Source: Heterotrichella gracilis
Taxonomy: Eukaryota > Sar > Xanthophyceae > Tribonematales > Xanthonemataceae
NCBI GenBank assembly: GCA_032358255.1
Contig: JAULBX010007662.1
Span: 55,893-119,892 of the forward strand
Direction: 5' to 3'
Length of the DNA: 64,000 nt
Part shown: in pieces, positions 1 through 64,000 of the stretch
Layout: each line of letters begins with the position of its first letter
Position numbering within the stretch: the first letter of the stretch is position 1
Translations under genes and position numbers: made by a program
Notes under the pieces: model-generated
The model's input: the letters and a program-made list of their open reading frames with translations, nothing else
Told to the model about the DNA's origin: nothing
Database searches by the model: none

Positions 1-682
1 AGCAGTGACCCATTGGGTAGTGCATTAGGTAGTTTTGGACGCGCTGGTTGTTGATCTTGTGCTTGGTGAACTGGTTGAAGTACTGTGACAGTTTGCCATC
101 AAAAACTTGCCTTTTTAGGCATTGCCAATGCGGCATACGCCGAACTTGCATACAACTAAGGTAGCAGGAGCAAAGACGGACGTCTACTATTCCTAATTAT
201 ATGGTCGTTAGTGGTCTCTTGGTGGCGTCTAGACTGGAGGCACAAGTTGGGCACTACTGGATACCAGCATGCCTAAGGTCCTGACTGACAGCTTGCAAAC
301 ATTGAGGCTCGCCCTTACTCGCCGCCAGTCAAGTTGCCCACCGTCGAGCACAACACGCACTTATTTGCACTGATGCCATATTGCCTCGGAAACTTGTGTC
401 TAGTCGACCTAAATAGCGTTTCAAGTGCAAGGCTAGCCACGGTTGTATGCAGTCATGCTTGCTGCTTTCTCCACAGGCATGACCATAGTATGCCCAGGGG
501 CCAACCCAACTGGCTTCTCGGTGAGGCGTGGTTGACATAGCCTGTGATCACCTTTAGCTCGCAGCTAGCCAACAAAGACTGGCGCCAATGTGCTCCACTC
601 CATATCTAACCACAGTTGCTCCTCTGTCCTCATGCAGACACCCTTGGGAGGAGACACACCCCTGTTGGCAAGGCCTGCCGCA
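1..682. other. 5' flank of the receptor-like gene, no gene seen
   Basis: Short open frames on both strands have no splice-compatible neighbours and no recognisable protein character. Presumably this holds the promoter and 5' UTR of the gene starting at 683. I see no convincing TATA or repeat. Confidence 0.4.
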
Positions 683-3600
683 ATGGGCAGCCGGCACCCG
701 CACCGGCCCTTGTGGCCAGCGCTAGCGGTGCTTCTATGTCTCTGCACGCATACGTCAGGTATGGTGCCAGATCACTCAGCAGCCCTCAATCAGCTGGGAC
801 CACACTGCTGATTGGACCTTGGGTGCCCTCTGCACCTGCTTGTCAGACGCGTTTGTATCTCTGCCGCAAACATCGCGGGACACAAAGTACGAAAAGCTCT
901 GCTGGCTGCTACAGTGTAGCTAGCCATGCATCCTTGTCCTTCAAGTGGCCTTGGACACCTTGCTGGCCGTTGCCTCCCTCACACCCATGCAGCTGTGAAC
1001 TCGGCATTTTCTAAAGCTCAAGTGCCCCCGCAGGTCAAACAGTTTCAGAAGCTCAGCAGTCTGCCCTGGGGCTGCTGAAAGCAACCCTAGACCCTAGCGG
1101 GAACGGCCTAGACTGGAACCCTTCAACAGGGCACTGTACCTGGACAGGCATCACGTGCAATAGCAAGGGAGTAGTCACGGCAATGTGCGTGCCTGTTCCC
1201 GCGCATGCCTGACAGGCGGCAACCAGCAATGTCTGCGTTCCGCCTACATCATGCGCACTGTGTTGTTTCGAGCTTGGCATGTGGACATGGCAATTACACT
1301 GCCTTATATGCTGCATGCAATGAGGCATCTGTGCATGTTTGGGGTTGGGGCAACAAGGGATGGTCAGCATGTGTGTGTACCTTGGTGTCATCTAGCAACA
1401 GCAGTGCATGAGTTTAAACCACTGGCATCTGCCAACTTTGTATTTGCATGCACCAAGAATGCACTCAGCATGGCAGGCAAGGCCACATCATTTACGACGC
1501 CTTTGACACGCTGCTCTTACCTACTTCCGCATGCTGTTGCAGTGACGTGAGCGACAAGGGCCTCACCGGTGCCCTCCCATGGGACAGCAACCTCTGGAGC
1601 ACCCTGAGCACGGTGCAAACCCTCAATGTGGCGGGGAACCAGCTGGGGGGCTACCTGCCGCCGCAGCTGTCGTCCGCCACAAGCCTGACCACCTTCAGCG
1701 GCCAGGATAACAGCTTTGCGGGGCCGCTGCCCTCCACGTGGGGCAGCATGCCTAACTTGCAGACCGTGAACCTGGCCAACAACCAGATCACGGGGTCGGT
1801 TCCATCCTCATGGAGCGCCATCAGCAGTGTGTAAGTGCAGGCGGTCGGATCGCATGGGCAGTCACCATACATGTCATGATTTATAGCTACATCAAGTATG
1901 CATCTTCCCAGAGCAAGCACTTTCCCAGCACAGCAGGATGGCGTAGCGTCTATCACATGGAAGGTGCGCGTGGCCTTGGGAGGTGGTGCTACTGGCACAG
2001 CCCAATACACTGTCTGCCGGGTGGCAGTGCCCCAGCATGTGAATTCCACAAATGCACCAAGCTTTACTAGCTTTGTAGGGTGGCAATCATGCCACTGACA
2101 TCCCCCACCAGCATATACATGCAATCCATGCATTGTAAACATGCACGATTGTAGGAAACGCTTGGCAAAGCACCAGTGCCAACAGGGCCTCTCAAATGCC
2201 GCAGGAATGTGGGGGGCAACACCAACACCTGCGACAACTACCCCACCTCCCCGGGGTGCGGCACCACCCCACCAGCGCCCGAGAAATCCCCCTCCACCAC
2301 ACCCACCACCAGCCCACCCGGTGGCAACGGCATCAACACAATCACAAACATCCCGCCAAATTTCCTGGCGGAGAAACCCCCCCCCCCAGCACAAGCACCA
2401 GCTCCAGCTGTGGCAAAATCTCCACCCCCCAAGGCGCTCCCCAAGAACCCACCACCACTGGCCAAGCCAATCATAAAAAACCCGCCACCAGTGGTGAAAC
2501 CGCTTCCTAAGAGCCCACCACCGGTGGCGAAACCTCTCCCCAAGAGCCCGCCACCGGTGGTGAAACCCCTCCCCAAGAAACCCCCGCCAGTGGTCAAGCC
2601 CCTGCCCAAGAATCCCCCGCCGGTGGTGAAACCCCTGCCCAAGAATCCCCCACCAGTGAAGCCCCTCCCCAAGCCATCCCCGCCGCTGAAGCCGTTGCCC
2701 CTAAAGGCACCGCCCCCCAAGAAGGTCGTCCCATTGAAGCGCCCACCTCCTGCAATCCCGGCAATCCCTGCGCCAGAGATAGCGCCCATAGCCCCAGCCC
2801 CAGCGCCCATAGCCCCCGCCCCGGCTATAGCCCCCGCCCCGGCCATGGCCCCCGCCCCAGAACCTGACTACATCTGGGTAGAGGTCCCGGCGCCCGCCCC
2901 TTCTGACCTCATCGCCCCTGCGCCAGCCTTTGAGTTTGCGCCCGCCCCCGCGCCAGCCTTTGAAATCGCTCCCGCACCTGCGCCCTATGTCGAGGCCCCC
3001 ACATTCGCCCCCCTCATTGCGCCGGCACCGGCATTTTATGAGGCCCCGGCGCCTGCCCCCTTTTTCGAGGAGGCACCTGCCCCGGCCCCGGTGTATGAAG
3101 GTGCGTGCGGATGGTGGTGGTGGGCGGGGATGCATGCTATACATCTGTCACTCCTTGTGGGGATGGCGTTCATCCTCGCACTCATTGAGTGTCCATGGAA
3201 TACGCGATGGCCAGCGTTGCAATGTGACCTCAACAGTTTCATGCGCTTTGTGCAGCCTTGGTGGTGTGACGGCATCCGGCAATGCGCTCATGGAAAGCAC
3301 CTGGCATTGCATGTGCATGCTTGAATGATGCAATTTGGCTGTGCTGCAGCGCCCGCTTTCGACCCCACCAGCTGCATGACCTAGTTGCTCACCACCATGA
3401 AAGCATGTCACACTGCATGACTCTTGTGCAATGCATGGGATGCTGCAAGCCATCTCGCATGGCGAATGGCTGGTGTTGCCTCACATGCTGTTTGCCTGAC
3501 GTCTCGACACCCCTCCTCCCTTGCAGCCCCTCTCAACCCACCACCACTGTTCCCACCCCCGCGCTTCCCTCCCCCCCGCATTCCCATCAAGCCTCCCAGC

Positions 3601-6600
3601 AAGCCCCCAGCAAAGCCACCAGCGCACCCACCAGCAAACCCCCCCGCACACCCCCCGGCACACCCACCAGCACACCCACCAGCACACCCACCACCGCACC
3701 CACCTCCACCATTCCCGCCACCACCATCCCCACCACCGCCGTCCCCGCCACCACCCGTCCCAGTACCCCTCCCAGCACCCACCATTGCCCCAGCGCCTGA
3801 GATCTCCCCAGCACCGGCACCAACACCTGTCAGACCCTCCGAGGGTCTTGACTTCAACTTCACACTCAATGGTGTGAACCTGGACTCTGAAACCCTATTC
3901 AAGGTCATTTTTTTGGCCACATGCTGAAAAAAACCGATTCAGCACGCATATGGTTGCAACCTGTGCCTGTTCCAATTGAGCCCTCCCGAGGCAATTGCCC
4001 TCGTGCCGTGGCCCAGACCATTGGCCACCAGTATCACAGAATAGAGCATAATAATTGATGGGTGTCCGCCGTAGCAATTTCTTGTCATATGCCACTCCGG
4101 GGATGGGCGTTGTCCTGCTCACGATGACGTGCACACCCTCCCCCTGCAAACCATCACCATGCTCTTAACCTTGTAGGCGTCAGCCCTGCCCAGGCCAACC
4201 AGCAGTCGGCGGCTGTGGCCGCCACCCTGGCCCAGGTCACAGGGGCGCCACCCGAGGAGGTGTTTGTGGATGGGGCAGCGCCGGTGGCTGCCGGCACCAG
4301 GCGCCGCGCCATGCTGGAGCGGCTGGCGATGGAGGGCCAGGTGGCGGGTGGAGAGAACACCGGTAGGGTTTTGGCGCGCGTGATTCGGGTCAGGATGGCA
4401 CTGGAGGGCTTAGGGTTTGCCACTAGGGTTTTGGCGGAATAGTGCATGGGGATTCACCTTGGGCGGCATGCTAGTGCTTTGTGAGGTGCAACCAGGGCCA
4501 GTGGTCTGTGCCCTGCTGGCAGTGGCAGCATAGTTGGCATGCCTGTTTCAGTTGTGCGGCGCCCACACACCATTTGATCATCCGCCTCCTGTTCACCCCC
4601 TTGTGTTACCACCTGCACTGTCCCAGGAGCATACCGGGGCACACCACCCACCAGACACGCGCCACTCGCAGCACATTACAGCACAGGGCACGGACCACAG
4701 CACATCAATGACATCACTCTTTCAACCGGATTTCATGATGTCAACACATCACACCTGCATCCCATGGAAACACTAGATATCGCATTTGCACACTACCGCC
4801 TGACTGACTGCAAATCTGGCTGTGCGGCGGGAATGCATGTAGCTAACCAACAATCCCACCTGCAGATGACATGCCCGTCCTCCTCACATCGGATGACGCC
4901 CTTGCCTTCTCCCGGCCTGGCCCCCGGCGCCTGCTGCAAGCCACAAACCCTACTGCAGCTGTGAGTTCCTTCGTAGGGTCTGCGGATCCACAGGCAGTCC
5001 AAGCAGCCATCCAGCAGTCGGTTAATGACGGCACCTTCGACACCTCACTGGCAGCAAATGGGCTGAACAACGTGCAGATTGACCCTAATTCGCTGAAGTT
5101 TGGACTGGTGCGTGGTGGCAGTGGTGAGGGTAGTGCTGCATGTACATGGGTGGCGTTCCCAGCTGCTGCCGCATGGATGCTTGATGCCACAATAATGACC
5201 AGCCTGGTATGTTAGTTACCAATTTGGTTTGGTTGTGCATTGGTGCTGAAGAGGGTGCATGGAGCGCGCCTGACCAGTGTTCACACACAACTACAGTGGC
5301 CATTGCAATGGGGTCAAAAGTGGCACTGTTTAATGGAACCTGCAAGTATTGCAGAGCCTTTGGGGTATTGTTCCTGACCCTCCTGCCAGTTTCTCACAAG
5401 CGCACCTTCCATGCAGGTTGGCATCACTTTGTCGCCCCCCCCTGTGGCTGCACCGCCACCACCGCCGCCTCCCCCTGCCGGCAGCAGCACCAACATCGGC
5501 ATGATCGTGGGTATTGTGGCTGGTGTGGTGGTTGGCATACTCATCCTCCTTGCGATCATCTGGCTGGTGAGTGGTGGAGGGTGATCATGGGGGATGATCG
5601 GTTGTAAGATGAAGTCTGATAAATGCCCTGCCAATTTTCATTGTGATCATCCGGGTGGTATGTGGTGGAGGGAGAGTGTGGGTGGATAGAACTTGAGGGA
5701 TGGTTGTCTGTTGTGATGTGATTGGTGGGAGGTTTGTCCACGCTGTGGGTGAGTGACGGCTGTCAAACGATTGACAGCTGGTCATTGCGTTGAGTCTGCT
5801 CGATCCTGGCGCGCCTTCTAGCCAAAGGTTGTGTTGTGCACCTGGGATCGACAGGGTACCAGGGTCAATATGAGACTATCCCAGCCATGCAGCCAGATTT
5901 ACAATCAGCCTTGCACATGCGGCACCCAGGCACAATGGGGAAGCATATAGTGCACAGTAGACCATCAACCCAGGCGGCATCCAAGCACTCTCCTCCCGGC
6001 GTGGCCACACCCTTTAGGGTCTAGCCTTAAACCCTAGGGTTTGTCAATCTGAGTGGTGTCTCTCACCCTTTCCCCCAGGTGCGGCGGAGGCGCAACACCG
6101 AGTACTACGACGACGATTCCGAATACACCGCCAAGGGCAAGCGCCTGCGCACCTCAGAAACCGACTCCTCCGAGGAAGAATCCAGCGACGAGGAGTCCAG
6201 CGAGGCGTCGGAATCCACCGAGGAGGATTCCACTGAAGAGGAGGAGGAGGAGGACGACGATGATGATGAGGGGTCGCAGGTTGCGCTGGCCACGGCCAAG
6301 AGCAGCAGCAGGGGGGAGGAGTGGGAGGTCATTCCGGTGGTGGCGGAGAAGCAGAGCATGGTGAGGGGTAGGAGAGGGGCGCAACGGGCATGTCGGATTA
6401 TGTCATGGATGTGTTCTAGTATGGGGATGGGTTTGTTTTGGTAAAAGCCCCAGAATGGGTTTGTTTTTGGTGTAAGCTCTGCACCAAAGGAGTTGGAGGT
6501 TAGCCCAGTTGGGGGCGGAGAAGCAGAGCATGGTGAGGGGGTTGGAGAGGGGGAGCAATGGCATGACTGCTTGCAGGCATTTATGTTGCGATTGATCAAC

Positions 6601-9600
6601 TGGCGGGATCACAAGAACACCCTGCTTGGTGGTGCATGACGACATTTCCGAAAACCAATGAACCCTGGAACCCTAACCTAACCCTCATTGGATCCCCACT
6701 GCAGACTGCCTCCAGCTCCCCTTACTACAAGGGGAGCGCATCAATGAAGTCAAGCCCACCACCAAACCCCCCGGCAGCAGCAGCAGCAGCAGTAGCAGCC
6801 ACCGCCGCCGCAGCCACCGCCACTGCAGCCACGGTTGCAAGAAGCGCATCCAACCGCACCACCACCGCCACCACCACCCCACCAGCCAGGACCGCGTCCG
6901 GGCGCACCACCACCACCCCACCACCACCCACCAGGACCGCATCCGGGCGCACCACCACACCCACCACCACCACCACCACCCCACCAGCAGCAGCACCCGC
7001 ACGAAGCGCATCCGCTCGCACAGCCACCTCCGCAGCGGCCGCAGCGGCCCGCATCAGCGCAGCGCGTGCCAACTCAGGCGGCTTGGGCGTTGCCAGGAGC
7101 GCTTCAGGCAGGACCACCACGGTGGTGACCCAGGGGAGCGCGGCAGCGAAGAGCGCGGGGGCAGGAGCTGCAGGTGGGGATTGGAAAAAACGTTGGAAAT
7201 ACACGACAGCCGGCCTCTGCACTCGCATTGCATTGCAGTTGCAATCCTTTGTTTTGAACCTGCAGTCGCATCTAACTTCACATATGTGGAAGAGACAGGC
7301 TGAGGGCGCCTGCACGCCTGCAGTTGCATTTGACTCGCATTTGTTGGATGAAACATTCTGAGAGCGTTCAACACGCCACTTTGCCTGCAGTTGGTGGCGC
7401 CGCAGTGGGTGGCGCCGCAGTGGGCGCCGCAGCGGTCGCGGCCGCCGTGCGCACCCCCAGCCGCCGCACCTCCAACCCCTTCGATGACAGCCCCGTGTCA
7501 GCCGCAGCCGCCGTGACCCCCACCAATGGTGAGGTGGTGGACAGCCCGCCCCTGACGGCGCGCTCCGCCCGGCTCAAGGGTGCGGATGCGGCGCTCAACT
7601 CGGCGCAGGGCAGCCTGGGGTCCTTCCATGTGGCAGGTGAGGGCTAAACCCGAATCCTAAGACCTAAATCCTAAGACCTGAATCGTTGGACCTAAACCCT
7701 GAGACTTGGAACCTGAGGCAGCCTGGGCTCTTTCCACGTGGCAGGTGGGGAATGCCGTATTTGATCAGTTTCACCTATCATTGGGTATAGAAGTGACATG
7801 CTACATTTTTATATGCATTTGAACTAGCCCAGGCTTGACAACAGCCGATGAAGTTTAGGTATGTGCACCATAAGTCGCAGCGTTGCACACACAAAGCATG
7901 CAGGGTTAGACATGCCCATATAATGTGTAAGCAGGCATATACTTCACAAACATGAGGTCATATGAACATGATGTGTGTACCCAGTTGGTATTTCAAGGTG
8001 AAGTGGCAAGTAAAGAACAGCATGTGCCTGTGAAGTGTAACCCCTGAATTCAACCCTGGCCTTGACATTAAGCCCTTCCCACGCCAGGGGGCGACAGCAC
8101 GGACAGCGACGAGAGTGAGTTCAGTGCGGAGTCAAACAACTCGTTCAAATCGGCTGGTGGCCAGTCGGTGGCCTCCGCAACGTCGTTCAGGTCCGCCCAA
8201 TCAGCAGGCGGCGCTTCCTACAGATCCGCTGGATCATTCAAGTAAGTATTATCCCCAGGACCAACCATGATCCCTAGCAAACCAGCCCCGGTGTAAGCTT
8301 TCCTCCAAATCAATTCAATTATAAATGCATGGCCACAGAAACGTAAGGGCTCAGTAGGCAACACCCACATGTCAGCCTGTACCTTCCAGCATTCCCCATG
8401 CCTAGAAGCACGCTATGGCCATATTGCAATGTTGTGTATATCAAAATCCTGCACACTTGCGCCACCTCTTGGAATGGGCCGATGGCACCCCCCCCCAGGA
8501 ATTGGCAGACACCCAATTGCTCCTGGTCAACCCTTACAACCATGCAACACAAGCACGCCCCCTTCTTCTGCCTGTTCATGCAGCAAATCATTGCACAAAA
8601 TGATGTAAAACCCTTTCTTATATCTGCATCCCTCCCAACAGGAGCGCCACCTCCGGCGCCACCCGCACCAGCAGCCAGGGAGCAGGGCGCAGCCAGCCCA
8701 CCCAGGCGCAGCTGGCCATCGCCCGCGCAGCACTGACGCGGTCGCCATCGGACTCTGGCAAGTCGGCCATGAACAGCGCAAGGTATGGCCATAATTTGTG
8801 GGTACTAAAAAAGGAAATAGAAATAGGGCTTTTAAAGCAATTCTGGAAGTCAGCTATGAACAGCGCAAGGTATGGGAAGGGGTTGAAGCCCTTACGCAGG
8901 GATGGTGCCATGGGTCATGCAGTGCCAGTGTGGAGATACAGCGCCAATGAAGAAAACAGCGGCTGGTCTGAATGCCATACAGTATGATGCTGAATGTGCA
9001 TGTATCTTAGCAGCTAACAGTGCTGATGTTAGTTCTTGGCATCATCAGTATCCAGGAAACAAACGCGCTCAAATTGGGAATCTACCTTGTCCAGGATGAT
9101 CGCAATGAGTATCATTTTGTAAACGATGATTATGATCATAAATATCAATGATGAATCCTATGATGTCATATCCAATTGAACACAGCCCTGCTGCAGCCTG
9201 CGCCACCTTGACTCGAATCATCATTAATGATCATCAAAACCAGTAACGATTTCATGTGATCTCACATTTAATTGAACACGGCCCTGCTGCAGGTCCGACC
9301 GCCACCTTGACTCTGGCATGAGCAATGTGAGCAGCCATGCCATTGGGCACGATGTCGACCTTACATCGGATGAGGACAATGCGCCACCGGGGAAGTCGCC
9401 CATATGTGCGTACAAACCCAACATCAAACTACTTCAAGTTTGAATTTACTTTGTAAGATACCTGCTGCATTTACAATGCAACCTATGGGGAGTATGATTT
9501 ATGGCAGTTTTTTGCGTTTTCCATTGTCCTGCCGAAATGTGGTGTCTTGTTGCGCGACATGGGCACTTCACCCCTCTGGCTGTATGTGTAAGATTAAGCA

Positions 9601-9899
9601 AAGCAAAGCCTCGCCAACCCTTTCACCCTCATTCCCATCCCTTTTCCGTCACCCACATCCCCCCCCTTGCCCCCGCAGATGGCGCCAACCCGCTGTACAC
9701 CACAGGCAGCGACATCATGTCCACTGCAGACAGCGACGCAGGCAGGCAGCGCAACCCGCTCTTTGACACGAGCGGGAGCACTGGGATCGCGGTCAACACC
9801 GCAGGCAACCCGCTCTACGGCACCCAGCAGAGCGACATCCTCAGCACGGGGGGGTCGGAACAGGGGAAGAACCCTCTGTACGAAAGGGCGGGCCGCTGA
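683..9899 (+). CDS. LRR and proline-rich single-pass membrane receptor-like protein with NPLY tail
   Basis: Exons: 683-758, 1034-1184, 1543-1830, 2205-3100, 3527-3871, 4177-4362, 4866-5107, 5417-5566, 6079-6360, 6705-7173, 7391-7636, 8088-8241, 8642-8782, 9293-9405, 9679-9899. All phases agree and the product is 1319 aa. Residues 1-25 are a signal peptide (WPALAVLLCLC core). Residues 26-75 match the plant LRRNT_2 cap (W..S..HCTWTGITC). About four LRRs follow to residue ~172 (NLQTVNLANNQITG), closed by a NTNTC cap. Residues ~180-585 are SPPPV.KPLPK, PAPAP and HPPA repeats typical of hydroxyproline-rich wall proteins. Residues ~570-728 are a membrane-proximal domain containing PRRLLQ. The membrane helix is at ~753-778 (IVAGVVVGILILLAIIWL), then VRRRR, an acidic Ser/Glu/Asp run, a long Ala/Thr/Ser-rich disordered tail, and four NPL(Y/F) motifs in the last 75 residues. 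There is no kinase. Inference: a surface sensor or wall anchor with adaptor-docking motifs. The function is unknown. Confidence 0.85.
6344..6561 (+). repeat. Intronic copy of exon 9 tail plus splice donor
   Basis: The last bases of exon 9 and its donor (6344-6390, junction 6360/6361, core AAGCAGAGCATGGTGAGG) recur 172 bp downstream at 6515-6561 (junction-equivalent 6532/6533). The following GGAGAGGGG-type sequence is also repeated. The copy lies inside the intron and keeps an intact GTGAGG donor. Confidence 0.85.
7609..7748 (+). repeat. Intronic copy of exon 11 tail plus splice donor
   Basis: The end of exon 11 (7609-7640, GGCAGCCTGGGGTCCTTCC then GTGGCAG/gt) is repeated with a few substitutions at 7717-7748, offset 108 bp. 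The copy keeps GTGGCAG/gtgggg. Degenerate CCTAA-type motifs fill the space between the copies. Confidence 0.85.
8760..8878 (+). repeat. Intronic copy of exon 13 tail plus splice donor
   Basis: Exon 13 ends with ATGAACAGCGCAAG/gtatgg at 8782/8783. The same 20 bases recur at 8857-8876 (junction-equivalent 8870/8871), 88 bp downstream within the intron. Confidence 0.85.
9168..9315 (+). repeat. Upstream copy of exon 14 acceptor and exon head
   Basis: The acceptor region of exon 14 (9263-9313: AATTGAACACGGCCCTGCTGCAG, then CGCCACCTTGACTC) has a diverged copy at about 9168-9215 with its own CTGCTGCAG, offset 96 bp. The copy sits in the intron just upstream of the real acceptor and could act as a competing 3' splice site. 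Confidence 0.75.
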
Positions 9900-10210
9900 G
9901 GCAGCCGCTGGGGGAAGGGTTTTGTGTGAGCAGGGGCAGTGGGGCAGGGATTTGTGTTGGGTTGGGGGCATGCAGTCACAGGGGCAGGTGGCTCAGGTTG
10001 AGGGAGAGTTGGCACCCAGCAGAGACACATTGTGAACTGAGGGAGTCCGAACAGGGGATGAAACCCCTGTATGAAAGGGCAGGCAGGAGACAGCTGTTGG
10101 GGAGACCTGTTCTTCATGAGCAGGGCAGTCGAGGGTTGGGGCGCAGAAATGCGCTGGGTGCCGGGCATGCAGGCGCGGGGTCAGCTGGCTGGGGTGGGGT
10201 CAGTTGGCAC
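9818..10210 (+). repeat. 193-bp tandem duplication of the terminal exon and 3' UTR
   Basis: Two diverged direct copies start at 9818 and 10011, both opening GGCACCCAGCAGAG. The first copy covers the end of the last exon, the stop codon at 9897-9899 and following UTR. The second is wholly downstream of the stop, yet in one frame it still spells a variant of the C terminus (K-PLYERAGR). A third copy begins with GGCACAGCAG near 10206 and quickly decays. Confidence 0.8.
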
Positions 10211-11726
10211 AGCAGCCATTGCTGTTGGGTGATGACATTTACGGCTTGGCCCATGTCAACTTGTAGGTTTAGCGGAGGGTGGTAGATTGGTGGTGTTTGG
10301 CAGGGGAGTGCAACAACTACATAGAAGTTCAGGATCCTTGCGCTCCTGAGGGTGTGGCTCGTTTCTCCTTAAGCGTGATCCAGCTGTTTGTATTGAATCT
10401 CAAGCCTAGCCCAGTTTTGCGCCTACAGCCCAGTTTCGCGCTTACTATTTGCTCCACTATGCTTGGGCCCCAGCGGTTGGGTGGGCTGGGCTCCTGCAAT
10501 GGAGACCCGGGCATCTGACAAGGTGATCCAGCCCAGGAGCCCAGCCGCCGGATCATGATCCACACCTTCAGTGTCTGTTTCTCTTTTTCCGGATATTTTT
10601 TTCGAAGATGTTTGCTTAAGACCATGGCGTCCCATCAATGACGTGGACTTGTGCAAATGACCCAGACACCCAGCTTGAGCCATGTATTTATCACATCAAC
10701 TTGATGTTGCAGCGGCAGTCTGGGAATTGCAGCTGATTTAGCTGAAAGGTCAGTAATTAGGTAGAACATAATCATTGATTTGACAAAGGGCCGGTACACA
10801 TGTGGGTGAGTCAAACCGTAATGTATGTTGTCAGATGCTGCCAATGGCGCATCCGACTCGGCAATGATGGGCAATATTGGCTACATAGCTCGACTCCAAT
10901 GAATTTCAGTCTGGCAGCAATTTGAATTTCCCGCGAAAACTAATTTCATATCCACTGCAGTGGTGGGGCACCTGTGAGAATTTCCCGGCTTTTCAACCGC
11001 CACCCCGCCATGATGGGCCCACCGGTGTTCCGAACGGCAGCAACCGTGGCAAACTGTTCACAAATTGAATGTAATAGGCCTATGAGGGTTACAGCTTCAA
11101 CAAATATATTGTGACAATTGAGGAGCAACCCGGACTGGTTTTAACCAGTCAGTTACTGATTCAGTTCAGAACAAGCTCTGAGTCACGGCGCCTGCAGTTG
11201 TACCCCATATACCCAAGCTACAACCCCCGCATTGCAAAGAAATTGGGTCAGCTTTTGGACCACACGCACACTTCTTGCCGTAGAACACCCAGCAGCCCAC
11301 ATACGCACAGCACCATCAGGCCCCTCCTCTGCAACTGTTGCAGCCTTGGGTACAAATCAATTGGCAGCTGGTCATGGCATTGCCACGAAATAAAGAACTT
11401 CACACATTTTTTTCTGGGCGCAACAGGTACTGGTGGTCAACACATTGATATTGAGAGGGAAAAAAACTAGAAAACATAAAGAAAATGTTGAAATCTTGAG
11501 AAATTGGGTGGGTGCACGCCATTCACTTTCGGTACAGTGCACCAGGGTCGCATGCGACTTGCCCACACCTTTTGTATATCTATGCAAGAAGTAGCTCTGG
11601 AAAAAGGAATCTCCAATAAAAGTGCCAAAAATAGAACTGCTTTACGCCGCCAGTGCAAGGCTGCCCCGAGACCTGGCTGTATTGCTGAATAATCAACTCA
11701 GTGCTTGCCGATACAACCATACCCCT
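10211..11726. other. Intergenic, no gene seen
   Basis: Convergent gap between the receptor-like gene and the methyltransferase. Open frames are short and not protein-like. It should hold both 3' ends. Confidence 0.5.
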
Positions 11727-13958
11727 TTACGAGACGTTGCTCGCTGTGCACATCATGTACAGCACCTGGCGGCCGCTGCCATCGCCATCCGCCGCCAACA
11801 GCTTTGGGAGGTAACCGCCTATCTTGTGCACGTAGCAGCAGAACATGGGTGCTATGGCTTGAATGTCGTGCATCTCGCTGCAGTGCCACCCAAGCTTCGC
11901 CCACATGCCAGCCAGCTCATCAGGGGAAGAAAAGTTTGGAGCGTAGAAAAGGAGGGGGGAGAGATCCTGCACATATTCGAGCATGTGAGCATGTGTTGCG
12001 GGTACATGAACACAGCTGGAAAAGCATAATGCCCCATTTCACCAATGCGCAACCAGCCATGCCGTGCACCAATGCCTCCGCCCAGCTGCCTCACCTTCAT
12101 GTCATCCTGTGCGTGAACCTGGCGCCTCCTCTCACGCATCACCTCGTTGTAGGCGCTGGCCACCAGGAAGCTCCCTGGAATTCGAATCCAAAATACAAGA
12201 TTAAGTCACATGTGAGTTTAAAGTAAAACAAGACTCTGATTTTATATTTATGGATTTAAATTTTGCATTTTTCAGTTCTTTGATCAAAACCTGTTGTTAT
12301 TGTAAATAGCTACAACCTTGTCACCAGGCAAGGGTGTGTGGCACAAGTCGCAGGCAGGTGTGCTGTGCTCACAAATCCCACAGCAAATTGTGCATCACCC
12401 ACGTCGATGAAAATCCCAAATTGCTGGTATTCTGCTCATGCGGGTTTGGATGTGATTTGGCATGCTCAGCAGCAGCAGTCTGTGCATCAAGAAACCTTAC
12501 CCGGTGCACTGGCGCTGGCAGTAGCCTTGAGCACTGCTTCGGCTGTGGCATCCGTGAGATACCCTAGCAAACCCTCCAGGGCCCACACCGTGGGCACGGC
12601 GCTGTCCCACCCTGCCTGCTGGAGGCGAGTCAGCCAATCGGGGTCCTCCAAATCAGCAGCCACCGAGGTCACTGACGCCACATGCCAAGGAAACCGGTAC
12701 TCTGCGTAAAGAAGCCAAGGAGCAATGCTTGAGCAACGTCAGGTCATTGCCAAATAGTAGCATCGGCCAGGTGTTTGGTTCACCAGGTGTTCCACGCCTC
12801 ACGCCAAGTGTGTTGCATGTTGTGTGTCAGTCCACTGGATGGATTTGCAATGTCGCACTGCAAACACTTCCCATATGCACTGCAAATCCACTCAATGCAA
12901 TCCAATGACGTGGTGTCAACTCGACCAATGTCACAACGCACCCCTATGCGCAACAGATCCGGATCAGACCATATATCCCCACGTACCCTGCGCCTGCTGC
13001 TCCCCACATCCCGCTGTTCCATCAGAGGCACACGTCTGTGCGCCCACCTCCTCCCATGCCTTCTGCTTGTACCCCACCATCTCGGGCACATCCACCTCAA
13101 ACCAGGCCACATCCCCACCCAGGGTCAGGCGCCAAGGGCGGGTGTCGAGTCCCGCTCCCAGGAGCACCACCTGAATCTGAACAAATTCAAAAAGAAAAGA
13201 ACTGTGAGAACTCTATGACGCATGTGCATGGGTCGCCCAGTGAGATATGTGCCACAGCAAGCATCCTTCTATTTAGATGGGTGTAGACAGCATTGAAGCA
13301 CATAGACAATTAAAATACATAATCTACCACAATTGTTCTCGGGTTGGCGAGCCCTGCTTGTCCTTGCTGGCTGCACACTCTTTTTCAGTCTGCAGGTCTT
13401 AGTCACTTGTCCAAGGTTCACCCTCTAGCACTACAGGGTGCTGTTTCAATTGCACATAAATTCCCACAATTTTCAACGTGAGCAGGGTGCAAGCACCCCG
13501 CAGGCCAGGTGGCGTCGAGATGCAGAAGGTCACAGGGATCCTACCATTGGACATATGCAACCTTTCAAGTCATAAAACCTCGGATACTTGTCGCCATAAC
13601 CCGCAAAACCATGAGCAGCATATGCATGCCTATACATATGCATGCATATGGCAATAATGCATGCATGCCCAGGTCTGAGTCACACCTTTGGGTGCTCAGC
13701 ACCAACCGGTAATACGAATCGCTGCTTCCTCAGCTGGTGTATGCACTTGAGTATCTCCTCATCCAGGTAGCGCACGCGCACAGCCAGAAAAGAGTACTGC
13801 CCTCCCTCCCTAGCTTTGAACACCTCCGTGTCTTTGCACAACGCAACTGCTAGGTCATCTTGCAGAAAAGTGCCATACAGCGTTGCACGGGCACGCTCAA
13901 CACACACGAGCAAGGCGGTGTTCGGCACAGCTGAAAGGGCTGTCTGGGGTGTTGCCAT
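11727..13958 (-). CDS. SAM-dependent methyltransferase, LCM / TIGR00027-like
   Basis: Exons in transcript order: 13958-13686, 13170-12987, 12701-12501, 12174-12095, 11966-11727. Phases agree and the product is 325 aa. Motif I is VVLLGAGLDTRPWRL, the hallmark of the leucine carboxyl methyltransferase-type family. It is followed by FEVDVPEMV (acidic residue expected to bind the SAM ribose) and VWALEGLLGYL, the family's W-EGLL-YL signature. The N-terminal part (TALLVCVERA) also fits. These enzymes transfer methyl from S-adenosylmethionine; many act on small molecules or polyketide-like acids, while true LCMT1 acts on PP2A. The motif pattern is nearer the bacterial/plant TIGR00027 group than LCMT1, so the substrate is unknown. 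The ATG at 13958 is preferred; an upstream ATG at 14059 is in another frame and could be a short uORF. Confidence 0.8.
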
Positions 13959-14893
13959 CGTGGCAGGGTTACTGCTGCAGTCCAGTTGGAGAGCTGCGCA
14001 TTCGACAGGGGCGCAGTGGCCGAGTACGCATGCAGCTCTTGATACACAACTACTGACATATTAGTGTGATAGTGGCCAAAAGGTCTCTTGTCATTTTATG
14101 GGATGAATTATCGTCAGTAAATCTTGTATCTTTTTTTACTATTCCGAATAGTATTCGCCTTCACTTGTTACACCAGTTGCCACGCACCGGGTGGGCTTGG
14201 GCACCGTATTTGCTTGGACCAACCAGGTTGACGCACGTGTCATGCATGTCATAGCTTAGTCAGAACAACTTGTTACACTAGCGCAAGCCTCAGGCTGCCA
14301 GTCACTGCGGCAACCACTGCGCGCAGCAAAGTCTGACCAGGGACTGCCCAGGTCACTCTCATTCCAATTCCTGGCTCACAAATTGCCTCACAGCCCAGGG
14401 ACACCGGCTACTTAATCACCGGCTACCTAATCAAATATATAACTTTTATTCCAGTCGTGATGCTCGCTTAGCTCGAGTACCACAAGGTGCAGTTGAAAGT
14501 GCAGACTGCAAGCGATTGAGTTTCAGCAGTGCAACAAAATATGTTGGCACATGCTACATTTGAAAGTTTCCGTGCTACCGGGCGGTGCAAATGGATGGCA
14601 CCAGAGTTTGTCAAGCGATTGCGGAAAGTCTACTAAAAGTGTAATATTGTGCGCAGACAGTTTTCTAGCTGCACCACGAGCGTCTATAATTCATACTGTA
14701 TAAGCGCACGCAGCGGTTGAACTAACAACGACGTTTTACCCCCACCCCAAATGGCCTATATGCCCCCCCACACTAACACTAACCATCTATCACTATCACT
14801 ACATGCTAACCCCCACATTACCCCCCACACCCCTCTTCCCCCCCCCCGTGTGACATTCAGCAGCCTGACCAGCAAAAAAGGAAGGAAAAAAAG
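13959..14893. other. Intergenic, no gene seen
   Basis: Holds the presumed promoter of the methyltransferase and the 3' flank of the glycosyltransferase. The stretch near 14740-14850 is a C-rich, CACTAAC/CCCCCACAC low-complexity run. Confidence 0.4.
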
Positions 14894-17794
14894 CTACAGG
14901 TTGACAAAATCACGGTTATTCCTGAAATTCCCCGATGTCCTGAACGCCTTTTCCACCACCGGGTCAAAGGTCTTCATGTCCACCAGGGTGCTCTGCTGGA
15001 TCCAAAACCGCTGCGTGGGGTTCGGAACCATGTCCTTGGTGGGGTGCTCCACATACTCCACGCCGTACTCGGGCGAAAAGTGCGACTGGTTGAAAAACGC
15101 GTTCTGCGGGTTGTCGTTGAAGTGGGAGTAGTAGTTGCACCTGCGCGCCAGCGCAATGTGCTTGTAATTTCTCCCCCTGCCGGGCGTCTGCCGCTCCGTC
15201 CCCGGCTTGGCCCAGAATTTGTCCCAGCCGTAGGGGAAGATTTGCACGCACGAGGCGTTCTGCTTGACAAACAGCATGTTGGTGAGCCCCGCGCCGTGCA
15301 TGCCGATGACCACATCCGTGTGCTCCATGAGGTTGATCACGTGCAGTAGGTGCTCCTGGAAGGAGGTCTGGTGGACGTGCGCCTGGTGCTGCTTGTGCGC
15401 CATGTGCAGCAGCTCGTCGGCGTTGATGACCTTGCGCGTGGTGACGCGCACCGGCCAGGTCATGTGCAGCTTGTGGGTAGGGGGAAAGATCTGCATGGAG
15501 GGGAAGACGAGCGAGGCCTGCGAGGGGAGGGAAATGGGACGTGGATGGGGGGGGGCTAATTGGCTGCGGGCGGGCTTGCATCCTCGTACTATTCCGATTT
15601 TAGTTTGTGCAGCAGGGTGCCGTCTGACTGGTAGATGTGATGTGACCCCAATGGGAGTGAAACAGCAATTGCATGTGTCATAAGACCTGCACATGCATTG
15701 CATGCCGGCCAGCATGGCGCTGCCAAATGCGGTTGGATGGTGCCGCATGTAAAGGGCAGTGGCAGCCATCCCTCCGCACGCACTCCCCCTTGATCCTTCA
15801 AAAACTCAAATCCACTCACAAACTACGAAACCTCAATTCGCGCCGATATTCTGCACCAGCAGAGTCCATCTCTCCCCCCACCACCCTCCTCCCATCGTCC
15901 CCTGTTGACTAACCACTTGCGCAGCCCCACTCCCCACCTGCCCACCCCCCAACCCTCACCTGCGGCTGGCTCTTCCAGTACCTCCACACGCTCTCCTTGA
16001 TCCAGCGTACACCCAGGTCCAGCGCCGCCTGGTGCATCTCAAGGTGGTCGAGGAAGTCCTTGCGCCTGAAATTGAGGATGGAGCTCTGGCCAATGATGAC
16101 CTGCGCAGTGCCAGGTAGGTCAGGTGAGGGACACCTGTAGCTGACGTGGTATGGCGTTGCGTGGTGTGGTATGTTGTGGCATGGCATGGTGTTGTGTGGT
16201 GCAAGACAATGCGAGTCCAGGCCAGACGATCCGATGCCATGTCATATGATACCAAATTACCACCTCCGCACCAGCAGACAAGTTAAAATTATGGAGAACG
16301 CATCCCAGTTGATCATGATTGCAGGGACGTCACAATGGTTCACTGATATTGCAGATGAGGACATGCCTGCTTCCAACTAAACATGGGTGTTGCCAAAATG
16401 CAATGGGGCAGTGTCTCCGCTGCCCACCACCTATCCCTCCCCTGCCCTCCCCTGCCCATCACCTCTGCCTCCCCTGGCCGTCGCCTCACCTTTTTTAGCA
16501 GGCATCCGTTGATGTTGAGCGGCACCCCCAGGTCCGCCCCCAGGTAGCGGTGCAGGTAGGGCGCGGGCGTGAATCGCCAGAACTTGGCGTTGAAGGGCAG
16601 CAGCTTGTAGTCGTCCAGGTTCTTGATGAACACGCCGCCGGGGGTGAGGCAGGAGGGGTCGCCTGCAGGGTTTAGGGTTAAGGCTTTTGGGTTTCGTTGG
16701 TGTGGAGTGAGGCATGGATTGGTGGGTCGCTTGCATGGAGTGGTGGGGGTAATGGAGGTCACGTAACCTGGCGAATCCACTTGAATTACCACGGCCCTGC
16801 CTGGTGTGTCAATGTGCCCCTTGCCCTGCTCCTTTGCGATCCATGCCCCAGTCGTAACCCTAACCCTTGCGTTCACGCTGACCAAATTTAGGGTTTTAGG
16901 GCTTGGCTTCAACCCTAAGTATAACCCTAACCCTGGTGCTCACCGTCGTGGCACTCGTGGATCTTCAGCACGCTCTGCTCGCGCAGCACCTGGAAGGACT
17001 GCAGCAGCACGTCGCACATGAAGTGGTAGAAGTTGGAGGCGTACATGCCTGAGAACATGTACACAGGCTTGTGCACCACGCAGGGCGGCTCCCAGCCCGT
17101 GAGGTTGATGACGCGCCCCCCTGGCCGCTGGATGAAGGTGTTGACATAGTGCAGGACCTGCTCCACGCTGCTACTCCTGTGGGGACCAAGAGGGGCTGGG
17201 TGGGGTTGTGGCGCAGGTGGGTAAGGCTGGCAGCGGTTTGGCGTGCGGCACAGGGAAGGGGGCTGAACTGGGCCATTGGATGGCCAGAAGCAGCCGCCCT
17301 AACCCACGTGGTATGCCCTGAGAATGGTGGTAAGGGATGCAGTGCACGCAACCCAAGCGCCGTTTTATGGGTGAGGCCGTACCTCCATATGTTCAGCCGC
17401 ACGCGCCCCGGCCGGAGGAGGTACTTGCGGGTGGTGGTCTGGAACTCCCCAGCAAACACAGGCTGTGCAGGCACAACATGGGCTTAAGTACTGCCAAGTG
17501 GGAAGCCTTCTAGTCCATGCCATGCCAAAGCAATAGCGCAGGGAGGTGTCAAGAGGGGTGGTGTCACTGCAGGTTTGACCACTAAGCTCAGTCTATTTCC
17601 AGAACTGCTGCCCAGCAATTGGCTGCTCACCTGGTTTAGGACAACGGTGTAGTTGTGGTAGAAGACGTTCTCCAGCACCACATACCCAAACTCGTCAGTG
17701 TTCCTGGCGGCAAAGTCGAGGTGAGTGTTGTCTACGAAGCTGCGCAGGTGCTCAGGTATAGACTCCTCGTCCTCGGCCTCTGGAGGTGGCGATC
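14894..17794 (-). CDS. Glycosyltransferase family 61 (DUF563) protein
   Basis: Exons in transcript order: 17794-17631, 17462-17383, 17176-16944, 16662-16490, 16100-15960, 15517-14894. Phases agree and they code for about 471 aa. The 5' end is not resolved: the first listed exon begins at an acceptor (GTAG/GATCG), so at least one exon lies further upstream. The C-terminal exon has TDVVIGMHGAGLTNMLFV, the conserved GT61 segment found in plant xylosyl- and arabinosyltransferases and EOGT. Also typical are FYHFMCDVLLQSF and the Arg/Lys-rich exon with NFRRKDF. Family members are Golgi/ER enzymes that add xylose, arabinose or GlcNAc to polysaccharides or proteins. Inference: cell-wall or glycoprotein glycosylation, which would suit the proline-rich wall proteins in this window. 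No N-terminal membrane anchor is visible in the recovered part. Confidence 0.8.
16666..16936. repeat. Telomere-like motifs flanking a GT61 intron
   Basis: TTTAGGGTTAAGG-type sequence starts just inside the intron next to the acceptor (16666-16698). CCCTAACCC, TTTAGGGTTTTAGGG and ACCCTAACCC lie beside the donor end (16853-16936). They are degenerate, not a perfect array. Confidence 0.6.
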
Positions 17795-18302
17795 CTACGC
17801 AAACCAAGTACCCACTTGAAGGCTTCAGAGCCTCCTCTAAGGAACTCTATCTAGTAGTGCTGGCTGGGCCTAGACTGTAGTTTCCTGCCTCCTAGACATA
17901 CCATGGGTGGCAGGAAAAACTAGCTAGATGATCAGTTCAGGAAAGGGCATCTCCCGCAGAGTCCTAGCATATGCATTGCAACAACAAAAGCAGCTCAGGA
18001 GACCTGACAGCACTGGCCAACAGTCATTGTGTGGAGGCTGCTGACGATGCTGACGACTGGCGTTCAAACCGCGTGCCACCACGTTGCTGCTGTGCAACTA
18101 GCAAGACCCGCTTAGTGCTGCAACCTTGCCACACAACGCTGTGGTCTTGCAAGGACTAGATTGAGACGGCAAGCGTGTTGAGGTATTCCTGAACTGTAGA
18201 AACCGCTAGGCACCACCGGGCATTTGACCCGCCCGTGTCACCGCCCGTGTGCATCGTGAAACCTGGTGGTGGGTGGCCCTATTTGAGTGGTGCCATACGT
18301 AC

Positions 18303-18469
18303 CTGCCGTCGCAAGGTGCCAGCAAAGCAACGTGGTCCATAGAACGTGGAAAATACGGCAACGCGCTCGCCTTCGTGACATTACATCCTGGTTGGACTGA
18401 CAGAGGAACTGGTTCAGGTACCTCCTCTAGATCCTTCAGAGAAGGACTATCGATACCACATCGCTGTCC
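18303..18469 (-). CDS. Possible upstream exon of the GT61 gene
   Basis: An open segment bounded by a pyrimidine-rich acceptor (CCTTTCCTTCAG) and a strong donor (GGCAG/gtacgt) encodes a protein-like stretch including PSLKDLEEVPEPVPL and DHVALLAPCDG. Its end phase (2) does not match the next known exon (needs 1), so an intermediate exon is missing, or the segment belongs to something else. Confidence 0.35.
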
Positions 18470-19858
18470 CTGAAGGAAAGGGTACAAGCATGCTGCAGAA
18501 CTGATATCAATACTCTTGCGCTACGTATCACCGTGTGATACCCAAAATATCGAGCTAGCAACGTTAACGCAATTGCAGCTTTTGAAATAAACCCTAATGT
18601 ATTGGAATAAACCCTATTTGGTATTTATTTCAAAAAAACAAATGATTGCAGGTACTGTGTTTCACATATGGCAGTACTGTGTTTGACAATACTTGTTGAG
18701 AACAATTGCTGCTTGTATCAAGCTAAAATACCATTGCCTGGCAAGCACTGACTGCAGGTTGGATGGTCACACCATAACGCACCTGGCCATCGCAAGCATG
18801 AGGCATGCCAACCAAAGGTCATCGTCATATGATGGTGTCAGTAGGTATTGCCGACCCTTGACTTGCACCGCCAGTCTTGCCATTACCGGCATGATGTTGT
18901 GTGCACCAATCACAACACCTTTTGCATGCAGTGCATGCGGGCATTGGCTATATGGCCTCTGGTTGACTAGCATTTCTGGCTGGTGGGCAGTGCGCCGCAC
19001 CAGATGATCGTACACTAGAGCCCCCTGACTCCGCCTGTGTGCCTTCCCTTCTATCAGGTTTTAAGCCATGCTGCCTTTTTTATCAGTATGGCCACAACTA
19101 CTGTTCTAAAGGCCCGGGCAGAGTCATTTTAGGTTCAACATCACTACTCAAAAGATGAAGTATAGGCCCTGTCAGATATCATCTTGATGGGCAGTATACC
19201 ACTGCTAGAATCTGACGCTGGACGGCCCTTCCGGTGTGTTTGGTAAAGCCTAACTATTCTATCACTGTATCTGTGCATGTCCGCTATTCGTGGCATGCCT
19301 TGCCAAAATAAGCACGCACTCTGCACATATTAAGGACCATGTAATCCATTCACCAATGCAAGCAGAGTGTGAAGTAATCACTGGCTGAGCGCAACACAAT
19401 AATTAATAAAGCAACTGGCATGTAGTCCACGCAGCCAAATTATGTTCTTGCGTTGCTGCATGATCTCATATATGCATACCATGCTCACACACATGCTGGC
19501 ATTCACTCTCATACTGCATACTTGAGGAACCAGCCCACCAGGCCTGGATTCTAAACTGCCCCGCCATGTCCATGCATGCATAAGGCATGCACTGTTGGTT
19601 TGCGGTGTGCAATTGGAGACTACACATATGTGTGTTTACCCATGCCAACCCTTGCATCTGGTAACATGTTGTGCATCAAAGGCGATGGCTGACCCGCAGC
19701 TGTCTGCAGCATGGTGTTTTTGATACCAGGTCCATATTGGTGTCTCGGGAGCCAAAGGCTCAGTGCTTAGCCCATTCCATGCCCATAAACGCGGCCATCC
19801 GGGATCAGAAATCAATAAGTAAGCAGTTATGTGTAGCCACTGCAATGTCGCATGCCAA
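18470..19858. other. Intergenic, no gene seen
   Basis: No frame longer than about 100 codons with protein-like composition, and no obvious repeat. AT-rich stretches with CCCTAAT-type motifs lie near 18585-18630. Confidence 0.4.
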
Positions 19859-21451
19859 TCACTTCTTGGCTGTCCGCACGTCTTCCTCCTCACCCGCGTC
19901 AAAGACAAACTCAATGTCCTCATAGCTAGTTGTAGCCATCTTGCCAGCAAGCTCGATTGCCTTCACACCAGATACCTGCCCTGACGTGGCAGTCAGGTTG
20001 ACCTTACTGCCTGGCTGCTTGCTCCCACTACTGCTAGCAACTGGGGGTTTGCTGCCAGGCTGTTTGGTGCTGACTGGCTGTATTGTTTTCTGTTTGAGAC
20101 TCTTACTGTGAGACGCATGATGCGCTGCCTCCCTAGCTGTCGCTTCAGCCCTCATTGGTACAGCCTGTGCAGCCAAATTGGCATTTTAGGTACTCGCCTG
20201 AGCGCTTCAAAGCTAGTGGGTAGAGGTATTTATGTAAGTAATATCAGAAAAGCTTAGGGTACCAACACCCATATGATTATGAAATGCGCACATGTGCAAA
20301 ATGCATGTTTAAATGGCTGCAAAGGGGTAAGGAACCAGCTTGAAGCTGACACGCTTACCTCATTATCATTGCTGTTCTGTGTGGCTCTGCTGGGCACTCC
20401 AGAGTGCATCATGCTGAAACCCGCATACTTGCCAAACCTCCCTTGTGGCATGACCAGCCCCAAATTCCTGAGGTGCCTGGAGATGTCTCGCTGCTGCGCT
20501 GGGAAAAAGCGGCGCATCAACATGTTGTTCAGCCTTGCGGGTACTTTCCCCTTGAGATCCATGTGCACAAACTGCTGCAGCTGGCTCTTGTCGTCTTGCA
20601 ACGCAACCACCCGCAGGCCGTAGGATAGGAACCCTGGTTTGGCTGAGGCTGTACCCCCCAGGAACCCATCAGTGTGCACAGACTTGCGCACAACCATCAG
20701 CTGCCTCTGTGTGATGATCTCGCAGACAGAGAAGCCGCGTGGTTTGATCCCCTTTCCAAAGAACGTGCGGTAGTTTTTTATCCTCGCAGTACACTGTTTG
20801 GCCAGAAGCCTCCCTTCTGTGACAGGCACTGTGATGCTGCTGTATGGATCAAGGACCTTTAGCCCCTCTACTGACGTGAGGCTCTCAAAAAGGGTCTCGG
20901 CAGCAACGGGGTACTCGCTGCAGCTCCTGGCTACAATCACCTGCAGTGGTATAGAGAAGTGTGGACAAGGCTAGGTATATGTGTGTGCAAGGCGCTAGGG
21001 TGGGTTGTGTGTTTGCTCACATATATGGGTGTGCACGGTTTTTTGTATGTATGGGTATGTGTATGTGTGTGTGTGTCCGCGCGCGCGTATGTGAGGGACC
21101 TAGGTTAGGTGTGTTGCACGCGCGAGGTTTAATATGGCGCCTGCAGCAGCTCAGCTGCCCACTTCACAAGCAACTGCAATACTAGACAAGGTAGCATGCT
21201 CAAACCCAAATAATTAATAACAAAGCACTGTGGGCTTTGCCACCGACCTGGTTTGAAGCCACCGGTCTGGTGAACATACTGAAGTCAGCCCTGGCCCTTA
21301 GGCTAGCGTCATCCCAGTCCTCAAAGCCCTCGTTCAAGATGTCCTGAGCTTCCTTCAACACTCCGTCAGAATATTTATCCACATCGTTCAAGTGCTGTGC
21401 TTGTAACAGGTTGAGGGGTAAACCCATGGGAGTCGCGCAGGCACACCACAT
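19859..21451 (-). CDS. START (StAR-related lipid transfer) domain protein
   Basis: Exons in transcript order: 21451-21248, 20940-20359, 20164-19859. All introns are phase 0 and the product is 363 aa. From about residue 60 the sequence follows the START fold: VIVARSCSEYPVAAETLFE, RIKNYRTFFGKG, then near the end of the domain VHMDLKGKVPARLNNMLMRR, equivalent to the D-KG-P-L-N segment of StAR/PCTP relatives. The last exon adds a low-complexity Ser/Lys/Pro tail and an acidic end (DAGEEEDVRTAKK). START domains bind a lipid or sterol in a hydrophobic pocket and move it between membranes. There is no signal peptide or membrane helix, so a cytosolic protein is expected. The ligand cannot be told. The start is the first ATG of the frame; a second ATG eight codons later is possible. 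Confidence 0.75.
21046..21092. repeat. TG/CG simple repeat
   Basis: Alternating purine-pyrimidine run (TATGTGTGTGTGTG then CGCGCGCG) inside intron 1 of the START gene. Such tracts can form Z-DNA; nothing shows a role here. Confidence 0.7.
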
Positions 21452-22464
21452 CGTGAAACCTCTGTGGTGGGACTATCTGTGTGCGGTTTGGAGCCTGAAA
21501 CGCTGTTGTTGACTTCTTTGCCTGCCCAAAATATCAATGCGCAGGGTGCTTCGAATGTTGAAACTGGATGGTCAACAGGTTAAGCTATGTGCATCGTGTC
21601 TGTCTTTGATGAACCGACTTTCGTCACTTTCGTGACTCATGAGCAATCTGCAGATGCCGAGGCATGCCGCAGTTCAGAACTGCGCTGAGTGCAACCGCCA
21701 GCATAGAAAGTGCGCATCACAGGGACTCTCGCAGTGGAAAGAAACAGTGGTTTCACGCTCTCGAAGTGGCATTTGGCAAGACACCGGTGACCCCGAAGAT
21801 CCGTATGCATTGCTAAACTGTTATGCTCCCCTTGCACCCTAAAGGGCCTAGGCTTGAACAGGATGCCCACCTCGGAGACGCCCAAGTGCAAACTAGGATA
21901 CATGCTCCTGATCACCGTGCTTCGAGATCAACCCACTCTACGCAGTGCCACATGGATATCCAATTATTCACTTCGCGCGTTTGCGCCATTGCGCCAGATT
22001 CTGAACCTGAAGAGTCTTACCCTTAGGGTGCAAGAGGAGCATAACAGTTTAGGCTATACATTGACAATGCAATTTGCCAAATTGGATTGAATGGGCACTG
22101 TGACAGTGTATCATTATCCCAGCAGCAAGGCGCAATGCCTCATAGTGGTGCAAAGACGTCATAAGAAAATCGGTGCCATTGACCTTGATTTAGATGTATC
22201 GACGACAAAGCCTGCAACCTCCCTGTTGTTACACGCAGATGCAAAGTCCGCTGAATACATTTCTGCTTCACCATGTCCAGGGATCATCAGGTGCCGCATC
22301 CCACTTTGCACCAAGTAACACCTCGATGATCCCAAAGCACCAAAGAGAACAACAACTTTGCAAATTGCCAAATGTATGACCATGCTTTCAATCGCTGGAC
22401 GGGGCACAGCTTGCAGGTCCATCAATCAAGCAGCAGCCTGCCATTGCACCCCGCTGGCGGCTGC
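21452..22464. other. Intergenic, holds a 240-bp inverted-repeat element
   Basis: Gap between the START gene start and the Rxt3-like stop codon (both on the minus strand). No coding frame is supported. The only structure is the inverted repeat annotated at 21813-22052. Confidence 0.5.
21813..22052. repeat. Inverted repeat, possible MITE or hairpin
   Basis: The left arm 21813-21846 opens CTAAACTGTTATGCTCC and the right arm 22020-22052 closes GGAGCATAACAGTTTAG. The arms are reverse complements over about 33 bases with one or two mismatches, separated by about 170 bp of non-coding sequence. The layout suits a small non-autonomous inverted-repeat element, but I see no clear target-site duplication. 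Confidence 0.65.
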
Positions 22465-25400
22465 TCACAACTCCCGGTGCATGGGCGCAAAGTGGATGCG
22501 CATGATCGTGAATGCCTCGCCCTTGATCACCACACCGTTGGGGCCCCACTGCAGGCACACAGCAACCATGGCACATGCAACAAGCCTACACATGCCAGGG
22601 GCAGGGACTGCGCACAGGGATGAAGCATGGAACATTCTTGCATGACTGTGCACTGCAGGTGTCCTACAGGTGCATTGCTCACTCTGCATGTGGGCCTGCC
22701 ATGCGCTGCCATCAGCACTATAGTACTGCAACCTCGAACATGCATGACATTGCAACCATTACCACTTGCGACCTCTTATGCAACAGCACTAAGCTATTAC
22801 GGCTTAATGACAATCACAATACCAATCCCACAACACTGCAGCAATGCCAATGATGGAGGGACATTGGGGATTGCGGTTAACACGCCCCATCGTAACAATG
22901 GACCTGCTGACTGTCCTGCGCCCAACCCTAGGGCACAGCACACAGATCGCAACCATGATGACATGCAATGGCGGGATGCTACGCGATTGTGATAAACAAC
23001 GGAATTACCTGCAGCTCCTCCCACCCCAGGGATGGATGCAGTACAGTCAGCAGGTCCTCGGGAAGGGGCAGGCCATGCTGGTACATCTTGGTCATGGGCA
23101 GTGGGACCTTGCACTTTGCAAACCTGTAAACAAAGGGACAAACAAAGGGTCACAGGCGCTGTCGGCAGAGCCTCCGCGTGTGGCTGTTGAACTCCAATGG
23201 TTACTGGAACCCCCACTGTGCGTTTCAGGTACAGGCGAGGGTGCACTGTGTTGGCCCTTGTACTCACGCATGTCACCTGGTTCAGAGATGCAGTCATTAA
23301 CACGGCAATGATGACACGAGCCTTTGCTGCCTACCAACAAACGCCCCAGGGTGTATTACCCGCAGATGTACCACCACCCACCTGTACACCTCCGCAGTCG
23401 GCGGCTCGGCCCCCTCCGCGACGGTGTTGTCCACGCGCGAGATCTCAAACCGCTCCCGCTGCGTCTCAAGGTACAGCACCTGAACAAGGGATGCAAGATG
23501 ATTCATACATGCTCTTGCATAATGGCAAGATGATCTTATCCCAAGCAACTTATTAGTGATTTTTTGTTAAGAAATGTTATCCCTAAACCCCATCAAGGAA
23601 TGGGATCCAGAAGAAAGGGGAACCACCAAGCAACAGGAGGAAACACCAAGCCAGAGAACAAAACCATGGTGCCGCAACTGAGAACGAGACGCACGGCAAA
23701 GGGACGGGGTCAAAGAAAAAGCAGAAGGGGATAACCGACAAAGAACACGAACAAGCAGCCGAGCCACGTGATAAGAGACAGGTACAACACCTCGCTGTGC
23801 AGGCGCGCCGAGGTCCACTGCGCAGGCTTGAGCCCCCTATCTGCCACCGCCGCCATGGAGTACTTGAGCCACGGCTCGTCGCACAGGTTGTACTGGATGG
23901 TCACCTCCTGCAGCAAGGAGAGTCACAGTTACAGACATGGCATTCCCAGCTGACCATCGACAGATTGGCTATGTTGGAATAGCAAGAGGAGAGGTGTTGT
24001 AAAATATGGTGCGCAATTGCAGCAACCGCAGCCGTGCAATTGGCTAGATCCTGTGTATTCCCTTTTCCACATCATTGTGAAACAAACAAGCACAGCTGGC
24101 GAATTGACCATGACCCATGGCTTGTGCATCCACACATGCGCCAGCCGCAGCCCAATGGCATGGTCATGCGTGGGCTATTTTCACACACCTGCACCATTCG
24201 TTGGCGCCGGTCAGTGCCAGCGGCAGACGAGCGGGTGGTCATGTTGCGCTCCAGCTGCCCAGGGATGAAGGTGGGGGTGACCTGCGGGGCGCCCTCTGGC
24301 GACGGCTCCAGTTCCACACGCGCGCCGCTGCGGGTGACCAGCCAGCACCCCTCCACCTGCGCAGTGCGATTCCATGAGGGACGACACGTCTGCGCCATGC
24401 CAGCTGGTGTAGAAACTGCCGTGTCCCAGTGGAAGAGAGAAGCAAGCCCCTATTCCCCCATAAACAAATGTGAACCTTGTCTGAGCAGTAAACTAGGAGC
24501 AAAGGGACAGCCAAGGCCACATGGGCTGCCCTGAAAACTTCTCCGCAAAATCTTGGTAACCCAATGCCGCCATAGAACTGCCTGGCGCTGCATACCCAAG
24601 AATACGTGCTACTCTGCCATCGCTGGAATGCATGTAGCTAATCAACCAACCTTGTATGAGCATCCGCTGATCTTTGCACCCCAGCCGCGCGACCGGATGC
24701 CATTCCTGAAGCAGGACGGGTAGCTGAGCTGGGGCGGGAGCGGGCGGACCACCGAGCGCACCTCCGCCACTGTGTTGGGCGGCGACGTGAGCGACTGGGA
24801 GTAGTAGCCCAGGTGCATGAGCACCGCCACCAGGTCGGAATCCTCGGTGTAAACATCGTTGCCCCACAGCTGGCGGGCGCGCACCTGCAGGCGAGCCGCC
24901 CATACATGTCATTGGCATGCATGCAAATTGCGTGGTGGGATCAATGGATGTGTCGGGTGTGCAGCAGTGCTCTGGCATGGTGGGGATGCATGTGCCGGTG
25001 CAAGGTGATGCGTGCTGGGTGCAGTGTCAATGGCTGTTGCGGCAGGGTATGGCATGGGGAGTGCACGCTGGTTGGGGTGAGCCAGCGCTTGGCTACATAC
25101 CTGATGGTTGGAGTTGCTCATACAGTGTGCTGGGATGCGGACCTGCGGCAGCACAGCAGGGATTGAGGCGATTGACACAGCATGCCATTGTGCAGCGGCA
25201 ATGAGGAGGGGCAGGCCCTTGTTGAGGCAGCACATGTGCGTACATAAAGCGACTGCCAGTGAGTCGTGCACACCGGTCAGGACTACACAGGCATCCTTTT
25301 CCGTTCATAGGCAAGCAAACTTACTTGCACCAAAGTGGATTCCTTCCCGTCCTGACCCAAGTGGCGACTGAGCTCCTTGAGAGGCTCCCCTTCCTTGTAT

Positions 25401-26343
25401 ATCAGTGTGGGTATCTTCTCAACTGCAAGGTGCCAGGTGGCAGTCAGCAACTCAGCAACGCAGGCCCTGTTACCAGGCACAAGTGACAGGCCAGGCCCCC
25501 AGCATGGCAGATGGGACACTTGGGTTCACCTTCTAGCCTCTCTAGGGTTGGCTTCTTGACTGCTGGGGGCAATGCAGGCCGAGGCTTCGTAGCCTTCCGA
25601 CTGTGATTCCGGACAGCGTCATCCTGCAGGGGCAGCAGTGCAGATATGAGGGTAGAAACAAGTGTGTAACAGGTAGCTGCCGTGTGTTGGATGGCCGATG
25701 CTAGCCTCGAGGGCAAGGCTGCATGCCCGGAGGCTGCGGGCGGGATGCCATGAAAGCACCCAGGTTCTTGCACGGACTGCCGGACGGATGTGGTTTGTTT
25801 GGAGCAGAAAACAGCAACATTCGAACGGAAAGCGAGGATGGTGTGGATGAACGTGCACGTGCCATTTCGCTGACCGCGCCACTTTCCAAAATGTCCACGT
25901 AACCTCAATGCCGGGGCACAAAGCGCCACTGCGCTTGCAAAGAACCCTTCCACATTCGGTACCCAACAGTAAAAAGACGACATACAATCAAAGGAAAGCA
26001 AGTACGTGTCTATAGAACAGAGTGGAGACACGGATATGCCAGGGATTTCTTGAACGTGGAACAGTTGGGCAACACTCAGGCTCCCAAGAGCCCTCTAAGT
26101 TCGCAGACACCTGCTCCGGGTGCACCTTCCACGCCGAAAATAGCTTGAACACGACTGAACGCACGCACACGAGGCTTGACAAAGGGGCAGTGCATCAAAT
26201 CTAACGTCATACATGCAGATAATGCATGCATAGGAGTCACCCACGTTGTGTTGCGCAGCAGGCTCCACCCTCTGGACTTTGGTGCCGTTTGACACTTGCT
26301 CACTTGTGTCTTGAAACGCCTCTTGGCCAGTTCGTTTGGACAT
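22465..26343 (-). CDS. Rxt3-like histone deacetylase complex protein
   Basis: Exons in transcript order: 26343-26245, 25623-25530, 25422-25325, 24884-24651, 24356-24189, 23907-23791, 23479-23382, 23123-23009, 22548-22465. Phases agree and the product is 368 aa. The exon at 24884 begins VRARQLWGNDVYTEDSDLVA followed by VLMHLGYYSQS, the core of the Rxt3 domain (W-G-DVYTDDSDLV-VL-H-G). Downstream blocks (EVTIQYNLCDEPWLKYS, FEISRV, a C-terminal WGPNGVVIKGEAF) extend the conserved region. In yeast, Rxt3 is a subunit of the Rpd3L histone deacetylase complex; its biochemical role is poorly defined. Inference: nuclear chromatin regulator. The weakest step is the first intron (26244-25624), which could hide a small exon near 26150. 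Confidence 0.75.
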
Positions 26344-27657
26344 GTTGTTTGATTGAGGGCCCGCTTCAACTTGTGCTGGGTCGTCTTTCAGGGCAACGAC
26401 AGAGTCACCATCGCGGTAGAGGACACACGTGGCAAATGGACTGTATCAGACTGGGTGCGGTCCTTTCATGAACAGCAAACGATTGCGTCCTCTCAAAGAA
26501 TAACCAGAATAACCAGGCAACCTCCGCAACCACCACAATGGTGATGGTCGTTGATCAAACGCGAGCCTGGCTGCAGCTCAGTTGAAAACCACGAGCCCAG
26601 CATACCACGCGAAGGCACACCTGGGGTTTCTCAGGCGTGATGTGCTAGTCTGCTGCCAAAACGTAACACTACTGGCGACGACAGCACCTCTTTGCTGGAG
26701 AATAGCTGCTCCGCCTCGATGAGCTCAAAACTTGGCACCAGGCACAGGCAGTGGACGAAGGGGTGGTGATGTAGTACACGGATAACGCGTGTGAAAATGC
26801 CAACCCGTGGTGGCCAGAAAAAAGGAATTTTGAAGAAAAAAGAGAACGCCCACCAAGGACCAGCCACTGGTGAGGCTGAGGCTGCCGTGGTTCAGATACT
26901 GGTGAGGCTGAGGCTGCCCGCATGAGCTGCCAGCACAGATCTGGCCGCCGCTGGCACAGGGTTTGCCACCCTACAACCCCAACCGTTGAGCAACAAAGAC
27001 TGTGGCTTGCACCCCTCTTGGGGCAAAGCAACAGGTGTAGTCAGAGTAAAGATGATACATCTTTGTAATCATTACACAGATTGTATCAAGCCATGCCATA
27101 TAATATCCTTGATGCTGTTCTAGCTAATTGCGCAGCTATGGACGAGCGGCAAAACCAACGAAACAAGCGCCCCTGCACAGGACAAGCACGCTCCCAGCCA
27201 GTAAAACAAATTCTGTAGGTAAAAAGCGAGAACAACATGCAAGTGCATCCTGGAACAACAGAAAAGCTTCAAAACACCACCTATGGCACGACACAAACGA
27301 CTGGTTTTCTCAGGTTCCTTCCAAAGTGCACCCACCTGGGTCGCATTGCGGCACACAAATTCAAGTCACTTGTTTAAAAGACTCCTAATTACTCCGTAAC
27401 TCCCACAGTACAATATGCACTCGAAACAAATCAGCAAAAGCTGGAGGGAAAGCACACTGCTTGATGATTTTGGCAGGGCTTTCCAAGCAGTTCAACGGCC
27501 GCGAGTGTGCGCCCGCAACCCCACCCTCACTCACTAGCAACTTGCCACCAGGCCACAAACCGTTGCGTCCCGAAAACTCTGTCTAACATTAACGCTGCAG
27601 GGCACCAATACTGCGGGGCAAACATACTGTACAAAAACCCGCACACCCCCTTTCAGC
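26344..27657. other. Intergenic, no gene seen
   Basis: Lies between the Rxt3-like start and the THF1 stop. One short direct repeat (ACTGGTGAGGCTGAGGCTGC, two copies at about 26869 and 26899) is present. A minus-strand open frame at 26631-26867 is Phe/Trp-rich and has no supporting neighbours. Confidence 0.4.
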
Positions 27658-29054
27658 TTATGCTGACGCCGGCTGCTCAGAGGGCGTCTCCTCTGCCTTG
27701 GCAGCTGCAGCAGCCTTGGCTGCCTCCCGCTCTGCCTGCTTCTTCTTCTCCCTCTCCATCAGCTCAGCCATCAGCTCCTTGGCTGCGCTCAGCTTGGACA
27801 GGATGCCCTTGTACAGTTTCAAGTCCCTGTTCACTGCCTCCAGCGACACGTTGAGGGACTTGGTCAGGTCAGCGAGCACCTTTGGGTCCTTGGCGCCCGT
27901 CTGCTCAAGCAGCTTGAACAGGCCGATGGCGAAGAACTTTGAGTACTGAAATTGCCCTGCGGCAGCGCGGGAGGCGATGTCTGCCAGGGCCTTCTGCACT
28001 GCGTCGCCCTCTGCGTCTGGCTTGATGTCTGTGGGGCTAGACAGGCTCTTTGCCCACGACTCCAGCCTCTCAGCATCAGAGAGGTACTTCTCAGGGTCCT
28101 CCTCCAGGGCAGAGACGTACGCGTTGAACACTGCCTTCTTCTCCTCCTCTGGGAGCCCACCCAGCACCTGCTCAAAGATGCTTGCTACCCCCAGGCCGTG
28201 CACCTGCAGCAGAAGGAGTTCTACATCACCACCTGACCAAGGCTTGGGTGCGACTGGGCAGGACAGGCAGCTTGAACGGCCCCATGGGCTTCAAAAGAAG
28301 CGACCCAGCAACACCTCAGAACTGATCAGAACCCGGCAGTGGCACTGCTACGCAGCTGATAGGCAACCAGGGAATATCAACAGTCAGGAAGCGGCTAGGT
28401 GCGCCTCCCAGGTGGCCACACAACACAGTGGTGACCACAATGTGAACGCAGGGCTTAAAGGATGTACCTTGCTTAGTAAAAGGTTTGGCTTCAGCCACAC
28501 AACATACCTCATCATATTGGTACTGCTTGCTGTATCGTGCAAAATGCTGCAACACAATCAGCTCTTGAACAACGCCGGAGTAGATAGCAGGCATGGGCTT
28601 CTTGTAAGCTTCAAGCAGCTTCTTCTTTGTGTCCGAAACAGTGGGAGGGGCCCACGCTGCACCAGGGAACTCAAAGTTCAGACACACAGTCCGTTCAGCC
28701 TCCACTCATCGCGCAGAGGCAGAAAGCAGGCACTTTTGCGGTTCTCAGGTACAGGTACACCCAACGCATACACAATCATTCGCATGCAGTATTGATGCTT
28801 GCGCCCAACTTACCAGCAGAGACCGAAACAGTCGCGGCTCTTGGGCGGGATGTGGTAATGGCACTTTTCCTGGTCACCAGCAACCTGCACCGCAAATCAC
28901 TTTAGTTACAGAGGGTTCGTAACGTGGGCCGCACAGGACCTCAAAACGCACACTGTGCTTACCGACTGGAACTGCACAGCTTCTGCCTCAGCTGTGTGGG
29001 CTGTGCCTGCACTCGTGTGCTGGTGACCCCGGATGCTCTCATGGTGCTCTGCAT
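27658..29054 (-). CDS. THF1: Thylakoid formation 1 / Psb29, chloroplast
   Basis: Exons in transcript order: 29054-28963, 28884-28814, 28704-28508, 28203-27658. Phases agree and the product is 301 aa. The first ~55 residues are Ser/Thr/Arg-rich with no acidic residue (SAITTSRPRAATVSVSA), as expected of a chloroplast transit peptide. The mature part has the family core: TVSDTKKKLLEAYKKPMPAI, then VVQELIVLQHFARYSKQYQYD, then VFNAYVSALEEDPEKYLSDA. It ends in a charged coiled coil (LMEREKKKQAEREAAKAAA) and an Ala/Glu-rich tail, as in plant and cyanobacterial relatives. THF1/Psb29 acts in thylakoid membrane biogenesis, photosystem II-LHCII dynamics and FtsH protease accumulation. Length and domain are complete. 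Confidence 0.92.
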
Positions 29055-29874
29055 GGCGGCAATTTGTGCAAGGCAAGCGATCAGACACGGAGGTTTGCTT
29101 GCAAACCACACGGAAGGAAATAGTTGTATCGAAAGGACTGCAAATGGACGACTGTGGTGTCTGTGAACAAGTGAAGTATGGTGCTCTGCAGCCCACAAGC
29201 TGTGGCTATAACGAATGGACTTGTCACTTGGCTGCAATCTGAGTGGCGGATTTCTACCCAAGGGGGGCACAATTAAGTGGCCTTCATTGATTGGCCATGT
29301 TGTTTCTAGATACTTAGAATTGTGACCTAGCCACCTTGGCATTGTTTCAAGCTCAAAAGCGTGGTCTTCGTACCCAAAACTTCCAGGTCAAAAACAAAGG
29401 GTTCAAATTTTCTTGCACGCTATTGTGTGCTGGGATCAACGCTCTCAGACTACTCCGCGCTCTTCATCCTTTTGCTACCCGCCGGCGAACCCAGGGGGAC
29501 CGGACCCCGGTATGAAAAAACCCTCGCCCCACAGCAGTCCCACTTATTGATATAGTACAGGAGATAAAACACTAGGGTTTGTTACCCCCCCGCACACACA
29601 CAGTTGAATAGTCACCCCATCGCAGGCTAATCGTTCTTCACTTGTGGGTATTTCCTTTCTTTTAGCTGGGCAGCTTTGAATTTGGAAACGAATACATACT
29701 GATATCCACTGCACAAGGATAAAAGGCGGACCAACTGGAGTGTGGCCATGGCAATGGGGGAATGGGGCGCAGACATGCAACAGGTTATGCGCACTTAATA
29801 GCAAATAGCGAAGTGACCATCTTGAGGAAGCGCAAGTGCTGCAAACTTGTAGCATACGCGCAAGTCGGCACCCT
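29055..29874. other. Intergenic, no gene seen
   Basis: Presumed promoter of THF1 and 3' flank of the next minus-strand gene. No coding frame is supported. Confidence 0.4.
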
Positions 29875-32148
29875 CTACACCACATACGCTTTTGCACGCA
29901 TTGGGCGCTGAGCAATTGCCTCCGCCAGTGCCTCCTCTACCCCTGGCACGTCATACAAACCCCCCTTGATGATGGGGAACAGAAGTGCCGCATCCGCCTC
30001 AGAGATAGGCGCACCATCCTCAATTCCTGCCAGAGGCAAGCCAACCCAAATCAGCCGTATACACACACCAAATGGACCACCAGATATGAGCAGCGCATGC
30101 CTGCAAGGTCGCCGTGAACAGCAAACCCTGCAGGATGCAGTGACAATCGCCCAGTCGATGGTGCACTTACCCAGGGCCAGGCGTGCCAATGCATCCACCG
30201 CCACTATCACCATGTCTTCCACTTTGGGCAGCGGCCGATCAATGTAGGCGTATTTCTGCAGGGAAGGGCGCGCAGGTGTGGGAAGGTATGGCGGCTCAAT
30301 ATGCATGCCAAGGTATGAGACGATAACAACCGGATTTCCGGAAGCGGCTTGCAACATTGTGGCAGCCTTTAATGAACATCTGACTCAAGCAAATATCCAC
30401 CTTTTCTCAGGCCCGGTACAGGCTGGCCACATCCTTGCCATCCTTGCAAAAGACCATGTATGTCATGTGCACAATTCCATCGGCCCGATGCAATCATGCA
30501 ATGCCCCTCCTGCGATACTAGCATGGTATGGTAATGCTACAGATTTACAGCACACCGCAGTGCCCTGCTTGCCTCACCTTGAACACAAGGTCCTTGCTTT
30601 GTTCAAATCGGTCCATTTCAATCTCCAGATCTTGCCTGCACATGCATACAGCAGGGTGAGGAAAGGCATGCACTCATAACCCAGTATACGCCGCGCTTAG
30701 GAATATCCACAACCAATTGAACCCCTACATGTGGCCTGTGCATGTCGGGCGATGCTAATGAGCTGCATCGAAATTCTCCACCATGCACCTACTTAACATA
30801 CAGTCAAACAAAATGCAGTGCCGCGAACAGCATTGTGTAAGACACTACAGATGATCAATCCGCGCCAGTTGCCCCATGATAGACCGCCACCACCACCAGC
30901 AGCGTAACGTACGTGACTCGCAGCCTCCTTGCGCCCGCCATGACATCCCGCGTCTGCACGATGCCTGCGCCTGTGCGCGCCATCCACAGGAACATGAGCA
31001 CGTAGCGCCGGTTGGCGACGCCTGGGTACACCTTTTCAAGGTCTGCCATGGCGATGTTGAAGCCCTCTGGTGCCGCTTCAAACACCGCCCGGCAGTATTC
31101 GGGGTATGCCTGTGGGGTGCAGGGAGTGATGGGTATAATGGAGCTGGTAGTTATCAATACATCTTGATTGCAAGTCGTGCATTGCGCATCCGCATCCCTC
31201 CTGCTGCTGAGCATTTTGTAAAAATGCCCTTGTGCGTGGCTTGCTGAGTCATGCGCCAGCACGCTTGTGGTCAGCTACATGCATTCCCATAGTAGCGCAA
31301 GCCAAATGACATGGAATTCAAGTGAATGCGCCATGTGAACTTGCTGCCGACGTCCTCTGCACCGCAGCCCAGCGGGTGAAAGCCCACTTGCGCTGTCTCT
31401 GTGGCTTACCAGGGAGTCGTTGCCCACTCCTCCCTCAGGTGCGGTGAGCCGTGACAGCAGGCCAACCACTGGCAGCGCACCCTGGACCTGCCTGGCAAAT
31501 TTAAGCACGGTGGCGCCAAAGCCCCTGTGCGCCAAAACGTGCACAGGTGAGGCAAGGAACGCAGCACCAGCACTACTTGCACGCAAGTGGGACTATTGCT
31601 GGAGTCTCTTGGGACATGTGCACGGAGATGAAGCTTGCAGGTATGCCATCACAGGACAGGCAGAGGCTACCGGGCCAACTACCATTCCTGCGCCTTGCTA
31701 AAATGGCTTCCAAGTAGTATTATACTAGGTCCTTCAAACACGGATGTCCTAGGTGGTTCCCAACGCACCCGTCTTGTGCAGCAGCGTGGACCTGCATCCT
31801 GGAGACCCTCCTGGTGCAGCTGCGGGTGCTGAAGACTGGGAAGGGCAGCCCTACAGAGGAGCAGACACTCAGCACTCAGCACTGGTCCCTGGCGTTTATT
31901 GCACTCGGTGCTGTGGATAGTGGTATAAAGGCAGCTAAATGCGTGGCTGCAACTTCCAGAAGCACCAACACTGTACTAATAGCAAGTACTGTGTTGCTTG
32001 TGGTACACTGATAAACAGGCCTACAGCTGCACAATGGCTAGGGTTCAATGGCTAGCTTGCCTAGCTCACCTGGTGTGTTGCTGCCCGCTGAAGCGTGAGT
32101 GGATGGGCTCCAAGAAGAGGTGGCCATCGTAGGGCACGATGAACTTGC
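29875..32148 (-). CDS. Probable plastid protein resembling photosystem I assembly factor PSA3 (5' end missing)
   Basis: Exons in transcript order: 32148-32070, 31524-31410, 31109-30913, 30635-30578, 30255-30171, 30026-29875. Phases agree and they give about 228 aa of C-terminal sequence. Visible blocks: FIVPYDGHLFLEPIHSR, ALPVVGLLSRLTAPEGG, AYPEYCRAVFEAAPEGF, NRRYVLMFLWMARTGAG, DLEIEMDRFEQSKDLV, KYAYIDRPLPKVEDMV. From memory this pattern fits the plant PSA3 family (chloroplast factor for photosystem I assembly); I could not search, so the name stays tentative. The protein looks soluble and helical. The first coding exon is unresolved: a candidate is the ATG-started open segment 33011-32862, but it would end in phase 0 where phase 1 is needed. 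Confidence 0.6.
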
Positions 32149-33047
32149 CTGCAAGGCCGAGAGGGCCATGGTATCCAACGTAAAAGGCTACAAAGCTTTT
32201 CACTCTGGGCAGCAACAGCTAGTAATTCGTTGGAGCCCACGAAGTGGTGGTTGCGCACTCGCCAGGCTTATTGGCTTTTAGTTTGTTTCCTTGCAACTGT
32301 TCTCTTGCAGTGTTTACGCTCGTGCTCTTGCCCGTGTGGAGCCTGAACAGACTAGCCAAACTTCAAAAAGTGGGCAGCCAGCAGCCAGCAACAGTCTATC
32401 TATCTACCTATTTACCGGCCCTGTTGCAGTCAATATTGAGGTAACACAACAAGATATTTCACAAGCCGTGAAGCGCACAACAAACCTCAAGGCTGCACGC
32501 CGTTTAGTGCCATCGCTTGATACGATGGCATCGCAAGGATAAGGTTTGGGGTGGGTGGTATGCTACTGAAGCGGGGACGTTTTCGCTAAAAAGAAAGTTT
32601 GAAAACAGAACAGGTTTAAGACTCCAGGAGTGCTCACGGTGATGTTCGCGTCTCCTTATGACCTTCTCCGGACCAAGCGTTGGTCATTGTATCCGACGAG
32701 GAGGGTGATGTCAACAGTCTGTCCTTTTTTTATGCATGCAAGCACTTTGTCTCCACACTTGGACCAACACCAGCTGTGTACGAGGGGTTCCTACTATAGT
32801 GCTGTAAGAACGCTTTACCTAGTGGGTCTGTGTTTAAAAGACCCGTGCCAGCTGCTCTCACCTGCATCACCTGCTGCAGCAACGACCCTACTTTTCTAGG
32901 ACACATTTCAAACTTCACAGGTGTATGTATGCATGCATGTGCTAGGTGACACTGGTGTTCGAGATCTCTGTATTTAGCCTTCGGCGTTGTGCCAACAGAA
33001 AGAACTGCCATGCCGCTGGCCAGCTATTTCCCTGTGCCACCCACCGT
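32149..33047. promoter_or_regulatory. Divergent 5' region between the PSA3-like and MutY genes
   Basis: Genes on the two strands face away from each other across about 0.9 kb. The region includes the candidate minus-strand first exon 33011-32862 (opens MAVLSVGTTPKAKYRDLEHQ), whose ATG lies only 37 bp from the upstream in-frame MutY ATG. A shared bidirectional promoter is inferred; no specific element is recognised. Confidence 0.4.
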
Positions 33048-36000
33048 ATGCGCAGTATTGCCCGCCTCCACTCAAACCCACCAGGGTTGAAGCTGTTCAA
33101 ACCGCACACCTACTCCAAACCTGTCACATCCTGGAAGTTCTGGAGTAATCTCCAGGCATCCGCCACAGAAATGGCACCCAAGGCCCGCAGTGCTGGCACC
33201 AAGCGCCGTAAGGGTACAGATGCAGACCCCGCATCACAGTCTATACAATCAGAGGATCATGACCCTAGCCTGGCTGATATTGAGGATGTCCCTTCCTTCA
33301 GCGCCGATGAAAGGTCCAAGGTGGGTGCTGCAGTCAAACACTGGTGTGGTTGGGTGGTTGGTGCAATTTGTGCCACGCTACCACACCTGTGTTGGTAAGC
33401 CTGTGTTGGTAAGCCTGCAAGTTAACTTTGCCCTCAATTTCATAACCTATACCACAGCATGCCGACACCCAACACGCAAGCATGCTACTAGCACTTACTA
33501 TCAACCGCCACCCTGGCAGATACAGCAGCAGCTAGTCCACTGGTACGACCACAACCACCGCATCCTGCCCTGGAGGAGGAACTATCACTCGAAACTGGAC
33601 CGGGGGGAAGGAGCCACCAAGGGGGGCGCCGCACTGGACCTGCCTCTGCAGGAGTTTGCATATCGCGTGTGGGTGTGCGAGGTGATGTCACAACAGACAC
33701 AGGTGCGCAGCAGCAACATGGGTGCACAGCAGGGGTTTATGTCTGGCAAATCTGGGGCATGAAAGGATGGAAAGAGAGGGACGAGCGCAGCACCTCCGTA
33801 TGGGGACACAGGCCTGCAGCAAGGCCACTTGCACCAGCAAACACAGCAGCGCATGTGCATGGCATAGCATGTGCTTATCCTTGCATTTTGCAGGGATTTG
33901 AAGGCACCCCTTGAAGGTGAAGCAATACCGACTGTCAGTTATGGCTGTCAGGGGCAAACCCATAACCAGCGGATTCTTCCACTACCCTGTACAGCTAGTG
34001 TTGTGCAGTATGCACCTCGCAATCCAAGGGGTGACACATGACGATGATAACAATTGCATGCGTGGACTCTCCAAGGACCACATCCTTGTTTGCATCACTC
34101 TTCATGCGCTCCCCCATGCAGGTCCCACGGGTGGTTGAGTACTTCAACAAATGGACCGCCAAGTGGCCCACCGTGGCAGCGCTGGCAGCCGCATCCCTGG
34201 AGGAGGTGAACCACATGTGGGCGGGGCTGGGGTACTACCGCAGGGCGAAATACCTGCTGGATGGGGCAAAATATGTGGTGGAGGAGCTGAGGGGCACATT
34301 CCCGATCACCGCAGCGGAAATGCTCAAGATTCCTGGTGGGTAGCCTCCACGTGCATGGGTGTCACATCTGTGTGTCAGCAGCTATGCTAGTGCTAATTGG
34401 TTCCCTGGCATGACGTGTGCCATACCTGTGTATTGGACCATCATGGTGCGCATTTTGAAAATTGCAGCGCATGTTGCCTGAACGGCGAGTTCTGGATGGG
34501 AATGGAAAAAGTTTTAGGGTGTTGTATGTTTTAGTGCATAATGATATGAATGGCATCGAGGCCAAGCGATGCAGCCCGTTTGCATGTTGATGGTGTGGTA
34601 ACACATGCTGGCGAATCCTGCAGGGGTTGGGCATTACACCAGCCACGCAGTCGCCTCCATCGCCTTCAGCCAGGCTGTGGCGGCGGTGGATGCAAACGTG
34701 ATCCGAGTGGTGTCGCGCCTGCGCCGGCTGACGGTAAACCCCAAGGAAGGGTCTTCAGCCAAGCTGTACAGCATCCTCGCGCAGCAGCTGATTGACACCG
34801 ACAGGCCTGGCGACTTCAACCAGGTGAGTTATAGATTCACGAACATGGGTACTATTTTGTACAGATCTGTCAGAGGTGTGCAATGGGTGAAACGCTCATG
34901 AGGAGATTACCGACATGTTGTGCGTGCCAGGCGTCTGTGCGCAACAGTAGATTGTCAATGCAGTTGGCATCACAGCAATTCCAACCACGTTCGCAGGCTA
35001 TGATGGAGCTTGGCGCCACGGTGTGCACCGTGCACCAGCCCCCTGCCTGCGCTTCCTGCCCAATCAGGGAGCAGTGCCAGGCATATGGGGAGGTGCGGGA
35101 GTATGAGGCGAATGGGGGGGATCTGGACAGCGAGCATGCGCCACGTGTCACTGCTTACCCTGTCAAGGTAGGGTGTGGATGATTTGACGGCTGGAATCGC
35201 CTGGGGACTGGTGGGTTTGAGTTCAATGATTCCACTTATTAAGATCACCAAGGCACAGTTTTGTGGATGGGTGCGAGTAGCTAGTTGTCTACACTGGCAT
35301 GCATGTAAAATCCATGTGGAAATTAATTCATCTTGTGGGCTGCCCCCCAGGCTGAGAAGGCACAGAAGCGCGAGGAGCATGTGTCTGTGCGGGTGGTGCG
35401 CCTGGTGGAGGAAGGGGGGCAAAAGGGCAGCGCGCAGTACCTACTGGTACAACGGCCAGCCGAGGGGCTGCTGGCAGGTGAGTGGATGTAGGTCTCGGCA
35501 CAATGTGTTCATACCAAGGGGGAAAAGTGAAACTACAATCCTACTTGCAGTGAGTTTTCAGCGTACTGCAGGCAGGTATCATATGCCCAATAAGTACCAG
35601 TTTATCTTTTTAGGGGGCTGCCTGATGCCGGTGACTGAGTAAATGGCAGAACGGCATTTTGTGCCAATGTATTCACCAACCGTGGTGGTGGGTGTGCATG
35701 CAGGGCTGTGGGAGTTCCCTAGTGCGGCGGTGGCCGCATCTGACGAGGAAGATTCCCGGGGTCAGGCCCTGGATGACCTGTTTTGCACCACCCTGCGGCT
35801 ACCGGGCAAGAGGGGTGCCTCGTGGCAAGCAGGGGCTGTGCGGCAGCTGGGCAGCGTGACGCACACCTTCAGCCACATACGCATGAGCCTGCATGTGGAA
35901 CTGGTGCAGGTGGGTAGGGTGGGATATTGCCACAAGATGCAGACCCTAAAACCCTAAATTCCTCAAAGTGGTTGGGACATAGGGACGCGATCAGTGAAGC

Positions 36001-36407
36001 ACACGCAAGCCTATCATTGTTGAGGACCGTTGCATTCACTGGGGTGTGTGCGCATGTCATGCTTTTATTGCAGCGAGTATTAGCACTGCTCCTCGTTGCA
36101 AATACCTTGCATGTGGTGTAGGATACATTTTGCGGACAACGCTCCATGTTATGTACTAAAGCATGACATGCATTTGTTGCTTGAGCAGGCAACAGCCCCT
36201 TCAGATTTTTTGGCCAACACTCCAACGGCAGCTGTGGATGGGCGGTCGATACGATGGGTGGCGGAGGGAGACATGGACAGTGCAGGGCTTAGCAGCAGTG
36301 TGTGCAAGGTGTATGCCCTGGTGACTCGCCACCTGGCAGCAGCCAAGCCAGTCAAGGGGCCAATGGACCGCTTTGTGGCGGGGAAGGGGGTCAAAAAGCA
36401 GAAATGA
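33048..36407 (+). CDS. MUTYH: Adenine DNA glycosylase MutY/MUTYH
   Basis: Exons: 33048-33320, 33520-33702, 34122-34335, 34624-34823, 34997-35167, 35351-35477, 35704-35909, 36189-36407. Phases agree. The product is 530 aa from ATG 33048, or 489 aa from ATG 33171. It removes adenine mispaired with 8-oxoguanine in base-excision repair. Visible motifs: ILPWRRN, catalytic Glu in EVMSQQTQV, helix-hairpin-helix IPGVGHYTSHAV, catalytic Asp in VDANVIRVVSRL, and a four-cysteine Fe-S cluster loop. The C-terminal NUDIX-like 8-oxoG recognition domain shows LLAGLWEFP and VTHTFSHIRMS. The 41 extra N-terminal residues from 33048 (MRSIARLHSNPPGLKLFK) are basic with no acidic residue at the start and could target mitochondrion or plastid; the shorter form with KRRK would suit the nucleus. 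Odd point: the first two cluster cysteines are seven residues apart instead of six. Confidence 0.93.
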
Positions 36408-37619
36408 AGAGGGTGGTGGGGCATTGGTTTGCTTCCGCACATGTTGTGGGAGCATTCAGCGGAATGGGGGCAATAAATGCTGGGACACGCTCAAAGAGTG
36501 TACATTCCAGTTGCACAGACAAGCTTTTACTAAAAAATTTAGGGTCGGGCTATGCCATGTCTTGGCCATGCTGTTTGCAAGCTGTTCGTACTAAATGCCC
36601 TTGCCCTACTTCATAAAATACATGCTGGCGTTAGCCTGTGGCATGGCAAGCCCATCGGTGCCCTGGTGTGAGCCCCTCCCAAGTCATAGTAAGCGTTTGC
36701 CAGCACCTGGGACACTGTAAATATCACCCAGTTGGGCCTTGTGCGTTAATGTTTTCATGATTTTTTCAACGTGGCACTTCATCCTCACATTGAGATGACA
36801 TCACAACGTGCAATCAAATACGATACCTGCACACTTATATTATCGAGCAACTTGCCAGCATAACTGCGGTTGCAATAAAATGCCATTCCATCACCTTTAT
36901 TATTAATTACCTTGCAATGATTATTTTCACCTCCTGGTCATGCTACAGGCTAAATAGCAGCGCTTGCTACAAGGTTAAGAACCGTACTCGCCTACGGTAC
37001 TAACACACAAGAAAGTCCAACAGCCGGTGTTGCTGGTATGATACTAGCCTGACCTAGTCATTGAGAGCTGCGCATGCGTCCCATTGCGTCAATGGCCCAA
37101 CCACTGATTCAGGCAAGGTACGCAAAGCGTTTTTAATACACCGTGTGCATAGTGATCCACCGATTACAATATGTGTACATAAGTGTTGGTTGGTCGCGAG
37201 CTAGTGTGCATCTGTGGGGCGGCTAGCCATGTGCACATGTGCATGTCGACCTTGCTGGGTTAGAGCACGCAGCCGCAGAGCCAAGGAGAAGTTTAAAACG
37301 TATTCAGAGGTCAAACACATAGCCCCATCTGCCCATTCCGCTTTCTTCTCTTTGGCGTGCATTATAACATGTTGATTGGCGCCATCAGTGGGTATATGCA
37401 TGCATTTGTGGGTTGGTTACCCGCACCCACTTCGTTCCTTGCGCTTTGCTACAATTTAAAATCGGTACTTTAGCTTTTCAAACTATTAAAACCACGTTCA
37501 GGCCACCGGCATACTCAACGCAGTCTTGCTGAAAGGGTTCAAGGCACAGGCCTACCAACCCACCATCAGACTAAGTTGCTTCCCCTTGCAGTTTCGGCAG
37601 TGATGCTGTGAAGGCAACA
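36408..37619. other. Intergenic, no gene seen
   Basis: 3' flank of MutY (an AATAAA lies near 36473) and presumed promoter of the PAP/fibrillin gene. No protein-like frame. Confidence 0.4.
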
Positions 37620-39464
37620 ATGCTGCTGCATCGCGCTTCTTCCAGCTCGTTTACAGCTCACTGCACCCTCTCCACGAGGGTGCACAGGCACCCGGTGAGG
37701 GTGCTGCTTAGGAAGCAGGCCCCAAGTTGCCAATCACTGACAGGCAGGCTGCAGTCCTTTTTTGCCAAAAGGTAAAATACTATCAAAGGCTTGACGGGGT
37801 ATGCCGGTGTGGGAAAGTGGTGTGTGTGGTGGGGGATGGGGCCAGATGTGACAGCAAATAGGCCATTTTTGGCTCTGAACAGTGTGCAGTGATCAGGGTA
37901 ACATGGTGATATTAGGACTTCAAATCTCCTCATAATCCTTGGCAATTCCATCCCAAGATCACCTTGCTATTTTCTGACTGCAGCCCAAGCCCTGAGAAGC
38001 AGGCTCGAGACCAGCTACTAGAGGCAGTGCAGCAGGGCACTTTCAATTCCAGGGACCTAGACGGCTTTGTGGACGTCCTCCTTGCGGCACGTGTGCCCTT
38101 CAAGGAGAAGCTGATCGGTGGAGGACCATGGCAGGTGCGATAGCGGGCAACGGAGGTTGTGGCAATTACTGTGGCAAATGACATTTGAGGCCGCCATTCA
38201 GCCATCGCATGGTCAATGCAATATCATGGCGAGGAGATTCTTGAGGTGCATTCCTGTCATTGCATGCACATGTTTGCCAGATCTTTGCTGCCCCATGCAG
38301 GAAAGCATGTCAACCTTTTGTTGGTGCCATGTGCATGGAAGCATGTAGACCGTCACAATGGATGCTGCTAGTTGCAACATGGTCACCATACCATACTTGG
38401 TTCCCATAATCTGCATGGACTGGTTGGAGCATGTATTGGCTGGCCATTATGGTTTGAAGCCTGATTTAGCGGCATTAGCTTGGGCGGTTGGGCACCTGGA
38501 ATCATGATTGCATGCCAAATCAGGTGCTTCTGGGTACGGCAGAAGTCAACAGGGAGTCCCAGACAATGGTTATTGGCACCTTTGATTTGCAATACATCAG
38601 GAAATGGGGTAACCACTGTGCCAGGAGTGAGTGGCGCATTCATGTACATGGCTGACTAATATGAGTCATATTTCTTCACTGCCGGGTCACAAAAGCTAAT
38701 AGCTAACTACCAGTATGATGCAGGTTGTGTACACGCGAGGGGCGCTGCTTTGGCAGACAGCCACCTCTCCGGGCAAGCTGATCACAAGTAAGAACCGAGC
38801 TGCCCAGGACTTTGACCCGGTGGAACGCACAGTCATCAACAGCGCTGAATTGGCAGGGGACAGGGTGTATGTGACTGCCAGCGGAACTTACGAGCCCCAG
38901 GTATGTGTGCTGATCATGCGTGATAATCAGCTCGATACAGAGGCTGAAAAAGACTCAAAAGAACCGTGTTATGCTGCTAAGGGATTACCCACTGTCCACG
39001 CATGACCGGCGGACTAGTACCGATTGGAATGTGCACTGGTTGCTGCTGTGAGAGGAGTCTGGTGCAAACTTTGTTTCAATCCATTTGGTATAACAAGCAC
39101 AGAAGGAACCATCGTCCCCTTAAATGCTTGCCGCATTCTGTGGTATGACACCCAGTCGCAACACGCCCAGCAGCAGCTTGGGTGACATTGCCTCCTGCGC
39201 AATTGAGCACCTATGGATCATACCACATTCACAACTGTGCAGGGAGAGACCGCAAAAACGCCAGTGCTCATTAAAGCCAGCATTGCCAAAGGAACGCTGC
39301 ATGCTTTTGGAGGCAGCATCCCATTGCCAATCAAGGGGAGTGGGCTGGTGTACGTGCGCTACCTGGATGACGCAGTGAGGGTGTTCCAGGACAGCAAGGG
39401 GGGTGTGGCGGTTCAGGTCAGGCAGGATGTGTTGCAGCAGCTGACCGGGGAGGAGTCTGGCTGA
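37620..39464 (+). CDS. Plastid lipid-associated protein, PAP/fibrillin family
   Basis: Exons: 37620-37771, 37984-38134, 38724-38900, 39243-39464. Phases agree and the product is 233 aa. The N terminus (MLLHRASSSSFTAHCTLSTR) is Ser/Thr/Arg-rich with no acidic residue, a good chloroplast transit peptide. The mature domain has the lipocalin-like PAP order: a helix (QLLEAVQQGTFN), then GGGPWQVVYTRG equivalent to the family's G-W-L-YT, and a late strand VYVRYLDDAVRVFQDSKGG equivalent to the YLD-LRV-RD-G signature. Fibrillins bind hydrophobic molecules at plastoglobules and thylakoids. Length is typical of the short stromal/thylakoid members. The subfamily cannot be assigned. Confidence 0.8.
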
Positions 39465-40234
39465 GGGGCCTGCCTATCAGTGGGCGGCGTCCCTGCTTTC
39501 AATGTATGCGTTTTCACTGTCCTCCAGTCATGTGATTGGCGGTATCGCCAACAAGACATGGACCACAGCATTCGTATGATCTTGTATTTGCAAGTTGTGT
39601 GCATTCAATGGTAGGCTTGCATGCATGTTCAGTCGTTATTGGTAGTAGCTGCTAATAGTATCCATAGCAGTCATAGCCTAGGCATGCGTGTTCAGGTATT
39701 ATGATCGTATTTTTTGTGTCAGGGTGTTTGGTGTATCGGGCTATATCCATGCATAGGTGCTGGTAAAACTTGCGTCGTAGGTTATAGGTAATTTCGTAGG
39801 ACCCACCCGGTGCCTATGACAGTAGAACTGTATGGAGACGGTCACCCAGAACCAGTGGAAACCAGCACGATTAAAAAGAAACATTATTGATTTTGTTTTT
39901 ACCAACATTCCGCGGAGCTGCGATCGGACGGTTGTCTGAACCACTGGGCACCGCGGTGCCGATCATGTTCGTCCCACAATGTGATCCACTGTTTATCACA
40001 CCCAGTCTGGTCGGCCTTCAAGGCCGTGCAAACGTGTGCACGCCGTTGCTAAGGCGGTGAACCACTGGTGACTTGGGCTAGTCTGATGCATTTTTTGCCA
40101 GACAGCTGTAACAGTTCCACCAGCTAATACATTCGCTTTCTATTTCATTTTGAGAGCGATCCAACTCACGCCGTCGGTAGCTTGTGTGCCTGTACGTAGC
40201 AGCTCTCGACTAGCAGAAAACCTGTTCGAAATTC
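39465..40234. other. Intergenic, no gene seen
   Basis: Spacer between two same-strand genes; it should contain the amine oxidase promoter. No coding frame. Confidence 0.4.
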
Positions 40235-42986
40235 ATGATGGGGTGGAGCAAGAGCGGTTCGAGTTGGACACATGTGTTGCTCGTCGCACTTGTGGCCTCA
40301 GCTGCCATCTTGGCAGTCAGGGCGCTTGATGTAGCAGACAATGGCTCGAGGTAAGGCTGGTTTGGCTGGTTTGCTGCGCAAGGTCTCCATGATAGGATGA
40401 GGAACCAAGCCTTTAAGTTAAAGTTTACCACACTGGTGCTTTCAGGTCTGCAGCAAGGCCAGATGTCATCATTGTTGGAGCAGGCATAGCAGGGCTTGCA
40501 GCGGCCGTCAGGCTGAAGCAATATGGTCTCAACCCTCTGATTCTGGAGGTAGGCTTTATCTGCACTTGGCCAAAGGCATCTGAATACTGCATGTGTGCTT
40601 GCAAGCGCATACTGTGCCACGCTCACTGTGACAGTGAGTGGGTGCCCTCGTTATATATGCGCACACCGCACAGGCCTTATAATGATTTTAATCTAGGCCA
40701 TGTGCCATGTTGGCAATGGAAACTTGGCGTTGCATGTGGGGTTCTTGCCTGCATTCCTCTGGGGGTACATATTAATCTTGGCCCGGGGATCCTGCAGGCC
40801 CAGGGACGCCCTGGTGGCAGGTTGCTGACTGTGGAGACACAGGCTGGCGCTGTAGATTTGGGCGCCATGTGGCACCATGGCACCCGCAACAACCCAACCT
40901 ACGACCTGTCAAGGGCACATAACCTGAGCATGGCGGCACCCCAGGATTACACCGCAGTGCAGGTCTACTACCAGAATGGAACAGCGAGGGCTGTGTCTGA
41001 CGGGAGGCAGGTTGGCGTCGGGTTTACGATGCGCTTCAGGGCTGCAGTTGAGAGCTTCAAGAACAAGAATCGGGACACTGGGAAGGTAATGCTAGTATGG
41101 CTGCTGTCTGCCAAAACAACAGCATGATGGCTGCTGGCCCTTGCACTCAAGTTGTTGCCTGCCTGTAAATTGACGCATGCATTGTGTCAGTGTTACAGAG
41201 TACTAGTAGTGACAGGCGCATACCTCCTCATGCTCAGCATACCTCCTCATGCTCAGCAACCGTTTTGTCAGACAGTGCCCACTGCATCACAGCAACTACA
41301 AGTCACCTGAATCTATTTGCATTATAGTATGATAAAATTGCGCGCTGCATTTGTATTTGTGAGATTAGTTACCAGCCTTTGTATTGCGTAGGACATTTCC
41401 CTGCTCCAGCTCTACAGGAAGTTCTCCGTCAACCAGACTGCAGAGACATTGATCCTGTGGAACTCTTTGCTCCACAGCAATGCTCAAGTACTGTTGAATG
41501 CCAACGCTAGCGCACTATCTACCATGCGATATGGTGATGCCAAGACCATCCCACAAACAGACATCATGCTTGCGGACGGGTTTGAACCCCTGGCACGCTA
41601 TCTGGCAGAGGGTGTTGACATTAGGTATGCTGCGCATCTCATGCTGCATGCTGTAATGTAAAAGGTGTTGTGGTGTCAGGAGTTGCATAAGGAAAGGATG
41701 CAGCTGTAGCGATGCATAGGTGAAAGAAAGGCATTATTTAATTGCCATGACTTTGTGACTGGCAATCACTGCAGGTATGGTAATGCCGTAAAGACTGTTG
41801 AAGCACAGGATACTCACAATGGCGGCGCTGTGGTGACCACAACATCGGGTACAAAATACACAGCGCCATATGTGCTGATGACGGCATCCCTGGGAGTACT
41901 GAAAAGAAACATTATTCAGTTTGTTCCGCCCCTGCCACAAGACAAAATTGATGCGATTTCTCTGCTTGGCATGGGAGTACTGGACAAGGTAAGTGCAAAC
42001 TCAATTCCAAAAGCACTCAATGAGCACCTTGCAACTGTGGAATCATGCCATGACATGATGTGGCGCGCATTGTGACCATCAATTAGCGCACAAGTGAGCA
42101 GTAATGTGAAGGCGCGTCTAAAAAAATTGCATCCTATTGCCTGACTGAAAAATAATTTTTAGTATATTTTATATTCAAAATATGGAATACCTTAAGATGT
42201 ATCATGCATATGTTTTGCAGGCCAGTAGCACAATCGCACAATTATGACCACTTTGTGTGATTGACAAGGTTGTGCTGGTTTTTGACGAGCCTTTTTGGGA
42301 GTTGGATGCCGACTTCATAAGCATGGCCATGAGTGACTTGTCTGGGAGATGGGGCACGTTCTTGAATTATTACAAACTCTTTAAAGTTCCAGTGCTTGTC
42401 GCCTTGCACGCAGCTGATACCGCGTTGGAGTTGGAATTACTGCAGGTAATTGCAGCACAAGGACCCGGTCCGCTCTTGTCAATGATTGTGGCAATTTTTT
42501 CAGTGTAATTCTTTGAATAGCATGCATGGGCTGGCCAGTAGTTTTGCATTCACATGGGAGGTTGATAGCAAGAATAACGGTCATTACACCCAAGTGGCAC
42601 TGCCCTCTAAAGTGGCCGCCATATTGAATATATAAGCTGACGCGCATTCCCTTTACCAGGATGAGGAGGTTGTTGGAGAAGCTATGACTGTCCTCTACGC
42701 CCACTACGGAGACATGGTCGGCAATTTGACAGAATTCCACGTCACCAGATGGGCCCAGCAGCCATGGGTCTATGGCTCCTACTCCTACTACAGTGTTGGG
42801 TGTCCCAAAAACATTACCCAGGTCTTAGCAAGGCCCCATGCTGGGAGCATCATGTTTGCAGGAGAGGCAACTTCTACCAATGCATCCATTGCCACAGTGC
42901 ATGGTGCGTACGAGTCAGGGATTAGGGAGGCTGAGCGGCTGGTACAGCTCTTGAAACCTTCAGAGGTCACAGTGTTGCCAGCGTAA
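40235..42986 (+). CDS. Secreted FAD-dependent amine (polyamine) oxidase
   Basis: Exons: 40235-40350, 40446-40548, 40798-41085, 41392-41624, 41775-41988, 42269-42445, 42660-42986. Phases agree and the product is 485 aa. The first ~31 residues are a signal peptide (HVLLVALVASAAILAVRALD). The FAD-binding site is clear: IIVGAGIAGLAAAV, an acidic residue closing the second strand (LILE) and GRPGGRL. The C-terminal flavin motif is IMFAGEATSTNASIATVHGA. VVLVFDEPFW and WVYGSYSYYSVG are also typical of the polyamine/monoamine oxidase family. The enzyme oxidises an amine and yields an aldehyde and hydrogen peroxide. With a signal peptide and several N-X-S/T sites, an apoplastic or vacuolar location is inferred, where the peroxide could cross-link wall proteins. 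The exact amine is unknown. The acceptor at 42268 (TTGACAAG) is weak but fixed by frame. Confidence 0.88.
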
Positions 42987-43986
42987 AGTGTGGGGGTGGT
43001 CATCTGTCAAGCTTTGAGATTGCTGCTCAACAAGTCCAGTCCACAATTGCTAGTTTGCAAGCTAGCAAATTGCTGTGATTCGTGATCGTCAAGGGATCCA
43101 ACTGTCATGTGGATGCCATTGATAAAATTTACAAGCCTCCGGGACAATGAAATTGCTGTAGCCTGGACTGGGATCCCAAGTCGAGCCAACAATGAAGTTG
43201 TTCAACCACATGTGCATGCATGGCCATGTCGTTGAATTTACCAACTACAATGAATAATCTGGTGCTGCAGCACATGGGTCAAATGATTCTTGCAAAATGT
43301 AATTTACAGACATCAACTTGCCAGATGTATATGGATCATGATTGGATTCCAGATTGGTTTCATTCATAGAATGCATGGAGAACACTGTGATAGTCATACA
43401 AACCAATAAATCAACCACTCGGTAATACCATATACTATATTAAATGTTCTGTGCCTATTCTAGAACATATTGGTGTATTTCCATGCCATTCAAATTGAAT
43501 GGCAATGGCCATTATTCATTGAGTATGATTCAGGTCCACTGATTGGCAATGCAATGCCTCTCAAATCCAAAGCGTGCGGAGGTTCATTTGACGGATCTAC
43601 TGGAATAGCCTTCAACTTGAAGGCTATTGCTGAAAAATAAAATAAATCAAATTTCCCAACGTACGTCTATGAAGATGCCTAGAAAACCGGGTTTGCTGCG
43701 TGTCACTTGGTTAGGGTTTAAAGAACCCCACAAGTTTGGTGGGCTGACAGCTGTGCCACAGGTGTAGGGCAAGGTGCTCACTCGCCCTCGCCCTCCTCCT
43801 TGCCGCAGCTGAGCATGGGCGCCGAGTTCCAGGTGCCAAAGCTCCATAGTGTGCTACAAAGCTTGCTGGGCATAGATGGACATGCTGCAGACACCAGCGA
43901 TCTGCTTGCTGGATGATCCATAGCCGGTGCGCAGCCGCTGGCGAAGCCGATCAAGGGCTTTATTCGAATCTGATCTGCAGCCAGGC
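42987..43986. other. Intergenic, no gene seen
   Basis: Convergent gap between the amine oxidase and the minus-strand proline-rich gene. AT-rich, with no protein-like frame. Confidence 0.45.
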
Positions 43987-46900
43987 CTAGTAGCAGTCTT
44001 CACTGAACGAGCCCTGGTTGGGGATCCTTGTCCTGATTGGGGATGGAAGGAACTTGGGCGTGAACGAGTATGGCACCTCTGCTGCATGTGGCTGGGCGGA
44101 TGCGTTCATTGCATATCCAGAACCGCCGCCCGTGGGGGACACCTTGGTGGAAGCTGCTGGGTTGGAGCCCTGCTTGGGCGCATTGTTGAACTGCATGAAG
44201 CCTACGCTTGCCAGGTGTTCCTCCCATGAGATCCGGTGTGTGTGCTGCAAGGTGGAGGAGACGAGGACCTCGGCCGTGGAGTGTGCCATGGAGTTGATGC
44301 GAGGGCCCTGGCCGGGGGGGATGGAGCGGCCCGCGTCGCGGGGAGGTGCTGGTGGCAGGGACTTGTCGTGTGGGTTCACGGTGTAGTGGCGTTGCAGGGA
44401 GTTGATGGGGGGTCCACGATGAGGTGGGTAGAAGCGCCCAGCATCATTCTTGGGGTTGATCTGTGGCAGTCACACTTTCTGTCAGATGGGGATTGCAAAT
44501 GAGATGGATCCTCATGTGCATGTTTATAATATTCATATTTTGCATGAATAATAATTATAAATTTCCTTGCAACCGCAGTATCAGCATCACCAACTTCAGT
44601 GCAAGTCTGAACATGCATAAGACTTTATTAATTACATCCATTGCTGGCAGGGGTTGCCCTTCATGCACGCATCCAAACTCACCATCCCGGCGTATGGTAG
44701 TGTGCAGTTCTCCACAGTGACCGGGGTGCGCTGCTTGTGGGATGAGCGCTGCGCCTTCTTCTGGCGACCCTGCTGGGAACTCTTCTTTGCCTGATCCTGC
44801 TCCTGCTCGCGCCCAATGCGCCGGTAGCGCACACAGAACACCACTGCGCCCACAAACAAACAAGTGGTTAGGTCTGTTATAACTGTAATATACAGACAAA
44901 AATAAAGGCTTTCCAAGCCCTGTGCGTCTGTGAGGGACACACGGCTCTGTAATTGTACTTTCATGATGCTACGGTGACATGTCTGAGACAGCGTAGCAGA
45001 CTGCACACATGGATATGTACTCTAGAGAGCCAGGCACTTGGTGTCTCATCTGCAAATGTGGTCCATTCAGGACCACACAAGGTCATTAGCCAACGATAGC
45101 TGGGAATGCCTCTAGAAGAAATAAAGAAGGGAATGCCCACAGGAGACCAGCCCTTAAATACACTGTATCTGTAACTGCAACAGCCAGGCACTGCATCAGG
45201 CACCAGCAGCTCTCACCTGAGTACGACAGCACCAGCATGGCACTTGTGGCAATGATGGCAAACACCCACCAGGGCAGACCTGCCCCGCTCTTGCTGGGAT
45301 CCACCACTGGGAGGATGGGCTCGATTTTGCTTGACTGGACGACAGCGCCATTCGCTCTTATGTTTAAGCCTGAAACTGAAGTTCACACACAAAACATAAA
45401 GTCAGTACTTCTGACAATAAACCCTAAACAACAAGCACGTGAGGGGCATCAGGTGCCATTACTAAAAGGGCTAAGGGGTTTGCATGACAAGAAATCGCCA
45501 GCCTGGTGGCCACCCTAAACCCTAAACTCTAAACCCTAAACCATGGCACACTGCACCCTGATCCCTGCACAATGGCGTTCACAATGTGCATCAGGTTCAC
45601 TGCAGTGCAAGGGAGCCGGACTGCACAAATAAATCAACTAATATGCAGCCTGTCCTTGAACAGGCGCGTTGGTTGTAGGAAGGGGAGTTAGCAAAATGAA
45701 TGGCACTGGTCCCATGTCCATTATCTCCACTATCCTATGATATGGGTGAACATACCTCGCATGTCATAATTTGCTGCCAGCTGGCCTGTGGCCACAAATC
45801 CGAGGATGGTGGCTTGCTCCACTGCCACCCGCAGGCTGCTGGTGGTGATGGTGATCCGCAGCACCACGCCGTCGGGCCCTGGCGGGGTGGAGAGGATGCG
45901 GCGGGAGCCGTACTGCGCAGAGTCGCCGATTTCCCACCCAGAGATGGCAGCGGCGTCGGGGTATGCGTCAACGGGGGCAGGGGCAGATCCAGGGGCCCCG
46001 TTGGGGTCGGTGGGTGAGCTGTTGACCTGGACACATGTGAGGGACGGTTTTGGTCTGTGGCACTGCATGGCATGTTGGCGCGGCTTTGTCTGGCATGGTG
46101 TCACGTCCCCACTATGTGCTGGTGCTGGTGGTGCAGTACAGATTATGTTCAGATGTGAGCAGACAACTTGCGCGGCTTTGAAAACACCCTGGTAGCATCA
46201 TCATGAGAACCATCACGACAGGGTCCAATAGAAGACACCCAATTCAACCCCGAACCCTAACCAAATGCCCTATTCTTAAACCTAAAACCTTAACCGTACA
46301 CAGTCCGGACAAATGCAACAGCTCCAGCTAAATAACTTCAGCGGAGCTGCAACAGAACTGCAAAAGGACAACAACAATAAGAAAACGCACACAGGTAGCA
46401 GCCCAGGTACAACACACGTGTGCAGGGAGCATGCATGAGCAGGTAGCCTCGCATGGTAGCATCTGGTCCAGCACGGCCAGCCTTGGGTGCAGGGTTTAGG
46501 GTTGGTGTAGGGTTCAGGATATAGGGTTCAAGGTTTAGGTACCGAGGTGGCCCTTGAACTGGAACTAGTCCAGCATGGCCAGTCTTGGGTGTAGGGTGTA
46601 GGGTTGGTGTAGGGTTCAAGGGTTAGGGTTTAAGGTTTAGGGTTTGGGGTACGAGGTGGCCCACCTGGAACTGGTCCAGCACTGCCACGTCCATGTCTGT
46701 CAGTGGCACTGGGCCCAGCAGCTCTGCGATGGCAAACTTCATAACGCCGCACTTGGCATAATTGAAAGGGATGAGACGCGAGCCAGTCATCAGTAGCTGA
46801 ACAACCAGGTGCGTGTCCTGCAGGGGTACAAGGAACAGATAGGTAAGCACGCCTTTTGTTTGTTGGTAAGTACGTATGTACTACCATTTATACGCAGTCA

Positions 46901-49138
46901 GGCGCAGTGAGGAGTAAGCAAAGAGGAGTTGGCGAAGAGAAAAGGCGTTGCCCTCCTGTCCAGTCCTTCCCCTACTATTGCTCATTCTACAACCGCACAT
47001 TCGCAATTACAGTTGAATGCATCTAATAGTGACCAGCTGCCACCAGCTTTCCCGCTACTGTCCAATGCATTACCCTACTCACCTTGATGATGGTATACCA
47101 TCCCTCCAGGGGATTGGGTGGTGATGGGGGGGAGGGGGGACTGTGGGATGATGATTGAGGGGCTGGTGGAGGGGGGCTGGTGGGTGGGGACGACGTTGCT
47201 GATGGGGATGGTGCGCCCTCAAGTGGGGATGCGGAGGGCACAGGAGAGCCGAGGAACTTCCTGCAGGGGCAACAGATCATCACCAGTCAATGTTCAGACA
47301 GTGGCATCGAGCGCTGTGCAAGTCCAGCACATCGGCAAGGGAGTCAACATCAATGCAAGCAGTCATTTGGCAGCAGTATGAATCGGATGCAGTGCTAGCC
47401 TGGCACCAGCAAGGGTTCACCTGATGGTTTGCAAACCATCAGGTAGAGTAGGTAACGTCAAGGCACAGGCGCACAAAATGACCTGGTCACGCGCAATGGA
47501 ATGTAAAGCCACAAAACAACCCCAATTGCACATACCTGTGAGGGCTTGGACTGCGCTTGGGTGATGCGCTGGATTTTTGTGGTGGTAAAACAGGCAGTCG
47601 AGTCGGTGATGGCAGGGGTGCTGGGGATGGGAATCCGTGCTGGCACGGGCAGTGGAGATGGATAAAGCTTTGGGATCGTTGGGGCTGGGGATGCCCAAGG
47701 CGCCCAGGCTGTTGATGGAGTTGGGGATGGCTCAGTGACTGGGGACGGCCTCCCCAGCCGCCGCAACACTCGGGATGGTGGGCTGGCAACTTGGGATGGT
47801 GAGGTCTCAGGGAAGCTGCAAAAGGACCGAAACTACCTCATCTTAGTATTGAGGTTGGTGTTCAGATACGCATGCCATTTACGCTATGTGTTCTGCACAT
47901 GAGTAATATAGCAGGGTAGCGCTTGAGGTGGGAAAGCCCGGCCGCGGCAACATCCTAGGAGGAGGAAACCCTAAACCCTAGAGTCAACCCTGAATATTTT
48001 GCTGCAAGTGAGAGCTATGTATCATTTAAGCACACGTGTCAAGACTACAGTGTGCACAACCTGCAACTGTGAAGGTAGCACTTGCAGTGCGTGATCAAGC
48101 GCAAACCAGTGCATTTGTGCATACCTGTGAGGGCATGGGCCCAGAGCAGGTGAAGGGCTGGGTGAATATGGTGCTGGGGCTGGGGCTGAATATGGGGCTG
48201 GGGTTGGCATTGCCACATTCACTGGGGACAGAGGTAGTGTTGCCGTATGGACTGGGGAGTGAGCCAGGGATGGCACAAGGGCTGGGGATGGAGTCGGTGG
48301 TGGCGTGGGGACTGGAGCTGGTCTTAGCCGTGGAACGGGGGCTGGAAAAGGGGCGGGTGTGGGGGGAGGTAAAGGCGCATCCGTGGGGATAGGTGCCATG
48401 GATGGAGTGGGCAGGGGAGTGGGGATGGAGACCGTTGTTGGGAGCGGCAGAGGTGAAGGCGCTGCCCAAGGGGTTGCAACTGATGGCGCATTGGTCGGGG
48501 TGGGAAGCGGTGTCGGGCCGACCACTGGGTTTGGCGATGGTGGGCTCCAGGTGCTTGTTGTTGGGTCTGGCGAGGCCACAGCGACGCCTGGTGATGGGAG
48601 AGAAAACTGTGGGTTTCAAGGACGCATATGCATGCATGTGTGGGCACTGATGACCCCCCAAAATGAAAGTTGTCTACTGGAGGGCCCACGTTGGCCTAAG
48701 TACACGGTGTAGGCTCAAAACGTATCCATATGGCGAGTTTTATTGGTGGGATAGGCACAGGATGACCTTGTTTGTTGTGCTTGCTCTCGGCAAGTGAATG
48801 CTGAGGCGACAGTGACCAGATATCTATGGGGTATCCCGGTTGCTTCAGGTGTGAGGTTTCACGGACATCAAAGTGGACTGGCAGTCAGTTGGGTTGGTTA
48901 AAACTTCGCTCACTTTCGTTTGAAAACTGCTGCAGGTTCCTTGCGTAAACACGTTATGCAAAGTTGCGTCCGAAGCAAAGCAAACCAAAGGCCCAGTACT
49001 GGGTCATGCTGCTCGAGGCCCCTAGCTAGGGTTGCAACTGTGGGTGGCAAACTCACCGTGTGCCGTGCTTGTTTTTGCGGAGAGGACGAGCACCAGCGCC
49101 ACTAGGGTGGCGGCGGTGGTCCTACTGCTGAAAGCCAT
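43987..49138 (-). CDS. Proline-rich single-pass membrane protein; frame break in one exon
   Basis: Exons in transcript order: 49138-49057, 48587-48125, 47815-47536, 47260-47083, 46817-46665, 46026-45756, 45369-45217, 44843-44683, 44460-43987. Residues 1-27 are a signal peptide (ATLVALVLVLSAKTSTAHG). Next comes a long TPLPTP/PAPAP stalk, then a membrane-proximal domain (VVQLLMTGSRLIPF..., VAVLDQFQ, SRRILSTPPGPDGVVLRITI, then GLNIRANGAVV). The membrane helix spans two exons (LPWWVFAIIATSAMLVLSYS joined to VVFCVRYRRIGRE). The cytoplasmic tail is basic, then Pro/Ser/His-rich, ending QGSFSEDCY. All phases agree except in exon 3: its start reads well in one frame (PSPVTEPSPTPST) and its end in another (LPVLPPQKSSASPKRS). 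One base too many, an unseen intron or an assembly error must lie around 47570-47650. Paralogue of the gene at 59.2-62.5 kb. Function unknown; a wall-membrane linker is inferred. Confidence 0.7.
45513..45542. repeat. Short interstitial telomere-like tract
   Basis: Four CCCTAAA-type units in a row (one is CTCTAAA), in the intron between the two membrane-proximal exons of the proline-rich gene. This is the plant/Chlorella-type telomere motif, too short and internal to be a chromosome end. Confidence 0.8.
46446..46680 (-). repeat. Tandem copies of an exon end with telomere-like filler
   Basis: Read on the minus strand, the end of exon 5 (GTGCTGGACCAGTTCCAG/gtgggccacctcg, junction 46665/46664) is followed by CCCTAAAC/CCCTACACC-type filler and ACCCAAG(A/G)CTGGCC. 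Then come a diverged copy (ATGCTGGACTAGTTCCAG near 46575-46558), the same filler again, and a third start (GTGCTGGACCAG near 46472). Period about 105 bp. The later copies have lost a clean donor. Confidence 0.8.
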
Positions 49139-50025
49139 CCTTCCTTGAACTTCCAGGGGCACGTTGTTTCCTTCTGCTGCTGGTTTATGAAGTGGGGTGA
49201 TTCCTGACTGCAGTTGTGGGAGCAAAAGTTTAGCCAACTTGATACAAGTAACGTTAACCTCATACACGTTTACAAGGTCCATCCCCTATGCTTTCAGATA
49301 CACGGACAAGGAAAGCAATTGACAAGCGCAAGGCAACACTGGTGAGCAATACTGGACAGCGAAACATGCATATGCATGTGACCTGAACGGTAGTGAGACA
49401 GAGGGCTATACCTGATGGGTTTGCAAAATGGTTGCGGGGCCGATGGGTCCGCGCCAAGATCTACCTGAAGCAATCTGGACGGGGGAAAGTAGACGAACGG
49501 GTTGTTGAAGCCAAGTGTGCGTACTTGATTGGGCGGTGATATGTGGGCGAATGGGGTCGCGTGAAACTGATTAACGGGAGCTGGGTATTCGTGCAATGAA
49601 CAGCAAACGTTAGCGTGCACGGAAATATGACTGCAATGGTTGCTCCAAGCGATTATGTACTGGTGTGCGTTTGAAACAGTCGAAAAGTTTCAAACGCGCT
49701 TCTGCACGGCCCGCTAAGCTGTAGGTGCAGCTAGGTGGCAGCTGTGACGCCATGATGCCATGTGTCAACAGCCCACGGGCCTGCACGGGAATTTCCACGG
49801 TGTCAGCTGCGTCCAAGAGGGTGGGAAACGGTGGTAAACGGTGGGCACCTCACAACTTTTTCTGGCCACACAAATGTTAGGGCTAATGTTTGTATATCAC
49901 TGACACAGTGCACCATGCTACGAACACAGGCAATTTTCCTGAGGCTACTGTTGTGCCCTAGCCACTGGTGACCATTAGGTGACACCTTGTCAGCAGATCA
50001 CCAGTGCACCTGGTCGCCTAGTGCC
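49139..50025. other. Divergent intergenic region, no gene seen
   Basis: Head-to-head gap between the minus-strand proline-rich gene and the plus-strand DUF4336 gene. Presumably it contains both promoters. No element recognised. Confidence 0.4.
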
Positions 50026-52393
50026 ATGACCTTCACCGTCTCACTGGCAGACCAGGCCACAACAATGGCTTGCAGGCCTCTTCAGGCACGAGTTGGGATA
50101 CGGCCATCAACCACTGCTGTGGGTTTCTCTGGCAGGGTGAAGCTCACGAGTGTCTTGCCAAGCACAAGGTCGTCCAGGCATGGGCCTTGGCCCAAGACTT
50201 GGGTTCACTGCACAGCTCAACAACAACAGGAGCTGCAGACTGCTGGTGAGTGCAGGCTTTGAGGTCTTAGTGAGAAGGTACATACAACAAGCACAGCACT
50301 TGTTGGATATTGATGCGTGTTGGCGCGGCGCCCGTCTATCCAAGCCCCGCAGCGGGGAGGGGTTGGGATGCGGTGGTAGTGAGGCGGCACACAAGGCACC
50401 CTGTGTTGCTCAACATACTGCCAACCATCTCATGACAACCCACCCACTTGCGTTGCGGTCCTGCGGAGGAATCCTTTGCCAGCAGAGGGTTGGGGACAGA
50501 CAGGGGAGTGAGGGTTAGGGTTTCTTGCCGCAGCTGGTTGGTGGACTAGTGTGCGTGTAGGGTTTGTGGTTTGTGACTGGGAGTAGGGTTACGGTTGTGT
50601 TGTGGCGATACCTACACATGACACGGTGAGGGAACCAGGAGCCAACAGCTAAGGTGTTAACCTGCAGGGACTGTGAGCACAGACAAGGGGGCATCAGCTG
50701 GCGATGCGCTCAGAAAGTACTTCTCACTGTTGCCACCGTCTTTCCAACGTGAAACAAAGTTTGAGAAGTACCAAGATGGCCTCTGGGGCTTGACCCAGCC
50801 TTTGAAAATTCCAGTCGCTGGGGACGCAAAGCTCAGAATGGCAGTTGCGCGGCTGGCAGATGGCACGCTGTGGGTGAGCCATGAGCCTTGGCTTGGCTCA
50901 TGTGGTAACTGTTCTTCACAAAAGATGGCTTTTGCTTGCGATGTTGTGCCAGCTGCTTGTCGCGCAGTGTTGACCACACTAACGGTTTGCTTTGTTGGTT
51001 GGCAGCTTCACAATCCCATCGCGCCTACTGGGGAGGTCAAGCAGTACTTGGAAGAAATCGGGGGCAAGGTGGCACACATAGTGATACCCAACGGTAGCCC
51101 TGAGCATTGGTGCGTTGTTGTCAGCACGCAGCTGCCATCTCTCAGCCAAGAGGCAGTGCGTATGAGCTGAGTTTCACACACATGCTTACCCAAAGCTGAG
51201 TTACCCTACCCTGTATTTGCAGGTATTATGCGCCTGCCATGGCAGCAGCATACCCTGATGCAAAAGTGTGGGCGCCTCCAGGTAGGCAACAGGGTACTGG
51301 CAGCTTACCACAGGGAAATTAGGGTTTAGGATTTATGACGGGTGGGGATTGCTGGTGCCCAGTGACGGTGTGCACCCTTGGATAACCTTTTTGACAAGGT
51401 TTCACATGGCAGTGGCTTAGCAATGGGAGGGTTGGTCACGCAGTAACCATTGAAAGCTGCACTATCACCATGTGGGCCACGCACCTGTAACTGTCCGCAA
51501 CAGCCTGGCAGGCATAGCAGCAAGGCTGCAGCCATTTCAATAGCATTGCTATGTTACCACTTGATTGCATTTTCTTTGCAGGATTCTTTTCCGGCAAACG
51601 GCTGCCATTCCCTGCAATTGGTATGAAGAAAATGCAAGAGACGTCGGTGTGCACAGAATTGGGTACGCAGGGCATGCAAAACATGCTGTGATACAAGGAC
51701 CATGTTGAAACCCTACTGCATCCCATGCAGTGATACAAGGACCATGCTGAAAGCCTACTGCATACCTTGTTGTGATACAAGGACCATGCTGAACCCTACT
51801 GTGTCCCATTGCAAGGTGTTGCCATCGCCAACATGCATTCACTGCGTTGCAGGACAAGAACCACCAGCAGCATGGGGCGGTGAGGTAGAGTACGCCATTC
51901 TGGATACCCCTTTCCTGACAGAAATAGGCTTTGTGCTGCCCGGGTACAAGATCCTCACGGTGGCCGACAATGCGCTGATGATCAGTGAGCCAGAGTACAC
52001 AGAAAAGGACCGCGCAGGGGCGGAAAAGCTGGCAGTGTGGAACCGGTTGGGGCCGATCAACAAGCCGCTCATGGAGAAATACCCTGAGGTAAATCACTGG
52101 TGTCTGTCACTGGCTTGAGTGTATGGTGGAGCCTACCCTGCCTTCTATTGGTACAGGTGGTGGTGCGTAGGTATGATATATGTAAATTATCCAATTTTAG
52201 TCGTTGATGCATGATCTGGCCGTAGTGCCGGAAAGCATTTGCTTATGCAAGGTGCTGGATTGTGCAGGTTTCCAAGAAATGGGTAGAAGCGGTTTTGGCG
52301 ATGGACTTTGAGACGATCTTGCCTGCGCATGCGTCTGGGCCCATCCCAGATGGGAAGCGGCAGTTCGAGGAGTGCTTCAGCTTTCTGGACTGA
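50026..52393 (+). CDS. Plastid DUF4336 protein (metallo-beta-lactamase-like)
   Basis: Exons: 50026-50245, 50668-50873, 51006-51109, 51223-51281, 51582-51620, 51853-52088, 52268-52393. Phases agree and the product is 329 aa. The N terminus from either ATG (50026, or 50065 opening MACRPLQARVGIRPSTTAV) is basic and Ser/Thr-rich, a likely chloroplast transit peptide. The body follows DUF4336: DGLWGLTQPLKIPV, VARLADGTLWVLHNPIAPT, VAHIVIPNGSPEHWYYAPAM, PDAKVWAPPG, YAILDTPFLTEIGFVLPG, ILTVADNALM, and a late PAHASGP. The arrangement resembles a metallo-beta-lactamase fold, but only scattered His/Asp remain, so catalysis is uncertain. Members occur in plants, algae and cyanobacteria without a settled function. 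Very small exons (39 and 59 nt) are present. Confidence 0.82.
51688..51812 (+). repeat. 42-bp tandem repeat, three copies, in an intron
   Basis: GTGATACAAGGACCATG recurs at 51688, 51730 and 51772, exactly 42 bp apart, each followed by a CCCTACTG-type end. It lies between exons 5 and 6 of the DUF4336 gene. The first unit ends CCCATGCAG, a plausible but unused splice acceptor. Confidence 0.9.
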
Positions 52394-53635
52394 TTCATTG
52401 TGTGGGGCAAGGGTTCACGAGGGTTCAAACTCTTGCCTGGGTACCAGCAGGAGCAACCGTTGATTGCTACAGGCTGGCGCCTTGTTGAGCATCAGATTTT
52501 GACATTTCTTGCGGGTGTGGTTGGCGCACATTGTGGGGAACAGGGACGTGGGCAGTGTGACGGCTGTAGAGTGAGCGTCTCTACATTCGGGTGAGGCTCG
52601 CCCTGGCTCAATTCATTCTAAATAAAGTCATCATAGGAATACGATAGCATTTTATCTATTATTACTGTAACTAGTTATTGCACATTGACGTATCCCCAAT
52701 GAGTATATTCCATGGGCTTTTGCTGCAAAACTGCAGGGTCTTGCAGGCATTCGAGCACAACGCATCGCTGGTCACTGTGATCAGTCAATTGTTTGCTTTT
52801 CGTACTGTTGTTGCAGATGCGCATGCGTTCATTTTTATGTTCGTGGCATATTATTTACTCAGTGAGGGGCAAGGGGTGAGAAACGTTTGCCGAGACCAAT
52901 GCAGCAGTGAGTGTTGTACAAACAATGTCATGTCATGTCATGTCATGTTATGTCATGGGATGGGATGCAGGCATCGGTGGCTGCATACCCTGTAACCTGC
53001 TACTGCAACAGTGGCCGCAGTTACAGGGATTGATGTTTACAACCCAATGGTACCATTTTGCATTCTATTAGCTAACGCCATTGTGCGATGCCAGTGATTG
53101 GGTGGTCCTCTGATGTAAGCCTTTTGGCATGTATACACACATGTCACATGCCCCTACTGTGCGCCAGTGACACGCAGCGTTTGCCCGCTCCCAGTTTCCG
53201 AAACTGGGAGTCCCTCTCTTCATCAGTTACTGAATCAGATGAAACCATAACACTTGAAGTTGGTCAAGGGTACACTACACCCATTTTCCAAATGGAATGG
53301 GTTCAAGAAATCCAAGCTGTGACAAATTCAAACACCAAACTGGGCCCAAGCTGGACCCCGAGGGATTGAAATTTACATAAACACATGGGATGTGGATTTG
53401 TTTACTCCTTGAGATACTGCGCATGTTTAGACGTACTCGTTGAGCATGCTGCAATGCTTGAGCTAAAAGTATGTCACAAGTGTCAAACGGGGCACCCCAT
53501 TGGCAGCAAGGCTCTGTGGGTGGTATGCTAGCATGGACCAGTTGGTACCAACCGTCTGCATAGGCTCGAATAGCCCAGTCCGGGATATAGTCGTCTAAAC
53601 CTCTTGAAGTTACTCCATACTGTAATCCCTCTCAG
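52394..53635. other. Intergenic or 5' part of the next gene
   Basis: No gene is established. A plus-strand open stretch at about 53194-53369 (FRNWESLSSSVTESDETITL, ends at a stop) is protein-like and may be an upstream exon of the gene that follows, but I cannot connect it. Confidence 0.35.
52925..52957. repeat. (ATGTC)n microsatellite
   Basis: About six near-perfect pentanucleotide units, one with TTATG, followed by GGGATGGGATG. Confidence 0.85.
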
Positions 53636-56600
53636 TGAGCTTTCGAAAGTCCCTCCTGGAGGACCACTGGAGGCAGGTGAACCAGAAAGTCAAACGACCA
53701 GGTGACAACCTGAGCTGAGCCTCAGGTAACCAAGCTGAGCCTCAGGTGCAAAGCAAGAGTGCCAGTACCAGCAGTGCTGCCAAGACTCCACGAGAGTTCG
53801 CATAAAAAGAAGGTTAGTGTCACAGTTTGCCACCGTGACCGATATGTATCCTAATGTCGTTGCACCATATGGAGTACCAGACTTGAAGAAGCCCAGCTGG
53901 AAAGTATGGACACTTGGGGACCTGAGGGTACCTGTACAGCTGTGAATATCCTCACAGCCCACCAATGACATAAGACTTAGTGTGCACAGTCAGTGGATCT
54001 CGATGAAGCCTTTGGTTGTCACCTGATATCCTGGTCTAGGATTTTCAAAAGTACATGGGTAGTTCCTTGGCCAACAGCATATGTCATGACCATTGCAACG
54101 CCATTCTGAGAGAGCCTGGTGACCTTTCACCGTCACGGTGAGTCACAGCAACCGCTGTCAGAAAACCACCACTGGCAGCCACTGATGCTCACATGCATGT
54201 GCAGGTGCATCCTTTGTAACATTCCAATCACATGCCATTGGGCCTACTATGCGCACGCTACGCCTCAGTGCAGCCATGCTCTTCATCATGAATGCAACCA
54301 TAGCTAGGGCTGCACCTTGATAGTCACAACATGCAAATGCACTAGAGCAACCACTTCAAGGTTGTCAGGTTACTGAAGCATATGCTCTGCAGTGTTGGAT
54401 GTGGCACGGTGACCCTCTCAAGCGGATCCGGGTGTTCCAGCCAGTAAACTTGGAGCAGCAGATATTCAACTTTGAGTAACACGTCTGCCAACGCTGTGCG
54501 CTGAATGCAGCCTCCTACAATGTCAGCCAACAATGATGAATTGCACCTTAATCAGACATTTCATCTGCTGAGCAAGGCTCTTGCGCGGTCAATTGCATTC
54601 AGTGTTCCCAAAGATGAGGATGCTGTGTCTGGCGCGGTAGATTTCTGCGCTGCCAAGGTTATTGTTACTGTGGAAGTTGCGCCGTCACCTTCCAGCCATG
54701 GACAGAACACCATGCGCATGGGGGGTAGCAATGGAACTTCTGCTGGGCGCCCAAGCATTTGTGTAACAGGTGCGCATAAATGTTACTGTGCATGTATATT
54801 GCATCCCATGTGGAACAACGTCACGCTAGTAACCGACTGCACCAGTACAGCTAAACATTCAAGGTGACAATGTTTTCTTTTCTTATGGACATGCAAATCA
54901 ATATTGTTGTCACCCAGCCAGCCAGGAGACTGAATGTGGAATCTGCGCGCAGTGTCAGACACAGGGGTGCACATTGCAGATGTGAAGGTATGTCTAATCA
55001 TGATGACATCAGTTCCTGAGGACCTGTTTATTCACTAGTCTAGCTACCCATGCGATTTGGCATGATACACTTGTACGCGGTCTGCTGCATTGATTACCGC
55101 CATTAATCGAGCAGAATTTGATACATTTTTGGTTTAAACGCTGGCGGTGCTTGCAGGTGCTGGCAAAAGTCTTTGAGGGTATCCTAGACATGGGGGTAGA
55201 TTGCCTTGCTGGCAAGATCATGGTACAAACAACAGGTGCGCAGCATGTGCACACCACATTCAATTCAATTTATAGTACATTCAAATAATCAGGAGTGCTG
55301 GTGGACTTGGCATGTGCTCGAGCGCAATTCACCGCCGAAGGGTCACACTAGCTGCATGTGCTGCTGTGACACATACACTACATCAAAGGGTCACGCAATT
55401 GTTGTGTTGGACCAGGCAGCTCTGAAATTATTCATGAAAACTGTCCACCTCCACAGGCAGCACCGAGTCTGTCATCCGAGTATACAGCATCAGCACCTCA
55501 AATGCAAGCAGCAGGCGCACCCACCTGAGCAAAGTGCCAATCGAGGTTCAGCAGTTACCTTCCATTCCCAAAGCCTGCCAAGCTGCCGGCACCTTCCATG
55601 GGTCGCAAGTTGTTTTCCCCATGCAGCCAATTATCAGCCCAGCGAGTGTAATGAGTCTGGTGACGGATCTGCTGCACGAAATTGCCCTAACGGCTCCAGG
55701 TGTTGACATCATTCTGCGCATTAAGGGGTTTCAGTACTGTGCTGACATGCAAGCCAACACTGGGGTGCACCAGACGCCAGATACAACTGAGCCACAGGTG
55801 CGCATCGTGCATTATCTGGAATGCGCATTGTCAGTTGAACCATCTTCAGGATCATGTGAGACACGAGCCTGGCCCTGATGCACCAATGCCTGCACATATA
55901 GAAATCAACAAAAAACTAAGCACTCATATCGTGTCCAGGCCCTGTCATGCACATGCTTGCATATGTACAAAGATTGCAAACTTTGAGTGCTCAAATTCAG
56001 CAGGATGAGTGGATGATATGTAGAAGCGGGGATGGTTTCACAAACTACCAGAGGTTCTGTGAAGGTGAGCACCTTTCTGCACACTGCTGCAGCATCCAGT
56101 TGGGGTTGCCAACTGGATGTCGCGCAATGCAAGCCCTTTGCCTGTGCCGGGCAATTGCGTTCTGAATGGTTTGATGGATGATGATGACAGGAACAAAGGT
56201 TTTTTGTTTTTTGTTTTGCAATCTATCCCTCATACATGCCAAATTGAAGCATTGGCAATGGCAAGCAGATGCAGCTCAATAAAAAGCAATTAGCTGTGCA
56301 CCTTGAACCGTCGCAATGCGCCAGTGGAGAGTCTTCAACTAGGATATGAGCATCTGATCACAATTACCTGCATTAGGTGTGTGCGCATTCAAGTTCGCTA
56401 CACTGTAATGTTTGCCAGAGTCTGACGTGCAAAGTGGCATTCGCGTTCAGGGGTGAAGGCGCAGTTTTCACCAGGAGACAGTAATGATCAGGAACAAGGT
56501 ACATTCTCCGTTAATTCCATAAAAAACATATGCGTCTTGGCCTGGATGACATAAGCATATACGGCTGTTGCAAGGCAGTTGGGCGGCCTGCAAGAGGAAT

Positions 56601-58225
56601 ATTCATTTTGTGTTCATCAGTAGCATCCTGCAGCATTTGACAGTGGTTGCATGCGCTGTGTGTGGCTCTAATCAGACAGGATGCTCTCTGGGGGCGACAT
56701 GCCGCTGTCACCTGGACTCAATTCCACGGGTGGCGCTGTGTTTGGTTTTGGATGCTCCTTCGCTGAAACGCAGACCACTGGGATTGCAAATCAAGTGCCA
56801 AAATGGGCTGCGCACGCAGCAGTGGTAATGAACAGCAGCGTGGAGATAGACACGCCCATCGGTACCCCTTTACAAGAAGGTAAATACAACTCCTGGTGGT
56901 TGTTGGGGGCCGAGCAACTTAGAAAACAACTGCTGTAGGTCAGTGTGGTGTTGTTCATGCATTTTTGCATGTAATACCTGGCAATTATTTGCAAACGCAA
57001 CAAAAATGTAGTAAATGCAATACATAATAGTCGGCAATGCCTACCATGGTCATTGTCACGGATAAAAACAAATTGCAAATTGTGCAGGGGATGCGCGATT
57101 GTTTGTCTATGAAAGCTACTCGGCATGCAAGAGATCTATCACAAGCATTGCCAAAGCAATAACCAGGTGCAACTGGTCAAAATGCGGCCTCAGCATCCAG
57201 GTGCGCGCGCATGCCACGTGTCAGCATGAATAAATGTACCAGCTTTTTAAATGCCATTAGCAGGCATTGCAAGCTGTTTTGGGGCATTATGTCCAGTATG
57301 TTTTTTCTCTTCATCTTTGTGCAGGGCACCAATGTATTTTCAAATGGAGGTGCCCTGGTGCAATATGCTCATCTTGGGGAACCAAATTGCTCGGCAGACT
57401 ACGACAGCCAGACGCTGGATACCACCAATTCGATCAATCTGTCAGCCATCGTCCTCCACCTTGTCCCCACAGACCTGACGGGCTTCAGGACGACTGGAGT
57501 GCTTCCAGCTCTTGGAGTTGCACATGAGGTGAATCCACGTTTTGCTTCTTGGTACCAGAATGGTGTTGTTGAAACTTCAGCAAAGCAGCTGGGAGCTGAG
57601 CAGTCATTATTAATCATCAATGTGGGTTGGTAGGGTAATGTCTGTATCCGACCCCGCACATACAATAATTTTGAACATTTTGATCACTGTATGCTACACC
57701 ATGATAAGTAAATTTGTTCAGGATCTGCAGTTTGCTGCGTATGTACCCCGCCGCCCAGGGCCAAACCTCACTTGTCCTGCGCATTCTCAGGCCCGCCTGG
57801 TGAGATTGGCTGTTGATAATGCGCTTGTCCACCTGAAGCAGCAGAGTGCAGGGCTCCTCACAACCAAGCATGAACAGCGGCTCATGCACTGCCTGCCATA
57901 CTTGGCAAGCAGCATTGCAGGTTTGTCCCGTTGTTTTTTGCTGGTTTAAAGAAAGGATTTAACCTCAGCAGGCTACATTGTTCGTTGTTCAAACGTCAAG
58001 TGGCATGTCGTATATCCAGTTGGACCCTGAGTTGGATGCCCAGCTTGCATGGTTTCATGTGTGTCTGCAGGCCTGCTGGCAACATCCGCGGACGCAGATT
58101 GGACAGATCATTGTTTAGCTCTGCTGGACTGCGATGATATGGAAGAATCAACTGCTGCGATCACGTATTATTTGGAGCAAGCGGTTACAGCTGAAATGGA
58201 ACCTGCCAATGATGGAATTCAGTAG
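53636..58225 (+). CDS. Unrecognised multi-exon protein (5' end uncertain)
   Basis: Well-phased exons: 54511-54769, 54953-54987, 55157-55235, 55457-55797, 56004-56064, 56676-56879, 57088-57200, 57325-57528, 57722-57920, 58071-58225 (549 aa of coding). Probable upstream exons: 53636-53676, 53826-53927, 54040-54137, 54369-54408. I do not recognise a family. The sequence is globular and fairly Cys-rich (SICHDHCNAI, HMLCSVGCGT, AKAITRCNWSKCGLSIQ), has several N-X-S/T sites (NLSAIVLHL) and protein-like hydrophobic spacing (TGVHIADVKVLAKVFEGIL; SPASVMSLVTDLLHEIAL). The end is acidic (LALLDCDDMEESTAA). No signal peptide or membrane helix is seen in the recovered part. Cysteines and sequons hint at an extracellular or luminal protein. 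The long run of phase-consistent exons argues against chance. Confidence 0.6.
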
Positions 58226-59190
58226 AGCGCCAAAGCCTGGTTTCTTTCACAGTGACTATAAGGAGCAACTGTTTGACAGTCGCTGGGCCATGCATTGCAT
58301 GTGGCCAGGCCATGTGCGTTTAAATTTTCGAGGGCCATCAGTATTCCATATTTCTACTGATTTGGACTCAAGTACGAGGACTCAAGTACGTGGTCAAATT
58401 TGTTACACAGTAATGGTCCTACATGTTATACCAGCTGGCTGCAATCCAGGCGTGTCCGCATGCATATCAAATGGATACGCGCCGTGGGCATCATCCCACA
58501 CAGGGCAGATACCTAATCTGGCAATGCAGTTTGGGGTAATTTCCTCTCCGTTTTGGTTCATTTCCTATTGATTTCCCAACTTGTGCAAGTAAGGGCTGTG
58601 TGCACTGCTTTGCATTGAGTGTTCATTACTTATTAGTTGAACTAAGTCTGGAACTACTTAGCAATGTGGCAAACTAATTAAACAGCATACGAGTACGTGA
58701 CTCATACAATGATTGCTGGCATTTGCAAAGCCTCCAAGTGAGGAAAAATTTTTCCATCTCCAACCCGTTGGGTCCTATGTATACTCTATTGAGTAATGTG
58801 TGTCATTGTCATTGAAGAATATGTGTCATTGCCGCTGATGTCATCAGTAACTTAAACCCAGTCAGCTGCGCTTGGAGGAGGGATGTTGCCTTGGCCCTGC
58901 TTTGCAGCTGCTGGTGGCACCCAGCTGTGCCTGCAGACATGGCCGTGCAGATTGTCAGTTGCTGTCCAGGTACAAGTAGTTTATTTTCAAAATTGTTGTC
59001 CATGCCCTACACCATAAAGTCATATTGTATTGCAAGGCACTACACGCTGCATGTGGCATGTGACAATGCAGTACAGTGCGTGTCAAGCCAAGGAGATTTG
59101 CAACACAATGGAGTGCATTGGTCCAGGTTGCAAGTGATGGAAATCGGAATGATTGCCTTTGGTAAAATATGGACGGCACACACCAGTGAA
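58226..59190. other. Intergenic, no gene established
   Basis: A plus-strand frame stays open to 58571 (in a different frame from the gene that stops at 58225), without clear splice partners. A 12-14 bp direct repeat (GGACTCAAGTACG) occurs at 58366 and 58379. The 3' end of the minus-strand proline-rich gene may extend into this gap. Confidence 0.35.
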
Positions 59191-62100
59191 TCACTCAGGA
59201 ATGAGGCAGACCCATTGCTGCGCAGCAAAAACATGCATGCCATGTACTGCAGTCAGATATGCCACACACGATACCTGATATATATATTCAGATGCCTTGA
59301 ACCAGTTGTTCACTTTGTGCAAGGACTCCTGTTTGCCAACCAGTGACCCATGTGAACATGGTAGGTCAGAAATAATATGCCTCATGAGGTGGACGTACCT
59401 GCCTGGTGACGCCACTGGTGCCACAACACGTGACGCCCCTTGTGACCCTGCCGTGACAGCAACTGTTTGTGATGAATGTCTCACATGCTTGCTCGGGGTA
59501 GAGGTGCGCCGCAGGAGCTCTCGACGCGCACGCTCTGCATCCTGTGTGGCAATCTGACGAGCGCGGTGCATGCGGCTGTAATATCTTCTGCAGCAACAAA
59601 CTGTGGCATACACCTCAAACGTCAGTAATTCCAATATTCATTGGGCAATCATTGTTGCATTATGCTGGTTTAAAAAATCATAAAATACATTTAGTACAGT
59701 GTTTATGGATAAGCAGGGTAGTGAGGAATGCATGCATGGCGTATACGTTCAAAAAGATTTAAAAGTCTACAAACGTTACTTACATGACACCAGCACCACA
59801 ACCAGGCCTCCACAGATACCAAGTACCAAATACCACCACGGGAAAGGCAGCTGGTTGTCTGATGAAGGAAGGGCGGAAGATGAACCGGCATCCAATGTCA
59901 TGCTACCAATTTCAAGGAGCTGCACCGTAGTCACATTCAATCCTGCCAGGACAGACACATGCCGTTATTGCCCCTTGCAATGGCCAAAAAGCTGGTTGCC
60001 AATCAAAATGCAATGCCATCATGCACCAATCATTTGCAATGCGCAGCGCGGCATGCATGGGTAACCCAGTGATCGGGTGGCACCAGTCAGTTACTCATGC
60101 CAAAGCAAGCCTAGCAGCCACCATATGATATAACCTGGGGTTGGCTGGAAAAAACAACCTGTGTGACCTTGTGAACCCCATACAGTGACTCACCCTCTGT
60201 CACGAGGTGCCGATTGAAGCTCCCCGAGTCAATGGCAGCTTGCAATAAATGGATTTCCTGTCCAACCTGTATGCTGGTGGTCGTGATGGTGACGTTCACC
60301 TCCACCCCGTCAATGACTGCCAACTGCCGCAGTCTGTGGGTAGCACCACGAGCGGCAACTGGTGCTGAATAAGGGCTGGGTGCCTGGAACTGCACAAAAA
60401 CATGCATTGTAAAGACCCCTGTACATTAGATGCAACGTTACATGACCAGCCATTGCATGTCATATGTGAGGAGTTATGACAATCGTCCTCGCTTATGGAG
60501 GCCTTCAAAGATCAACAGCATGCTGATACCAAGCAAGGCAGAATAGCACACAACTTGACAACGATGTCAGATGACATTGTTGTCAGCAACAGCGTGGTTC
60601 ATGATGTCATGAATCACGCTGTTGCTGCATTTTCCAAAAGGTATGTGACCAGGCGGTAAACCGTCACAAACAAGGTACCTGGAATTCATGGAGCACCACC
60701 ACAGTCACGCTGGGAGCCTGCACCGGACTCAAAAGTTCTGCCGCGGCGGCTTGGACACGCGCTGTGCTAACAGCATCAAATGGAAGCAATGAATGGCCAA
60801 GCATCTGAACCTGTAGGTTTATCAAGGTGTCCTGCAATGCCAGAGCAGATGTAAAATCAAACAATCATATTTTTGCAATCAAGGTTGGTGCATGCATATG
60901 CATTAATGCTGTTGACCAACATGTATCCAGATTGTATACGGTGGTGAAAATATTATAAAGGCCGCCACTCACCTTAGGTGCATTGTACCAAGACATTGCA
61001 GGACCTGGCGCAGCAGGGAGTAGGGGTGGGCTTGGGGGGGCAGTGGAAGGTGTCTGGGGATCAGGAATGCTGACTGGGGAGGCAGGCTGTGTGGCATTAT
61101 CTGATGGGTGAATCAACGGGGCTTGGGTTGAGGGAGGACTGTGCAATGGTACAGGGCTTGGGAGAGTTGTGGTGGTTGGAGGTAGGGGTGCGGTGGTAGG
61201 AGAGCTAGCTGGCGCAGGAGCAGGTGTTGCCCTGGCCTCAGTTCTAGAACCACCTGAAGCTTCAGTGGGAGGTTGAGCAGAGGCCGGGCCCAGGGCTGGT
61301 GCCGTGGAAATGGTAGCTGGCGCATGCGCATGAGCAGGAGCAGATGTAGCCCCATCCCCAGTGTTAGTACCGCCTGGCGCTTGAGTGGGAGATGATGAAT
61401 TGGCAGGGGATGAAACCTTCAACGGAGACGCGGTCGTGAATGGCGCTGGAGAAGCCATTACTTTAGCAGATCTAGATGGAGATGTGGTGTTGAACGTTGC
61501 GCCAGCAGCTTCTGGTGATGGTGCAGGGGCTGACGGCTGGGCATTGGGAGATGCTGCTGGAGAAGCCACTAGTGGTGCCGGTACGATGACAGGCTTGGCA
61601 CCAGCTGCTGCAGCTTCTGGTGATTGCGCAGGCATTGGGAATGTAGCATTTGGAGATGCCGCTAGAGAAAGCATGAGAGGTGCCGGTGCGGTCTCAGGTG
61701 AGGCGCCTCTTGCTGCACTTGTTGGATGCTGCGCTGATAGTTTTGCTGGTTGAGATGCCGCGGGAGGAGCCACAAAAGGTGAAGCAATTTCTGGTGGCTG
61801 CAGCGGTGGGTGATCATGAACCGTTTGAGGTGCCACAGGTGACACCTTTAGAGGGTGCGGTTTGGTGTCAGCAGCTTGGGCAGGTGCTGGAGTCTTGACG
61901 GCTGTGGATGATACAGGAGAAGCCACCAGCGTTGGATGTGCGACGTCAGCTGGTGGTGGTGCAGGGACTGAAGGCGCCGATTTGACTGCTGGGGATGGCA
62001 TGCGGGAGGGTATGAGCGGTTGAGGTTTGGTGTGGGGTGTGGCTCCAGCAGTTTGTGGTGGCTGTGCTGAAGGCCTAACAGCTGGAGATGGAACCATCGA

Positions 62101-62494
62101 AAGCTTCAGAGGCGGAGGTGCGATGCCAGGTCTGGAATCAGCAGTGAGTGGTGCCTGTTGAGGCAACTGACTGGTTGGGGGCAGGTGATGGAGCCCTGCT
62201 GACGGTGACACAGCTGTCCGGTTCACCGCGCTGGAGTCTTCAGCCAATAGGGCACCTGGTAGGAAGGAAACGCAACTAATATCTCAGACAGTCAATTAGA
62301 ATTGAACGGCTACCTGCTTGCTGCAAACGAGTGAAGTGAGCTAGAGTGCAACACATCTGCAGGTGGCACACCTGGCAACTTTCGAATGCAACTGCAGTGC
62401 CTTGTAACTTACCCGCCACTGTCAACCTTCCATACGCTAGAATCAGTATCACTTGGCAAACCCAGGCAAACGTAGACTTCGTCATGGCTTTCAT
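59191..62494 (-). CDS. Proline-rich single-pass membrane protein, paralogue of the 44-49 kb gene
   Basis: Exons in transcript order: 62494-62413, 62255-60973, 60831-60679, 60383-60194, 59942-59784, then 59600 onward. Residues 1-28 are a signal peptide (FAWVCQVILILAYGRLTVAG). One 1.28-kb exon encodes a 428-residue Pro/Ala/Ser/Thr stalk with degenerate units such as LVASPAASPNAQPSAPAPSP. Then come the membrane-proximal domain (LINLQVQMLGHSLLPF, VTVVVLHEFQ, THRLRQL, VEVNVTITTTSIQ, LLQAAIDSGSFNRHLV, GLNVTTVQLLEIG) and a membrane helix (PWWYLVLGICGGLVVVLVS). A CCCRRYY juxtamembrane segment and an Arg-rich tail follow. The exon 60831-60679 is 153 nt and phase 0/0, exactly like its counterpart in the 44-49 kb gene. 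The 3' end is uncertain: the last exon may splice at 59399 (gtacgt) or read through to the stop at 59191, and the read-through residues look non-coding. Confidence 0.72.
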
Positions 62495-64000
62495 GTCACT
62501 TCCTTTCCAGGGCACTTGCAAGTGCGCCAAAAAAAGGCTCGTGGAAGGTTCCTGCTGGAGGAAAAAATATATATATAATAGCGAAATAGTATTGATTCAA
62601 AGTTTTTAGCCCTGGTGTTGCGTTTCATATGCTGATATGATTGCTGTGCATGCTGGTCGAAAACGCTTTGCCGCCATGACGATGCATGCATGCGTTGTGC
62701 AGTTCAACTGCAACCTGGTTATTCACATTGTTGCTTCAATAAACAAGCGACTTGTGGCGATGTCTGTCCCAGATTGTACAATAACAACAGTTGTCAGCCC
62801 TCAACGCCTCCTTGGCCAATCCGAGTGGTTCAGTGCTAAAGCAACTCAGGCTCCTTCACCGCAAACAACTGTGGAAAAGCACACTTGTGAGCAAAAACGG
62901 CGGCATGTCTGTTGCACTCATAGTACTTAGTATAAAGCCAACAAGATTGAGAGCCAACGCACCGTGTAACGGAAGTCAGGGTCACCAAGGGGAGAAGTGG
63001 CTAAAAACCCCGGGAAGCAATTGTGTGAATGCAGGGCAAAATTGGTGCAGGTCCAAAACTTTCTGGCTCATTTTACATCCGTGGGAAGGCCTTTTGTAAA
63101 GTAAAACACATGAGTACGGTGAGTATAGTGCTAGGTACTTTCGTACACTCAGTTCTGGCATGGCCATGGGCAGATGAGCTCAATTATTGTTCGTTGACAC
63201 TAGCTCACTCCCTCATCCACAGCTACATATACAGTTCATCAGAACCATCTTTCACATAGGTGGACATAGCAGCCACCCAGTATCAAGCTGTGAAAGTCTA
63301 ATCGATTGGCTATCTAGTTTAGAAGCCTGCATGCACATCATATGTCGTGTGACCGAATGATAGGTCCTATTCTTGACTTCAAAACGCAACTGCTGTTGCT
63401 GTGCAGCGCTGAAACAACCTAGTGTGCCGCAAAATTGCACCTATGTATTGATGGGCACAGCAGCCTGATTATTATGGTATGGCCAGTTGCCCAGCAGTGC
63501 ATTAATTTTGCCACAGTGGCGCATGCCATGGCAGCACGGTGGCAGGAGGTCAAAAGTGGCACTGGGCACAATGCCTCCGAGAGCATGTGGGAGCCGACCC
63601 AAGTGTTACACTGGAACAAGCCATTGATCACAACATATCAGGCCAGAACCTCTGGCTTGTACTTTTTCCTGTCCATTGCAACGCACCAAAATGGTACAAA
63701 CAATGCCAGGACAGGACTGAGTGGCGCAGGCTTGTGCAAAATTGATTGCTGATCTGGCTTTTGTGCCTGGTACTGATACGGAATACCCTTGAGGACCCTG
63801 GAATAATAGACATATTATTAGGGTCATAATTCACAAGGTATTCTATGATATTAGAATGACATGGGCAAGACAAGTCTCGGAAGTATATGTGCTCTGACGT
63901 GTTGCTGTTTCGGAAGTTCTTGCAGGTACGCTTACTACCTGTTAGACACATGCGCTTGTAACCTTTACTCTGGACATCGCTTGTAAATACATACCCCAGC
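62495..64000. other. No gene supported; possible partial exon near 63.5 kb
   Basis: Upstream flank of the proline-rich gene. Around 63530-63750 two overlapping plus-strand frames stay open for about 70-100 codons (one contains QNLWLVLFPVHC, the other SMWEPTQVLHW), but neither has a clear splice partner inside the window. A gene running off the right edge is possible. Confidence 0.3.

Follow-up and report, generated by a model that had tools for sequence, protein, structure and literature searches.

Intron gain via the duplication of an exonic AGGT segment was described by Rogers (1989; cited after PMC4974935), and in the potato RdRp gene a short tandem duplication across an intron-exon boundary, together with its splice signals, was reported by Ma et al. 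(2016; PMC4974935). In vertebrates, repair-mediated duplications consist of short local copies, which can extend to exons and to the splice sites of introns (Pace et al. 2009; PMC2671141). Moreover, CST-guided Pol alpha-primase fill-in at break ends leads to small tandem duplications, as found in mammalian cells with induced breaks (PMC8355091), and introners provide repeat-derived intron material in fast-evolving lineages such as green algae (PMC9860276). Both tandem duplications across exon edges and repair-made splice-site copies are thus already described (PMC4974935, PMC2671141). No report of such copies in a green alga was found in a literature search leaning on open-access journals. The present study concerns a gene whose introns carry copies of neighbouring exon edges, and revealed that such copies occur across the sampled genome, with this gene being a hot spot.

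Sample, scans and gene models

The window, i.e., the whole stretch of 64,000 nucleotides in which the gene lies, is part of contig C78 in a eukaryotic assembly (68.5 Mb, 903 contigs), and was searched together with 19 sampled stretches (186.6 kb), giving 250,562 bases in all. Its gene structure and composition suggest a green alga. The scan covered ungapped local repeats with a score >=14 and a trinucleotide entropy >3.9 at offsets of 40-500, with offsets of 3040-3500 as the control. The resulting 93 events were reduced to a merged set of 70 by gapped extension, removal of alignments shorter than 24 columns, and joining of overlaps. Expectations for the position of events were derived from 500 random placements. 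Exon and intron labels came from a gene finder that was self-trained on the sample without RNA, and that predicted 359 donors (consensus CAG/GTRNG) and 362 acceptors (TGCAG/G). It missed exon 10 of the window gene, which was placed by hand, whereupon exons 8-15 formed a single open frame. A search against Rfam gave no match at the gathering threshold.

With regard to the assembly as a whole, 18 of 19 ABC-transporter loci (L031-L049; contigs C1, C83, C111, C145, C253, C331, C442, and others) had a GC content of 34-39% and no predicted introns, compared with 53% GC in the window. Judged by these low-GC, intronless loci, bacterial contigs appear to be part of the assembly, including some of >500 kb. 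The 19 loci were rejected as an out-of-sample replicate because 18 lie on low-GC contigs that lack introns; the sole algal-looking one, L042 (3.4 kb), yielded 0 events.

Copies of exon edges in the window gene

The product of the window gene contains leucine-rich repeats (Pfam LRR_1, 29.8 bits, above the cut-off) as well as long stretches rich in proline, one transmembrane segment, and a tail of low complexity. Four intronic copies had been claimed in the first-pass annotation, namely those of the exon 9, 11, and 13 donors and of the exon 14 acceptor, and all four were found at the places given (Table 1). Two further copies had been overlooked, one of the exon 8 donor and one of the terminal exon together with its 3' end. 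Events recognisable in this gene extend over 5547-10215, wider than the 6344-9315 originally marked. The GT or AG, claimed to be kept in most of the copies, is kept in all five copied splice sites. The exon 9 pair includes a 31-nt core (6338-6368 / 6510-6540) with 97% identity, and the last-exon pair was detected from 9819 / 10011 in another alignment. Since the spacer of the exon 9 pair belongs to a dispersed repeat, the original offset of this copy may have been near 94 bp. In addition, the identities of the copies vary from 78 to 94%, suggesting repeated events rather than one burst, on neutral rates that are uncalibrated. No paralogues for dating the copies were found, all five protein matches being the window gene's own exons.

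Table 1. Positions of the duplicated exon edges and associated spacers of the window gene (window coordinates)
Feature	Source or position	Copy	Strand	Details
Exon 8 (transmembrane segment), its tail being the copy source	5417..5566		+	Gene finder, open frame, alignment
Exon 8 tail and donor	5547-5595	5638-5687 (intronic)	+	GT kept, 80% identity, offset 91
Exon 9 tail and donor	6317-6392	6488-6565 (intronic)	+	Offset 171-172
Spacer in intron 9, piece of dispersed repeat	6414..6491		+	At least 14 places in the genome
Exon 11 tail and donor	7609-7642	7717-7750 (intronic)	+	88% identity, offset 108
Spacer with degenerate telomere-like tract (CCTAAGACCTAAAT...)	7643..7716		+	
Exon 13 tail and donor	8754-8788	8842-8875 (intronic)	+	94% identity, offset 87-88
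Exon 14 acceptor and exon start (real site as source)	9227-9313	9132-9214 (intronic)	+	AG kept, 81% identity, offset 95-96
Last exon end, stop codon, and 3' flank	9850-10022	10041-10215 (downstream)	+	78% identity, offset 191

Besides its occurrence in intron 9, the dispersed repeat (ATGGGTTTGTTTTGGTATAAG...) was located at L016 7757-7806 and L025 6408-6455, and it often comprises two overlapping units and is also found near contig ends. Degenerate telomere-like tracts (TTTAGGG / CCCTAAA) were likewise present in predicted introns, at 7643-7716 and 46463-46687 of the window and at 7870-7930 and 9423-9490 of L021, several of them directly adjoining duplicated exon edges.

Abundance and clustering of local repeats

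Throughout the 250.6 kb sample, 93 direct local repeat events were detected, compared with none in the distant-offset control; chance is therefore excluded, as the first-pass annotation had suggested. In the window, 19 ungapped local repeats with a score >=18 at offsets of 20-600 were found versus 0 on an equal number of distant diagonals, several of the 19 being proline-rich protein repeats or minisatellites. Inverted local repeats, counted with a slightly different merging rule, numbered 17, including nine in L026, and outside L026 the direct events outnumbered the inverted ones by 92 to 8. Among the merged events, 58 of 70 offsets fell between 80 and 250 bp. L026 is peculiar in that positions 3600-10000 contain nine inverted repeats (28-64 nt, arms 50-190 bp apart) in 6 kb, compared with eight in the remaining 240 kb.

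The proposed concentration of copies in a single gene was borne out, with six of the 13 window events falling in the window gene, which has 13 of the 182 predicted splice sites of the window (binomial p 1.5e-4, an optimistic value given that the gene had been chosen beforehand for its copies). The number of events per 10 kb ranged from 0 to 21 (mean 4.1, variance 27.1), and the clustering persisted after splice-site number was allowed for (chi-square 61.1, 19 df, with small expectations), which would not be predicted from a uniform process. Hot spots were L021 (14 merged events) and the window gene (six). Approximately one predicted splice site in 17 has a fossil copy (42 events, 721 sites). 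Moreover, one exon tail with its donor is present in three copies at L021 7805-8110, some of which were predicted as separate used exons, representing possible exon multiplication.

Position relative to exons and splice sites

Exon-intron pairs accounted for 52 of the 93 events, compared with 27.7 expected (range 16-42), while intron-intron pairs accounted for 22 (41.0 expected, range 28-53), exon-exon pairs for 13 (8.6 expected), and intergenic pairs for one (11.6 expected). Placement of events within their own stretch led to near-identical expectations (29.5 for exon-intron pairs). According to the first-pass annotation, its reading would be refuted by the lack of an excess near splice sites. 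In the 250.6 kb sample such an excess was present, as a predicted splice site was spanned by 45 of the 93 blocks versus 20.4 expected (range 9-33, 500 placements).

The merged set comprised 42 exon-intron and 11 intron-intron events. In 24 of the former the copy lies downstream, with the block reaching the donor in 17, and in the other 18 it lies upstream, with the block reaching the acceptor in 14. The exon edge facing the copy was thus reached in 31 of the 42, and the block ended within 25 nt of this edge in 41. Tandem duplication requires that the block end at the exon edge facing the copy, so the geometry of these 41 events fits a tandem origin. In simulations, the facing edge was reached in 74-86% and approached to within 25 nt in 87-95% of tandem events, compared with 52% and 68%, respectively, for dispersed local copies.

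Apparently neutral decay and age of the copies

In the 63 events with exon-intron columns, the mismatches between exon and intronic copy at codon positions 1, 2, and 3 were 72/750, 84/756, and 130/757 (9.6, 11.1, and 17.2%), and stops were about as frequent as expected (11 vs 9.7), on which grounds the intronic copies look neutral; synonymous differences amounted to 115 of 286 (99 expected). The mismatch pattern corresponds to a common neutral part of approximately 10% plus exon change at third positions, as predicted for a neutral copy. Coding copies would show positions 1 and 2 near zero. As the exon represents the constrained reference copy, fossils of this kind lend themselves to the dating and counting of duplications.

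An active process, as envisaged in the first-pass annotation, is not supported by the age distribution: an identity >=95% was found in only three of the 70 merged events (two between predicted exons and one short intergenic repeat), compared with 14-23% of events in constant-rate simulations. Similarly, 13 of the 70 events had spacers <=15 bp, compared with 36-54% in the same kind of simulations. The process may have slowed, recombination may have removed young repeats again, or some of them may have been collapsed in the assembly.

Origin of the copies

The copies are probably decayed relics of local head-to-tail duplications that spanned an exon edge by chance, a reading based on the direct orientation, the offsets, the geometry, the neutral substitutions, and simulations with chosen parameters, and one that the tandem duplication across splice sites originally put forward for this gene also fits. 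A duplication unit, mostly of 80-250 bp, would start in an exon and end in the next intron, or the reverse, whereupon the gene would carry the exon edge twice. Splicing would retain the outer, original site (the first donor or the last acceptor) and leave the protein unaltered, so that the second exon piece would become intronic and decay at the neutral rate, while the genuine exon piece would be held by selection. As the intron-intron part of the unit would diverge on both sides and by indels, it is mostly the exon-edge part that would stay recognisable. Duplications within exons would mostly be purged and those within introns would fade sooner, so that visible copies would be over-represented at exon edges. 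Selection and decay can therefore account for the splice-site excess with no need for targeting, and copying directed to splice sites was discarded as unnecessary, given that selection and decay yielded the excess in simulation. Most likely, the copies reflect no new mechanism but a common side effect of DNA repair, possibly through staggered breaks or paired nicks that were filled in and then rejoined at their ends.

The spacers between the copies place constraints on this reading. In the exon-intron events, the median spacers were 111 and 81.5 bp for the two orders, with 6 of 42 being <=15 bp, whereas a simulation with a constant birth rate placed 45-50% of them at <=15 bp; constant-rate tandem duplication with default settings was thus rejected as a poor fit. 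When duplications were simulated with frequent indels and ages of 0.1-0.3 substitutions per site, and passed through the same pipeline, the exon-intron spacer medians were 81-119 bp with 1-9% at <=15 bp, the ratio of exon-intron to intron-intron events was 1.4-17 (42:11 observed), and the short intron part of the blocks was also similar to that observed. Tandem duplication with neutral decay would accordingly yield a similar anatomy only with a majority of old events and a high indel rate, both of which are settings assumed for the simulation. The rare simulated intron-only events of these ages had spacers of 102-157 bp versus an observed median of 20, and therefore a mixture of ages is needed. 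Spacerless pairs do occur, at L019 7750-7844/7845-7947 and at 46475-46575/46577-46681 of the window. Among the 35 events in which the comparison could be made, the spacer resembled the flank expected to hold the remainder of the unit in 9, and the wrong flank in 6, compared with 35-48% resemblance in the fitting range of the simulations, for which a cruder shuffle was used. An exclusion of tandem units on account of the unrelated spacers was dropped in view of the duplication-and-decay simulations.

The main rival, which is unlikely but deserves weight, is a duplication with filler, in which a 30-130 bp unit would be doubled and a single repair event would also insert unrelated DNA between them. 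Its simulation fits the exon-intron events well (median spacer of 113, with 45 bases of exon and 17 of intron, and spacer homology in 12%), most observed spacers resemble neither flank, and two spacers in the window contain the dispersed repeat or a telomere-like tract. However, it predicts comparable spacers in intron-only copies as well (simulated median 105), where the observed median was 20 (n = 11), and the 13 of 70 events with <=15 bp between copies also speak against it. Dispersed local copying, by which nearby DNA would be pasted into an intron break through synthesis-dependent strand annealing, is a process known in vertebrates (Pace et al. 2009; PMC2671141) and agrees with spacers mostly lacking homology to the flanks, but the 68% of blocks that it predicts within 25 nt of the facing edge, against the 41 of 42 observed, and the strong preference for direct orientation outside L026 make it very improbable.

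Retention of the copies as alternative splice sites or exons would be in line with the GT or AG kept in 37 of 40 copies of sites predicted to be used once, and with the predicted donor scores, as the donor scores of the exon 9 and exon 13 copies are identical to those of the real sites and that of the exon 11 copy nearly so; moreover, hypothetical use of the exon 13 copy would extend the protein by 29 in-frame residues with no stop. The dinucleotide retention is only a mild excess over the approximately 78% expected at a per-base identity of approximately 88%, and is not pressed here. The near 10% difference at codon positions 1 and 2 and the expected number of stops reveal no coding constraint, and use of the exon 8, 9, 11, or 14 copies would introduce in-frame stops, such that retention appears highly improbable. 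Intact copied splice sites are, as a warning, no evidence of alternative splicing or intron birth. False local duplication in the assembly is extremely improbable, as it would not produce copies differing by 4-27% with indels in 69 of the 70 merged events, and no event was found at the 19 ABC-transporter loci, intronless or otherwise, of this assembly.

Returning to tandem relics, a past burst of short tandem duplication in the algal lineage, centred on certain transcribed genes, can be proposed tentatively; it would have left a copy at about one in 17 sites, a density far above that known elsewhere, and young copies would be missing because the process has stopped or because fresh repeats are unstable.

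Comparison with known systems

In the AGGT type of intron gain (Rogers 1989, cited after PMC4974935), a second donor or acceptor likewise arises from tandem duplication, but the required likeness between donor and acceptor flanks at intron-length offset was not enriched among the 351 predicted introns of the sample relative to shuffled pairs (score >=10, 5 vs 3.1; score >=16, 1 vs 0.0). A clear excess of introns born by such duplication, a route to new introns mentioned in the first-pass annotation, is thus lacking in this sample. A single predicted intron with well-matching flanks (score 16), at L016 8960-9602, may either contain a wrongly predicted exon or have truly arisen by duplication. 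As for introners, intron 9 is not a member of such a family, as only an inner piece of it (query 67-162 of 371) is matched elsewhere. The survey of Vaughn and Bennetzen (2014) is reportedly one of rice.

The copied exons of Pace et al. (2009; PMC2671141) are likewise without selective constraint, and partial exon/intron donors made up 4 of 824 cases; their pipeline searches inside transposable elements and removes copies within 50 bp as tandem. Unlike in that system, the geometry here favours tandem units and the orientation is nearly always direct. The present copies show the frequency with which small duplications extend across exon edges, leaving splice sites in introns that look usable, and their density and gene-level hot spots may be of interest for specialist comparison. 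In the potato RdRp gene, the duplicated edge gave rise to a new, used intron (PMC4974935), whereas the copies described here lie in an existing intron and are, as predicted from sequence, mostly unused. Furthermore, Pol alpha-primase fill-in (PMC8355091) would be a plausible source of small direct duplications, for which no homology is required.
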